From positions 1 through 38,740 of the forward strand of contig JAGPKU010000016.1 in the NCBI GenBank assembly GCA_018053845.1: 38,740 nt of DNA, read 5' to 3'. Shown here piece by piece: positions 1-38,740 of the stretch. Every line of letters begins with the position of its first letter. The stretch's first letter is position 1. Source of the DNA: Syntrophobacterales bacterium. Its GTDB lineage: Bacteria; Desulfobacterota; Syntrophia; Syntrophales; UBA2192. The notes under the pieces were generated by a model. That model was given only the letters and a program-made list of their open reading frames with translations. It was not told where the DNA came from and made no database searches. A program made the position numbers and the translations under genes.

Positions 1-35
1 AGAAGGGGAGCCCCTTCGGCCCCCCTCTTTCACGC

Positions 36-1700
36 TTATACCCGGTCTTTCAGGACGGCGCCCGTGCTCCCGGAGGTGACGAGACTCGCGTACCGGGAGA
101 GGTAGCCGGTCTTGATCTTCGGCTCCGGCGGCCGCCAGGCCTTCCTGCGCTTCTTGAGTTCCTCGGCGCTCACCTGCAGGGTGATCCTGCGCTTCGGGAT
201 GTCGATGGCGATTCGGTCGCCTTCCTTGACCAGCGCGATCGGGCCTCCTTCGGCTGCCTCGGGCGAGATATGGCCGATCGCCGCGCCGCGGGAGCCGCCG
301 CTGAAGCGCCCGTCGGTCAAGAGCGCCACCGACTCGGCCAGGCCCATGCCGGCCAGGGCGGAGGTGGGGGCGAGCATCTCGCGCATCCCCGGTCCCCCCT
401 TGGGGCCCTCGTAGCGGATGACGATGACGTCGCCCGACTTGATCTTGCCGCCGAGGATGGCCGCGATGGCGTCGTCCTCGCTGTCGAAGACGCGGGCGCG
501 CCCCTCGTTGACGAGCATGTTCGGGGCCACGGCGGAGCGCTTCACGACGCCGCCGTCGGGGGCGAGGTTGCCCTTGATGATGGCCAGGCCTCCGTCGGGA
601 CTGTAGGGGTTCTTGACGGGTCGGATCACCGAGTAATCCCAGACCTTGGCGTCCTTGAGGTTCTTCGCCACCGGGCCCGACACGGTCAGGGCCTTGCCGT
701 CGATCACCCCGAGCTTGCTGATCTCCTTCATGACGCCCTGGACGCCGCCTGCCGCGTCGAGGTCCTCGATGTGGTGGGCCCCGGCGGGGCTGAGCTTGCA
801 GAGGTTGGGGGTCTTGAACCCGATCTCGTTGAAGAGCTCGAGATCCAGCCGGATGCCTGCCTCGTGGGCGACGGCCGGCAGGTGCAGGACGGTGTTCGTC
901 GATCCGCCCAGGGCCATGTCCACGGCGATGGCGTTCCGGAAGGCCGCCAGCGTCGCGATGTCCCGGGGCCGGATGTTCTTCCGGATCAGCTCCAGGATCT
1001 TCATGCCGGCCTCCTTGGCCAGGCGCATCCGCGCCGAGTCGACGGCCAGGACGGTCCCGTTGCCGGGAAGGCCCAGTCCCAGGGCCTCGGTCATGCAGTT
1101 CATCGTGTTGGCCGTGTACATCCCGGAGCAGGACCCGCAGCCCGGGCAGGCGCTGTCCTCGATCTCCTTGAGCTGCTTCGCGGTCATCTTGCCCGACTTG
1201 ACGGCGCCCACGCCCTCGAAGACGGTGATGAGGTCGACGGGCTTGCCGCGAAGCTTCCCGGCGAGCATGGGCCCGCCGCTCACGACGACGGCGGGGATGT
1301 TGAGTCGCAGGGCCGCCATGAGCATGCCCGGGATGATCTTGTCGCAGTTGGGGATGAAGACGAGGCCGTCGAAGGGGTGGGCGACGGCCATGATCTCGAC
1401 GGAGTCGGCGATCAGCTCGCGGCTCGCCAGCGAGTACTTCATCCCCACGTGCCCCATGGCGATCCCGTCGCAGACCCCGATGGCGGGAAACTCCACGGGG
1501 GTGCCTCCCGCCATGCGGATGCCCGCCTTGACCTGCTCGGTCACGGTGCGCAGGTGGATGTGCCCCGGGATGATCTCGTTGTAGGAGTTGACGACCCCGA
1601 TCAGGGGCCGCGCGATCTCCTCGTCGGTGTAGCCCATGGCCTTGAAGAGGGAGCGGTGGGGCGCCCTCTCCACGCCTTTCTTCATCATGTCGCTTCGCAT
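36..1700 (-). CDS. ilvD: dihydroxy-acid dehydratase
   Basis: Dehydrates 2,3-dihydroxy-isovalerate and 2,3-dihydroxy-methylvalerate to the 2-oxo acids, the third common step of valine and isoleucine synthesis, in the cytoplasm. The 554 residues match the IlvD/Edd family in length. Visible motifs are the cysteine region NCDKIIPGM (C119) and CPGCGSC (C185-C191). The early segment reads NEIIPGH, with no cysteine where plant and mycobacterial [2Fe-2S] enzymes carry one; from memory the E. coli [4Fe-4S] enzyme also has PGH there, so an oxygen-sensitive cluster is likely (inference). The ATG follows GGGAGGG. It is the last gene of ilvBNCD, 182 bases after ilvC; that gap holds an octamer repeat and a GGGAGGG/CCCTCCC hairpin. 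Confidence 0.96.
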
Positions 1701-1750
1701 GTTTCCCTCCCTTTCGACTGCAGAGTGAGTTCCTTATGCCACAAGGCAAA

Positions 1751-1777
1751 GGGAGGGTCAACCGCCGGATCCCTCCC
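1751..1777 (-). other. GGGAGGG/CCCTCCC hairpin before ilvD
   Basis: A 7-bp perfect inverted repeat (1751-1757 with 1771-1777, 13-base loop) sits between ilvC and ilvD. On the minus strand it is followed by only three T, so it is a poor intrinsic terminator. It might instead stabilise or process the ilvC transcript end; its role is not known. Confidence 0.35.
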
Positions 1778-1795
1778 CTGAAAACCGGCAACAGC

Positions 1796-1876
1796 GGAAG
1801 CGAGGAAGGCAGGAAGAGCGGACCAAGAATCTGGACCTTCCTGTTCTTTTCCGCTCTTCCGCTCTTCTTCTCTTCC
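1796..1876 (-). repeat. inverted octamer array after ilvC
   Basis: GGA(A) units start at 1796, 1804, 1812 and 1820 (exact 8-base steps). Their complements start at 1850, 1858, about 1866 and 1874. A core of about 25 bases lies between, so the RNA can fold into a long imperfect hairpin. Read with ilvC, the GGAAG-type strand comes first and starts a few bases after the ilvC stop. The layout is the same as at 18819-18897 and 25565-25660. Confidence 0.6.
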
Positions 1877-1882
1877 TGACTT

Positions 1883-2926
1883 CTATTTTTTCCGCCGTTC
1901 CGGCCGCAGCGAGCGGACCACGGCCCCTGCCTGCCACATCTCGGAGTTGCGCATCAGCTCCAGCTCCTTCGCCAGCTTGTCCCGGTAGTCCGATGCGGCA
2001 CCCGTCGTCAGCACGATCTCCGTCTCCTTGCCCGACTTGACGCGCTCGTAGAGCTCGTCGAACACGGGGGCGACGGCGTCGCGGAAGCGGTTCTTCCAGT
2101 CCAGGGCCCCGCGCTGGGCGGTTGCACTGCAGTTGGCGTACATCCAGTCCATGCCGTTCTGGGCGACCAGCGGCATCAGGCTCTGGGTGAGCTCCTCGAC
2201 GGTCTCGTTGAAAGCCTCGCTGGGGCTGTGGCCGTGCTTGCGGAAGAGGTTGTACTGGGCCTCCATGATGCCGGCGATCGCCCCCATCAGGACGCCTCGC
2301 TCGCCCGTCAGGTCGCTCCAGACCTCGTGCTCGAAGGTCGTGGGGAAGAGATACCCCGATCCGATCCCGACGCCCACGGCGAGCGTGCGTTCGCGGGCAC
2401 GCCCCGTCGCGTCCTGGAAGACGGCGTAGCTGGAGTTGATGCCGCTGCCGGCCAGGAAGTTGTCGCGCACCGTCCGCCCGGCACCCTTGGGGGCCACCAG
2501 GATGACGTCGATATCGGGCGGAGGGATGACTCCCGTCTGCTCCTTGTAGACGATGGAGAACCCGTGGGAGAAGTACAGGGCCTTGCCCTTGGTGAGGGTC
2601 GGCTTGAGCTGGGGCCACAGGGCCTTCTGCTGGGCGTCGGACATGAGGTACTGGACGATCGTGCCGCGCCGGGCGGCCTCCATCAGCGGGAAGAGGGTCT
2701 TGCCGGGCACCCAGCCCTCCTCTTCGGCCTTTTTCGTGTTGTACTCCTCCCCGACGATGACGTTGATCCCGTTGTCGCGCAGGTTCAGGGCCTGGCCGCG
2801 CCCCTGCACGCCGTAGCCGACGATGGCCACCACCTCGTTCTTGAGCACTTCACGCGCCTTCTCCAGGGTGAACTCCTCCGAGGTGATGACGTCCTCGATC
2901 ACCCCGCCGATGTTGAGCTTTGCCAT
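1883..2926 (-). CDS. ilvC: ketol-acid reductoisomerase
   Basis: NADPH- and Mg-dependent isomeroreductase that converts acetolactate or acetohydroxybutyrate to the dihydroxy acids, second common step of branched-chain synthesis. An N-terminal Rossmann motif GYGVQGRGQALNL is followed by VAPKGAGRTVR and the knotted C-terminal domain with SDLTGERGVLMG and NETVEELTQSLMP. At 347 residues it is slightly longer than the usual class I enzyme of about 330 and, from memory, reads more like the Bacteroidetes-type sequence (GMDWMYANCSATAQRGALDW) than the E. coli form. That suggests old horizontal transfer and needs a tree. The ATG follows AAGGAGGAACCC. The gap of about 125 bases after ilvN includes a weak AGGG/CCCT stem followed by seven T. 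Confidence 0.96.
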   Translation of the reverse strand: MAKLNIGGVIEDVITSEEFTLEKAREVLKNEVVAIVGYGVQGRGQALNLRDNGINVIVGEEYNTKKAEEEGWVPGKTLFPLMEAARRGTIVQYLMSDAQQKALWPQLKPTLTKGKALYFSHGFSIVYKEQTGVIPPPDIDVILVAPKGAGRTVRDNFLAGSGINSSYAVFQDATGRARERTLAVGVGIGSGYLFPTTFEHEVWSDLTGERGVLMGAIAGIMEAQYNLFRKHGHSPSEAFNETVEELTQSLMPLVAQNGMDWMYANCSATAQRGALDWKNRFRDAVAPVFDELYERVKSGKETEIVLTTGAASDYRDKLAKELELMRNSEMWQAGAVVRSLRPERRKK

Positions 2927-3050
2927 GGGTTCCTCCTTCGGTTGTGTTGGGTTTGTTGGTTGCGGGTGAAGACAAGCCTGAAAAAAAGGGCAAAATCCCC
3001 CTGTTGTCCTCCCGACGGGAAAAGCGGGACCTTACGGCGCCCGCAGGGTC

Positions 3051-3536
3051 TCAGTTCTTCCGTTCCAGAGCGGCGATGCCCGTCCGGGCGACGTCGTCGA
3101 TTCCGAGGGGCTTCAGGGTCTCGAGGACCTTGTCGACCTCGGCCTTGCTCCCCCTGAACTCCAGGACGCAGTGGTCCGAGTTGAACGTGAGGATCTTGCA
3201 GTTGAGCTGGTTGATCCTCCGGATCAGCTCGTTCTTGTTGTCCGCCGTGAGGTTCATCCGGATCAGCGCCAGTTCCCGCTTGACCGTTTCCACGTCGGTG
3301 AGGTTCTCGACCTTGATGACGTCGATGAGACGGGCCAGCTGCGCCTCGATCTTCTGGATCGTCGCCTTCGTGCCGATCGTCGTGAGGATGATCTTGGAGA
3401 CATCGGGGTTGATCGTGACGTCCACGCAGAGCGTCTCGATGTTGTACCCCTTGCCGCCGAGGGTCCCCGCCACGCGGGCCAGCACGTCTGGCTTGTTGTT
3501 GACGAGAATGGAGATGACGTTTTCCTTCTTTTCCAT
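3051..3536 (-). CDS. ilvN: acetolactate synthase, small regulatory subunit
   Basis: Regulatory subunit of acetohydroxy-acid synthase; it raises catalytic activity and carries valine feedback inhibition. The 161 residues match the IlvN/IlvH family. The N-terminal ACT domain starts VISILVNNKPDVLARVAG and GYNIETLCVD, and a second ACT-like half follows. An upstream ATG in frame would add 57 residues, but that extension is low-complexity and covers intergenic repeat sequence. MEKKENV at 3536 is the start, with AAGG about ten bases upstream. It lies about 190 bases after ilvB, across an inverted heptamer array, and is presumably co-transcribed. Confidence 0.94.
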   Translation of the reverse strand: MEKKENVISILVNNKPDVLARVAGTLGGKGYNIETLCVDVTINPDVSKIILTTIGTKATIQKIEAQLARLIDVIKVENLTDVETVKRELALIRMNLTADNKNELIRRINQLNCKILTFNSDHCVLEFRGSKAEVDKVLETLKPLGIDDVARTGIAALERKN

Positions 3537-3628
3537 GATGCCGCGCCTTTCATTGCTTGTGATATTCGTCCGGCCGCGAGCTGTCGGCTTCGCATCGCCG
3601 GTCTGTCGCTTTTCGCTGCATTGGTTTC

Positions 3629-3710
3629 GGCAAATGGCTGATGGCGTATGGCGTAAGGGCAGGAACCCGGATTCGTTCCGCCTTGAGCCTTTAGCCTCAG
3701 GCCCCATGCC
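3629..3710 (-). repeat. inverted heptamer array between ilvB and ilvN
   Basis: GG(C/G) units begin at 3629, 3636, 3643, 3650 and 3657, and GCC units at 3680, 3687, 3694, 3701 and 3708: five plus five copies at exact 7-base steps, pointing at each other. The core (3661-3679), read on the minus strand, is GGAACGAATCCGGGTTCC. It nearly matches the core at 8672-8690. The array starts 13 bases after the ilvB stop. It would form a long hairpin inside the operon transcript; no coding sequence or T-tract is present. Confidence 0.75.
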
Positions 3711-3723
3711 AGCGCCTTCGGCG

Positions 3724-5436
<1,713 letters not shown>

Positions 5437-5474
5437 GGGACGACCTCCTCCGATCATGAAGAATAAGGATGGCA

Positions 5475-5508
5475 ACAAAAAAGCCGCGAACGTTCTTCCG
5501 TTGCGGCC
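5475..5508 (-). terminator. second (distal) leader terminator before ilvB
   Basis: On the minus strand GCCGCAACG, a six-base loop, then CGTTCGCGGC (one bulged C) is followed by TTTTTTGTT. Stem arms are 5499-5507 and 5483-5492. It lies just after the attenuator terminator and about 30 bases before the ilvB ribosome site. Its arms reuse the GCCGC/GCGGC sequence of the first hairpin, so it may back up the attenuator or offer another pairing. Confidence 0.7.
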
Positions 5509-5517
5509 TTTCGATAA

Positions 5518-5634
5518 GAAAAAGCCGCGGTCTCTCGGGGGCCGCGGCTCGTTTTGCTCTTTGCTTCCGTCAGAGAGTGCGAGCTGCGGTCCCCGCCTGT
5601 ACGATGACGACGACAACGACGACCAGGAAGCTCG
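5518..5634 (-). promoter_or_regulatory. ilv operon transcription attenuator
   Basis: Four segments on the minus strand can pair in exclusive ways. Segment 1 is 5621-5634 (CGAGCTTCCTGGTC). Segment 2 is 5580-5595 (CGGGGACCGCAGCTCG). Segment 3 is 5536-5551 (CGAGCCGCGGCCCCCG). Segment 4 is 5523-5530 (CCGCGGCT). The 1:2 pause hairpin pairs CGAGCT/AGCTCG and GGTC/GACC. The 2:3 antiterminator pairs 14 of 16 bases with two A-C mismatches. The 3:4 terminator is an 8-bp AGCCGCGG/CCGCGGCT stem followed by TTTTCTT. Segments 1 and 2 lie inside the leader peptide gene around its valine run, as in the classical ilvB and ilvGMEDA attenuators. All pairings were read by eye; no folding energy was computed. Confidence 0.9.
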
Positions 5635-5653
5635 AAATAATCTGACGGATCAT
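5570..5653 (-). CDS. valine-rich leader peptide of the ilv attenuator
   Basis: A 27-codon reading frame starts at the ATG at 5653 and ends in TGA at 5570-5572. The peptide begins MIRQIISSF and then has a Leu-Val6-Ile-Val run (residues 10-18), so most of its middle is branched-chain residues, with two more isoleucines at 5-6. GGAG lies about six bases upstream. It corresponds in role to the E. coli ivbL leader peptide: when charged Val-tRNA is scarce, a ribosome stalled in the run would cover segment 1 and allow the antiterminator, whereas one reaching the stop would cover segment 2 and allow termination. The peptide itself probably has no other function. Confidence 0.9.
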   Translation of the reverse strand: MIRQIISSFLVVVVVVIVQAGTAARTL

Positions 5654-5683
5654 GCGTTTTCTCCGACTGTAAAAACAAAGTCC

Positions 5684-5712
5684 CCTATGCAATAAAACCG
5701 TATCGTTGTCAA
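5684..5712 (-). promoter_or_regulatory. probable sigma-70 promoter of the ilv operon
   Basis: A perfect TTGACA (5707-5712) is followed, 17 bases later on the minus strand, by a weak -10 CATAGG (5684-5689). Transcription would start near 5677, giving a short untranslated stretch before the leader peptide ATG at 5653. The region is clearly more AT-rich than its surroundings. The -10 matches only three of six consensus bases, so the exact position is uncertain. Confidence 0.5.
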
Positions 5713-5834
5713 GTCTTTTTTCTTTTCCTGCCTTGTACCCCGGAAACCGGCCGAGCGATGGAAGAGGATTGTCACCCTCACTCCGGGCCTCTCCTCTCGA
5801 GCCGGAGGGAGATCGAGGAAAGGGTCTTTCTCTT

Positions 5835-7874
5835 CTAGGGCCTCACCGGCTCGCTTGGCGTGTCCCCGCCCGCGTCCGGGGCGTATTCCTTGGGTGCCGT
5901 GCCCTCCAGGAAGCTCTCGAAGACGGGATCCTTCGTCCCCGGGCCGGCCAGCAGGCCCGTCCTGGGGTCGATGCGGGCAAAGACGACCCCCTCCGGGGCC
6001 GCGAAGACCTCCACGGGCGTTCCCTTCAGGGCCTGCTCCATGAAGTAGAGCCAGACGGGCGCTGCGGCGCGGCCGCCCACGCCGGAGCGCCCCATCGTCT
6101 TCTCCGCGTCGAAGCCCACCCACACGCCCGCCACGAGCGACGGGGTGTAGCCGATGAACCAGGCATCCACGTAATCGTCCGTCGTTCCCGTCTTGCCGGC
6201 CACGGGCCTCCCGATGGCCTTGACCCGCTCGCCCGTCCCCTCCTGGACGACGTTCTGCAGCACCGACGTGGTGAGAAACGCCACGCGGGGATCGATGGCC
6301 GGCTCCACCTGGGGGGCATGCTCCTCGAGGACGTGGCCGTTGCGGTCGACGATCTTCCGGATGAAGTAGGGCTCCACCCGCTTGCCGCCGTTGGCCAGCA
6401 CGCCGTAGCCCCGGACCATCTCCTGCAGCGTCACCGTCGAGGTCCCGAGGGCGAGCGTGAGGTCCCGGGTGAGCGGCGATCGGATCCCCATGTTGTGGGC
6501 GTAGTCGATGACGTAGGCAAGCCCCAGCTCCTGGAGCAGCTTCACGCTCACCACGTTGCGCGAGAAGGTCAGCGCCGTCCGGAGCGTCGTGGGCCCGAAG
6601 AACCTGTGCTCGAAGTTCTGGGGTTTCCACTCCCCGCGGACGGCGTCGTTGAAGATGACGGGCGAATCGAGAATGACCGTCGCCGGCGTCATCCCCTTGT
6701 CGAAGGCGGCCGTGTAGACGAAGGGCTTGAACGACGAGCCGGGGCGGCGCCGGGCCTGGGTCGCGCGGTTGAATTCGCTCTTCTTGTAGTCCCGCCCCCC
6801 CACCATGGCCTTGATCTCGCCCGTCCGGGCATCCATGCACAGCAAGGCCCCCTGCAGTTCGCCCGGGGTGAACTTCTCCCGCGTCTCCATCTCCCGGAGA
6901 CCCCGCTCGACGGCCTCGTTGGCCGCCTTCTGCATCTCCACGCTGAGCGTCGTGTGGACCTCGAGCCCCTCGCGGTACAGGGCATCGGAGCCGTACTTCT
7001 CGAGGATGTAGCGGCGCACGTTCTCCGTGAAGTAGGGGGCGATCTTCTCCCGGGGCTTCGACGAGATGAGCCGGACGGGCTCCTGCATGGCCCTGTCCTT
7101 CGCGGCCTGGGAGATGTAGCCTTCCTCCTGCATCCGGGTGAGCACGTAGGCCTGCCGCTGACGGGCCCGCTCCATGTTCACGTAGGGAGAGAACCGGCTG
7201 GGCGCCTTCGGCAGGCCGGCCAGCATGGCCGCCTCCGGCAGCGTGAGGGTGCGCGCCGACTTCCCGAAATAGCTCTGCGAGGCCGCCTCGATCCCGTAGG
7301 CCCCGTGGCCGAGGTAGATGTGGTTGAGGTAGAGCTCGAGGATCTCCTGCTTCTTCAGGTGGCGGTCGATCTTGTAGGCGAGGATCGCCTCCCGGATCTT
7401 GCGCGTGAAGGTCCGCTCCGGCGAGAGGTAGAGAGACCGGGCGACCTGCTGGGTGATGGTGCTGCCGCCCTGGACGATCTCGCCGGCGATCATGTTCTTG
7501 ACGAAGGCCCGGAAGATGCCGACGAGGTCGAGCCCCTCGTGCTGAAAGAAGCGGGCGTCTTCGCCGGCGACGAAGGCCTTGATGACCACGTCGGGGATCT
7601 CGGCGATGGGGATGACCCGCCGGTCCTCGGCATAGAAGGAGTCGATGAGCTCGCCCCGGTCCGAGTAGATCCGGGTCGTGGTGCTCGGGCGGTAGTCCTT
7701 GAGGGTGTCCACACTCGGGGACTCGTGGATCAGCCAGGCGATCATCCCCGCGGCGCCGATGCCGGCCAGAAGCCCCACGACGATCATCGACGTGAAGATC
7801 CGGCGGAAGAACCTGCTTCTTCGGGCCCTCCGGACGACGGCTCTCTTGATGGAAGAACGGCTGCTCGGTGTCAT
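5835..7874 (-). CDS. class A penicillin-binding protein 1A (transglycosylase/transpeptidase)
   Basis: Bifunctional peptidoglycan synthase anchored in the inner membrane with its domains in the periplasm. A basic cytoplasmic tail and one membrane helix (about 28-48) precede the GT51 glycosyltransferase domain, with EDARFFQHEG (catalytic E105) and QGGSTITQQVARSLYL. The transpeptidase domain shows the SxxK motif SSFK (S380-K383), SRN (438-440) and KTG (561-563). At 679 residues it is a compact PBP1A/MrcA type. The ATG at 7874 overlaps the tatC stop by four bases (ATGA), so translational coupling with tatC is likely. The C-terminal tail after about 600 is short and acidic. Confidence 0.95.
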   Translation of the reverse strand: MTPSSRSSIKRAVVRRARRSRFFRRIFTSMIVVGLLAGIGAAGMIAWLIHESPSVDTLKDYRPSTTTRIYSDRGELIDSFYAEDRRVIPIAEIPDVVIKAFVAGEDARFFQHEGLDLVGIFRAFVKNMIAGEIVQGGSTITQQVARSLYLSPERTFTRKIREAILAYKIDRHLKKQEILELYLNHIYLGHGAYGIEAASQSYFGKSARTLTLPEAAMLAGLPKAPSRFSPYVNMERARQRQAYVLTRMQEEGYISQAAKDRAMQEPVRLISSKPREKIAPYFTENVRRYILEKYGSDALYREGLEVHTTLSVEMQKAANEAVERGLREMETREKFTPGELQGALLCMDARTGEIKAMVGGRDYKKSEFNRATQARRRPGSSFKPFVYTAAFDKGMTPATVILDSPVIFNDAVRGEWKPQNFEHRFFGPTTLRTALTFSRNVVSVKLLQELGLAYVIDYAHNMGIRSPLTRDLTLALGTSTVTLQEMVRGYGVLANGGKRVEPYFIRKIVDRNGHVLEEHAPQVEPAIDPRVAFLTTSVLQNVVQEGTGERVKAIGRPVAGKTGTTDDYVDAWFIGYTPSLVAGVWVGFDAEKTMGRSGVGGRAAAPVWLYFMEQALKGTPVEVFAAPEGVVFARIDPRTGLLAGPGTKDPVFESFLEGTAPKEYAPDAGGDTPSEPVRP

Positions 7875-8632
7875 CGGGAAGCTTCTCGGTCATCGGCTTC
7901 CTTTCGCCGGACGGCGAGCTTGGAGACGATGATCCCGACCTCGTAGAGGACGATCATGGGGATCGCCATCATGCACTGCGTAAAGGCATCGGGCGTGGGC
8001 GTGATGAGGGCGGCGACGATGAAGCAGGCCACGATCGCATAGCGCCGCATCCGCGCGAGCCTGCGGGGCGTCACCAGGCCGATCTTCGTCATGAAGAAGA
8101 GGAAGACGGGGATCTCGAAGATGATCCCGAAGGCCAGCAGGAGCTTGAGCGTCAGCGAGAGGTACTCCCGCATGGAGAGCATGGGCCTGAGGAAATCCGT
8201 GGAGAAATCCAGGAAAAAACGGTACGCCGAGGGCAGGACGAGAAAGTAGCCGAAGCAGACCCCGCCGACGAACAGCAGCGTCGAGCTCGCCACGAAGGGG
8301 GCCACGAACTTGCGCTCCCCGGGGTAGAGGCCCGGCGAGATGAACTTCCAGGCCTGGTAGAGCACGAAGGGGCTGGCCGCGAAGAGACCCGAGTAGAAGG
8401 ACACCTTGATATAGGTGAAGAACGCCTCGGGCAGCCCCGTGTAGACCATGTGGACGCCCTGCGGCATCACCCGGATGAGCGGCAGCGAAACGATGCGAAA
8501 GAGATCCTCCTTGAAAAAGAAGCAGCCGAGGAAGGCGACACCCACGGCGATCAGGCTTCGCACGAGCCTCTTGCGCAGCTCCTCCAGGTGGGAGGTCAGG
8601 GGCATCTTGTCGTCGTTGGGCTCGGTCATCAT
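7871..8632 (-). CDS. tatC: Sec-independent translocase protein TatC
   Basis: Core receptor of the twin-arginine translocase, which exports folded proteins across the inner membrane; it binds the RR signal peptide and recruits TatA. The N-terminal hallmark PLTSHLEELRKRL is followed by six hydrophobic segments. The 253 residues are normal for the family. Two adjacent ATG codons begin the frame (8632 and 8629); no clear Shine-Dalgarno is seen, perhaps because the 93-base gap to tatA is filled by a heptamer array. It is co-directional with tatA and overlaps the PBP1A gene by four bases. Confidence 0.95.
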   Translation of the reverse strand: MMTEPNDDKMPLTSHLEELRKRLVRSLIAVGVAFLGCFFFKEDLFRIVSLPLIRVMPQGVHMVYTGLPEAFFTYIKVSFYSGLFAASPFVLYQAWKFISPGLYPGERKFVAPFVASSTLLFVGGVCFGYFLVLPSAYRFFLDFSTDFLRPMLSMREYLSLTLKLLLAFGIIFEIPVFLFFMTKIGLVTPRRLARMRRYAIVACFIVAALITPTPDAFTQCMMAIPMIVLYEVGIIVSKLAVRRKEADDREASR

Positions 8633-8640
8633 AAAAAAAC

Positions 8641-8725
8641 GGCGAAGGGCGAAAGGCGCAGGGCTTATGGCAAGGAACGAATCTCCTGTCCTGGGCCTTG
8701 AGCCTTTATCCTTGCGCCTTGATCC
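8641..8725 (-). repeat. inverted heptamer array filling the tatA-tatC gap
   Basis: GGC units begin at 8641, 8648, 8655, 8662 and 8669. (G/T)CC units begin at 8695, 8702, 8709, 8716 and 8723, ending at the base before the tatA stop codon. Again there are five plus five copies at exact 7-base steps. The core GGAACGAATCTCCTGTCC (8674-8691) matches the minus-strand core of the ilvB-ilvN array at most positions. The array fills nearly the whole gap between tatA and tatC. Confidence 0.75.
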
Positions 8726-9007
8726 TCATGCGGGTTTGTCCTTCTTGTCCTCCGCGGTTGCATAGGGGTCCGCGGGCGACGACGGCGCCTTCTCCTCTTT
8801 CTTGTCCTCGAGGAGGGAGTCCTTCACCTGGTTGACTTCCTTCTTGATGCCCTCGTCGAAGGTGCCCTTGACATCATCCATGGCGTTTTTGAACTGGGCG
8901 ACCCCCTTGCCCAGCGCCTTGGCCAGGTCGGGCAGCTTCTTCGGCCCGATGAAGATGAGTGCCACGATCAGGATGATGATCAGTTCCTGCATGCCGATGC
9001 CGAACAC
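8726..9007 (-). CDS. tatA: twin-arginine translocase TatA/TatB family subunit
   Basis: Small single-span Tat component. It begins FGIGMQELIIILIVALIFIG, the usual short N-terminus and membrane helix, then has the GPKKLPDLAKALGKG hinge and amphipathic helix and an acidic, lysine-rich tail. Two GTG starts are possible: 9016 adds MSA, while 9007 gives the canonical MFGIG start and has GAGG eight bases upstream. 9007 is chosen, giving 93 residues. Only one TatA/B gene is seen beside tatC; it might serve as both TatA and TatB, or a second copy may lie elsewhere. A good promoter lies just upstream. Confidence 0.88.
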   Translation of the reverse strand: MFGIGMQELIIILIVALIFIGPKKLPDLAKALGKGVAQFKNAMDDVKGTFDEGIKKEVNQVKDSLLEDKKEEKAPSSPADPYATAEDKKDKPA

Positions 9008-9038
9008 GGCGGACACCTCGCGATTGCGGAATTCGGTC

Positions 9039-9067
9039 TACATAGCGTTTGTCACCCCCATTGTCAA
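9039..9067 (-). promoter_or_regulatory. sigma-70 promoter of tatA-tatC-pbp1A
   Basis: TTGACA (9062-9067) and TATGTA (9039-9044) on the minus strand are separated by 17 bases. A start near 9032 would leave a leader of about 25 bases before the GTG at 9007. The -35 is perfect. On the opposite strand only a poor match (TTGATT at 9099, TAGGAA at 9122) precedes the divergent deacetylase gene. Confidence 0.6.
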
Positions 9068-9160
9068 GGCTTTTGGCCCTCCGCGCAAGGGAATCCTTTT
9101 GATTTTTAAGGCATTCTGTGATAGGAATTCCTTTCCGATCTCAGTCCGGAGGAGGGGCGC

Positions 9161-10219
9161 ATGGCTTCGGCAACAGGAATTGTAAAGGATTACCGATACC
9201 TCCGCCACGAAACCGGCCATTACCACCCCGAATCCCCCAAGCGTCTCGAAGCGGTCTACAAGATGCTGGAAACGCCCGAGATGGAGGGGAAATTCGTGGA
9301 GGTGAAGCCCCGTATCGCCCTCGACGAAGAGATCGAGATGATCCACAAACGCTCATACGTGAAAATGATCGCCCAGTCGGCGGGAAAGGAGCACACCTAT
9401 CTCGATCCCGACACGGAGGCCTCCTCCGAGTCCTACGAGGTCGCCAAGCTGGCCGTGGGCGGTTTCCTCAACTGCATCGACGGCATCGTGAAGGGCGATC
9501 TGCGCAACGCCTTCGCCTTCGTGAGGCCGCCGGGGCATCATGCCGAGGAGAACCGCGCGGCGGGGTTCTGCATCTTCAACAACGTGGCCATCGGGGCGAT
9601 GCACGCCATCAAGGTCCACGGGATGAGGCGCGTCCTGATCGTCGACTGGGACCTTCACCACGGCAACGGCACCCAGAAATCCTTTTACGAAGACCCCCGG
9701 GTCGTGTACTTCTCGACCCACCAGTATCCCTATTACCCCGGGACGGGGAGCCTCCAGGAGATCGGCCGGGGCGACGGGCAGGGCTTCACGGTCAACGTGC
9801 CCTTGAAGTCCGGCCCGGGCAATGCCGAGTATCTCCGGATCTTCCGGCGGGTTCTTCAGCCCGTGGCCTTCGAGTACATGCCCGAGATCGTGCTGCTTTC
9901 GGCGGGCTTCGACATCTATTTCCGGGACCCCCTGGGGGGGATGAAGGTCACTCCGTCGGGCTTCGGCATGCTCGCCCGGGTGCTCATGGACATCGCCGAT
10001 GCGTGCTGCGGCGGCCGGTTCGCCGTCGTCCTGGAAGGCGGCTATCACCTGGGGGGTCTCACAGAGGGGATCAAATCCGTCCTCAACGAGATGTGCGGCG
10101 CCACGCGGGTGACCGAGGCGGACCTTCAGCGTGTCGAGAGCGAGGCCGATGCATCCGTCAACCGGACGATCGAGTCGGTGATAGGCCAGATCAAGCCATA
10201 CTGGAAGTGTTTCAAATAA
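9161..10219 (+). CDS. histone deacetylase family protein
   Basis: Zinc-dependent deacetylase of the arginase/HDAC fold, related to bacterial AcuC and acetylpolyamine amidohydrolases; the substrate cannot be told from sequence. The catalytic histidine pair is in RPPGHHAEE (H126, H127). Zinc ligands are D164 and H166 in DWDLHHGNG and D251 in SAGFDIYF, and the catalytic tyrosine is Y295 in LEGGYHL. The set of active-site residues looks complete. The 352 residues are usual. The ATG follows GGAGGAGGGGCGC, a strong site. It is divergent from tatA, and a heptamer array starts at the base after its stop codon. Candidate targets are acetylated proteins such as acetyl-CoA synthetase (inference). Confidence 0.92.
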   Translation: MASATGIVKDYRYLRHETGHYHPESPKRLEAVYKMLETPEMEGKFVEVKPRIALDEEIEMIHKRSYVKMIAQSAGKEHTYLDPDTEASSESYEVAKLAVGGFLNCIDGIVKGDLRNAFAFVRPPGHHAEENRAAGFCIFNNVAIGAMHAIKVHGMRRVLIVDWDLHHGNGTQKSFYEDPRVVYFSTHQYPYYPGTGSLQEIGRGDGQGFTVNVPLKSGPGNAEYLRIFRRVLQPVAFEYMPEIVLLSAGFDIYFRDPLGGMKVTPSGFGMLARVLMDIADACCGGRFAVVLEGGYHLGGLTEGIKSVLNEMCGATRVTEADLQRVESEADASVNRTIESVIGQIKPYWKCFK

Positions 10220-10365
10220 GGCGGGCGTAAGGCATAGGGCAAAAGGCTAAAGGCGTCAGGCATCAGTAAAATAAAAACAGGCTTAAGGCATGTGGCATGG
10301 GGATTCGGGGCATCACCGAATCCGCCTCCTTCGCACTGAGCCGCAGGCCCTAAGCCTTCAGCCGT
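10220..10365 (+). repeat. long heptamer array with perfect palindromic core after the deacetylase gene
   Basis: GGC units begin at 10224, 10231, 10238, 10245, 10252 and 10259, then after a short AT-rich break at 10280, 10287 and 10294. The core is GGATTCGG, GGCATCA, CCGAATCC (10301-10323), an 8-bp perfect inverted repeat. GCC units follow at 10340, 10347, 10354 and 10361, all in 7-base steps. The first GGC (10220) touches the TAA of the preceding gene. The array ends in GTTTTT just before the gatC ribosome site. It is the largest member of the family here. Confidence 0.75.
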
Positions 10366-10380
10366 TTTTGGAGGGATCCC

Positions 10381-10668
10381 TTGAAGATTACGAAAGAGCA
10401 GGTCGAATACGTGGCGCACCTGGCGAGACTCGAGTTCAGCGAGGAGGAAAAGGGGAAGTTCACCTCTCAGCTCAACGACATCCTCCTCTACATGGAGAAG
10501 CTGGGCGAGGTGGACACGACGGGCGTCGAGCCCGAGACGCATGCCATCGCCATCCAGAACGCCTTCCGGGAGGACATCGTCCGGGAGTCGCTGCCCCAGG
10601 AGCTGTCTCTGGCCAATGCCCCCTCGGAGAGCGGCAACTGCTACCGGGTGCCGAAGGTGATCGAATAG
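10381..10668 (+). CDS. gatC: Asp/Glu-tRNA amidotransferase subunit C
   Basis: Small subunit that holds GatA and GatB together in the amidotransferase converting mischarged Glu-tRNA(Gln) or Asp-tRNA(Asn) to the correct amide form. The 95 residues contain the family start KITKEQVEYVAHLARLEFSE and the C-terminal NAFREDIV segment. The start is TTG at 10381, eight bases after GGAGGG; no better ATG is in frame. It is the first gene of gatCAB-mtnA-HAD. A one-armed heptamer array begins on the last base of its stop codon. Confidence 0.94.
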   Translation: MKITKEQVEYVAHLARLEFSEEEKGKFTSQLNDILLYMEKLGEVDTTGVEPETHAIAIQNAFREDIVRESLPQELSLANAPSESGNCYRVPKVIE

Positions 10669-10698
10669 GCGTCAGGCATCGGGCATGAGGCATCAGGA
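10668..10698 (+). repeat. one-armed heptamer array after gatC
   Basis: Four GGCNNNN units start at 10668, 10675, 10682 and 10689. The first G is the last base of the gatC TAG stop. There is no opposite arm and no core. The orientation (GGC strand following the gene) is the same as in the two-armed arrays. Confidence 0.65.
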
Positions 10699-10725
10699 AA
10701 AGAGGAAGGAGCCGTTGAAATCATA

Positions 10726-12183
10726 ATGGGACTGAATGAACTGACCATCCACGAGCTGCAGGATTTGATCCAGAAAAAGGACGTGACGTCCACGGAGATC
10801 GTCACCGACGTCTTCAGGCGCATCGACGCCGTCGAGGACCGGGTCCGCTCCTACACCACCGTCCTGAAGGAATACGCCTTCGAGGAGGCGAAGCGGGCCG
10901 ACGACGAGATCCGCAGGGGTCATCTCAGGCCGCTCACCGGCATCCCCGTCGCCCTCAAGGACATCCACTGCACGAAAGGCATCCGCACGACCTGCGGCTC
11001 GCGCATCCTCCACAATTTCATTCCGCCTTACGACGGCACGGTGGTCCGCAAGCTGCGCGACGAGGGCGCCGTGTTCGTCGGCAAGACCAACATGGACGAG
11101 TTCGCCATGGGCTCCTCCACGGAGACGTCGTATTTCGGCGTCACACGCAACCCCTGGGACCTGGAGCGCATCCCCGGGGGCTCGAGCGGCGGCTCGGCCG
11201 CGGCCCTGGCCGCCGACGAGTGCATCGCCGCGACGGGGTCCGACACGGGCGGCTCCATCCGCCAGCCGGCGGCGCTGTGCGGCGTCGTGGGCCTCAAGCC
11301 CACCTACGGGCGCGTCTCGCGCTACGGGCTGGTCGCCTTCGCCTCGTCGCTCGACCAGATCGGCCCCTTCACGAAGGACGTGGAGGACGCGGCCATCATG
11401 TTGAACGCCATCGCCGGCTACGACCCCATGGAGTCCACGTCGGTGCCCATGGAGGTCCCCGACTACCGGTCCTTCATCGGCAGGGACATCCAGGGATTCA
11501 CCGTGGGGATCCCGAAGGAGTACTTCATCGAGGGCATCGACCCCGAGGTCGACGCCGCCGTGCGGCGGGTCATCGAGGTGGTCGAGGGCCTGGGCGCAAA
11601 GAGCGTCCCGATCTCGCTGCCCCACACGCAGTACTGCCTCGCGGTCTACTACATCATCGCCCCGGCCGAGGCGAGCTCCAACCTCGCCCGGTACGACGGC
11701 GTGAAGTACGGCTACCGCTCGGCCGACGGGCGCGATCTGATGGAGATGTACAAGAAGACCCGCTCGCAGGGCTTCGGCGCCGAGGTGAAGCGCCGCATCA
11801 TGATCGGCACCTACGCCCTGTCCTCGGGTTACTACGACGCCTATTACAAGAAGGCCTCCCAGGTGCGCACGCTGATCAAGCGCGACTTCCAGGAGGCCTT
11901 CAGGACCTGTGACGTGATCCTCACCCCTACGACCCCCACGCCCGCCTTCAAGATCGGCGAGAAGACGGACGACCCGCTGCAGATGTACCTCTCGGACATC
12001 TTCACGATCTCGACGAACCTGGCCGGCATCCCCGGCATCTCGGTGCCCTGCGGGTACACCCAGGCGGGCCTGCCCATCGGGGTCCAGTTCCAGGCGGGCC
12101 ATTTCCAGGAGGGAAAGCTTCTCCAGGTCGCCCACGCCTACGAGAAACATTCCGGAATCGAACGAAGGAGGCCGAAACTCTAA
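10726..12183 (+). CDS. gatA: Asp/Glu-tRNA amidotransferase subunit A (glutaminase)
   Basis: Releases ammonia from glutamine for transfer to the tRNA-bound amino acid in GatB. It is an amidase-signature protein of 485 residues. The Ser-cisSer-Lys triad is visible as K78 in VALKDIH, S153 in [10 protein letters not shown] and S177 in [12 protein letters not shown], close to the numbering of known GatA proteins. The ATG at 10726 is about 14 bases after AAGGAG, a rather long spacing. Its stop overlaps the gatB start by one base (TAATG), so the two should be translationally coupled. Confidence 0.96.
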
Positions 12184-13616
12184 TGGCTTATGAAACCGTC
12201 ATCGGGCTGGAGGTCCACGCCCAGCTGCTGACCGACTCGAAGATCTTCTGCGGCTGCTCCACGAAATTCGGGGCCGAGCCCAACCGGCACACCTGCCAGA
12301 TCTGCCTCGGGATGCCGGGCGTGCTCCCCGTGCTGAACCGAAAGGTCGTGGAGTTCACGATCCGGATGGGGCTGGCCACCCACTGCCGCATCAACGCCTA
12401 CGAGAACTTCGCGCGCAAGAACTACTTCTACCCCGATCTGCCCAAGGGCTACCAGATCTCGCAGTACGCCCACCCGCTCGCGGAGCACGGCTGGATCGAC
12501 ATCGTCGTCAACGGCGGGAAGAAGCGGATCGGCATCACCCGCATCCACATGGAGGAAGACGCCGGCAAGCTCGTCCACGACGAGCGCAACCCCTGGAGCT
12601 ACGTGGACTTCAACCGCACGGGCGTGCCCCTCATCGAGATCGTGAGCGAACCCGACATCCGCAGCCCCGAGGAGGCCGCCGAGTACCTGCGCCGCCTGCG
12701 CGACATCCTCGTGTACCTCGAGATCTGCGACGGCAACATGGAGGAGGGCAGCTTCCGCTGCGACGCCAACGTCTCCATCCGCCCGAAGGGCGAGACGGCC
12801 TTCGGCACCCGCACGGAGCTCAAGAACATGAACTCCTTCCGCAACGTCCAGCGGGCCCTGGAGTACGAGATCAAGCGCCAGCAGTACATCCTGGAGAGCG
12901 GCGGCGAGGTGGTGCAGGAGACGCGTCTCTGGGACGACGCCCAGGGTCAGACCCACTCCATGCGCAGCAAGGAGGAGGCCCACGACTACCGCTACTTCCC
13001 CGACCCGGACCTCGTCCCCATCGTGATCTCCGAGGAGTGGATCGAGGAGGTCCGCCGGACGCTCCCCGAGCTGCAGCTCGAGAAGCAGGACCGCTTCGTC
13101 GAGCAGTACGGCATCCCGGTCTACGACGCGGGCGTGCTGACCACGACGAGGGCCCTGGCCGACTTCTACGAAGAGGCCGTGAGGCTCTGCGGCAAGCCCA
13201 AGATCGTCAGCAACTGGGTCATGGGGGACCTGCTGCGCTATCTCAACGAGCAGAGACGCGACATCCAGGACAGCCCCGTGTCGCCGGGCCACGTGGCGGA
13301 GATGATCAACCTCATCGAGGACGGGACGATCAGCGGCAAGATCGCCAAGGAGGTCTTCGAGGAGATGGTCCGGTCCTCGAAGAGGCCCGCCGACATCGTC
13401 AGGGAGAAGGGCCTCACCCAGATCACCGACGAGGGGGCCGTCGTGAAGGCCGTCGAGGAGGCCATGGCGAAGAACCCGACGCAGCTCGCCGAGTACCGGG
13501 CCGGCAAGGAGAAGCTCTTCGCCTTCTTCGTGGGCCAGGTGATGAAGATCACCAAGGGCAAGGCCAACCCGCAGCTCGTCAACGACCTGCTCAGGAAGAT
13601 GCTCCCGGGGTCATGA
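12183..13616 (+). CDS. gatB: Asp/Glu-tRNA amidotransferase subunit B
   Basis: Kinase/amidotransferase subunit that binds the mischarged tRNA, activates the side-chain carboxylate with ATP and amidates it with ammonia from GatA. It has a zinc site CGC...CQIC (residues about 20-42), the cradle domain with [17 protein letters not shown] and [11 protein letters not shown], and a C-terminal tail domain of the YqeY type ending [13 protein letters not shown]. The 477 residues are normal. It overlaps gatA by one base and mtnA by four. A complete gatCAB implies that this organism makes Gln-tRNA and/or Asn-tRNA by the indirect route. Confidence 0.96.
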
Positions 13617-14656
13617 TTCGAACCATTCTCTGGGCCGACGACGCCGTCGTCCTCATCGACCAGAAGGCCCTGCCCGGCAAGGTGCGATACCTGACCCTCA
13701 CGGACTGGCGCGACGTGGTCGCGGCCATCCGGGACCTCACCGTCCGAGGCGCCCCGGCCATCGGCGTGGCCGCGGCCATGGGCATCGCCCTGGGCACGCT
13801 GCAGCTGCCCGAGACCTCCGCCGGCGGGCTGCGCCGATCCTTCGACAAGCTCTGCGGGGCCTTCGCGAAGGCGCGCCCCACGGCGCGCAACCTCTTCTGG
13901 GCCATCGAGCGGATGCGGCGCCGCTTCGCAGAGACCCTCCCCTCGGGCATCGCGGCGGTGAAGAGGGCCCTCGTCGAGGAGGCCGTCGCCATCGGCGAGG
14001 AGGACATCGAGGTCAACCGCCGGATCGGGCTCAACGGCAGGGCCTTCATCCGCGACGGCGACAACATCCTCACCCACTGCAACGCCGGCGCCCTGGCCAC
14101 GGCCGGCTACGGCACGGCCCTGGGCGTCATCCGGGCGGCCCGGGAGGAAGGCAAGCGCCTCCACGTCTTCGTCGACGAGACGCGGCCCGTGCTCCAGGGG
14201 GCGCGGCTCACCTGCTGGGAGCTCCTCGAGGACCGCATCCCGGCGACCCTCATCACGGACAGCATGGCGGGCTTTCTCATGGCCCAGGGCCGGGTCGATC
14301 TCGTCATCGTCGGGGCCGACCGCATCGCCGCCAACGGCGACACGGCCAACAAGATCGGCACCTACTCGCTGGCGATCCTGGCCCGGGAGCACAGGATTCC
14401 CTTCTACGTGGCGGCCCCGCTGTCCACCATCGACCGCTCCGTGGCCGACGGCGGCGCGATCCCCATCGAGGAGCGCCACGCCGGGGAGGTCCGGGAGATC
14501 CTCGGGGTCCGGACGGCCCCCGAGAAGGTCCCGGTGTACAACCCGGCCTTCGACGTCACCCCCCACCGCTACATCACGGCCGTCATCACCGAGGCCGGCG
14601 TGGCCAGGAAGCCCTTCGGCCTCTCGATCCGCCGGCTGTTCAGGTCCCCTGCATGA
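13613..14656 (+). CDS. mtnA: S-methyl-5-thioribose-1-phosphate isomerase
   Basis: Converts methylthioribose-1-phosphate to methylthioribulose-1-phosphate in salvage of the methylthioadenosine left by SAM-using reactions. The 347 residues belong to the eIF2B-like MtnA family. The catalytic cysteine is C156 in [16 protein letters not shown] and the catalytic aspartate is D236 in [19 protein letters not shown]. The ATG at 13613 overlaps the gatB stop (ATGA). No other mtn gene is seen here. In anaerobes MtnA can feed the oxygen-independent DHAP shunt instead of the oxygen-dependent pathway, but no aldolase gene is nearby. The start is set by the overlap and the family N-terminus. Confidence 0.93.
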
Positions 14657-15303
14657 CGAAGCTCTTCCTCTTCGACTTCGACGGCGTTCTCGTCGACTCC
14701 CTGGCCCTCTACGAAAAATCGGTCAACGTCTGCCTCGAGCGCATCGGCAGGGCCCCCATCGGCACCCGCGAGGAATTCCTCGATCTCTTCGAGGACAACT
14801 TCTACAGCGCCCTCGCGCGGCGCGGCGTCGAGGTGGAGGCCTTCATGGCCGCCTCCCGGTCGGTGACCCCCACGCTCGATTACGGAATCGTCCGGCCCGT
14901 GACGGGGCTTCTTCCCGTGCTGGCGGAACTCAAGAAGCGCCACGGGCTCGTCATCATCTCCTCGAACTCCTCCTTCGCGATCCGGCTCCTGCTCTCGAAG
15001 TTCGGCTTCGATCCCTTTTTCGACGACGTGCTGGGGGCCGATGTCAACTTCAGCAAGGTCGAGAAGATCCTCTACGCCAAGGGGCATTTCGGAACGGACG
15101 CCGGACACACCTGGTATGTCTGCGACACGGCGGGCGACATCCGGGAGGCGCGCGAGGCGGGTGTCCGGACGGCGGCGGTCACCTGGGGCTGGCACCCGAA
15201 AGAAAGGCTCGAGAGGGCCCGGCCGGACGCGATGGTCGAGCGGCCGGAAGACCTGCTCCCGCTCGGCGGACCCTGCCCGCCGCCGCGCGGGGAAGACCGT
15301 TGA
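14653..15303 (+). CDS. HAD-superfamily phosphatase (phosphoglycolate phosphatase-like)
   Basis: Haloacid dehalogenase-type hydrolase of 216 residues with an alpha-helical cap. Motif I is LFDFDGVLVDS (nucleophile D8, acid/base D10), motif II is ISSNSS, motif III is the lysine in KVEKILYAKG, and motif IV is CDTAGDIREA. The order and spacing fit the Gph/PGP subfamily, but the substrate is not known. It overlaps mtnA by four bases (ATGA), so its substrate may be a sugar phosphate linked to thioribose salvage or simply phosphoglycolate (inference). Its stop codon lies inside the -35 box of the promoter that reads the next gene. Confidence 0.88.
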   Translation: MTKLFLFDFDGVLVDSLALYEKSVNVCLERIGRAPIGTREEFLDLFEDNFYSALARRGVEVEAFMAASRSVTPTLDYGIVRPVTGLLPVLAELKKRHGLVIISSNSSFAIRLLLSKFGFDPFFDDVLGADVNFSKVEKILYAKGHFGTDAGHTWYVCDTAGDIREAREAGVRTAAVTWGWHPKERLERARPDAMVERPEDLLPLGGPCPPPRGEDR

Positions 15304-15328
15304 CAGGGCCACGGCGCGGGGGTATAGA
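15300..15328 (+). promoter_or_regulatory. strong sigma-70 promoter of the universal stress protein gene
   Basis: TTGACA (15300-15305) and TATAGA (15323-15328) are separated by 17 bases, close to consensus. The -35 overlaps the TGA stop of the HAD gene. Transcription from about 15335 would give a leader of about 150 bases before the GTG at 15484. I see no clear structure in that leader. Confidence 0.65.
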
Positions 15329-15483
15329 TGAATCAGGCGCGGTCCTGACGAGGCCGCTCATCCCGCGATTCGCCCCCGCACCGCTTCCCGCTTCACCGTA
15401 TGCGTCCGTTTCTCCCCGCGACCCTGCCCACGAGCTCCCGCCCCGGTTCGGCAGCGTGCACAACGAGCAAGGAGGTGATTCGC

Positions 15484-15936
15484 GTGGTCGGGCCGAAACG
15501 CATCCTGGTGCCGACGGATTTCTCCGAGGATTCCGATCGGGCGCTGAGGGAGGCGATCGACATCGCCGCGACCTCGCGGGGAAAGGTTTATCTGCTCCAT
15601 GTGGATGAGAAGATCCCCCTGATTGCCGGGAACGCCCTTCTCGATCCCGAGGTGGTGGCCGCCGCCGAAAGGCGCGACGAGGCCCTCTCGCGGCGGAAGA
15701 GGGTCGAGGAGGTCAGGAAGGTGGCCTCCGGGAGCGATGGGGAGATCGAGATCGACGAGCGCCGCGGGGTGACCTTCGAGGAGATTGTCGCCTACATGAA
15801 GGACAAACTGATCGACCTCGTCGTCATCGGGCCTCACGCCCGGAAAGGGCTGACCAAGGTCCTGAAGGCAAGCGTCACGGAAAAGCTGCTGAAGGACGTC
15901 TCGTGTCCGATGCTGGTCCTGCCGGCCCGCGCCTGA
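15484..15936 (+). CDS. universal stress protein (UspA family)
   Basis: Single-domain USP of 150 residues with the Rossmann-like fold. It begins KRILVPTDFSEDSDRALREA and ends with VVIGPHARKGL and SCPMLVLP. In the ATP-binding loop (G-x2-G-x9-G-S/T in ATP-binding members) the last glycine is replaced: the segment reads KVLKASVTEKLL, so nucleotide binding is uncertain. An in-frame ATG at 15400 would add 28 residues unlike the family. GTG at 15484 is chosen because a perfect AAGGAGGTGA ends four bases upstream. The gene has its own promoter and is convergent with the kinase-like gene downstream. Confidence 0.9.
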   Translation: MVGPKRILVPTDFSEDSDRALREAIDIAATSRGKVYLLHVDEKIPLIAGNALLDPEVVAAAERRDEALSRRKRVEEVRKVASGSDGEIEIDERRGVTFEEIVAYMKDKLIDLVVIGPHARKGLTKVLKASVTEKLLKDVSCPMLVLPARA

Positions 15937-15955
15937 GTCGAACGCCATGGGCGCC

Positions 15956-16000
15956 GACGCCCCTGTGCGGAAGGCCGCCTTCCGCATCAGCGGGGGTGTC
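15956..16000. terminator. long hairpin between convergent genes
   Basis: GACGCCCC pairs with GGGGTGTC (one G-T pair), and inside it TGCGGAAGG (15966-15974) pairs perfectly with CCTTCCGCA (15978-15986) around a three-base loop. It lies between two convergent stop codons (15936 and 16016), where a two-way terminator is expected. There is no T-tract on either strand, so intrinsic termination is not certain; it could protect transcript ends. Confidence 0.5.
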
Positions 16001-16015
16001 TGCGCATCCGCCCCC

Positions 16016-16966
16016 TCAGAGCCCCCACGTCCTCCTGAGTCTCTCGCGGCCGTCGAAAAGAAGGCGAAGGTAGTCCGTTTCCATCTCGATCATGTCCCCG
16101 TCCTTTTTCCGCAGCCAGTCCGACAGCCAGGCAAAGCGAATCGCCGTCACAAATTCGGGGAACACGGCGAACCCGGAGGCATCGTAGCGGCCCGACGACC
16201 GGAGCTCCCCGATGAGGGCCAGGGCCATGGGGCCCTCGAGGCCTGCGGGGTCCTCCATCCCGAGGCACCCCACGACGAGGGCCGCATCGTAGAGTTCCGG
16301 CCTGTAGCCCGAGAATTCCCAGTCGATGACGCCCCGGATTGCGCCCTCGCCCCAGATGACGTTGACCGGGTGGGGGTCGCCGTGGCAGAAGGCGGCGGGA
16401 AGTCGGTCGTGGACGGAAAACAGGCCCTTCTCGATCCAGCCGTAGACCTCCCGCACGGCCGCGGCCCGCCCGGGGTCGCGGCGGGTGAGTTTCGCCATGA
16501 GATCGCGGGTGAACTCCGCGATGGAGAAGGGCCGCCCGGGCCTGCCGAAGGGAATCCCGTCCGATCTGTCCTTCATGTCGACGAGGAACCGCGCGAGCGC
16601 CCTGCCCCGCCAGTCCTCGAGAACATAAGCCGGCCTGCTCAGCTCCACGCCCTCGATGAAGAGCGATGCCTGCCAGAATCCTCCCGCCTCCCTGACGAGA
16701 GAATCCCCCTGACCGTTTCGCAGGTAGCCGTGGACGCCCGCAAGCCCGCGGGATGCAAGCCGGTCGAGGGTTGCCGCGATCTCTCTCTTTCGCCCGACCG
16801 CCCGGGAGGCGACCCGTTCGAGGACGAAACGCCTTCCCCCCGCATCCTCGACCACGGTCCTGAACAGGGACCGCTCGGGGCTGCCCGCCGGCGCCAGCTC
16901 CGGCCGCTCGGCCTTGAACTCGATATTCCAGTGTCGAAGGACATCCGCCAGCAGGGTGCGGTTCAT
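16016..16966 (-). CDS. aminoglycoside phosphotransferase/choline kinase-fold protein
   Basis: Small-molecule kinase of the APH superfamily, 316 residues. The catalytic loop is FCHGDPHPVNVIW (H195, D197, N202) and the metal-binding aspartate D215 is in GVIDWEFSGY. The N-terminal lobe has RFVLERVASR, with E50 or R51 where a phosphate-binding lysine is often found. Substrate unknown: the family includes homoserine kinase II, choline kinase and antibiotic kinases, and nothing here favours one. ATG at 16966 is chosen over an upstream ATG whose extra 20 residues cover a terminator-like repeat; GAGAG lies just upstream. That terminator separates it from the membrane protein gene behind it. Confidence 0.82.
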   Translation of the reverse strand: MNRTLLADVLRHWNIEFKAERPELAPAGSPERSLFRTVVEDAGGRRFVLERVASRAVGRKREIAATLDRLASRGLAGVHGYLRNGQGDSLVREAGGFWQASLFIEGVELSRPAYVLEDWRGRALARFLVDMKDRSDGIPFGRPGRPFSIAEFTRDLMAKLTRRDPGRAAAVREVYGWIEKGLFSVHDRLPAAFCHGDPHPVNVIWGEGAIRGVIDWEFSGYRPELYDAALVVGCLGMEDPAGLEGPMALALIGELRSSGRYDASGFAVFPEFVTAIRFAWLSDWLRKKDGDMIEMETDYLRLLFDGRERLRRTWGL

Positions 16967-16981
16967 GAATTCTCTCTGCGA

Positions 16982-17034
16982 AAAAAACGAAAAGCCCCCT
17001 TGCGTCCCCCTGTGAAAAAGGGGCAACGGGGGGG
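16982..17034 (-). terminator. C/G-rich palindromic terminator-like repeat
   Basis: On the minus strand a CCCCC-TTGC-CCCC arm pairs with a GGGG-GCAA-GGGGG arm around a loop containing TTTTTCACA, followed by CTTTTCGTTTTTTT. It can end transcripts of the membrane protein gene at 17079. The form (C-run, spacer, C-run, TTTTT, G-run, G-run) resembles palindromic repeats I remember from many bacterial genomes, so it may be a dispersed element acting as a terminator. Confidence 0.6.
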
Positions 17035-17078
17035 ATTCGCAGCCTTGTTGTTTGCTGCTTGCGGCTTGCTGAGCCGCG

Positions 17079-17486
17079 TCACCGGTTCGTCCACCGCATC
17101 CACAGCGCCGCCGTCCAGCCCCAGACGGCGTTGAAGAGGATTACGAAGGCGGGCGTCCAGGTCCCGAGGTCGAGGCCCATCATCCCCTTGCCCAGGCGCA
17201 ACGGGAAGATCACGAAGAGCTGGACGAGCGTGGGACCGATACTGAAGAACAGGCCCCGCGCGAAGGGGTTTCTCTCCCAGAGCGGGACGACGAACAGCAG
17301 CCCCCAGATCCCTCCCCAGACGATCCGCGGGTAGAGCCATGCCGGCGTCAGGGGAGCCGAGAGGCTCACCCCGAGCGACCCCGTCAGGCCATAGGTGACG
17401 GCCAGCCAGAGGCAGAGGCTGTTGACGAGTCCCCCCAGCGCCCCGGCGCTGAAGGCCAGGGAGAGGGTTCTTGCAAATTTTCTCAT
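17079..17486 (-). CDS. conserved inner-membrane protein of unknown function
   Basis: A 135-residue hydrophobic protein with about four membrane segments: SLAFSAGALGGLVNSLCLWL at the N-terminus, RIVWGGIWGLLFVVP, GLFFSIGPTLVQLFVIFP, and FVILFNAVWGWTAALW near the end. Glycines and prolines recur between helices. I recognise the pattern from conserved proteobacterial membrane proteins but cannot give a function. ATG at 17486 overlaps the Smr stop (ATGA) and follows AAGGAGCGGAC; a longer in-frame extension would lie inside the Smr gene. It is the last gene of the fmdB-like/smr/membrane-protein group and is followed by the palindromic terminator. Confidence 0.8.
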   Translation of the reverse strand: MRKFARTLSLAFSAGALGGLVNSLCLWLAVTYGLTGSLGVSLSAPLTPAWLYPRIVWGGIWGLLFVVPLWERNPFARGLFFSIGPTLVQLFVIFPLRLGKGMMGLDLGTWTPAFVILFNAVWGWTAALWMRWTNR

Positions 17487-18184
17487 GTCCGCTCCTTCGG
17501 GAGGTCTTTCTTGTGACGCTTCGTGATCGGCCGGGGCCGCAGCAGGACGTAGGTCGCCCCGGCCCCGCCGTCGCAGAGCCTCGCGCTCGCGTAGGCGATG
17601 ACCCACTTTCGCCAGGGCCCCCGGGTGAGCCACTCGGTCAGCCTGGCCTTCAGGACCGGCTCGCCCTGCGAGGATAGACCGCGGCCGTGGATGACGAGAA
17701 GCGAGCGGCGGTTCCGGATCACCGATTCGCGGAGGAAATCATCGAAGGCGAGGCGGGCCTCCTCGACCCCGAGACCGTGGAGATCGATGTGGGCCTGGAT
17801 GGCGAACTCGCCGCGGTGGAGGCGCTCGGCCATCCTGGGGCTGACCCGGTAGCCCGTCCCCTCGATGTACTCGGGCGTGTCGGCCACGACGAAACCGCGC
17901 CCGGTGGCCATGAGGGCCGTCATCCCTTCCGCCGCATCCGGCCCGGGGCCCCTCGAGGGCGCCTTGGCGGCCGGCGGCTCCCCCCGTTCCCGTTCCGGGC
18001 CCGTCACGGGGCGGATCCCCTCCATGGCACGCAGGAAAAACCGCCTGTCGGCCTCCGGGTCTTCCGCCTCGGGCCGGGCGCCGAAGTTTGCCGGCTCCCT
18101 CGGCCCGGCCGCAGGCGGGTTTTTGAGGAGGGTCTGGAGCCCCTTGAAGGGGTGATGCCCGAAGGCCGTTCGATTTGATGGCAC
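17483..18184 (-). CDS. Smr (small MutS-related) domain protein
   Basis: A 233-residue protein with a C-terminal Smr domain, a DNA- or RNA-nicking nuclease fold also found at the end of MutS2. The signatures DLHG (134-137), HGRG (166-169) and GGAGATYVLLR are all present. The N-terminal 120 residues are low-complexity and rich in Pro, Ala and Glu, probably flexible. The start is GTG at 18184 with only a GGGGA-like site upstream; later starts are possible because the N-terminus is poorly conserved. It starts 20 bases after the zinc-ribbon gene and overlaps the next gene by four bases. The cellular substrate is unknown. Confidence 0.88.
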   Translation of the reverse strand: MPSNRTAFGHHPFKGLQTLLKNPPAAGPREPANFGARPEAEDPEADRRFFLRAMEGIRPVTGPERERGEPPAAKAPSRGPGPDAAEGMTALMATGRGFVVADTPEYIEGTGYRVSPRMAERLHRGEFAIQAHIDLHGLGVEEARLAFDDFLRESVIRNRRSLLVIHGRGLSSQGEPVLKARLTEWLTRGPWRKWVIAYASARLCDGGAGATYVLLRPRPITKRHKKDLPKERT

Positions 18185-18204
18185 CGCTTGTTCCCCGGCC
18201 TGCC

Positions 18205-18696
18205 TCAGAGGTCATAGAGCTTTTCGTCGACGGCGGGGCGCAGGCCCTTTTTCCCCCGGACGGCCTTTCTGGCCAGCGAGAAGAGATCCTCGTCCCCGAG
18301 GGCATCCCCCATCTCTTCCTCGATGCGTTCCGGGTCCTCACCCTTCTCCATCCGCGCGAGGGCTTCTTCCATTTTCGGCCCGAGGGCAAGCCCCGTGGCG
18401 TCGGTCAGCTTCCGCATCAGCCGGGCCGCCTGGCGGGGGTCGTTCTCGTCGAGCCCGTCGGCCTCCCGTGCGATCATCTCCATGGCCTTTTCCATCTTCG
18501 ACTCGTCGAGGCCGGCCAGCTCCTCGCCGCCGGGCTCCTCCTTCCTGCCGGAGAGCTTCGCGAAGACCGACATCCGGCGCTGGAGCTTGATCTTCTTGCA
18601 GCTCGGGCACAACGGGATCTTCTCCGTGTTGACGCTGCGGGAGAAGAAGTTGTAGATCGTGTTGCACTTGCGGCAGTAGAACTCGTAGATGGGCAT
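18205..18696 (-). CDS. FmdB-type zinc ribbon protein
   Basis: The N-terminal domain MPIYEFYCRKC has C8 and C11, and CPSC adds C30 and C33: the four-cysteine zinc ribbon of the FmdB/RegB family. The remaining 120 residues are charged and mostly helical, with acidic stretches and no recognised domain; at 163 residues the protein is longer than the usual 70-110. Function is unknown; FmdB-type proteins are suspected regulators. The ATG at 18696 has AGG-TAGGA just upstream. It heads a minus-strand group with smr and the membrane protein. Confidence 0.82.
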   Translation of the reverse strand: MPIYEFYCRKCNTIYNFFSRSVNTEKIPLCPSCKKIKLQRRMSVFAKLSGRKEEPGGEELAGLDESKMEKAMEMIAREADGLDENDPRQAARLMRKLTDATGLALGPKMEEALARMEKGEDPERIEEEMGDALGDEDLFSLARKAVRGKKGLRPAVDEKLYDL

Positions 18697-18818
18697 GGGG
18701 TCCTACCTCGGTCGAGAGTTGAGCCTCATTTTAACGATTCACGGGTCAAAATCAAGAGGTCTGTCCGCCTGAACGCCGCGAAACCATTGTGACGACCCCT
18801 GAGGGCAGAGGCCAAGAG

Positions 18819-18897
18819 GGTTGGAAGGTGAGCAGGTTGCAGAACCGGTGATATCTTTGCGGTCGCCAACCTGTCCGACCTTCTTACCATCTCACCT
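18819..18897 (-). repeat. inverted octamer array at the end of the Ste24 gene
   Basis: GGT units begin at 18819, 18827 and 18835. ACC units begin at 18869, 18878, 18886 and 18894, mostly in 8-base steps. Read with the Ste24 gene, GGTGAGAT GGTAAGAA runs through its last codons and contains its TAA stop. The core of about 30 bases has no obvious palindrome. It shares its unit type with 25565-25660 and 26784-26811. Confidence 0.65.
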
Positions 18898-20164
18898 TCT
18901 TCCCTTCTTCTCCGCCCATCGCCTGCAGCCGCTCCACCCGCTCCGCAAGCGGCGGGTGGGAGTAGTAGAAGGCGACGTACGCCGGGTGGGGGTGGAGGTT
19001 GGCCAGGTTCTCCTTCGCCAGCCTCTTGAGGGCCTGAGCGAGGAAGCGGGTCGACCCGACGAGCCCGAGCGTGTACCGGTCGGCGTCCCGCTCGTACTTG
19101 CGCGAGATGGCGGCCCCGAGGGGCGAGAGGAAGAAGGCGGCCGGCTTCAGGACGACGGCCGCCAGCAGCAGCCCCGCGCAGGGAAGGGGGGCGTCGAACC
19201 CGAAGGTCTCGTAGAGCAGCGGCCAGCCCATGAGCCGGAAGACGACATAGAACCCCGCGAAGGAGAGGATCTCCATGAGCACGAGCTGCTTGAACACGTG
19301 GCGAAGCTTCCAGTGGCCGATCTCGTGGGCAAGCACGGCGACGATCTCGTCGTGGCTGTGGGCGGCGATCAGCGTGTCGAAGAGCACGATCCGCTTGGAG
19401 CGGCCGAGGCCCGTGAAGTAGGCATTGGAGTGGCGGCTGCGCTTTCCGGCATCGACCTCGAAGATCCCCTCGGCCCGGAGACCCGCCTTTTCGGCGAGGG
19501 CCAGGATCCGGTCCCGCAGCGCCTCGTCCTTCACGGGCTCGTACCGGTTGAACAGCGGGGCGATCACCAGGGGGTAGAGCCAGATCATGAGCATCTGGAA
19601 CAGGGCGAAAAACGCCCACGCCGCAAGCCACCAGGCCTGCGGGAGCCGGTGGACGAGTGCGAAGAAGGGGATGAGCAGCAGGGCCAGCAGGACAAGGGAT
19701 ACGGCCAGGGACTTCAGGAGATCGGTGAGCCAGAGCCGCGGCGTGATCGTGCTGAAGCCGTACTTTTTCTCGATGACGAAGGTGCCCCAGAGGCTGAAGG
19801 GGATATCGAGCAGGACGCTCGCCCCGTAGAGGATGCCGACGAACAGCGTGCCGGACCAGACCGGATGGAGACCTACGGCCTCGACGGCGCCCGCAAGCCA
19901 CGGAAGGATTCCCGCGAGCAGAACCCCCAGCAGGATGGCGTCGTCGGCGAGAGACTCCAGGGCGTGGAAGCGCGACGACTCGACCGTGTAGTCCCGCATG
20001 CGGGCCAGGGTGGCGGCGTCGATCTCGTCCCGGAAGGCCGAGGGCACGACGTGGCCGTACCGGCGCAGGTGGGCGATGTTGAGCCGGGAGAGCGCGTAGC
20101 GCGTGAGGGCGGCCGCGGCAAACAGCGCGATGAAGGCCGCGGACAGGGTGTTGAGCCGGATCAT
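18884..20164 (-). CDS. M48 family metalloprotease, Ste24/CAAX protease type
   Basis: Integral-membrane zinc endopeptidase of 426 residues. Several hydrophobic segments (about 5-20, 75-95, 105-125, 150-170, 180-205, 290-340) surround the catalytic motif HEIGH (280-284); the third ligand is E358 in KYERDADRYT. The segment NAYFTGLGRSKRIVLFDTL precedes the zinc helix, as in Ste24. Bacterial members are thought to act in membrane protein quality control. The ATG at 20164 follows AGGA at about ten bases. It starts 17 bases after the thyX stop, so the two are likely co-transcribed. The last codons lie inside an octamer repeat. Confidence 0.92.
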   Translation of the reverse strand: MIRLNTLSAAFIALFAAAALTRYALSRLNIAHLRRYGHVVPSAFRDEIDAATLARMRDYTVESSRFHALESLADDAILLGVLLAGILPWLAGAVEAVGLHPVWSGTLFVGILYGASVLLDIPFSLWGTFVIEKKYGFSTITPRLWLTDLLKSLAVSLVLLALLLIPFFALVHRLPQAWWLAAWAFFALFQMLMIWLYPLVIAPLFNRYEPVKDEALRDRILALAEKAGLRAEGIFEVDAGKRSRHSNAYFTGLGRSKRIVLFDTLIAAHSHDEIVAVLAHEIGHWKLRHVFKQLVLMEILSFAGFYVVFRLMGWPLLYETFGFDAPLPCAGLLLAAVVLKPAAFFLSPLGAAISRKYERDADRYTLGLVGSTRFLAQALKRLAKENLANLHPHPAYVAFYYSHPPLAERVERLQAMGGEEGKKVRW

Positions 20165-20181
20165 GCCGTTCGCATCCTGGG

Positions 20182-21651
20182 TCACCCGTGCGGGAAGGAG
20201 TCCCGGTGGAGCTCCGCGAAGCGGTCCTTGCCCCCGGCCATCATCAGGGTGAGCGGCATGGCCTCGCGCCCCAGCGCCAGCATCTTCTCCGTCAGGCGGC
20301 GGATGTCCCACTGGGCGTGGCGGTCGGCCCGGAGCCGCGCGATGTGGTAGAGCTCCCGGGCATTGAGCTTCATCAGGACGCGCTTGCGGTGGGCGTTGGT
20401 CAGGATGTAGGGCGCCGCCGGGGGAACGGCGCGCCGGATCGCCGCGTAGGTCTCCTCCGCGCGGGCCGTCATCTCCCGGAAGGGGGCCTCCATGCCGACG
20501 GCGGCGATCGAGGGCGGCACGGTCACCCCGAGGGCCGGGTCGTAATCCTGAGCGACCAGGGTGGCCATCCGGTGCCGCTTGAGCTGCGCGAAGCAGGAGG
20601 CGCTCACGACGAGGTCGAACTGCAGGTCCGCGTTTTCGAACTCCCGAAGCGGCGCATCCCAGGCCTGCATATGGCGAAAGGAGGCCTTGAAGAGGCCTGC
20701 CCGGTCGGCGGGCGGGAGGGTGGCCGCGACTTCCAGGCACTGCGCCATGGGAAGCCGGGAGGCGGCGTGCAGCAGGGCGGCGGCGATCCGGGTGTCCGCA
20801 TCGGGGGTCGCCCACACCAGGCGGACCTCCTCCACGGGGCCGGCACACGGGCCGATTGCCGCCCGGCCGAGGGCCGATGCGGCAAACGCCCGGAGGTCGT
20901 CCCGCGTGAGGCGGTCGAACGCCGTGGCCTCCGTGTAGCGGACCAGCGAGGGCGCGATGCCCTTCGTCGCGTCGTAGAGCCGCCGGCTGTACTCCCTCGC
21001 CTCCTCGAGCGGGTGGGCCGCGAGCCGCCGGAGCATGAGCTCGAGGTTGCGCGTGTTGAGCGTCATGCCGAGCTGGGCCTCCGTGGCGAGGCACAGGACG
21101 TAGCGGGCGTCCTCCTTGGCCCAGCCCTCCAGCAGGGGGCGGTTCGACGGGTGCGCGGCAAGCTCCCGGTTTTCATCGAGTACCCAGGGCAGCAGGCACT
21201 CGTAGAGCCTGTGGTAGAAGTCGTTCTGGGCCTTCACGGTCCGCGTGAAGGTCTCGGCGAGTCCGGCCTCCCGGATCTCCCGGGGGACGACGAAATCGTC
21301 CTGCAGCAGGACGTAGCGCTGGGATTTTTCCGTGTAGGAGCACAGCCGGAACTTCTCGATCTCCTCGACGAGCAGGCGCGAGACGCCCAGGACGTCGATG
21401 TTGAACACGGCATGCTCGGCAATCGAGCTGTGTCCCATGTCGAAGACGATGGCCTGGTTGGAGCGGCGGGCCTTGTCCACTTCCCGGCGGGCGGCGGCCC
21501 TCAGCTCGTCGACGGGGGCCGGGCTTCGGCTGATGCGGGCATAGGCCGCCGAGAGGGTCTCCGGCGTGAAGTGTTCCGCGTGCGGGTCAGCGGCCCGGAC
21601 GTCCCGGATCGTCTCGTAATCGAGGTTGAAGCCGGCAAGGATGATCTTCAC
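20182..21651 (-). CDS. thyX: double-length FAD-dependent thymidylate synthase (ThyX-like)
   Basis: Makes dTMP from dUMP with methylenetetrahydrofolate and FAD in the ThyX family. At 489 residues it is about twice the usual 220-250 and looks like two ThyX halves. Half 1 (about 60-240) has GHSSIAEHAVFNIDV, then FRLCSYTEKSQRYV (101-114), where the second part of the motif is kept but RHR is not. Half 2 (about 300-489) has QLKRHRMATLVAQDY (RHR 359-361) and RADRHAQWDIR, with the second part lost. One composite active site is plausible (inference). GTG at 21651 follows GGGGAG by six bases. A strong promoter precedes it. Confidence 0.85.
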   Translation of the reverse strand: MKIILAGFNLDYETIRDVRAADPHAEHFTPETLSAAYARISRSPAPVDELRAAARREVDKARRSNQAIVFDMGHSSIAEHAVFNIDVLGVSRLLVEEIEKFRLCSYTEKSQRYVLLQDDFVVPREIREAGLAETFTRTVKAQNDFYHRLYECLLPWVLDENRELAAHPSNRPLLEGWAKEDARYVLCLATEAQLGMTLNTRNLELMLRRLAAHPLEEAREYSRRLYDATKGIAPSLVRYTEATAFDRLTRDDLRAFAASALGRAAIGPCAGPVEEVRLVWATPDADTRIAAALLHAASRLPMAQCLEVAATLPPADRAGLFKASFRHMQAWDAPLREFENADLQFDLVVSASCFAQLKRHRMATLVAQDYDPALGVTVPPSIAAVGMEAPFREMTARAEETYAAIRRAVPPAAPYILTNAHRKRVLMKLNARELYHIARLRADRHAQWDIRRLTEKMLALGREAMPLTLMMAGGKDRFAELHRDSFPHG

Positions 21652-21682
21652 GGGTTGCTCCCCCTCCTGTGGCGGGCGGAAT

Positions 21683-21711
21683 TTTATAACAGGATTTCCC
21701 GCACCGGTCAA
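21683..21711 (-). promoter_or_regulatory. sigma-70 promoter of thyX
   Basis: TTGACC (21706-21711), a 17-base spacer and TATAAA (21683-21688) on the minus strand, with TG one base before the -10 (extended -10). Start near 21676, leader about 25 bases. This is one of the best promoter matches in the window and would also serve the Ste24 gene downstream. Confidence 0.7.
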
Positions 21712-21853
21712 ACCGCTTTTCTCCGCCCGCCGGCCCCACCCGGCCGTCCGCCCGCGGGTTTCCGGGGGTTCGGGCAATTTAGGGGTAGCGTTTTGGACAA
21801 AATGTGTTAAAAAGAAAAAGCGCTGCGCCTCGGGGCGCTCCACGGAAAGCGGG

Positions 21854-22798
21854 ATGGCACTCAACGAACTCGACCGGGTGGAGATTCTCACCCTCCAGGA
21901 CAACTACATCGACATCACGGCCATGGATGACGGCGACGTCGTCCGGAGGGCCCGGAACGTACGGGACGGCGTGATCTGCAATTCCATCCTGGCCGAGCAC
22001 GGCTTCTCGGCCCTCGTCCGGTTGAGCCGCGACGGCCGGCTAAAGACGATCCTGTTCGACTTCGGCTTCTCGGAGCACGGGGCGGCGTTCAACGCCGACG
22101 CCCTCGATGTGGACCTGCGCGGGGTCGAGGTGCTGGTCCTCTCCCACGGGCACGGGGACCACACGGGCGGCCTGCGGAGCCTCCTGGCGAAAATCGGCAG
22201 ACCGGGTATCGATCTCGTCCTGCACCCCGCGGCCTTCAAGCCCGACCGCTACCTCGTGCGCAGCGGGTCGAAGGATCGCTTCCCCCGGCTTGCCCGGGAG
22301 GACCTGGAGGCGCTGGGTCTCCGCGTCGTGCCGACCCGCGAGCCCCTGCCCCTGCTGGGAGGCGATGCCCTGTTTCTCGGCGAGATCCCGCGCACGACCC
22401 CCTTCGAGACGGGAATGCCCCATGCCTTCTTCCTCCGGGACGGCAGGGAGGCCCGGGATCCCATCGAGGAGGATTCCTCCATCGTGATGCGGCTCCGGGG
22501 CAAGGGGCTCATCGTCCTGTCGGGGTGTGCCCACTCGGGGATCGTCAACACGGTGCGTCACGCCATGGCCGTCACGGGGGTCGACAAGGTCCATGCCGTG
22601 ATGGGGGGATTTCATCTCTCGGGGCCCGCCTTCGAGTCGGTCATTGCGCCCACCGCGGAGGCGATCAAGAAGATCGGGCCCGATTACATCATTCCCTGCC
22701 ACTGCACGGGGCGCAAGGCGATCCTGCGGCTGGAGCAGGACATGCCCGGGCAGTTCATCCTGAACATGTCCGGGACGACGCTGGCCTTTCGGGCCTGA
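21854..22798 (+). CDS. MBL-fold metallo-hydrolase, dihydropterin-type
   Basis: Metallo-beta-lactamase fold protein of 314 residues. The metal motif is SHGHGDHTGGL (H98, H100, D102, H103), with later histidines in LSGCAHSGIVN and IIPCHCTGRKA. This arrangement fits the family annotated as 7,8-dihydropterin-6-methyl-(ribofuranosyl)aminobenzene-phosphate synthase-like; the true substrate is uncertain. ATG at 21854 is chosen over an upstream ATG because the added 76 residues lie in the thyX promoter region and look random; the ribosome site (GGAAAGCGGG) is weak. It is divergent from thyX and lies 77 bases before the c-di-AMP synthase gene, perhaps in one unit. Confidence 0.85.
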   Translation: MALNELDRVEILTLQDNYIDITAMDDGDVVRRARNVRDGVICNSILAEHGFSALVRLSRDGRLKTILFDFGFSEHGAAFNADALDVDLRGVEVLVLSHGHGDHTGGLRSLLAKIGRPGIDLVLHPAAFKPDRYLVRSGSKDRFPRLAREDLEALGLRVVPTREPLPLLGGDALFLGEIPRTTPFETGMPHAFFLRDGREARDPIEEDSSIVMRLRGKGLIVLSGCAHSGIVNTVRHAMAVTGVDKVHAVMGGFHLSGPAFESVIAPTAEAIKKIGPDYIIPCHCTGRKAILRLEQDMPGQFILNMSGTTLAFRA

Positions 22799-22875
22799 TT
22801 CGCCCCCGGGCGCGCCGTTTGCATGGGAAACCGGCGGCAGGCCTCGAAACCAATGCGGAGCGTACGCGGACGACG

Positions 22876-24336
22876 ATGGATATCACGAACCTGCTGCACG
22901 GATTCCGGATCCAGGACTTCTTCGACATCCTGCTGATCGCCTTCATGATCTACGGGCTCCTGGTGTGGTTCCGGGACGCCGCCTCGCGGTTCGTCCTCGT
23001 CGGGATCGGCATCCTGGGCATCATCTACTACCTGGCCCGCTCCTTTCAGCTCTACCTCTCGGCGGCTGTGCTGCAGGGGTTCTTCGCCGTCATCCTGCTG
23101 GCGATGGTGATCATCTTCCAGGAGGAACTCCGGCGCTTCTTCGAACGGATCGCCACCTGGGGCCGCTTCCGCAAGAGCGGCCGGGTTTCCACGCTCCACG
23201 AGGAGGTGGAGATCATCGTCCAGTCGGTGGCGACGCTCGCGCGGCAGCACACGGGGGCCCTCATCGTCATCCAGGGCGCGGATCCCCTGGACCGGCACCT
23301 GGCGGGGGGGGTTCCCCTCGACGGTGTGCTCAGCCAGCCCCTGCTGGAAAGCATCTTCGACCCTCACTCCATCGGCCACGACGGGGCCGTCGTCATCGAT
23401 CACGGGCGGGTCGTCCGCTTCGGCTGCCACCTGCCGCTTTCGACCAACGCGGAGAAGATCGGCAACCTCGGCCTGCGCCACACGGCGGCCCTGGGGCTCT
23501 CGGAGCGCACCGATGCCACCTGCATCGTCGTCTCCGAGGAGCGCGGAACCGTCTCCGTGGCCTTCGGGGGCCGGATCGACGTCCTGAAGAGCCCCACCGA
23601 GCTCGGCATGATCCTCGAGCGCCTCTACGGCAAGAAGATGCCGAAGGGCGGGGCCGGCTACCTCCTGGGCTGGTTCCGGCGAAACCCCCTGGAGAAGGCC
23701 ACGGCCATCCTGCTGGCCTCCCTGCTGTGGGTTGCCTTCGGCTATCAGAAGGATCTCGTCCGGCGCGACTTCACCCTGCCCATCGAGTATCGCAACCTCT
23801 CGCCCCAGTGGGTCATCGAGGGCACGAAGGTCACCGAGGCCAAGGTCACCCTGTCGGGCCCCGAGCAGGCCTTCAACCTGCTGAACCCCGCGAGCCTGCG
23901 GGTCTCCGTCGACCTGTCCGGCATCCGGGAGGGGCGGCAGGAGATCGAGCTCACCAACGACATGATCCGGACGCCCGCCAACATCTCCGTGGTCAGTGTC
24001 TCCCCTTCCCGCATCGTCGTGAGCGCTTCCCGTCTGCGCACCGCGGTATTCCCCGTGGACGTGCGCACCGAGGGAAACCCGCCCCCGGGGGTGGTGCTGC
24101 AGCGCATGGAGGTGAAGCCGACCCACGTCACGGTGCTCGTGCCGAAGCGGTTTGTCGGGACGGACCTGCAGATCCCCACGGAGCCCATCGACCTGAAGAA
24201 AATCACCGCATCGACCACCGTGACGGCGAGGCTGATCACCCCGCCGGAGGTGTCCTTCGAGGGGGGCAAGCCCCTGTCCGTGGAGGTGACCATCCGGGTG
24301 AGACCGAAAGCCTCGTTGTCCAAGGGCGCAGAATGA
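22876..24336 (+). CDS. cdaA: diadenylate cyclase CdaA fused to CdaR-like YbbR domains
   Basis: Predicted membrane c-di-AMP synthase. Residues 1-85 give three membrane helices. The DAC domain (about 95-245) has IGHDGAVVID (DGA 169-171) and LGLRHTAALGLSERTDA (201-203 reads RHT where family members have RHR), then CIVVSEERGTVSVAF. A further hydrophobic segment (about 272-290) leads into roughly 190 residues of YbbR-type beta-rich repeats, as in CdaR. In Firmicutes CdaA and CdaR are separate neighbouring genes; here they form one 486-residue chain. The ATG at 22876 has only a distant GGAG. Whether the RHT change spares activity is not known. fpg follows about 100 bases on. Confidence 0.88.
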   Translation: MDITNLLHGFRIQDFFDILLIAFMIYGLLVWFRDAASRFVLVGIGILGIIYYLARSFQLYLSAAVLQGFFAVILLAMVIIFQEELRRFFERIATWGRFRKSGRVSTLHEEVEIIVQSVATLARQHTGALIVIQGADPLDRHLAGGVPLDGVLSQPLLESIFDPHSIGHDGAVVIDHGRVVRFGCHLPLSTNAEKIGNLGLRHTAALGLSERTDATCIVVSEERGTVSVAFGGRIDVLKSPTELGMILERLYGKKMPKGGAGYLLGWFRRNPLEKATAILLASLLWVAFGYQKDLVRRDFTLPIEYRNLSPQWVIEGTKVTEAKVTLSGPEQAFNLLNPASLRVSVDLSGIREGRQEIELTNDMIRTPANISVVSVSPSRIVVSASRLRTAVFPVDVRTEGNPPPGVVLQRMEVKPTHVTVLVPKRFVGTDLQIPTEPIDLKKITASTTVTARLITPPEVSFEGGKPLSVEVTIRVRPKASLSKGAE

Positions 24337-24439
24337 AGATGCCTGCAACCCGAAAATGACGGGCCTCTTGAAGAAAGGGAATGCCCCCGCTTCACCATGA
24401 TTCCAGGATTCCGCTGTTCCGGGTACTGCATAACCTCCC

Positions 24440-25213
24440 ATGCCTGAACTCCCCGAAGTCGAGACCCTTTGTCGTCAGCTCAGGCCGGTGATCGTGGGCC
24501 GGGCAATCCTGGGGCTGCGTGTCCTGGACGCGAAGCTGGGGCGCGTGCCGCCGCTCGAGGGCAGGGCGGTCCGGTCGATCGGCCGGCACGGCAAGCGGAT
24601 GGTCTGGACGCTCTCGGACGGGCAGTGCCTGGTCTTCCAGCTGCGCATGACGGGTCGCCTGTTCTGGATCGAGGGGGACGGCATGCCGCCCCACGCGCGG
24701 CTCGAGCTCCTCTTTGCCGCGGGCCGGATCGTTCTCTCCGACCCGAGGCGCTTTGCCACCGTGGCGCTCTGCAGCGACCCGGGGCAAGGCCCCGCACCGG
24801 ACGGGCTCGATGCGCTCGACCCGAAGCGCCTCGCCGATGACGCCCGAAGGCGGCGTCTCCCCGTCAAGGCATTCCTGATGGACCAGAAGGCCGTCGCCGG
24901 CATCGGGAACATCTACGCCAGCGAGATCCTGCACCGGGCGGGGGTCGACCCGACGCGGCCCGCCTGCGGCCTCCTGCCCCTCGAATGGAAAAAGATCGCA
25001 TCGGCGTCGGCGCGCATCCTGAAACAGGCCGTCCGATTGCGCGGGACTTCGATTTCCGACTGGCGGGACCTCCACGCGGGCCCCGGGGAATACCAGCATC
25101 ACCTGCGCGTGTACGGCAGGCAGGGCGAGCGGTGCAGGGCCTGCGGCGGCGGGATCCGCAGGGTCATGATCGCGGGCCGCAGCACCTTCTACTGTCCGAT
25201 TTGCCAGCAATGA
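24440..25213 (+). CDS. mutM: formamidopyrimidine-DNA glycosylase
   Basis: Bifunctional base-excision enzyme (Fpg) that removes 8-oxoguanine and ring-opened purines and cuts by beta,delta-elimination, leaving 3'-phosphate and 5'-phosphate ends. The N-terminus PELPEVETL gives the catalytic proline and E2. FQLRMTGRLFW, FLMDQKAVAGIGNIYASE and a C-terminal zinc finger CRACGG...CPICQ are all present. The 257 residues are slightly short of the usual 270. The start is fixed by the required MPEL N-terminus although no good Shine-Dalgarno is seen. A degenerate heptamer array starts right after its stop. Confidence 0.95.
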   Translation: MPELPEVETLCRQLRPVIVGRAILGLRVLDAKLGRVPPLEGRAVRSIGRHGKRMVWTLSDGQCLVFQLRMTGRLFWIEGDGMPPHARLELLFAAGRIVLSDPRRFATVALCSDPGQGPAPDGLDALDPKRLADDARRRRLPVKAFLMDQKAVAGIGNIYASEILHRAGVDPTRPACGLLPLEWKKIASASARILKQAVRLRGTSISDWRDLHAGPGEYQHHLRVYGRQGERCRACGGGIRRVMIAGRSTFYCPICQQ

Positions 25214-25304
25214 AGGCCCGGGATAAAGGATCGAGGTGGACGGGTTGTCCGTTGTGCCTCGGCCCTTGTCCGCCGGCTCTTGAACCTGGAGCCTTGTGCT
25301 TCCC
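25214..25304 (+). repeat. degenerate inverted heptamer array after fpg
   Basis: Units GGC/GGG/GGA/GGT at about 25215, 25221, 25228 and 25235 lead to a GGACGGGTTGTCC centre (25238-25250). Complementary units follow at 25256, 25263, 25277, 25284, 25291 and 25298, most on a 7-base grid. It is the most decayed heptamer array, but it starts two bases after the fpg TGA like the others. Its end (TTGTGC) may supply the -35 of the rubredoxin promoter. Confidence 0.5.
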
Positions 25305-25322
25305 GCAGGTTTCGGGTATAAA
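25294..25322 (+). promoter_or_regulatory. possible promoter of the rubredoxin gene
   Basis: TTGTGC (25294-25299), a 17-base spacer and TATAAA (25317-25322). The -10 is good; the -35 matches only three bases and lies in the end of the heptamer array. A start near 25329 would leave about 35 bases before the ATG at 25364. Confidence 0.4.
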
Positions 25323-25363
25323 TCTCCGGCACACCCTGATTCTCCCCTGAAAGGACACGATTC

Positions 25364-25525
25364 ATGAAGAAATACGAATGCTCCGTTTGCGGCTACATCT
25401 ACAACCCCGAGGAGGGCGATTCCGACGGCGGGATCCCGGCAGGGACGGCCTTTGAGAAATTGCCCGATGACTGGGTCTGCCCGATCTGCGGGGCGGCGAA
25501 GAGCGAATTCACCCCTGTCGATTGA
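25364..25525 (+). CDS. rubredoxin
   Basis: A 53-residue one-iron electron carrier. It begins [18 protein letters not shown] and has a second CPICG near the end, the C-x2-C-G-Y and C-P-x-C-G pairs that hold the iron; the aromatic and Pro-rich core ([11 protein letters not shown]) is intact. AAAGGA lies about eight bases upstream of the ATG. Rubredoxins pass electrons to superoxide reductase, rubrerythrin and other oxidative-stress enzymes in anaerobes, which fits its place next to fpg. No partner gene of that kind is seen in the window. Confidence 0.95.
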
Positions 25526-25564
25526 CGGTGGGGTGACCGCGGGCGCGACCCCATCACCCTGGAA

Positions 25565-25660
25565 GGTAAGAAGGTGAGAGGGTAAGAACTTTGGATGAGC
25601 CGGCGGGCAGACGCATGGTTCGTGCCTCTCCGACCTTCCCACCTTCAGACCCTCATACCC
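25565..25660 (+). repeat. inverted octamer array between rubredoxin and rtcA
   Basis: GGT units begin at 25565, 25573 and 25581. ACC units begin at 25633, 25641, 25649 and 25657, all in exact 8-base steps. A core of about 45 bases lies between and holds no clear palindrome. Together with the flanks it fills most of the 220-base gap; no coding sequence is seen there. Confidence 0.7.
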
Positions 25661-25744
25661 TCTGCCTGAGGGGGAGCTCGGCATCCGGGCATTTTTGACC
25701 CGCCTGGTACAGGGCCCCTTACCGGTCCCTGCAGGGTGGAAGCC

Positions 25745-26797
25745 ATGATCGAGATCGACGGCTCCATGCACTCCGGCAGCGGCACGGTGCTCCGTCTCGC
25801 CGCTGTCCTCGCCGCGCTCCGGGCGGAGCCCGTCCGCATACGAAACATCCGGGCAAGACGCGCAAAGCCCGGCCTCAGGCCCCAGCACCTGCAGGCCGTC
25901 CGCGCCTGCGCCGCCTTCTGCGGCGGGCGCCTGGACGGAGACGAGGTGGGGTCCCGCACCGTCGAATTCCGTCCGGGTCGCATCCGGGAAGGCGGCACGT
26001 TCGGCTTCGACATCGGGACGGCCGGCTCGGCCACCATGCTCGCCCTCACCCTCATCCCCCTTGCCCTCTGCGCCGGCTCGCCCAGCCGCTTTGCCCTTAC
26101 GGGCGGTCTCTTTCAGGATTTCGCCCCGGGTGCGTTCCACCTGCGCGACGTCCTCCTGCCCCACCTGGAGAGCATGGGGGCACGGGTCCGGATGACGGTC
26201 GAGAGGCCCGGGTATGTCCCGATGGGCGGCGGGAGGCTCACCCTCGAGGTGGAGCCGATGCGGTCGCGCCTGTCGCCGCTGGTGCGACTCGAGCCGGGCA
26301 AGCCCCGGCGGTTCGGGGGCATCGCGCTCGCCTCCCACCTGGCCGATGAGAAGGTGAGCGAGAGGATGGCCGAGCGCTGCCGGGAACTGCTGGCGGGGGA
26401 TGTCCCCGTGGAGATCGAAGCGCTGCAGGATTCCTCGGCCCTGCAGAGAGGGGCAGCCCTCTTCCTCAAGGCGGAGACGACGACGGGCTGCATCCTCGGG
26501 GCCGACCGGGCCGGAAAGCGGGGGCGCCGTTCGGAGGCCATCGCCGAGTTCGTCGTGTCGTCCCTCCGGGAAGACCTTGCCGCGGGCGCCGCGGTGGATC
26601 GGTACCTGGCGGATCAGCTCGTCCCGTTTGCGGCCATGGCCGGCGGCACGACGCGCTACCGCATCCCCGCGATGACCGATCACGTGGAATCCAACCTGTG
26701 GCTCGTGGAGACGATGCTCGGGGTGCGGACCGCCCGGGGAAAAAGCGTCATCTCCATCGAGGGCATCGGCCTCGGGCCGCAGTGGAGAAGAGGGTGA
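25745..26797 (+). CDS. rtcA: RNA 3'-terminal phosphate cyclase
   Basis: Uses ATP to turn 3'-phosphate ends into 2',3'-cyclic phosphates through an enzyme-AMP intermediate; family members can also adenylate DNA ends. It has the family opening IEIDGSMHSGSGTVLRLA and PGLRPQHLQAV, and the histidine nucleophile is H313 in AMTDHVESNLWLVE, preceded by ADQLVPFAAM. The 350 residues are normal. GTG at 25736 is also in frame, but ATG at 25745 gives the usual N-terminus, with AGGGTGGA just upstream. No rtcB or rtcR is visible. mrfB starts 27 bases after its stop, which lies in an octamer repeat. Its partners here are repair genes rather than the usual RNA-repair ones. Confidence 0.9.
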   Translation: MIEIDGSMHSGSGTVLRLAAVLAALRAEPVRIRNIRARRAKPGLRPQHLQAVRACAAFCGGRLDGDEVGSRTVEFRPGRIREGGTFGFDIGTAGSATMLALTLIPLALCAGSPSRFALTGGLFQDFAPGAFHLRDVLLPHLESMGARVRMTVERPGYVPMGGGRLTLEVEPMRSRLSPLVRLEPGKPRRFGGIALASHLADEKVSERMAERCRELLAGDVPVEIEALQDSSALQRGAALFLKAETTTGCILGADRAGKRGRRSEAIAEFVVSSLREDLAAGAAVDRYLADQLVPFAAMAGGTTRYRIPAMTDHVESNLWLVETMLGVRTARGKSVISIEGIGLGPQWRRG

Positions 26798-26811
26798 GAG
26801 GGTAAGAGAGG
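26784..26811 (+). repeat. one-armed octamer array over the rtcA stop
   Basis: GGTGAGAG GGTAAGAG (26793-26808), preceded by a GGAGAAGA-like unit, spans the end of rtcA; the TGA stop lies in the first GGTGAG. The same unit with the same placement is seen over the Ste24 stop at 18884-18897 on the other strand. No opposite arm exists here. Confidence 0.55.
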
Positions 26812-26824
26812 CCGGGATTCCGGG

Positions 26825-27916
26825 ATGAACAACCGGAAAGAAGAACACAGGACGGGAAGCCATATCGGCCGAAGGCTCCGGGAGAGCCTCGAGCGTGCGG
26901 GTGCCGTCGTCGTCGCCGAGCGGGAGCCTGCCGCGGCGGCACGGCCCTTCGGCGCCGCCTGGGTCGACGTTCGGGAATTTCACGAGGCCCAGCGGCTCAA
27001 GCAGGACCTGCTCCGCCGGTATCGCGGCCGGAGCCTGGAAGAGGTCCTCCCCGGCGAGGAGGTCCGCACGGCCCGCGGGGTCTGCTACCGCCTGGTGAGC
27101 CGCGACGCCGGGCGCCTGCGGACCGCCGATCCCGACGCGGTGCGCCGCAGCCTCCTGGCCGACCTCAAGCTCCTCTACGGCGTGGGCGCGGTGACCGAGG
27201 CGGCCCTCAAGAGGCAGGGCGCGGCGACGATCGCCGACCTGGCCGATCACCCCCGCTTCGGCCGTCAGGCCCGGGAGATTCTGCGCATGGTCGAATCGAA
27301 AGACACCGTGGAACTCACGAACTGGATCAGCCGGTGGTTCTCGAGATCGCACCCCCTGTTCCTTCTCTCGTCGGGTTTTCACCGCGAGGAGGATTTCGTC
27401 CTCATCGACATCGAGACCCTGGGGATGTTCCAGCGGCCCATCATCCTGCTGGGCCTGGCGCAGGTCCGCGGCAGCGGGATCCGGGTGGATCAGTACCTGC
27501 TGAGGCGCATCGACGAGGAGCCGGCGGCCCTGGCGGGCCTGCTCGATCACCTCGGGGGGCCCCGGGCCTTCGTCACCTTCAACGGGTGCACATTCGACCT
27601 GCCCTACATCCGAGAGCGGCTTGCCTACTACGGCATCCGGGCCGACCTCGGGGGGCCCCACTTCGATGTCCTCCACTTTTCCCGCCGCGCCTGGCGCGAC
27701 TGCGTGCCCGACTGCAGGCTGACGACGCTCGAGCGCTGCTTCCTCGGCATCGAGCGCGAGGACGACGTGCCCAGCGCGCTCGTGCCCGAGTTCTACGAGA
27801 GCTACATGCGGACGGGAAACCCCGGGCCGCTCGTCCCCATCGTGGAGCACAACCGGCGCGACCTGCTCACGCTGGCGAGCCTCTTTTCGAAACTCCACGA
27901 GGAGTGGCGGCCGTGA
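26825..27916 (+). CDS. mrfB: YprB/MrfB-like RNase H-fold exonuclease
   Basis: Predicted DEDD-type exonuclease of the RNase H-like PF13482 group. In B. subtilis MrfB works with the MrfA helicase to repair mitomycin C adducts independently of UvrABC. The nuclease core has LIDIETLG (D195, E197), TFNGCTFDLPYI (D258), DVLHFSRRAW and EHNRRDLLTL (H342, D346), an intact acidic set. The N-terminal half has a helix-hairpin-helix-like stretch (LYGVGAVTEAALKRQGAATI, about 118-137) not obvious in the Bacillus protein. It is 27 bases after rtcA and its TGA overlaps the mrfA GTG. The pairing with the MrfA-type helicase supports the call. Confidence 0.88.
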   Translation: MNNRKEEHRTGSHIGRRLRESLERAGAVVVAEREPAAAARPFGAAWVDVREFHEAQRLKQDLLRRYRGRSLEEVLPGEEVRTARGVCYRLVSRDAGRLRTADPDAVRRSLLADLKLLYGVGAVTEAALKRQGAATIADLADHPRFGRQAREILRMVESKDTVELTNWISRWFSRSHPLFLLSSGFHREEDFVLIDIETLGMFQRPIILLGLAQVRGSGIRVDQYLLRRIDEEPAALAGLLDHLGGPRAFVTFNGCTFDLPYIRERLAYYGIRADLGGPHFDVLHFSRRAWRDCVPDCRLTTLERCFLGIEREDDVPSALVPEFYESYMRTGNPGPLVPIVEHNRRDLLTLASLFSKLHEEWRP

Positions 27917-30183
27917 TCGCAACCGCCCTGGAAGCGCTGAAGCGAAGCCCCCGGTTTCGGGACCGCATCGCCCACGTCGAGATCCTGCCGGCCCGGGAGC
28001 CCCGGTACGGAGAGCTCGGGGAGCCCCTCTCCGCCGGTCTCCAGCACTATCTCGACGCCCGGCGCATCCGCCTCTACAGCCACCAGTGCGAGGCCGTCGA
28101 GGCCCTCCGCGCGGGGCGCAACGTCATCCTCTGCACGCCCACCGCGTCGGGCAAGACGCTGGGCTTCGACCTGCCCGTTTTCGAGACCCTCGAGCGCGAC
28201 CGCCAGGCCACGGCCCTTTTCGTCTACCCCACGAAGGCCCTCTCCAACGACCAGCTCAAGGTCTTCAAGGACATGGAGCGCGCCACGGGCATCCGGGCCG
28301 ACGCGGCCGTCTACGACGGCGACACGCCGGTTCCGCGCCGCGGGCGCATCCGGGAGATGTCGCGGATCATTCTCACCAACCCCCACGAGCTGCACCAGGT
28401 TCTTCCCTGGCATTCGAAGTGGGAACGATTCTTCCGCAACCTGCGGTACGTCGTCTTCGACGAGGCCCACCGCTACCGGGGCGTCTACGGCTCCAACGTG
28501 GCCTTCGTGATCCGCAGGCTCCGCCGCATCGCGCGATTCTACGGCGCCTCGCCCCGGTTCGTCCTCTCCACGGCCACCCTGGCCAACCCGAGGGAGTTCG
28601 GCGAAAAGCTCGTGGGCCTGCCTTTCGATGTCATCGCCGAGGACGGCTCCCCCCGGGGCGGGAAGACCTTTCTGTTCTACAACCCGTTCTGGGACGGCGT
28701 CGGCACCCTCTCGCCCCACCAGGAGACGAGGGACCTGTTTCTGCACTTCGTGAAACGGGGCCTGCAGACGCTGTGCTTCACGGCCTCGAGGCGGATGGCG
28801 GAGCTCATCGCCCTGTGGTCGAAGGAGGCGGTGAAGGCCGGCTCGGCGCTCGCGGACCAGATCGCCGCCTACCGGGCGGGCTACCTGCCGCAGGAGCGCC
28901 GCGGGATCGAGGACGCCCTCAAGCGGGGCCTCCTGACGGGGGTGACCTCGACCAACGCCCTGGAGGTGGGCATCGACATCGGATCGCTGGACTGCGTCAT
29001 CATCTCGGGCTACCCCGGGACGGTGCTCGCCACCTGGCAGCAGGCGGGCCGCTCGGGCAGGCGCAACCGCGACGCCCTGGCGGTGCTCGTGGCCTTCCAG
29101 AACCCCCTCGATCAGTACCTGATGAAACACCCCGGGTCCTTCTTCGGAAAGCCCCATGAACAGGCCGTCATCGACCTGGCGAACCCTTACATCCTCTCGG
29201 GGCAGCTTTTGTGTGCCGCGGCCGAGCTGCCCTTCGAAGCCGGCCGGGAGGACATCCTGCCCGGGGAGGCCGCCGCAGGGCTTCTGCCGGATCTGGCCGC
29301 CGAGGGGCTCGTGAAGGAGACCCCCCACGGCTGGGTCTACACGGGGCGGGGAAGGCCCGTGGAGGCCGTCGGACTCGACCACATCGCCCGCGCCGCCTAC
29401 CGCATCACCTGCGGAGGCGCGCTGCTCGAGACGATGGACGTGAGCCAGGCCTACCGGGAAGCCCACCTGGGGGCGGTGCTCCTGCACCAGGGAGAAAGTT
29501 ACGTGGTGAGGCGCTTCGACGCGGAGAACCGCCTCGTCGAGGCGGAGCGCATGGACGTGGACTACTACACCCAGGCGATCAAGGCCGTCGACCTGGAAAT
29601 CCTCGGAACGAGGGACATGCGAAGGATCGGCGGGATGGTCTTTTACCTGGGAGAGCTCGAGGTCACGGAGACGGCCCTGGGCTACAAGGTGATCCAGGAC
29701 GACCAGGTCGTGGCCAGGGAGACGCTGGAGCTTGCGCCGCTTCGATTCCGGACGACGGGGCTTTGGTTCACGATCCCCCACGAGTTGCGGAGGGCGGTCC
29801 ACGACCGCGGCCTCAACTTCGGCGGCGCCCTGCACGCCCTCGAGCACGCCATGATCGCCATCCTGCCCTTCGAGGTCATGTGCGACCGCTGGGACATCGG
29901 CGGCCTCTCCACGCCCGGGCACCCCGGCACGGGCGAGCCCACGATCTTTCTCTACGACGGCTACGAGGGCGGTATCGGGCTCACGGAGAAGGCCCAGGGC
30001 CTGATGGAGCGGGTGACTCGCCTGACCCTCGAGCTCATCCGAGACTGCCCCTGCGAGACGGGCTGCCCCGCCTGCATCCTCTCGCCCAAGTGCGGCAACG
30101 ACAACCGGCCCATGGACAAGCAGGGGGCGCTCCTTCTGCTCGAAGGGATGCTGGAGAATATGAAGGCGACAGGCGGCCGGTGA
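27913..30183 (+). CDS. mrfA: YprA/MrfA-like DEAH-box helicase
   Basis: Superfamily 2 ATP-dependent helicase of 756 residues, close to the Bacillus MrfA. Walker A is TPTASGKT (75-82), motif II is DEAH (183-186), motif III STATLANP, and motif VI is in QQAGRSGRRNRD. The C-terminal DUF1998-type domain carries five cysteines (C712, C714, C718, C721, C727) as a probable metal site. GTG at 27913 has AGGAG eight bases upstream; GTG at 27904 is also in frame but overlaps that site. It overlaps mrfB and is followed 30 bases on by a nitroreductase gene. Expected role: excision of bulky or crosslinked adducts together with MrfB. Confidence 0.92.
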   Translation: MIATALEALKRSPRFRDRIAHVEILPAREPRYGELGEPLSAGLQHYLDARRIRLYSHQCEAVEALRAGRNVILCTPTASGKTLGFDLPVFETLERDRQATALFVYPTKALSNDQLKVFKDMERATGIRADAAVYDGDTPVPRRGRIREMSRIILTNPHELHQVLPWHSKWERFFRNLRYVVFDEAHRYRGVYGSNVAFVIRRLRRIARFYGASPRFVLSTATLANPREFGEKLVGLPFDVIAEDGSPRGGKTFLFYNPFWDGVGTLSPHQETRDLFLHFVKRGLQTLCFTASRRMAELIALWSKEAVKAGSALADQIAAYRAGYLPQERRGIEDALKRGLLTGVTSTNALEVGIDIGSLDCVIISGYPGTVLATWQQAGRSGRRNRDALAVLVAFQNPLDQYLMKHPGSFFGKPHEQAVIDLANPYILSGQLLCAAAELPFEAGREDILPGEAAAGLLPDLAAEGLVKETPHGWVYTGRGRPVEAVGLDHIARAAYRITCGGALLETMDVSQAYREAHLGAVLLHQGESYVVRRFDAENRLVEAERMDVDYYTQAIKAVDLEILGTRDMRRIGGMVFYLGELEVTETALGYKVIQDDQVVARETLELAPLRFRTTGLWFTIPHELRRAVHDRGLNFGGALHALEHAMIAILPFEVMCDRWDIGGLSTPGHPGTGEPTIFLYDGYEGGIGLTEKAQGLMERVTRLTLELIRDCPCETGCPACILSPKCGNDNRPMDKQGALLLLEGMLENMKATGGR

Positions 30184-30213
30184 CAGGTTCAGGCAAAAAA
30201 AGAAGGAAAGAAA

Positions 30214-31071
30214 ATGGATATCCCCTCTACCGTCGAGACGATAAGAAAAAGGGTCTCCTGCCGGAGCTTCGACGGCAGGCCCCTTGACGTCCGGAAAAAG
30301 GAGCGGTTGCGGGCCTTTTTCCGGGAGAATACCCGGGGGCCTTTCGGCAACCCCCTCCGGTTCGAACTCATCGATCTGACGGAGGCGGAGCGGGCGGAGC
30401 TGAAGTCGCTCGGCACCTACGGGGTCGTCAAGGGCGCCTTCCTTTACATCGCCGGGGCCGTGAAGAAGGCTGCCCGAGCCTTGGAGGACTACGGCTACGG
30501 GATGGAACGGAACATCCTCTACGCCACGGCGCTGGGCCTCGGGACCTGCTGGCTGGGCGGGACGCTCAACCGGGCGGGCTTCGCCCGGAAGATCGCCCTG
30601 TCGGAAGACGAGCTGTTGCCCGCCATCAGCCCTGTCGGCTACCCGGCGCAGAAGCGCACGCTCACCGACCGGGCCTTCCGATTCATGGCAAAGTCCGACA
30701 TGCGCAAGCCCTGGGCGGCGCTCTTCTTCGACGGCAGGCCGGGCAACCCGCTCGCGCAGGAGCATGCGGGGCCGTTCGCGGAGGTTTTGGAAGCGGTGCG
30801 GATCGGTCCCTCGGCCTCGAACCGCCAGCCCTGGCGCATTGTTCGGGAGGGGAGGGCCTGCCACTTCTTCCTTTCGCGGACGCCGGGCTATGCCAGGATG
30901 ACGGGCGAGGTCAGGCTCCAGGAGGTGGACATGGGAATCGCCCTGTGCCACTTCGAGCTTGCGGCCCGGGAGATCGGGCTTCCCGGGAACTGGACGGAGG
31001 CAAGACCCGCATTCGACGCGGGTACGTGGGAGTATGTTCTGAGCTGGGATCAGGCGAAACAGAAAGGGTAA
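30214..31071 (+). CDS. nitroreductase-family flavoprotein (TM1586-like)
   Basis: A 285-residue protein of the putative TM-nitroreductase group, which carries two half-size nitroreductase-like units. The first half has RKRVSCRSFDGRPL, ERNILYATALGLGTCWLGG and AISPVGYPAQKR. The second has RIGPSASNRQPWRIVREG and QEVDMGIALCHFELAAREIG. FMN is the expected cofactor; the substrate (quinone, nitro compound or other) is unknown. GAAGGAAAGAAA lies directly upstream of the ATG. It follows mrfA by 30 bases and precedes the phosphatase gene by seven, so all are probably read together. Confidence 0.87.
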   Translation: MDIPSTVETIRKRVSCRSFDGRPLDVRKKERLRAFFRENTRGPFGNPLRFELIDLTEAERAELKSLGTYGVVKGAFLYIAGAVKKAARALEDYGYGMERNILYATALGLGTCWLGGTLNRAGFARKIALSEDELLPAISPVGYPAQKRTLTDRAFRFMAKSDMRKPWAALFFDGRPGNPLAQEHAGPFAEVLEAVRIGPSASNRQPWRIVREGRACHFFLSRTPGYARMTGEVRLQEVDMGIALCHFELAAREIGLPGNWTEARPAFDAGTWEYVLSWDQAKQKG

Positions 31072-31078
31072 CTTCCAT

Positions 31079-31642
31079 GTGTCAAAACCCATGCGGTGGC
31101 TTTCCGTACTCCTGCTCTGCATGATGCCGCCGGCGGCAGGGGCGGCGGAAGTCGATCTCGGCGCATTGATCGGGAAGCCCGACCATGTCATCGTGCTGCG
31201 TCACACCCGGGCGCCGGGCACGGGTGACCCCGCCAACTTCAGACTGGGGGATTGCTCCACGCAGCGCAACCTTTCCGAGGAGGGCAGGAGACAGGCGGCC
31301 CGGATCGGGGTGCGGCTGCGCGCGGCCGGGCTTGCGGAGACGACGGTGTATAGCAGCCAGTGGTGCCGGTGCCTAGAGACGGCGCGCCGGATGGCCGTCG
31401 GTCCCGTCGTCGAGCTTCCCGTCCTGAACTCTTTTTTCCGGAACCCGGAGCTGGAGCAAAAGCATGATCGGAAGCTGCGGGAGTGGATCGCCGCCGCGGA
31501 CCTGAACCGCCCCGTCGTGCTCGTCACCCACCAGGTCAACATCACGGCCCTCACGGGCATCTTCCCCGCGGAGGGGGAGGTCCTGATCCTGCGCCGCGAG
31601 CCGGGAGGGCTTGCCGTCGTCGGGCGGTTTCGCGATCCCTGA
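31079..31642 (+). CDS. periplasmic histidine phosphatase-family protein
   Basis: Branch-2-like/SixA-type histidine phosphatase of 187 residues with an N-terminal signal peptide (MRWLSVLLLCMMPPAAGAA). The phosphate-binding motif is VLRHTRAPG (R41, H42); the second histidine is in VLVTHQVNITAL and an arginine is in NLSEEGRRQAARIG. The start is either GTG at 31079 or ATG at 31091, four codons later; both give a signal peptide. It would act in the periplasm on an unknown phosphate ester. It begins seven bases after the nitroreductase stop and is convergent with motB. Confidence 0.87.
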   Translation: MSKPMRWLSVLLLCMMPPAAGAAEVDLGALIGKPDHVIVLRHTRAPGTGDPANFRLGDCSTQRNLSEEGRRQAARIGVRLRAAGLAETTVYSSQWCRCLETARRMAVGPVVELPVLNSFFRNPELEQKHDRKLREWIAAADLNRPVVLVTHQVNITALTGIFPAEGEVLILRREPGGLAVVGRFRDP

Positions 31643-31652
31643 TCCGGCAAAA

Positions 31653-31686
31653 GAAAGATCGGGAACGTCGCCGTTCCGATCCTTTC
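31653..31686. terminator. bidirectional terminator hairpin between the phosphatase gene and motB
   Basis: GAAAGATCGGGAACG pairs with CGTTCCGATCCTTTC (two single-base bulges) around a TCGC loop, between two convergent genes. On the plus strand it ends in CCTTTCCC and on the minus strand in CTTTCTTTTGCC, so the minus side has the better T-tract. It probably ends both the phosphatase and mot transcripts. Confidence 0.6.
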
Positions 31687-31728
31687 CCGTCTCGATACCC
31701 AGGGCCCGTGACCGGATGCCTGCAGTTG

Positions 31729-32757
31729 CTAGTCCCAGAGCCCCATCACGTCGCGTTTCTTCTTCTTCATGGCCGCTTTCTTTTCCTGGAGGGCCTGCCT
31801 TGCCGATTGCTCCTTGTCGAGCAGCTCGGAGGCCGCCGGGGCCGGCTCCGCGTGCCGGGTCTGCGGGGGCGTCTGAACCTCCGGGGCCTGCTGCGCTGCG
31901 GCCGCCGCGGGCACCTGCGGCTGCATCGACCCCTGGACCTCCTTCTGCAGTCTCGTGAGGGCCGCGACGCCGTCCCTGGGCTGAAGGAGGATGATGCTGA
32001 TCCTGCGGTTCTGGGGGTCCTTGGGGGATTCCTTGACGAGCAGGTCCGTGTCGGCATACCCCACGACGCGGGCCACCCTGGCCGGGTCGAGCCCGCTGGC
32101 CTCGAGCATGCGACGCGCCGAGGAGGCCCGATTGGTCGAGAGCTCCCAGTTCGTGATCTGGTCGCCGCGGAACGGGGCGGCATCGGTGTGCCCCTCGACG
32201 GCGATCCTGGCATCCTGCTCCTTGATCACCTCGGCCACGGCGGCGATGATCTCCCGGCATTTCTCCGTGGGCTCGGCGCTGCCGAGCTGGAACATGGGGC
32301 TCCCTTCCCTGTCGATGATCTGGATGCGCACCCCGCCGTCGACGGCATCGACGCGCACGTGGTTCATGAGCGCCTCTTCCTGGCCCTGCCCCTGGCCCTG
32401 CGCCTTTCCCTGCGCCCCCTGCTGTCCTGCTCCCTTGCCCCGGATCGCCTTTCTCAGGGACATGGCCACGTTCTCGGGTTTCAGCTCGGCCTTCTTGATG
32501 TGGTCGGTGATGACAAAGGCGGAGCCGGGCTGGAAGGTCTTGCCGCTTTCCTTGAAGAGGCTGAAGTTCTTGAAGTACTCCGCCATGACCGCCCGCTTCT
32601 CCGTGGAGACCATGGAGAGCAGCCACAGCAGGAGGAAGAAGGCCATCATGGCCGTGACGAAGTCGGCGTAGGCCACCTTCCAGGAGCCGCCGTGGTGTCC
32701 CTCGCCGTGCTTCTTCTTGACCTTCTTGACAATGACCTTGCGGACGGCTTCCGACAT
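31729..32757 (-). CDS. motB: flagellar stator protein MotB
   Basis: Ion-channel and peptidoglycan-anchoring subunit of the flagellar motor. A single membrane helix starts after a basic N-terminus, with the ion-binding aspartate D32 in YADFVTAMMAFF (same number as E. coli). The OmpA-like domain has VEGHTDAAPFRGDQITNWELS and NRRISIILL. A Gln/Gly-rich insert (about 108-126) lies before it, and after it come about 70 residues rich in Pro, Ala and Gln ending in KKAAMKKKKRD, not present in classical MotB. At 342 residues it is longer than E. coli MotB (308). Its start overlaps the motA stop by one base (TAATG). Confidence 0.95.
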   Translation of the reverse strand: MSEAVRKVIVKKVKKKHGEGHHGGSWKVAYADFVTAMMAFFLLLWLLSMVSTEKRAVMAEYFKNFSLFKESGKTFQPGSAFVITDHIKKAELKPENVAMSLRKAIRGKGAGQQGAQGKAQGQGQGQEEALMNHVRVDAVDGGVRIQIIDREGSPMFQLGSAEPTEKCREIIAAVAEVIKEQDARIAVEGHTDAAPFRGDQITNWELSTNRASSARRMLEASGLDPARVARVVGYADTDLLVKESPKDPQNRRISIILLQPRDGVAALTRLQKEVQGSMQPQVPAAAAAQQAPEVQTPPQTRHAEPAPAASELLDKEQSARQALQEKKAAMKKKKRDVMGLWD

Positions 32758-33614
32758 TACTTCTTGATTCTCCTCAGGGCTTCCTCGACTTCCGCGAAGC
32801 TGGGCTTGTCGACGGCCGGGACGACCCGGCGGCCGAACTCGACGGCCACCTGCGGGGCGGCGCCGCCCACGAAGGCGACGATGGCCATCTTGAGAACGGA
32901 TAGGTACTGGAGCTCTTCCGAGGCCGAATGCTCCATGTTCTTGGCCATGGGCCCCACGAAACCGTAGCAGAGAAGAACGCCGAGGAACGTCCCCACCAGG
33001 GCCGCGCCGATCGACTTGCCGAGGACGTCGGGCGGCTCGCTGATCTTCCCCATGGTGAGGACGATGCCGAGGACGGCGGCGACGATCCCGAGGCCCGGCA
33101 GCGAATCGGCCACGGTGGCGACACTTTTGCTGGGCGCCGTGAACTCCTCGTGGTGGCTCTCCAGCTCGGCGTCGATGAGCGCCTCGAGCTCGTTGGGCTC
33201 GATCTTGGTCGTCATGACGGTCCGCAGGGTGTCGACGACGAGGTCGAGGGCGTGGTGGTTCTTGAAGAACTTTGGGTACTTGGTGAAGATCACGCTCTCC
33301 TTGGGGTTGTCCACGTCGCCTTCGACGGAGACCAGGCCCTCCTTGCGGATCTTGTAGAAGACCTCGCCCAGCATCGTGAGGGCCTCGAGGTAGTCGGCCT
33401 TCGTGTACCCCTTGCCGCTGAGCATCTTGACGATGCCCCCCATGACGGCTTTGATGACCTTCAAGGGGGAGGCGATGATGAAGCCGCCCACGGCGGCCCC
33501 GCCAATGATGAGCAGCTCGACGGGCTGGAACAGCACCGCAAGGTTCCCCTTCTCGAGGAGGAACCCGCCGATGACACAGGCGATGACGATGGACGCTCCG
33601 ATGATCGTGAACAT
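32757..33614 (-). CDS. motA: flagellar stator protein MotA
   Basis: Channel subunit that couples ion flow to motor torque. Four membrane helices are visible, with the conserved prolines P173 in ADSLPGLGIVAAV and P222 in FVGPMAKNM. The cytoplasmic loop keeps R90 and E98, the charged residues that contact FliG in E. coli, at the same numbers. The 285 residues fit. The aspartate of MotB with these prolines suggests a proton-driven stator, although sodium cannot be ruled out. It starts 12 bases after pilZ; AGGAGG overlaps the pilZ stop. Confidence 0.95.
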   Translation of the reverse strand: MFTIIGASIVIACVIGGFLLEKGNLAVLFQPVELLIIGGAAVGGFIIASPLKVIKAVMGGIVKMLSGKGYTKADYLEALTMLGEVFYKIRKEGLVSVEGDVDNPKESVIFTKYPKFFKNHHALDLVVDTLRTVMTTKIEPNELEALIDAELESHHEEFTAPSKSVATVADSLPGLGIVAAVLGIVLTMGKISEPPDVLGKSIGAALVGTFLGVLLCYGFVGPMAKNMEHSASEELQYLSVLKMAIVAFVGGAAPQVAVEFGRRVVPAVDKPSFAEVEEALRRIKK

Positions 33615-33626
33615 GGGAAGCCGGCG

Positions 33627-34166
33627 CTACCTCCTTTTCTCGCGAAGGATTTGCCGCTCCCGCTCGAAGACGAACCGGCAGATTTCATCCCGGATCTCGT
33701 CGTCCATGGCGACGAACTTCAGGCCGATCTCGTAGCCGTCGCTGCGCCGCTCGGCCGCCACCACTTCCCCGTAAACGTAGAGGGCCACCGAGGTGCCCGC
33801 GGCGAGCACCATCATGACCTCGAGGATGTCGCCGCGGTTGAACGCCTCGCCCGAAGGGAATGACAGACCGCCGCCGCTGATGTTGATCCGGCGCACCGGC
33901 AGCGCGCTGAATCCCAGCTTCTGTGCGCCCAGCGTGTTGAGGACGAGGTCGAGCTTGCGGTTGATCGTCGAGAGCCACTCGGCGAGGGCCTGGTCCTGGA
34001 TCTCCGGCAGGCCCCCGAGATCGACGGCCGTCTGGTTGCAGATCCTCGAGAGAAGGTTTTTCCTCTCCTCCTCTGGGACGAGCCGCACGCCGAAGGGCAC
34101 GACCGCCGCCACCCGGGAATACTCCCGGCGGTTCGGCTGACAGGGGAATTCGGTCTTGAAATTCAT
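33627..34166 (-). CDS. PilZ-domain protein (probable c-di-GMP receptor)
   Basis: A 179-residue protein whose C-terminal PilZ domain shows RREYSRVAAV-type arginines near the N-terminus (RRxxxR) and the second motif NISGGGLSF. A helical segment (STINRKLDLVLNTLGAQ) lies between them, so it is not a minimal PilZ. First in an operon with motA and motB, it may act as a brake or tuner of the motor in response to c-di-GMP, like YcgR (inference). ATG at 34166 is chosen over ATG at 34175 because AGGA lies eight bases upstream of it and overlaps the other. A sigma-28-like promoter lies about 40 bases upstream. Confidence 0.85.
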   Translation of the reverse strand: MNFKTEFPCQPNRREYSRVAAVVPFGVRLVPEEERKNLLSRICNQTAVDLGGLPEIQDQALAEWLSTINRKLDLVLNTLGAQKLGFSALPVRRINISGGGLSFPSGEAFNRGDILEVMMVLAAGTSVALYVYGEVVAAERRSDGYEIGLKFVAMDDEIRDEICRFVFERERQILREKRR

Positions 34167-34207
34167 TGCGAGCATCCTGGCAAACGTTGCAACGGTTTCA
34201 TAGTCTC

Positions 34208-34234
34208 TTATCGGTTGCTTTCGTTATAACTTGA
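34208..34234 (-). promoter_or_regulatory. sigma-28 (FliA)-type promoter of pilZ-motA-motB
   Basis: On the minus strand TCAAGTTA (34227-34234), an 11-base spacer and ACCGATAA (34208-34215). The FliA consensus is TAAAGTTT-N11-GCCGATAA: six and seven of eight positions match, with exact spacing. A start near 34201 leaves about 35 bases before pilZ. It links this unit to late flagellar gene control. Confidence 0.8.
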
Positions 34235-34290
34235 AGGAGATTTTGGCCATGCAAGTCTCTGTAATTAAGGATTTTATTTCTGGTCTCACC

Positions 34291-34345
34291 CGTGCGTCGC
34301 GGCACCGGGGTCAATGCAAGGCAGGTGCCACGCACCGGTGCGGGG
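34291..34345. repeat. REP-like palindromic remnant
   Basis: GTGCGT-CGC-GGCACC (34296-34310) is opposed by GGTGCC-ACGCAC (34325-34336) around GGGGTCAATGCAAGGCA, giving a hairpin of about 12 paired bases. Phrases like GGTGCGTGGCACC resemble REP sequences I remember being mobilised by RAYT transposases in related bacteria. No transposase gene is near, so it would be a decayed copy. It lies in the gap between pilZ and the LOG-like gene. Confidence 0.4.
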
Positions 34346-34382
34346 GAAGGGACCGCAGGCGAGAGAGGGGAATCAGCCGAGG

Positions 34383-34892
34383 CTACACGGTCTTGGGCAG
34401 CTGACGATCGAGTGCGGCCAGGGCATCCTCGACGGTTTCGGCGGCCGTGAAGCGATTGCCGTGAGGCAGGTCGATCGAGGGGGTTTTCAATCCGATGACG
34501 GGAGTGCCGTTGCGAAGGGCATGGGCGATCTCGGAGACCGTCCCCCAGCCCCCGTCGACGGCGATCATCACGTGGGGCGTCTTGGCGTTGATGGCGTTGC
34601 GGGCATCGGCCATCCCGGTCTGGACGGCGATGTCGACGTATTCGTTGGGGTACCCCTCAAGCGGCCGGACACGGTCACTGGGAAGTACGGCCAGGACGAG
34701 TCCCCCGGCGCGGAAGGCCCCCTCGGAGGCGGCCCTCATCACCCCGCCGCCGCCCCCCGTCAGCAGGACGTGACCCCGCTCCGCGATGCCCCTGCCGATG
34801 CGGCGGGCGTCGTCGAGGATGGCCGGCGGCGCGTCGTGCCCGCCCATCACCCCGATGACGAAAGGTTTTCTCCGGACTTCGATAGTCGGCAT
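34383..34892 (-). CDS. LOG-like (TIGR00725-type) nucleotide-binding protein
   Basis: A 169-residue Rossmann-fold protein of the SLOG/LOG superfamily. FVIGVMGGHDAPPAILDDAR is at the N-terminus, then LTGGGGGVMRAASEGAFRAGG and DGGWGTVSEIAHAL, where true LOG phosphoribohydrolases have PGGxGTxxE. The acidic GTVSE segment is kept. Members are annotated TIGR00725 with no firm function; a nucleoside-phosphate ligand is likely. The ATG at 34892 has AGGGG ten bases upstream. It is followed, across the REP-like gap, by the mot promoter but reads alone. Confidence 0.82.
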   Translation of the reverse strand: MPTIEVRRKPFVIGVMGGHDAPPAILDDARRIGRGIAERGHVLLTGGGGGVMRAASEGAFRAGGLVLAVLPSDRVRPLEGYPNEYVDIAVQTGMADARNAINAKTPHVMIAVDGGWGTVSEIAHALRNGTPVIGLKTPSIDLPHGNRFTAAETVEDALAALDRQLPKTV

Positions 34893-34957
34893 GGCGTGGG
34901 CCCCTTTCTTAATATGTAATACACCACGGCGAGGGGATAATCAAACAAACAGCGGAC

Positions 34958-34979
34958 GACAGGCGGGACGCCTGTCCTA
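34958..34979 (-). repeat. GACAGGCG palindrome supplying the sfsA stop
   Basis: GACAGGCG, GGA, CGCCTGTC: 8-bp perfect stem, three-base loop (34958-34976). On the minus strand the sequence reads GTAGGACAGGCGTCCCGCCT, a phrase I recall as a widespread dispersed repeat. The TAG stop of the SfsA fusion is its first TAG, so the repeat sits exactly at the gene end. T-rich sequence follows (GTTTGTTTGATT), so it may also stop transcription. Confidence 0.55.
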
Positions 34980-36155
34980 CAGATTTTTCTCCAGACGCTG
35001 GATCCTGAACCGGAGCAGCAGCTCGATGAACTTCGGGTCGCCAATCGGGTTTCCGTCGAAGCCGAAGAGGTGCGTCGGGCATCGGCAGTCGGAGGCGCCG
35101 AACTGCGGGATGCCCCAGCCGGCCAGCTTGCCGAGGGCCTGCGCGAGGTCGTGCTCCAGGTCCTCGCTGGCGCGCACGGGCAGCGCCGTGCAGGAGTCGG
35201 CCGCGTCGCGCAGGAAATCGATGTGCCAGTGGAAGCGCTTGCGGCGCCTCAGGTGGCGCTCCACCCTATTCGTGAGGGCTGTCCGGGCCGAACCGGCATA
35301 GACGTAATACCCCTTCGGGAAGGGGATGCGGCCGAGACCTCCCACGTCGATTCGCCGGCCGCGCGCCATCTCGAGCACCAGGAGGTAGGCCCCCTCGTCC
35401 CTCGCCTCCCGTTCGATGAGGCCCCAGGGGATCCCGACCTCCCGGACGCGGGCCCCGAGGGTCAGGTCGGGATTCCACGTCACGGAGACGGCCTTGACGA
35501 GAATGTCGTCCTTCACCGCCAGGAGCGCCTGTGAGAAAGCCAGATCCGTGTGGTAATCCGGCATGAAGGCGTCGACCTGCGGCGAGTGGACGAGAAAGAG
35601 GACCCCCCCGGGCGTCCCCCGTTTCGCGTGGAGGGCGAGCCGCTCGAGGTGCCTGCGGCCCCTCGCGGTGACGGCGTCGGGGAACATGGCGATGCGGCCC
35701 GCGAAGAGGGTGCAGGATTTGACCTCGAGGAGAAACTCCCGTCCGTTCCGGTCGAGGAGAAAATCGTAGCGGCTTTGCCCCGCCGCGACCTCGCGTTGGA
35801 TGACTGCAGCCCCTTCGAACCCCGGGACCCTTCCCGCCTTCAACAGGTGGGCCGCCACGTCGTTGGTGAGGTGCGTGTGCAGAAGGACGGGCACACCGTC
35901 CCGCTCGACGGCGAGGGCCGTGTATCGGGTGCGCTTGTCCGGGTCGGGCGGGTTCTCCACGAGATACAGGACTCGTCCCGGGAGCAGCAGCTCCCGGAGC
36001 CGACCGGGGTTGGGCAGGTAGGCCTCGACGGTCTTCCCGCCCAGGTCGCAGCGGACGAGGAACCGGTTGGGCCGGCCGATGAACCGGGCCTTGATGATGG
36101 GAAGCTGCGAAGCTTTGAAGTCGGGAAGTACCGGGGCAGGAGGACGCTTTTTCAT
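34977..36155 (-). CDS. sfsA: SfsA nuclease fused to a DUF123 (GIY-YIG-like) domain
   Basis: A 392-residue two-domain protein. Residues about 15-240 are SfsA: ARFIGRPNRFLVRC, YLPNPGRLRELL, then the PD-(D/E)xK-like core with YDFLLDRNGREFLLEVKSCT and FPDAVTARGRRHL. SfsA was first described as a sugar-fermentation regulator and is now annotated as a DNA/RNA nuclease. Residues about 255-385 are DUF123: GAYLLVLEM, GYYVYAGSA, VERHLRRRKRFHWHIDFL, and late cysteines in SDCRCPTHLFGF. Two nuclease-like domains in one chain suggest nucleic-acid processing. The ATG at 36155 lacks a good ribosome site. Its stop lies in a dispersed repeat, and a heptamer array lies just upstream. Confidence 0.88.
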   Translation of the reverse strand: MKKRPPAPVLPDFKASQLPIIKARFIGRPNRFLVRCDLGGKTVEAYLPNPGRLRELLLPGRVLYLVENPPDPDKRTRYTALAVERDGVPVLLHTHLTNDVAAHLLKAGRVPGFEGAAVIQREVAAGQSRYDFLLDRNGREFLLEVKSCTLFAGRIAMFPDAVTARGRRHLERLALHAKRGTPGGVLFLVHSPQVDAFMPDYHTDLAFSQALLAVKDDILVKAVSVTWNPDLTLGARVREVGIPWGLIEREARDEGAYLLVLEMARGRRIDVGGLGRIPFPKGYYVYAGSARTALTNRVERHLRRRKRFHWHIDFLRDAADSCTALPVRASEDLEHDLAQALGKLAGWGIPQFGASDCRCPTHLFGFDGNPIGDPKFIELLLRFRIQRLEKNL

Positions 36156-36174
36156 CTTCGTATGTTGATCCCGA

Positions 36175-36206
36175 GGCCTGAAGCCTGATGCCTGATGCCT
36201 GCGGCC
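36175..36206 (-). repeat. one-armed heptamer array after the MFS gene
   Basis: GCC units at 36176, 36183, 36190, 36197 and 36204 (exact 7-base steps), the last ending at the base before the MFS stop codon. Read with that gene the order is stop codon, then GGCNNNN repeats. There is no opposite arm. It fills most of the gap to sfsA. Confidence 0.65.
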
Positions 36207-37376
36207 TCAAGGCCGCTCTTTTACAAAGACGAGCATCGCCGCCGAGATAGCCGTCAGCGCCAGCGACGCGATGAACGGCGCCTGCATGCCGAAGCGGTCC
36301 CACAGCAGGCCCGCCCCGACGGAGGCGGGGAGGGCGCACAGGCCGATCACCATCTGGAAACCGCCCAGGGCGCTCGCCCGGTATTCCGCCGGGCCCAGTT
36401 CGGCGACAAAGGCTTTCTGCACCGTGTCGATGCCGGCCTGGTGAAGGCCGAAGAGGATGAAGGCGGCCACGACCATCCAGGCGCTGTCGGCGTAGATCAT
36501 GGTCAGGCAGACGAGACCCCAGAGCCCGTAGGAGATCTGCAGCACGGCCTTGCGCCCGATGCGGTCGGAGAGCACCCCGAAGGGGTAGGAGCAGAAGGTC
36601 GCCACCAGGGTGAACAGCAGGTAGAAGATGGGGACCGTGGTGACCTCGAAGCCGAACTTGTTGGCGAAGATCAGCAGGAACGAGTAGCTGAACGCCCCCA
36701 GCGAGAAGACCGCGCTCAGAACAACGAAGAGCCTGAAGTTTCCGTCGAGGTGCGAGAAGGAGATCCCCTTGAAGAGCTTCGCGTCCTCGAGGGGCCTCTC
36801 GCGGATGTTGATCGCGATCAGGGCGACGGCGATGAAGGACGGCACGGCCGCGATCAGCAGCAGGCTCCGGTAGCCGAGCAGCGGGAAGGCAGCGATGCAG
36901 AAGACGATCCCGACGAGGGCCCCCGCGTTGTCCAGGGTCCGGATCAGCCCGAAGTTCTCGCCGCGGTTGCTGCGCCTCGAGAGGTCCGCCACCATGGCAT
37001 CCCGCGGGGCGCCCCGCATCTTGCCCGCCCGGTCGAGGATCCGGAAGGGGATGAGCCAGTGCCACGTGGCCGACAGGGCGTAGCCCAGCCGGGAGATCCC
37101 CCCGAAGAGATAGCCCAGCCAGATGAAAACCTTGCGCTTGCGGGTCCGGTCGGAGATGTAGCCCGAGAGGGCCTGCGAAAGGGAGACGATGGCGTTGCCG
37201 ATCCCGTCGATGAGCCCCAGGACGGCCATGTTGGCGCCCAGGGACGCGACAAACAGGGGCCAGATCGGGTAAATCATGTCCGACCCCATGTCGTTGAAGA
37301 ACGACGAGAAGGCAAAGGTGCGGATGGTCTTCTTCGCCTCGCCGGGGGGCGGGACCGGCTCCCTGTCTGATTGCAT
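36207..37376 (-). CDS. MFS transporter
   Basis: Major facilitator superfamily permease of 389 residues with about 12 membrane segments. The loop between helices 2 and 3 has GYISDRTRKRKVFIWLG, the MFS motif A, and a second copy is GVLSDRIGRKAVL in the C-terminal half. The protein looks full length: N-terminal SSFFNDMGSDMIYPIWPLF, C-terminal FVKERP. The FNDMGSDMIYP signature is one I associate with a group of MFS proteins of unknown substrate in anaerobes. The ATG at 37376 lies 13 bases after the lipoprotein stop (37390), so the two are probably co-transcribed. Confidence 0.9.
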   Translation of the reverse strand: MQSDREPVPPPGEAKKTIRTFAFSSFFNDMGSDMIYPIWPLFVASLGANMAVLGLIDGIGNAIVSLSQALSGYISDRTRKRKVFIWLGYLFGGISRLGYALSATWHWLIPFRILDRAGKMRGAPRDAMVADLSRRSNRGENFGLIRTLDNAGALVGIVFCIAAFPLLGYRSLLLIAAVPSFIAVALIAINIRERPLEDAKLFKGISFSHLDGNFRLFVVLSAVFSLGAFSYSFLLIFANKFGFEVTTVPIFYLLFTLVATFCSYPFGVLSDRIGRKAVLQISYGLWGLVCLTMIYADSAWMVVAAFILFGLHQAGIDTVQKAFVAELGPAEYRASALGGFQMVIGLCALPASVGAGLLWDRFGMQAPFIASLALTAISAAMLVFVKERP

Positions 37377-37389
37377 GGGGTCTGCCGCG

Positions 37390-37782
37390 TTACTTCCTCA
37401 GGTTCGCCTCGATCTTGTCGTGGATGTACTTCGCACCCACGTTGCTGCCCGCCGTGCCGACCCGCACGGAGACGGTGGTGTCGGTCCGCGTGAGGTAGGT
37501 CATGGTGATCTTCACCTTCTCCTCGTAGAGGACCGCGTCGATGGTTCCCTTTTCGATCTTGCGGTCCGGCACGACATCCGTCGCCTTGAGATCCGTTATG
37601 GCCTTGCGCGCGGCGTCCCACACCTGGTCCAGGGGATACTTGTAGACCGACTCGAGGCTGCCGTCGTGGTAGATGAATTTCCCCGATTCGTACCCCATGA
37701 CCGTGTCCCCAGCGACGACGGCGCAGCCGGACAAGGCGGTCAGCGAGAGAAGGCCGACCAGCATGGCGATTTTTTTCAACAT
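37390..37782 (-). CDS. DUF3568-type lipoprotein
   Basis: A 130-residue secreted lipoprotein: basic MLKKIAMLV, hydrophobic stretch and lipobox LSGC (C20), so it is probably tethered to a membrane. The mature part has YESGKFIYHDGSLESVYKYP, EKGTIDAVLYEEKVKITMTYL and SVRVGTAGSNVGAKYIHDKI, the pattern of the DUF3568 family; function unknown. GGGAGGTACGCT precedes the ATG, a strong site. It sits between the rhomboid gene and the MFS gene on the same strand. Confidence 0.86.
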   Translation of the reverse strand: MLKKIAMLVGLLSLTALSGCAVVAGDTVMGYESGKFIYHDGSLESVYKYPLDQVWDAARKAITDLKATDVVPDRKIEKGTIDAVLYEEKVKITMTYLTRTDTTVSVRVGTAGSNVGAKYIHDKIEANLRK

Positions 37783-37808
37783 AGCGTACCTCCCGGTGAT
37801 GCGTATTC

Positions 37809-37892
37809 GGTATCGGGCGCAGGGGCTGAGGCATGGACTGCGGCCCGATGCCGGTTGTGATGCCGTGGTCCTCGGGCGATACCGTCCACGCC
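37809..37892 (-). repeat. degenerate heptamer array after the rhomboid gene
   Basis: GG(T/C/G) units start at 37809, 37816, 37823 and 37830 in exact 7-base steps. The opposite arm (GCC at 37843, 37850, 37862, TCC at 37869) is poorly kept. GGTATCG (37809-37815) matches CGATACC (37877-37883) as a perfect 7-bp inverted pair. It starts within a few bases of the rhomboid stop. No promoter is seen in the 110-base gap. Confidence 0.5.
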
Positions 37893-37893
37893 G

Positions 37894-38736
37894 TCAGGAG
37901 AAACGGATGAGGAAGGCCTGGACGATCGTGAACGCAACGGCGACCGCCGTGGCGAGGGCCAGGACCGCCGCGGCCATTCGGTGCGCCAGGGTCTCCCGTC
38001 TCCTCTCGTCGTAGCCGAGGGCGAACCCCGCCGCGATCCCCGCCGCGATCCCCCCGCCGTGGGCCCAGTTGTTGATGCCGGGCAGCAGCAGGCCGAAGAG
38101 GATCAGGCCGATGATCCACCCCATGGCCTGCCGGTAGATGGCCGTGCCGAAGGAACCGCCCCGGGATTTCCCATAGTACAGGATGGCGCCGATCAGGCCG
38201 CACACGGCGGCCGAGGCCCCCAGCGTGAAGGGGATCCCCACGAGATAGGAGAGGAGAAACCCGCAGATGCCGCTTGCGAGGTAGACGACGAGAAATCGCG
38301 CCGCGCCGTATTCCTGGGCCACGAAGGGGCCCAGCTGGTGGAGGGCCAGCATGTTGAAGGCGATGTGCAGGATGCCCCCATGGAGCCAGGAGGCCGTCAG
38401 GATCGTCCACCAGGAGTGGAACCGGTCGATGGGGATCGTCCCCGTGGCGCCCAGCAGCAGAAGGCTCGTGCTCGACGGCGAGAGCAGCGTGAAGGGGTTG
38501 AGCGACATCCCCATCTCCGAAGGGTTCATAACGAGCGCCAGGATGAAGATGGCCGCGTTGGCGTAGATGATGAACTGGATGATGCTGTCGCTGTCTCGCA
38601 GCGAGAAGCGGGACAGTCCCTGCCGGATCGGGGATCCGGGGTTCGCGAGCCCGCAGAAGGGGCACGAGGTCTCGTCGGAGCTGATCAGCCTCCGGCAGCC
38701 GGGGCAGAGCATCGATTTTTTGTCCAGTTGACCCAT
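37894..38736 (-). CDS. rhomboid-family intramembrane protease with N-terminal zinc ribbon
   Basis: Serine protease that cuts within membranes, 280 residues. The N-terminus has CPGC...CPFC (C11, C14, C25, C28), a small cytoplasmic zinc ribbon, then six or seven membrane helices. Rhomboid signatures are WLHGGILHIAFNMLAL (H119, H124, N128), the GxSx motif GASAAV with nucleophile S175, and the partner histidine H226 in WAHGGGIAAG. The set is complete, so it should be active. The substrate is unknown. The ATG is four bases from the window edge, so the ribosome site cannot be judged. Confidence 0.9.
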   Translation of the reverse strand: MGQLDKKSMLCPGCRRLISSDETSCPFCGLANPGSPIRQGLSRFSLRDSDSIIQFIIYANAAIFILALVMNPSEMGMSLNPFTLLSPSSTSLLLLGATGTIPIDRFHSWWTILTASWLHGGILHIAFNMLALHQLGPFVAQEYGAARFLVVYLASGICGFLLSYLVGIPFTLGASAAVCGLIGAILYYGKSRGGSFGTAIYRQAMGWIIGLILFGLLLPGINNWAHGGGIAAGIAAGFALGYDERRRETLAHRMAAAVLALATAVAVAFTIVQAFLIRFS

Positions 38737-38740
38737 GGGC

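Follow-up and report, generated by a model that had tools for sequence, protein, structure and literature searches.

The leader that precedes ilvB in the window (the whole 38,740-nucleotide stretch of DNA analysed here) is almost certainly a valine-responsive attenuator. It contains two terminators, T1 and T2, which probably act in series within a relay of six segments, where T2 is controlled through the pairing of segment 4 with segment 5 (4:5). The leader, its Val run, its pairing options, their conservation and the covariation within 4:5 emerge from the sequence and from its comparison with relatives. We also favor, a little less firmly, the idea that this leader belongs to an undescribed class of attenuators, widespread in Desulfobacterota and above all in the taxonomic class of the window, in which one ribosome throws two serial terminators via the 4:5 relay; such a class would serve the ilv, trp, aro, leu and Phe-leader operons as their standard amino-acid control, leader codons and segment sequences alone being swapped from one to the next. 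The kind of regulation, amino-acid attenuation, is ordinary; its architecture and breadth are apparently new.

The attenuator lies on the minus strand, 5' of ilvB, and the features of the locus are the following.

5684–5712, minus: promoter, TTGACA at 5712–5707, 17-nt spacer, weak -10 CATAGG at 5689–5684 (sequence; kept across the genus)
5661–5664 (5664–5661), minus: Shine-Dalgarno GGAG of the leader ORF (sequence)
5570–5653, minus: leader ORF, ATG to TGA, 27 codons, peptide MIRQIISSFLVVVVVVIVQAGTAARTL (sequence; equivalent leaders in relatives)
5641–5649, minus: 5' arm of the outer stem, TCCGTCAGA, codons 2–5 (RNAfold; compensated variants in relatives)
5566–5574, minus: 3' arm of the outer stem, TCTGACGGA, which includes the leader stop codon (RNAfold; relatives)
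5621–5634, minus: segment 1, CGAGCT at 5634–5629 and GGTC at 5624–5621 (sequence, RNAfold, compensated changes with segment 2)
5580–5594, minus: segment 2, GGGGACCGCAGCTCG (RNAfold, alignment)
5537–5551, minus: segment 3, CGAGCCGCGGCCCCC (RNAfold, alignment)
5519–5550, minus: terminator T1 (3:4), T run at 5523–5519 (RNAfold, alignment)
5519–5528, minus: segment 4 as used in 4:5, GCGGCTTTTT (RNAfold, RNAalifold)
5503–5512, minus: segment 5, GAAAGGCCGC, which pairs with 4 in the relay and with 6 in T2 (RNAfold, RNAalifold)
5477–5511, minus: terminator T2 (5:6), AAAGGCCGCAACG-loop-CGTTCGCGGCTTTTTT, T run at 5482–5477 (terminator scan, RNAfold, alignment)
5444–5451, minus: ilvB Shine-Dalgarno, GGAGGAGG (sequence)
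3724–5436, minus: ilvB, acetolactate synthase large subunit
3051–3707, minus: ilvN, acetolactate synthase small subunit (extent of the ORF; the true start may be further in)
1883–2926, minus: ilvC, ketol-acid reductoisomerase
36–1700, minus: ilvD, dihydroxy-acid dehydratase

The six Val codons are codons 11–16 of the leader (5623–5606), with Leu before the run and Ile-Val after it. The promoter, whose -10 is CATAAG in the sister species, was missed by a strict consensus promoter scan. Between the upstream penicillin-binding-protein gene and this promoter lies a 56-nt dispersed intergenic repeat (window 5760–5815), which matches another contig at 80% (G000:C20:36346–36401). A weak terminator-like hairpin is also seen between ilvN and ilvC (window 2986–3002, minus), at chance level there.

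When the full leader is folded with RNAfold, it forms 1:2 (CGAGCT with AGCTCG, GGTC with GACC), 3:4 and 5:6. The leader fold with 1:2 and 3:4 has an energy of -56.7 kcal/mol (z -3.0), and one of 200 dinucleotide shuffles is equally good. When segment 1 is removed to mimic a stalled ribosome, 2:3 (14 pairs) and 4:5 form, and T2 is dismantled. A preliminary description of this DNA had proposed a Val-type ribosome-mediated attenuator before ilvB, and the leader, the Val run and the 1:2, 2:3 and 3:4 pairings are all confirmed by the sequence and by the folding of both leader states. It had considered this attenuator complete, while T2, segments 5 and 6 and the 9-bp outer stem (TCCGTCAGA/TCTGACGGA) had been missed; the enterobacterial mechanism that it called classical has to give way, since the leader has two consecutive terminators and, probably, a six-segment relay instead of a four-segment switch.

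T2 is located about 10 nt downstream of T1 and about 40 nt upstream of the ilvB start, and segment 4 (5528–5519) is complementary to its 5' arm (5512–5503) over 10 bp. The distance between T2 and ilvB leaves no space for a promoter, so that expression of ilvB requires that T2 be overcome; a second promoter downstream of T2 is ruled out in the window for the same reason. That T2 is the terminator of an upstream gene is also ruled out, since it sits between the leader and ilvB. In the Smithella relatives the gap between T2 and ilvB is often 90–260 nt, and there may be a second promoter there.

In the mechanism that we propose, the signal sensed would be the supply of valine, and that of the neighboring leucine and isoleucine. 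When Val-tRNA is short, the ribosome would stall on the Val run and cover segment 1; 2:3 would then pair and leave segment 4 free, and free segment 4 would take segment 5 as it emerges, before segment 6 is made. With 2:3 and 4:5 formed, neither T1 nor T2 would be present and ilvB would be transcribed; from the order and strand of the genes, it is plausible that one transcript continues through ilvC and ilvD. Unimpeded translation would result in 1:2, 3:4 and 5:6, and in termination twice, and the absence of translation would result in the outer stem plus 1:2, with double termination likewise. We infer that the ribosome would indeed stall, that transcription would terminate at each of the two sites and that 4:5 would beat 5:6 in the cell.

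The closest named relatives are Smithella and Syntrophus, along with unnamed Deltaproteobacteria MAGs, which agrees with the deltaproteobacterial look of the host in the preliminary description. The leader, the Val run, the segments and the promoter are kept in five other species of the genus, and also in related families, which goes beyond chance, so that the leader frame and the Val run whose presence in related genomes had been predicted are retained. We gathered loci using the IlvB protein as a query and took the upstream regions across the order; T1 and T2 are both present in all 63 genomes that have this type of leader before the query ilvB. The alignment consists of 59 leaders from six families (f1, f4, f5, f6, f12 and f21). 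The compensatory changes that had been expected in the arms are found: in 3:4, columns 98–116 exchange G-C (44 sequences) for A-U (4 sequences), and 2:3 varies between UG, UA and CG. Segment 1 covaries with segment 2 between families, and the outer stem occurs in the compensated variants CCATCAGA, CCATCACA and CCATCAAA.

Regarding 4:5, RNAalifold applied to the 59 relatives, with no structure supplied, returns 2:3 and 4:5. Since GCCGC/GCGGC is nearly invariant in both T1 and T2, most of the 4:5 pairs yield no covariation. The pair 125–143, which is exclusive to 4:5, is T-A or T.G in f1, f4, f5, f6 and f21, with one T-T exception, and mainly G-C in f12, and 20 sequences are altered on both sides; in 37 of the 59 leaders, column 143 does not pair with its partner in 5:6. 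Over equal lengths, 95.2% of the cells are paired in 4:5, versus 90.8% in 5:6. Exceptions are a C-A mismatch in 4:5 in L260 and one mismatch each in L162 and L268.

Another reading is that only one of the two hairpins terminates, the other being a pause, mRNA-stability or processing element. The U-tract of T1 is broken by a G in f12 (TTTGTTG), which may weaken T1 there, but T runs follow both hairpins in nearly all members, and we regard this reading as improbable. A few ilv-class members apparently lack T2: L019/L267 (G149; T1 only, from separate searches) and L283 (G118). These are natural comparisons for basal expression.

The equilibrium between 4:5 and 5:6 is balanced. At full length, the mean energies over the 59 sequences are -17.6 kcal/mol for 4:5 and -18.7 kcal/mol for 5:6, and the mean barrier between the two is 8.5 kcal/mol (findpath). 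The ON state is better than the mixed one in only 24 of the 59 sequences, 5:6 being often at least as stable as 4:5, so that no thermodynamic preference for 4:5 was found. It is important to note that, as a consequence, the argument for the relay is kinetic and hinges on which helix forms first. With 2:3 formed and before segment 6 exists, the predicted probability of 4:5 is about 1 in all 59 sequences; that 4:5 forms before 5:6 would be the main step of the relay.

The similar stability of 5:6 and 4:5 is also what would be expected if the leader were a classical four-segment Val attenuator with a leaky fail-safe terminator behind it that is not regulated; 4:5 would then be a by-product of the locally common GCCGC..GCGGCTTT being present in both terminators, or of one terminator having arisen by duplication of the other. 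A strong terminator would then stand constantly before ilvB. The outer stem of T2 (GCCGC/GCGG) is invariant in the 59 aligned leaders while its inner stem drifts, and positions that serve only 4:5 covary, even at the expense of 5:6; both observations are against such a fail-safe.

To assess the bearing of helix length on this question, we anchored 165 distinct tandem elements at CGGC/GCCG. Of these native elements, 97% have an uninterrupted 4:5 helix of 7 bp or more and 92% one of 8 bp, and the two shortest helices look mis-anchored; without anchoring, the figures are 94% (7 bp) and 82% (8 bp). Among random pairs of terminators from a sister genome, 31% reach 7 bp of complementarity and 20% reach 8 bp, a background that speaks for a by-product, and the comparison with the anchored elements flatters the latter since anchoring hands over four pairs. 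In 400 kb of the sister genome, 52 strong terminators include one tandem pair, which has no complementarity.

Position -1 is GC in 103 elements and AT in 46, and is paired in 98%, versus 81% after shuffling and 97% after shuffling within classes. At position +4 the paired share is 82%, versus 62% and 64%, respectively, and none of 1000 shuffles is as high; these shuffles ignore relatedness, so that the significance is overstated, and the change at +4 may be a single event between families. Chimeras in which the terminators are swapped between classes retain much of the pairing, as a by-product would, with a modest drop. The drop is small because GCGG/CCGC and ACGG/CCGT interconvert via G.U, so this control is not decisive for the specificity of 4:5. 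Taken with the covariation, these results make the fail-safe reading unlikely in our view, and we retain the relay.

The covariance model of the ilv element matches 144 of the 155 genomes of the window's class. In other families the element is found 5' of a different ilvB paralogue, some 2.5 kb upstream of the ilvB that the query retrieved, and the latter often has a distinct, Ile-rich leader with a single terminator. These leaders represent a second attenuator type, present in such families of the order (L154–L188, 5' of ilvB, e.g. in G028, G085 and G110), with peptides such as IIIIIGIIIP and one terminator, CCGTTACC..GGTAACGGTTTTT. Some Desulfobacterales have comparable leaders with a single terminator (L025, L033, L044, L052 and L053).

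At the weaker matches to the ilv model, this tandem design recurs on other operons. Trp leaders (..NWWWW..) with tandem terminators precede trpE, and Phe leaders with tandem terminators (L319–L348) precede a gene for a periplasmic binding protein, of the Peripla_BP_6 type in L319, or for an AMP-binding enzyme, as in L322; the targets of the Phe leaders look like uptake or catabolic genes under amino-acid attenuation. Models built from the Trp- and Phe-leader elements match 144 and 136 of the 154 genomes of the order, respectively (E up to 1e-4), counts that partly include members of other element classes. The genome of the window itself carries both kinds, with a trp element on contig 46 (L364) and a Phe-leader element on contig 145 (L365).

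Two further observations concern these elements. In the window's own genome, L285 (G000 contig 21, 6351–6494, minus) has a Trp leader (..FLGWWWSD..) and two terminators, with a weaker fit; it precedes a protein with a Phenol_MetA_deg domain. The Phe model (R3) also finds longer elements, of about 170–188 nt and 45–70 bits (e.g. G126:C61:48422–48609), several of which are about 7–10 kb from a trp element; one that we read (L383 group) has an aromatic-rich leader, NLFWFYYFYASVCP.

In a sample of the phylum, 45 of 395 genomes match the ilv model, and about 30 of these lie outside the order. Most of the loci that we read there have one of the following: a Trp leader followed by trpE or a DAHP-synthase-type gene, a leader rich in Phe, Tyr and Trp followed by DAHP synthase or by an aldolase of the DeoC family (taken for the ADH-synthase type), a Leu leader followed by leuA, or a branched-chain leader followed by ilvB; reading of L382 gave no convincing leader. 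The codons of the leaders fit the downstream pathway, a fit that the ilv model did not impose, and this is independent support.

The recurrence of pathway-matched leader codons (Val, Trp, Phe/Tyr, Leu) also speaks against a leader that senses its signal without a ribosome, that is, a T-box, a riboswitch or a protein-binding leader. At the gathering score, Rfam has no family match for the window or for 16 related loci, and a relaxed search gave sub-threshold matches only. We found no point in support of such a leader and give it next to no credence.

If the conserved two-terminator relay is true, RNA alone could provide both very low basal expression and full induction. This is a concrete regulatory prediction for amino-acid operons in hard-to-culture syntrophic bacteria; the design is compact and lends itself to tests with E. 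coli reporters, and it points to a set of RNA families still absent from Rfam.

Attenuation is a textbook mechanism, commonly drawn with one terminator. The window has the general features of ribosome-mediated attenuators: a short leader ORF with its ribosome-binding site, successive codons for the operon's end product, 1:2, 2:3 and 3:4 pairings that exclude one another, and a terminator with a U-tract. The enterobacterial ilvBN, ilvGMEDA and trp attenuators have one terminator. The window is like them in the regulatory codon run of the leader peptide, in 1:2, 2:3 and 3:4, and in the presence of a terminator before the first gene; it differs in having segments 5 and 6, the 4:5 link and two terminators, as do the 63 genomes mentioned above. 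Our search found no description of a leader-peptide relay with two terminators, but it was conducted largely without subscription papers, including older surveys of proteobacterial attenuators, so that an earlier description is possible.

The ilvBNC attenuator of Corynebacterium also has an ilvB leader peptide with Val and Leu codons, and three hairpins (anti-antiterminator, antiterminator and terminator), of which one is a terminator; unlike the window, it is without a second one (PMC11857589). The window is not alone in having two terminators in a leader: the gammaproteobacterial rimP leader has two in tandem, the upstream of which may have an antiterminator; that leader concerns another gene, has no amino-acid leader peptide and, in the passage that describes it, is given no link of the 4:5 type (PMC2965389).

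The closest known design is the enterobacterial his attenuator. Its segments, A to F, pair in alternative ways. The window resembles it in its chain of alternative hairpins, six segments that form three hairpins in the off state and two in the on state. In the his leader an extra hairpin before the terminator has been proposed to reduce basal read-through (PMC1183508). Besides the difference in amino acids and taxa, only the last hairpin of his terminates, whereas 3:4 and 5:6 of the window both have U-tracts: the middle hairpin of the window is a terminator as well, and for this reason we rejected filing the element as his-type.
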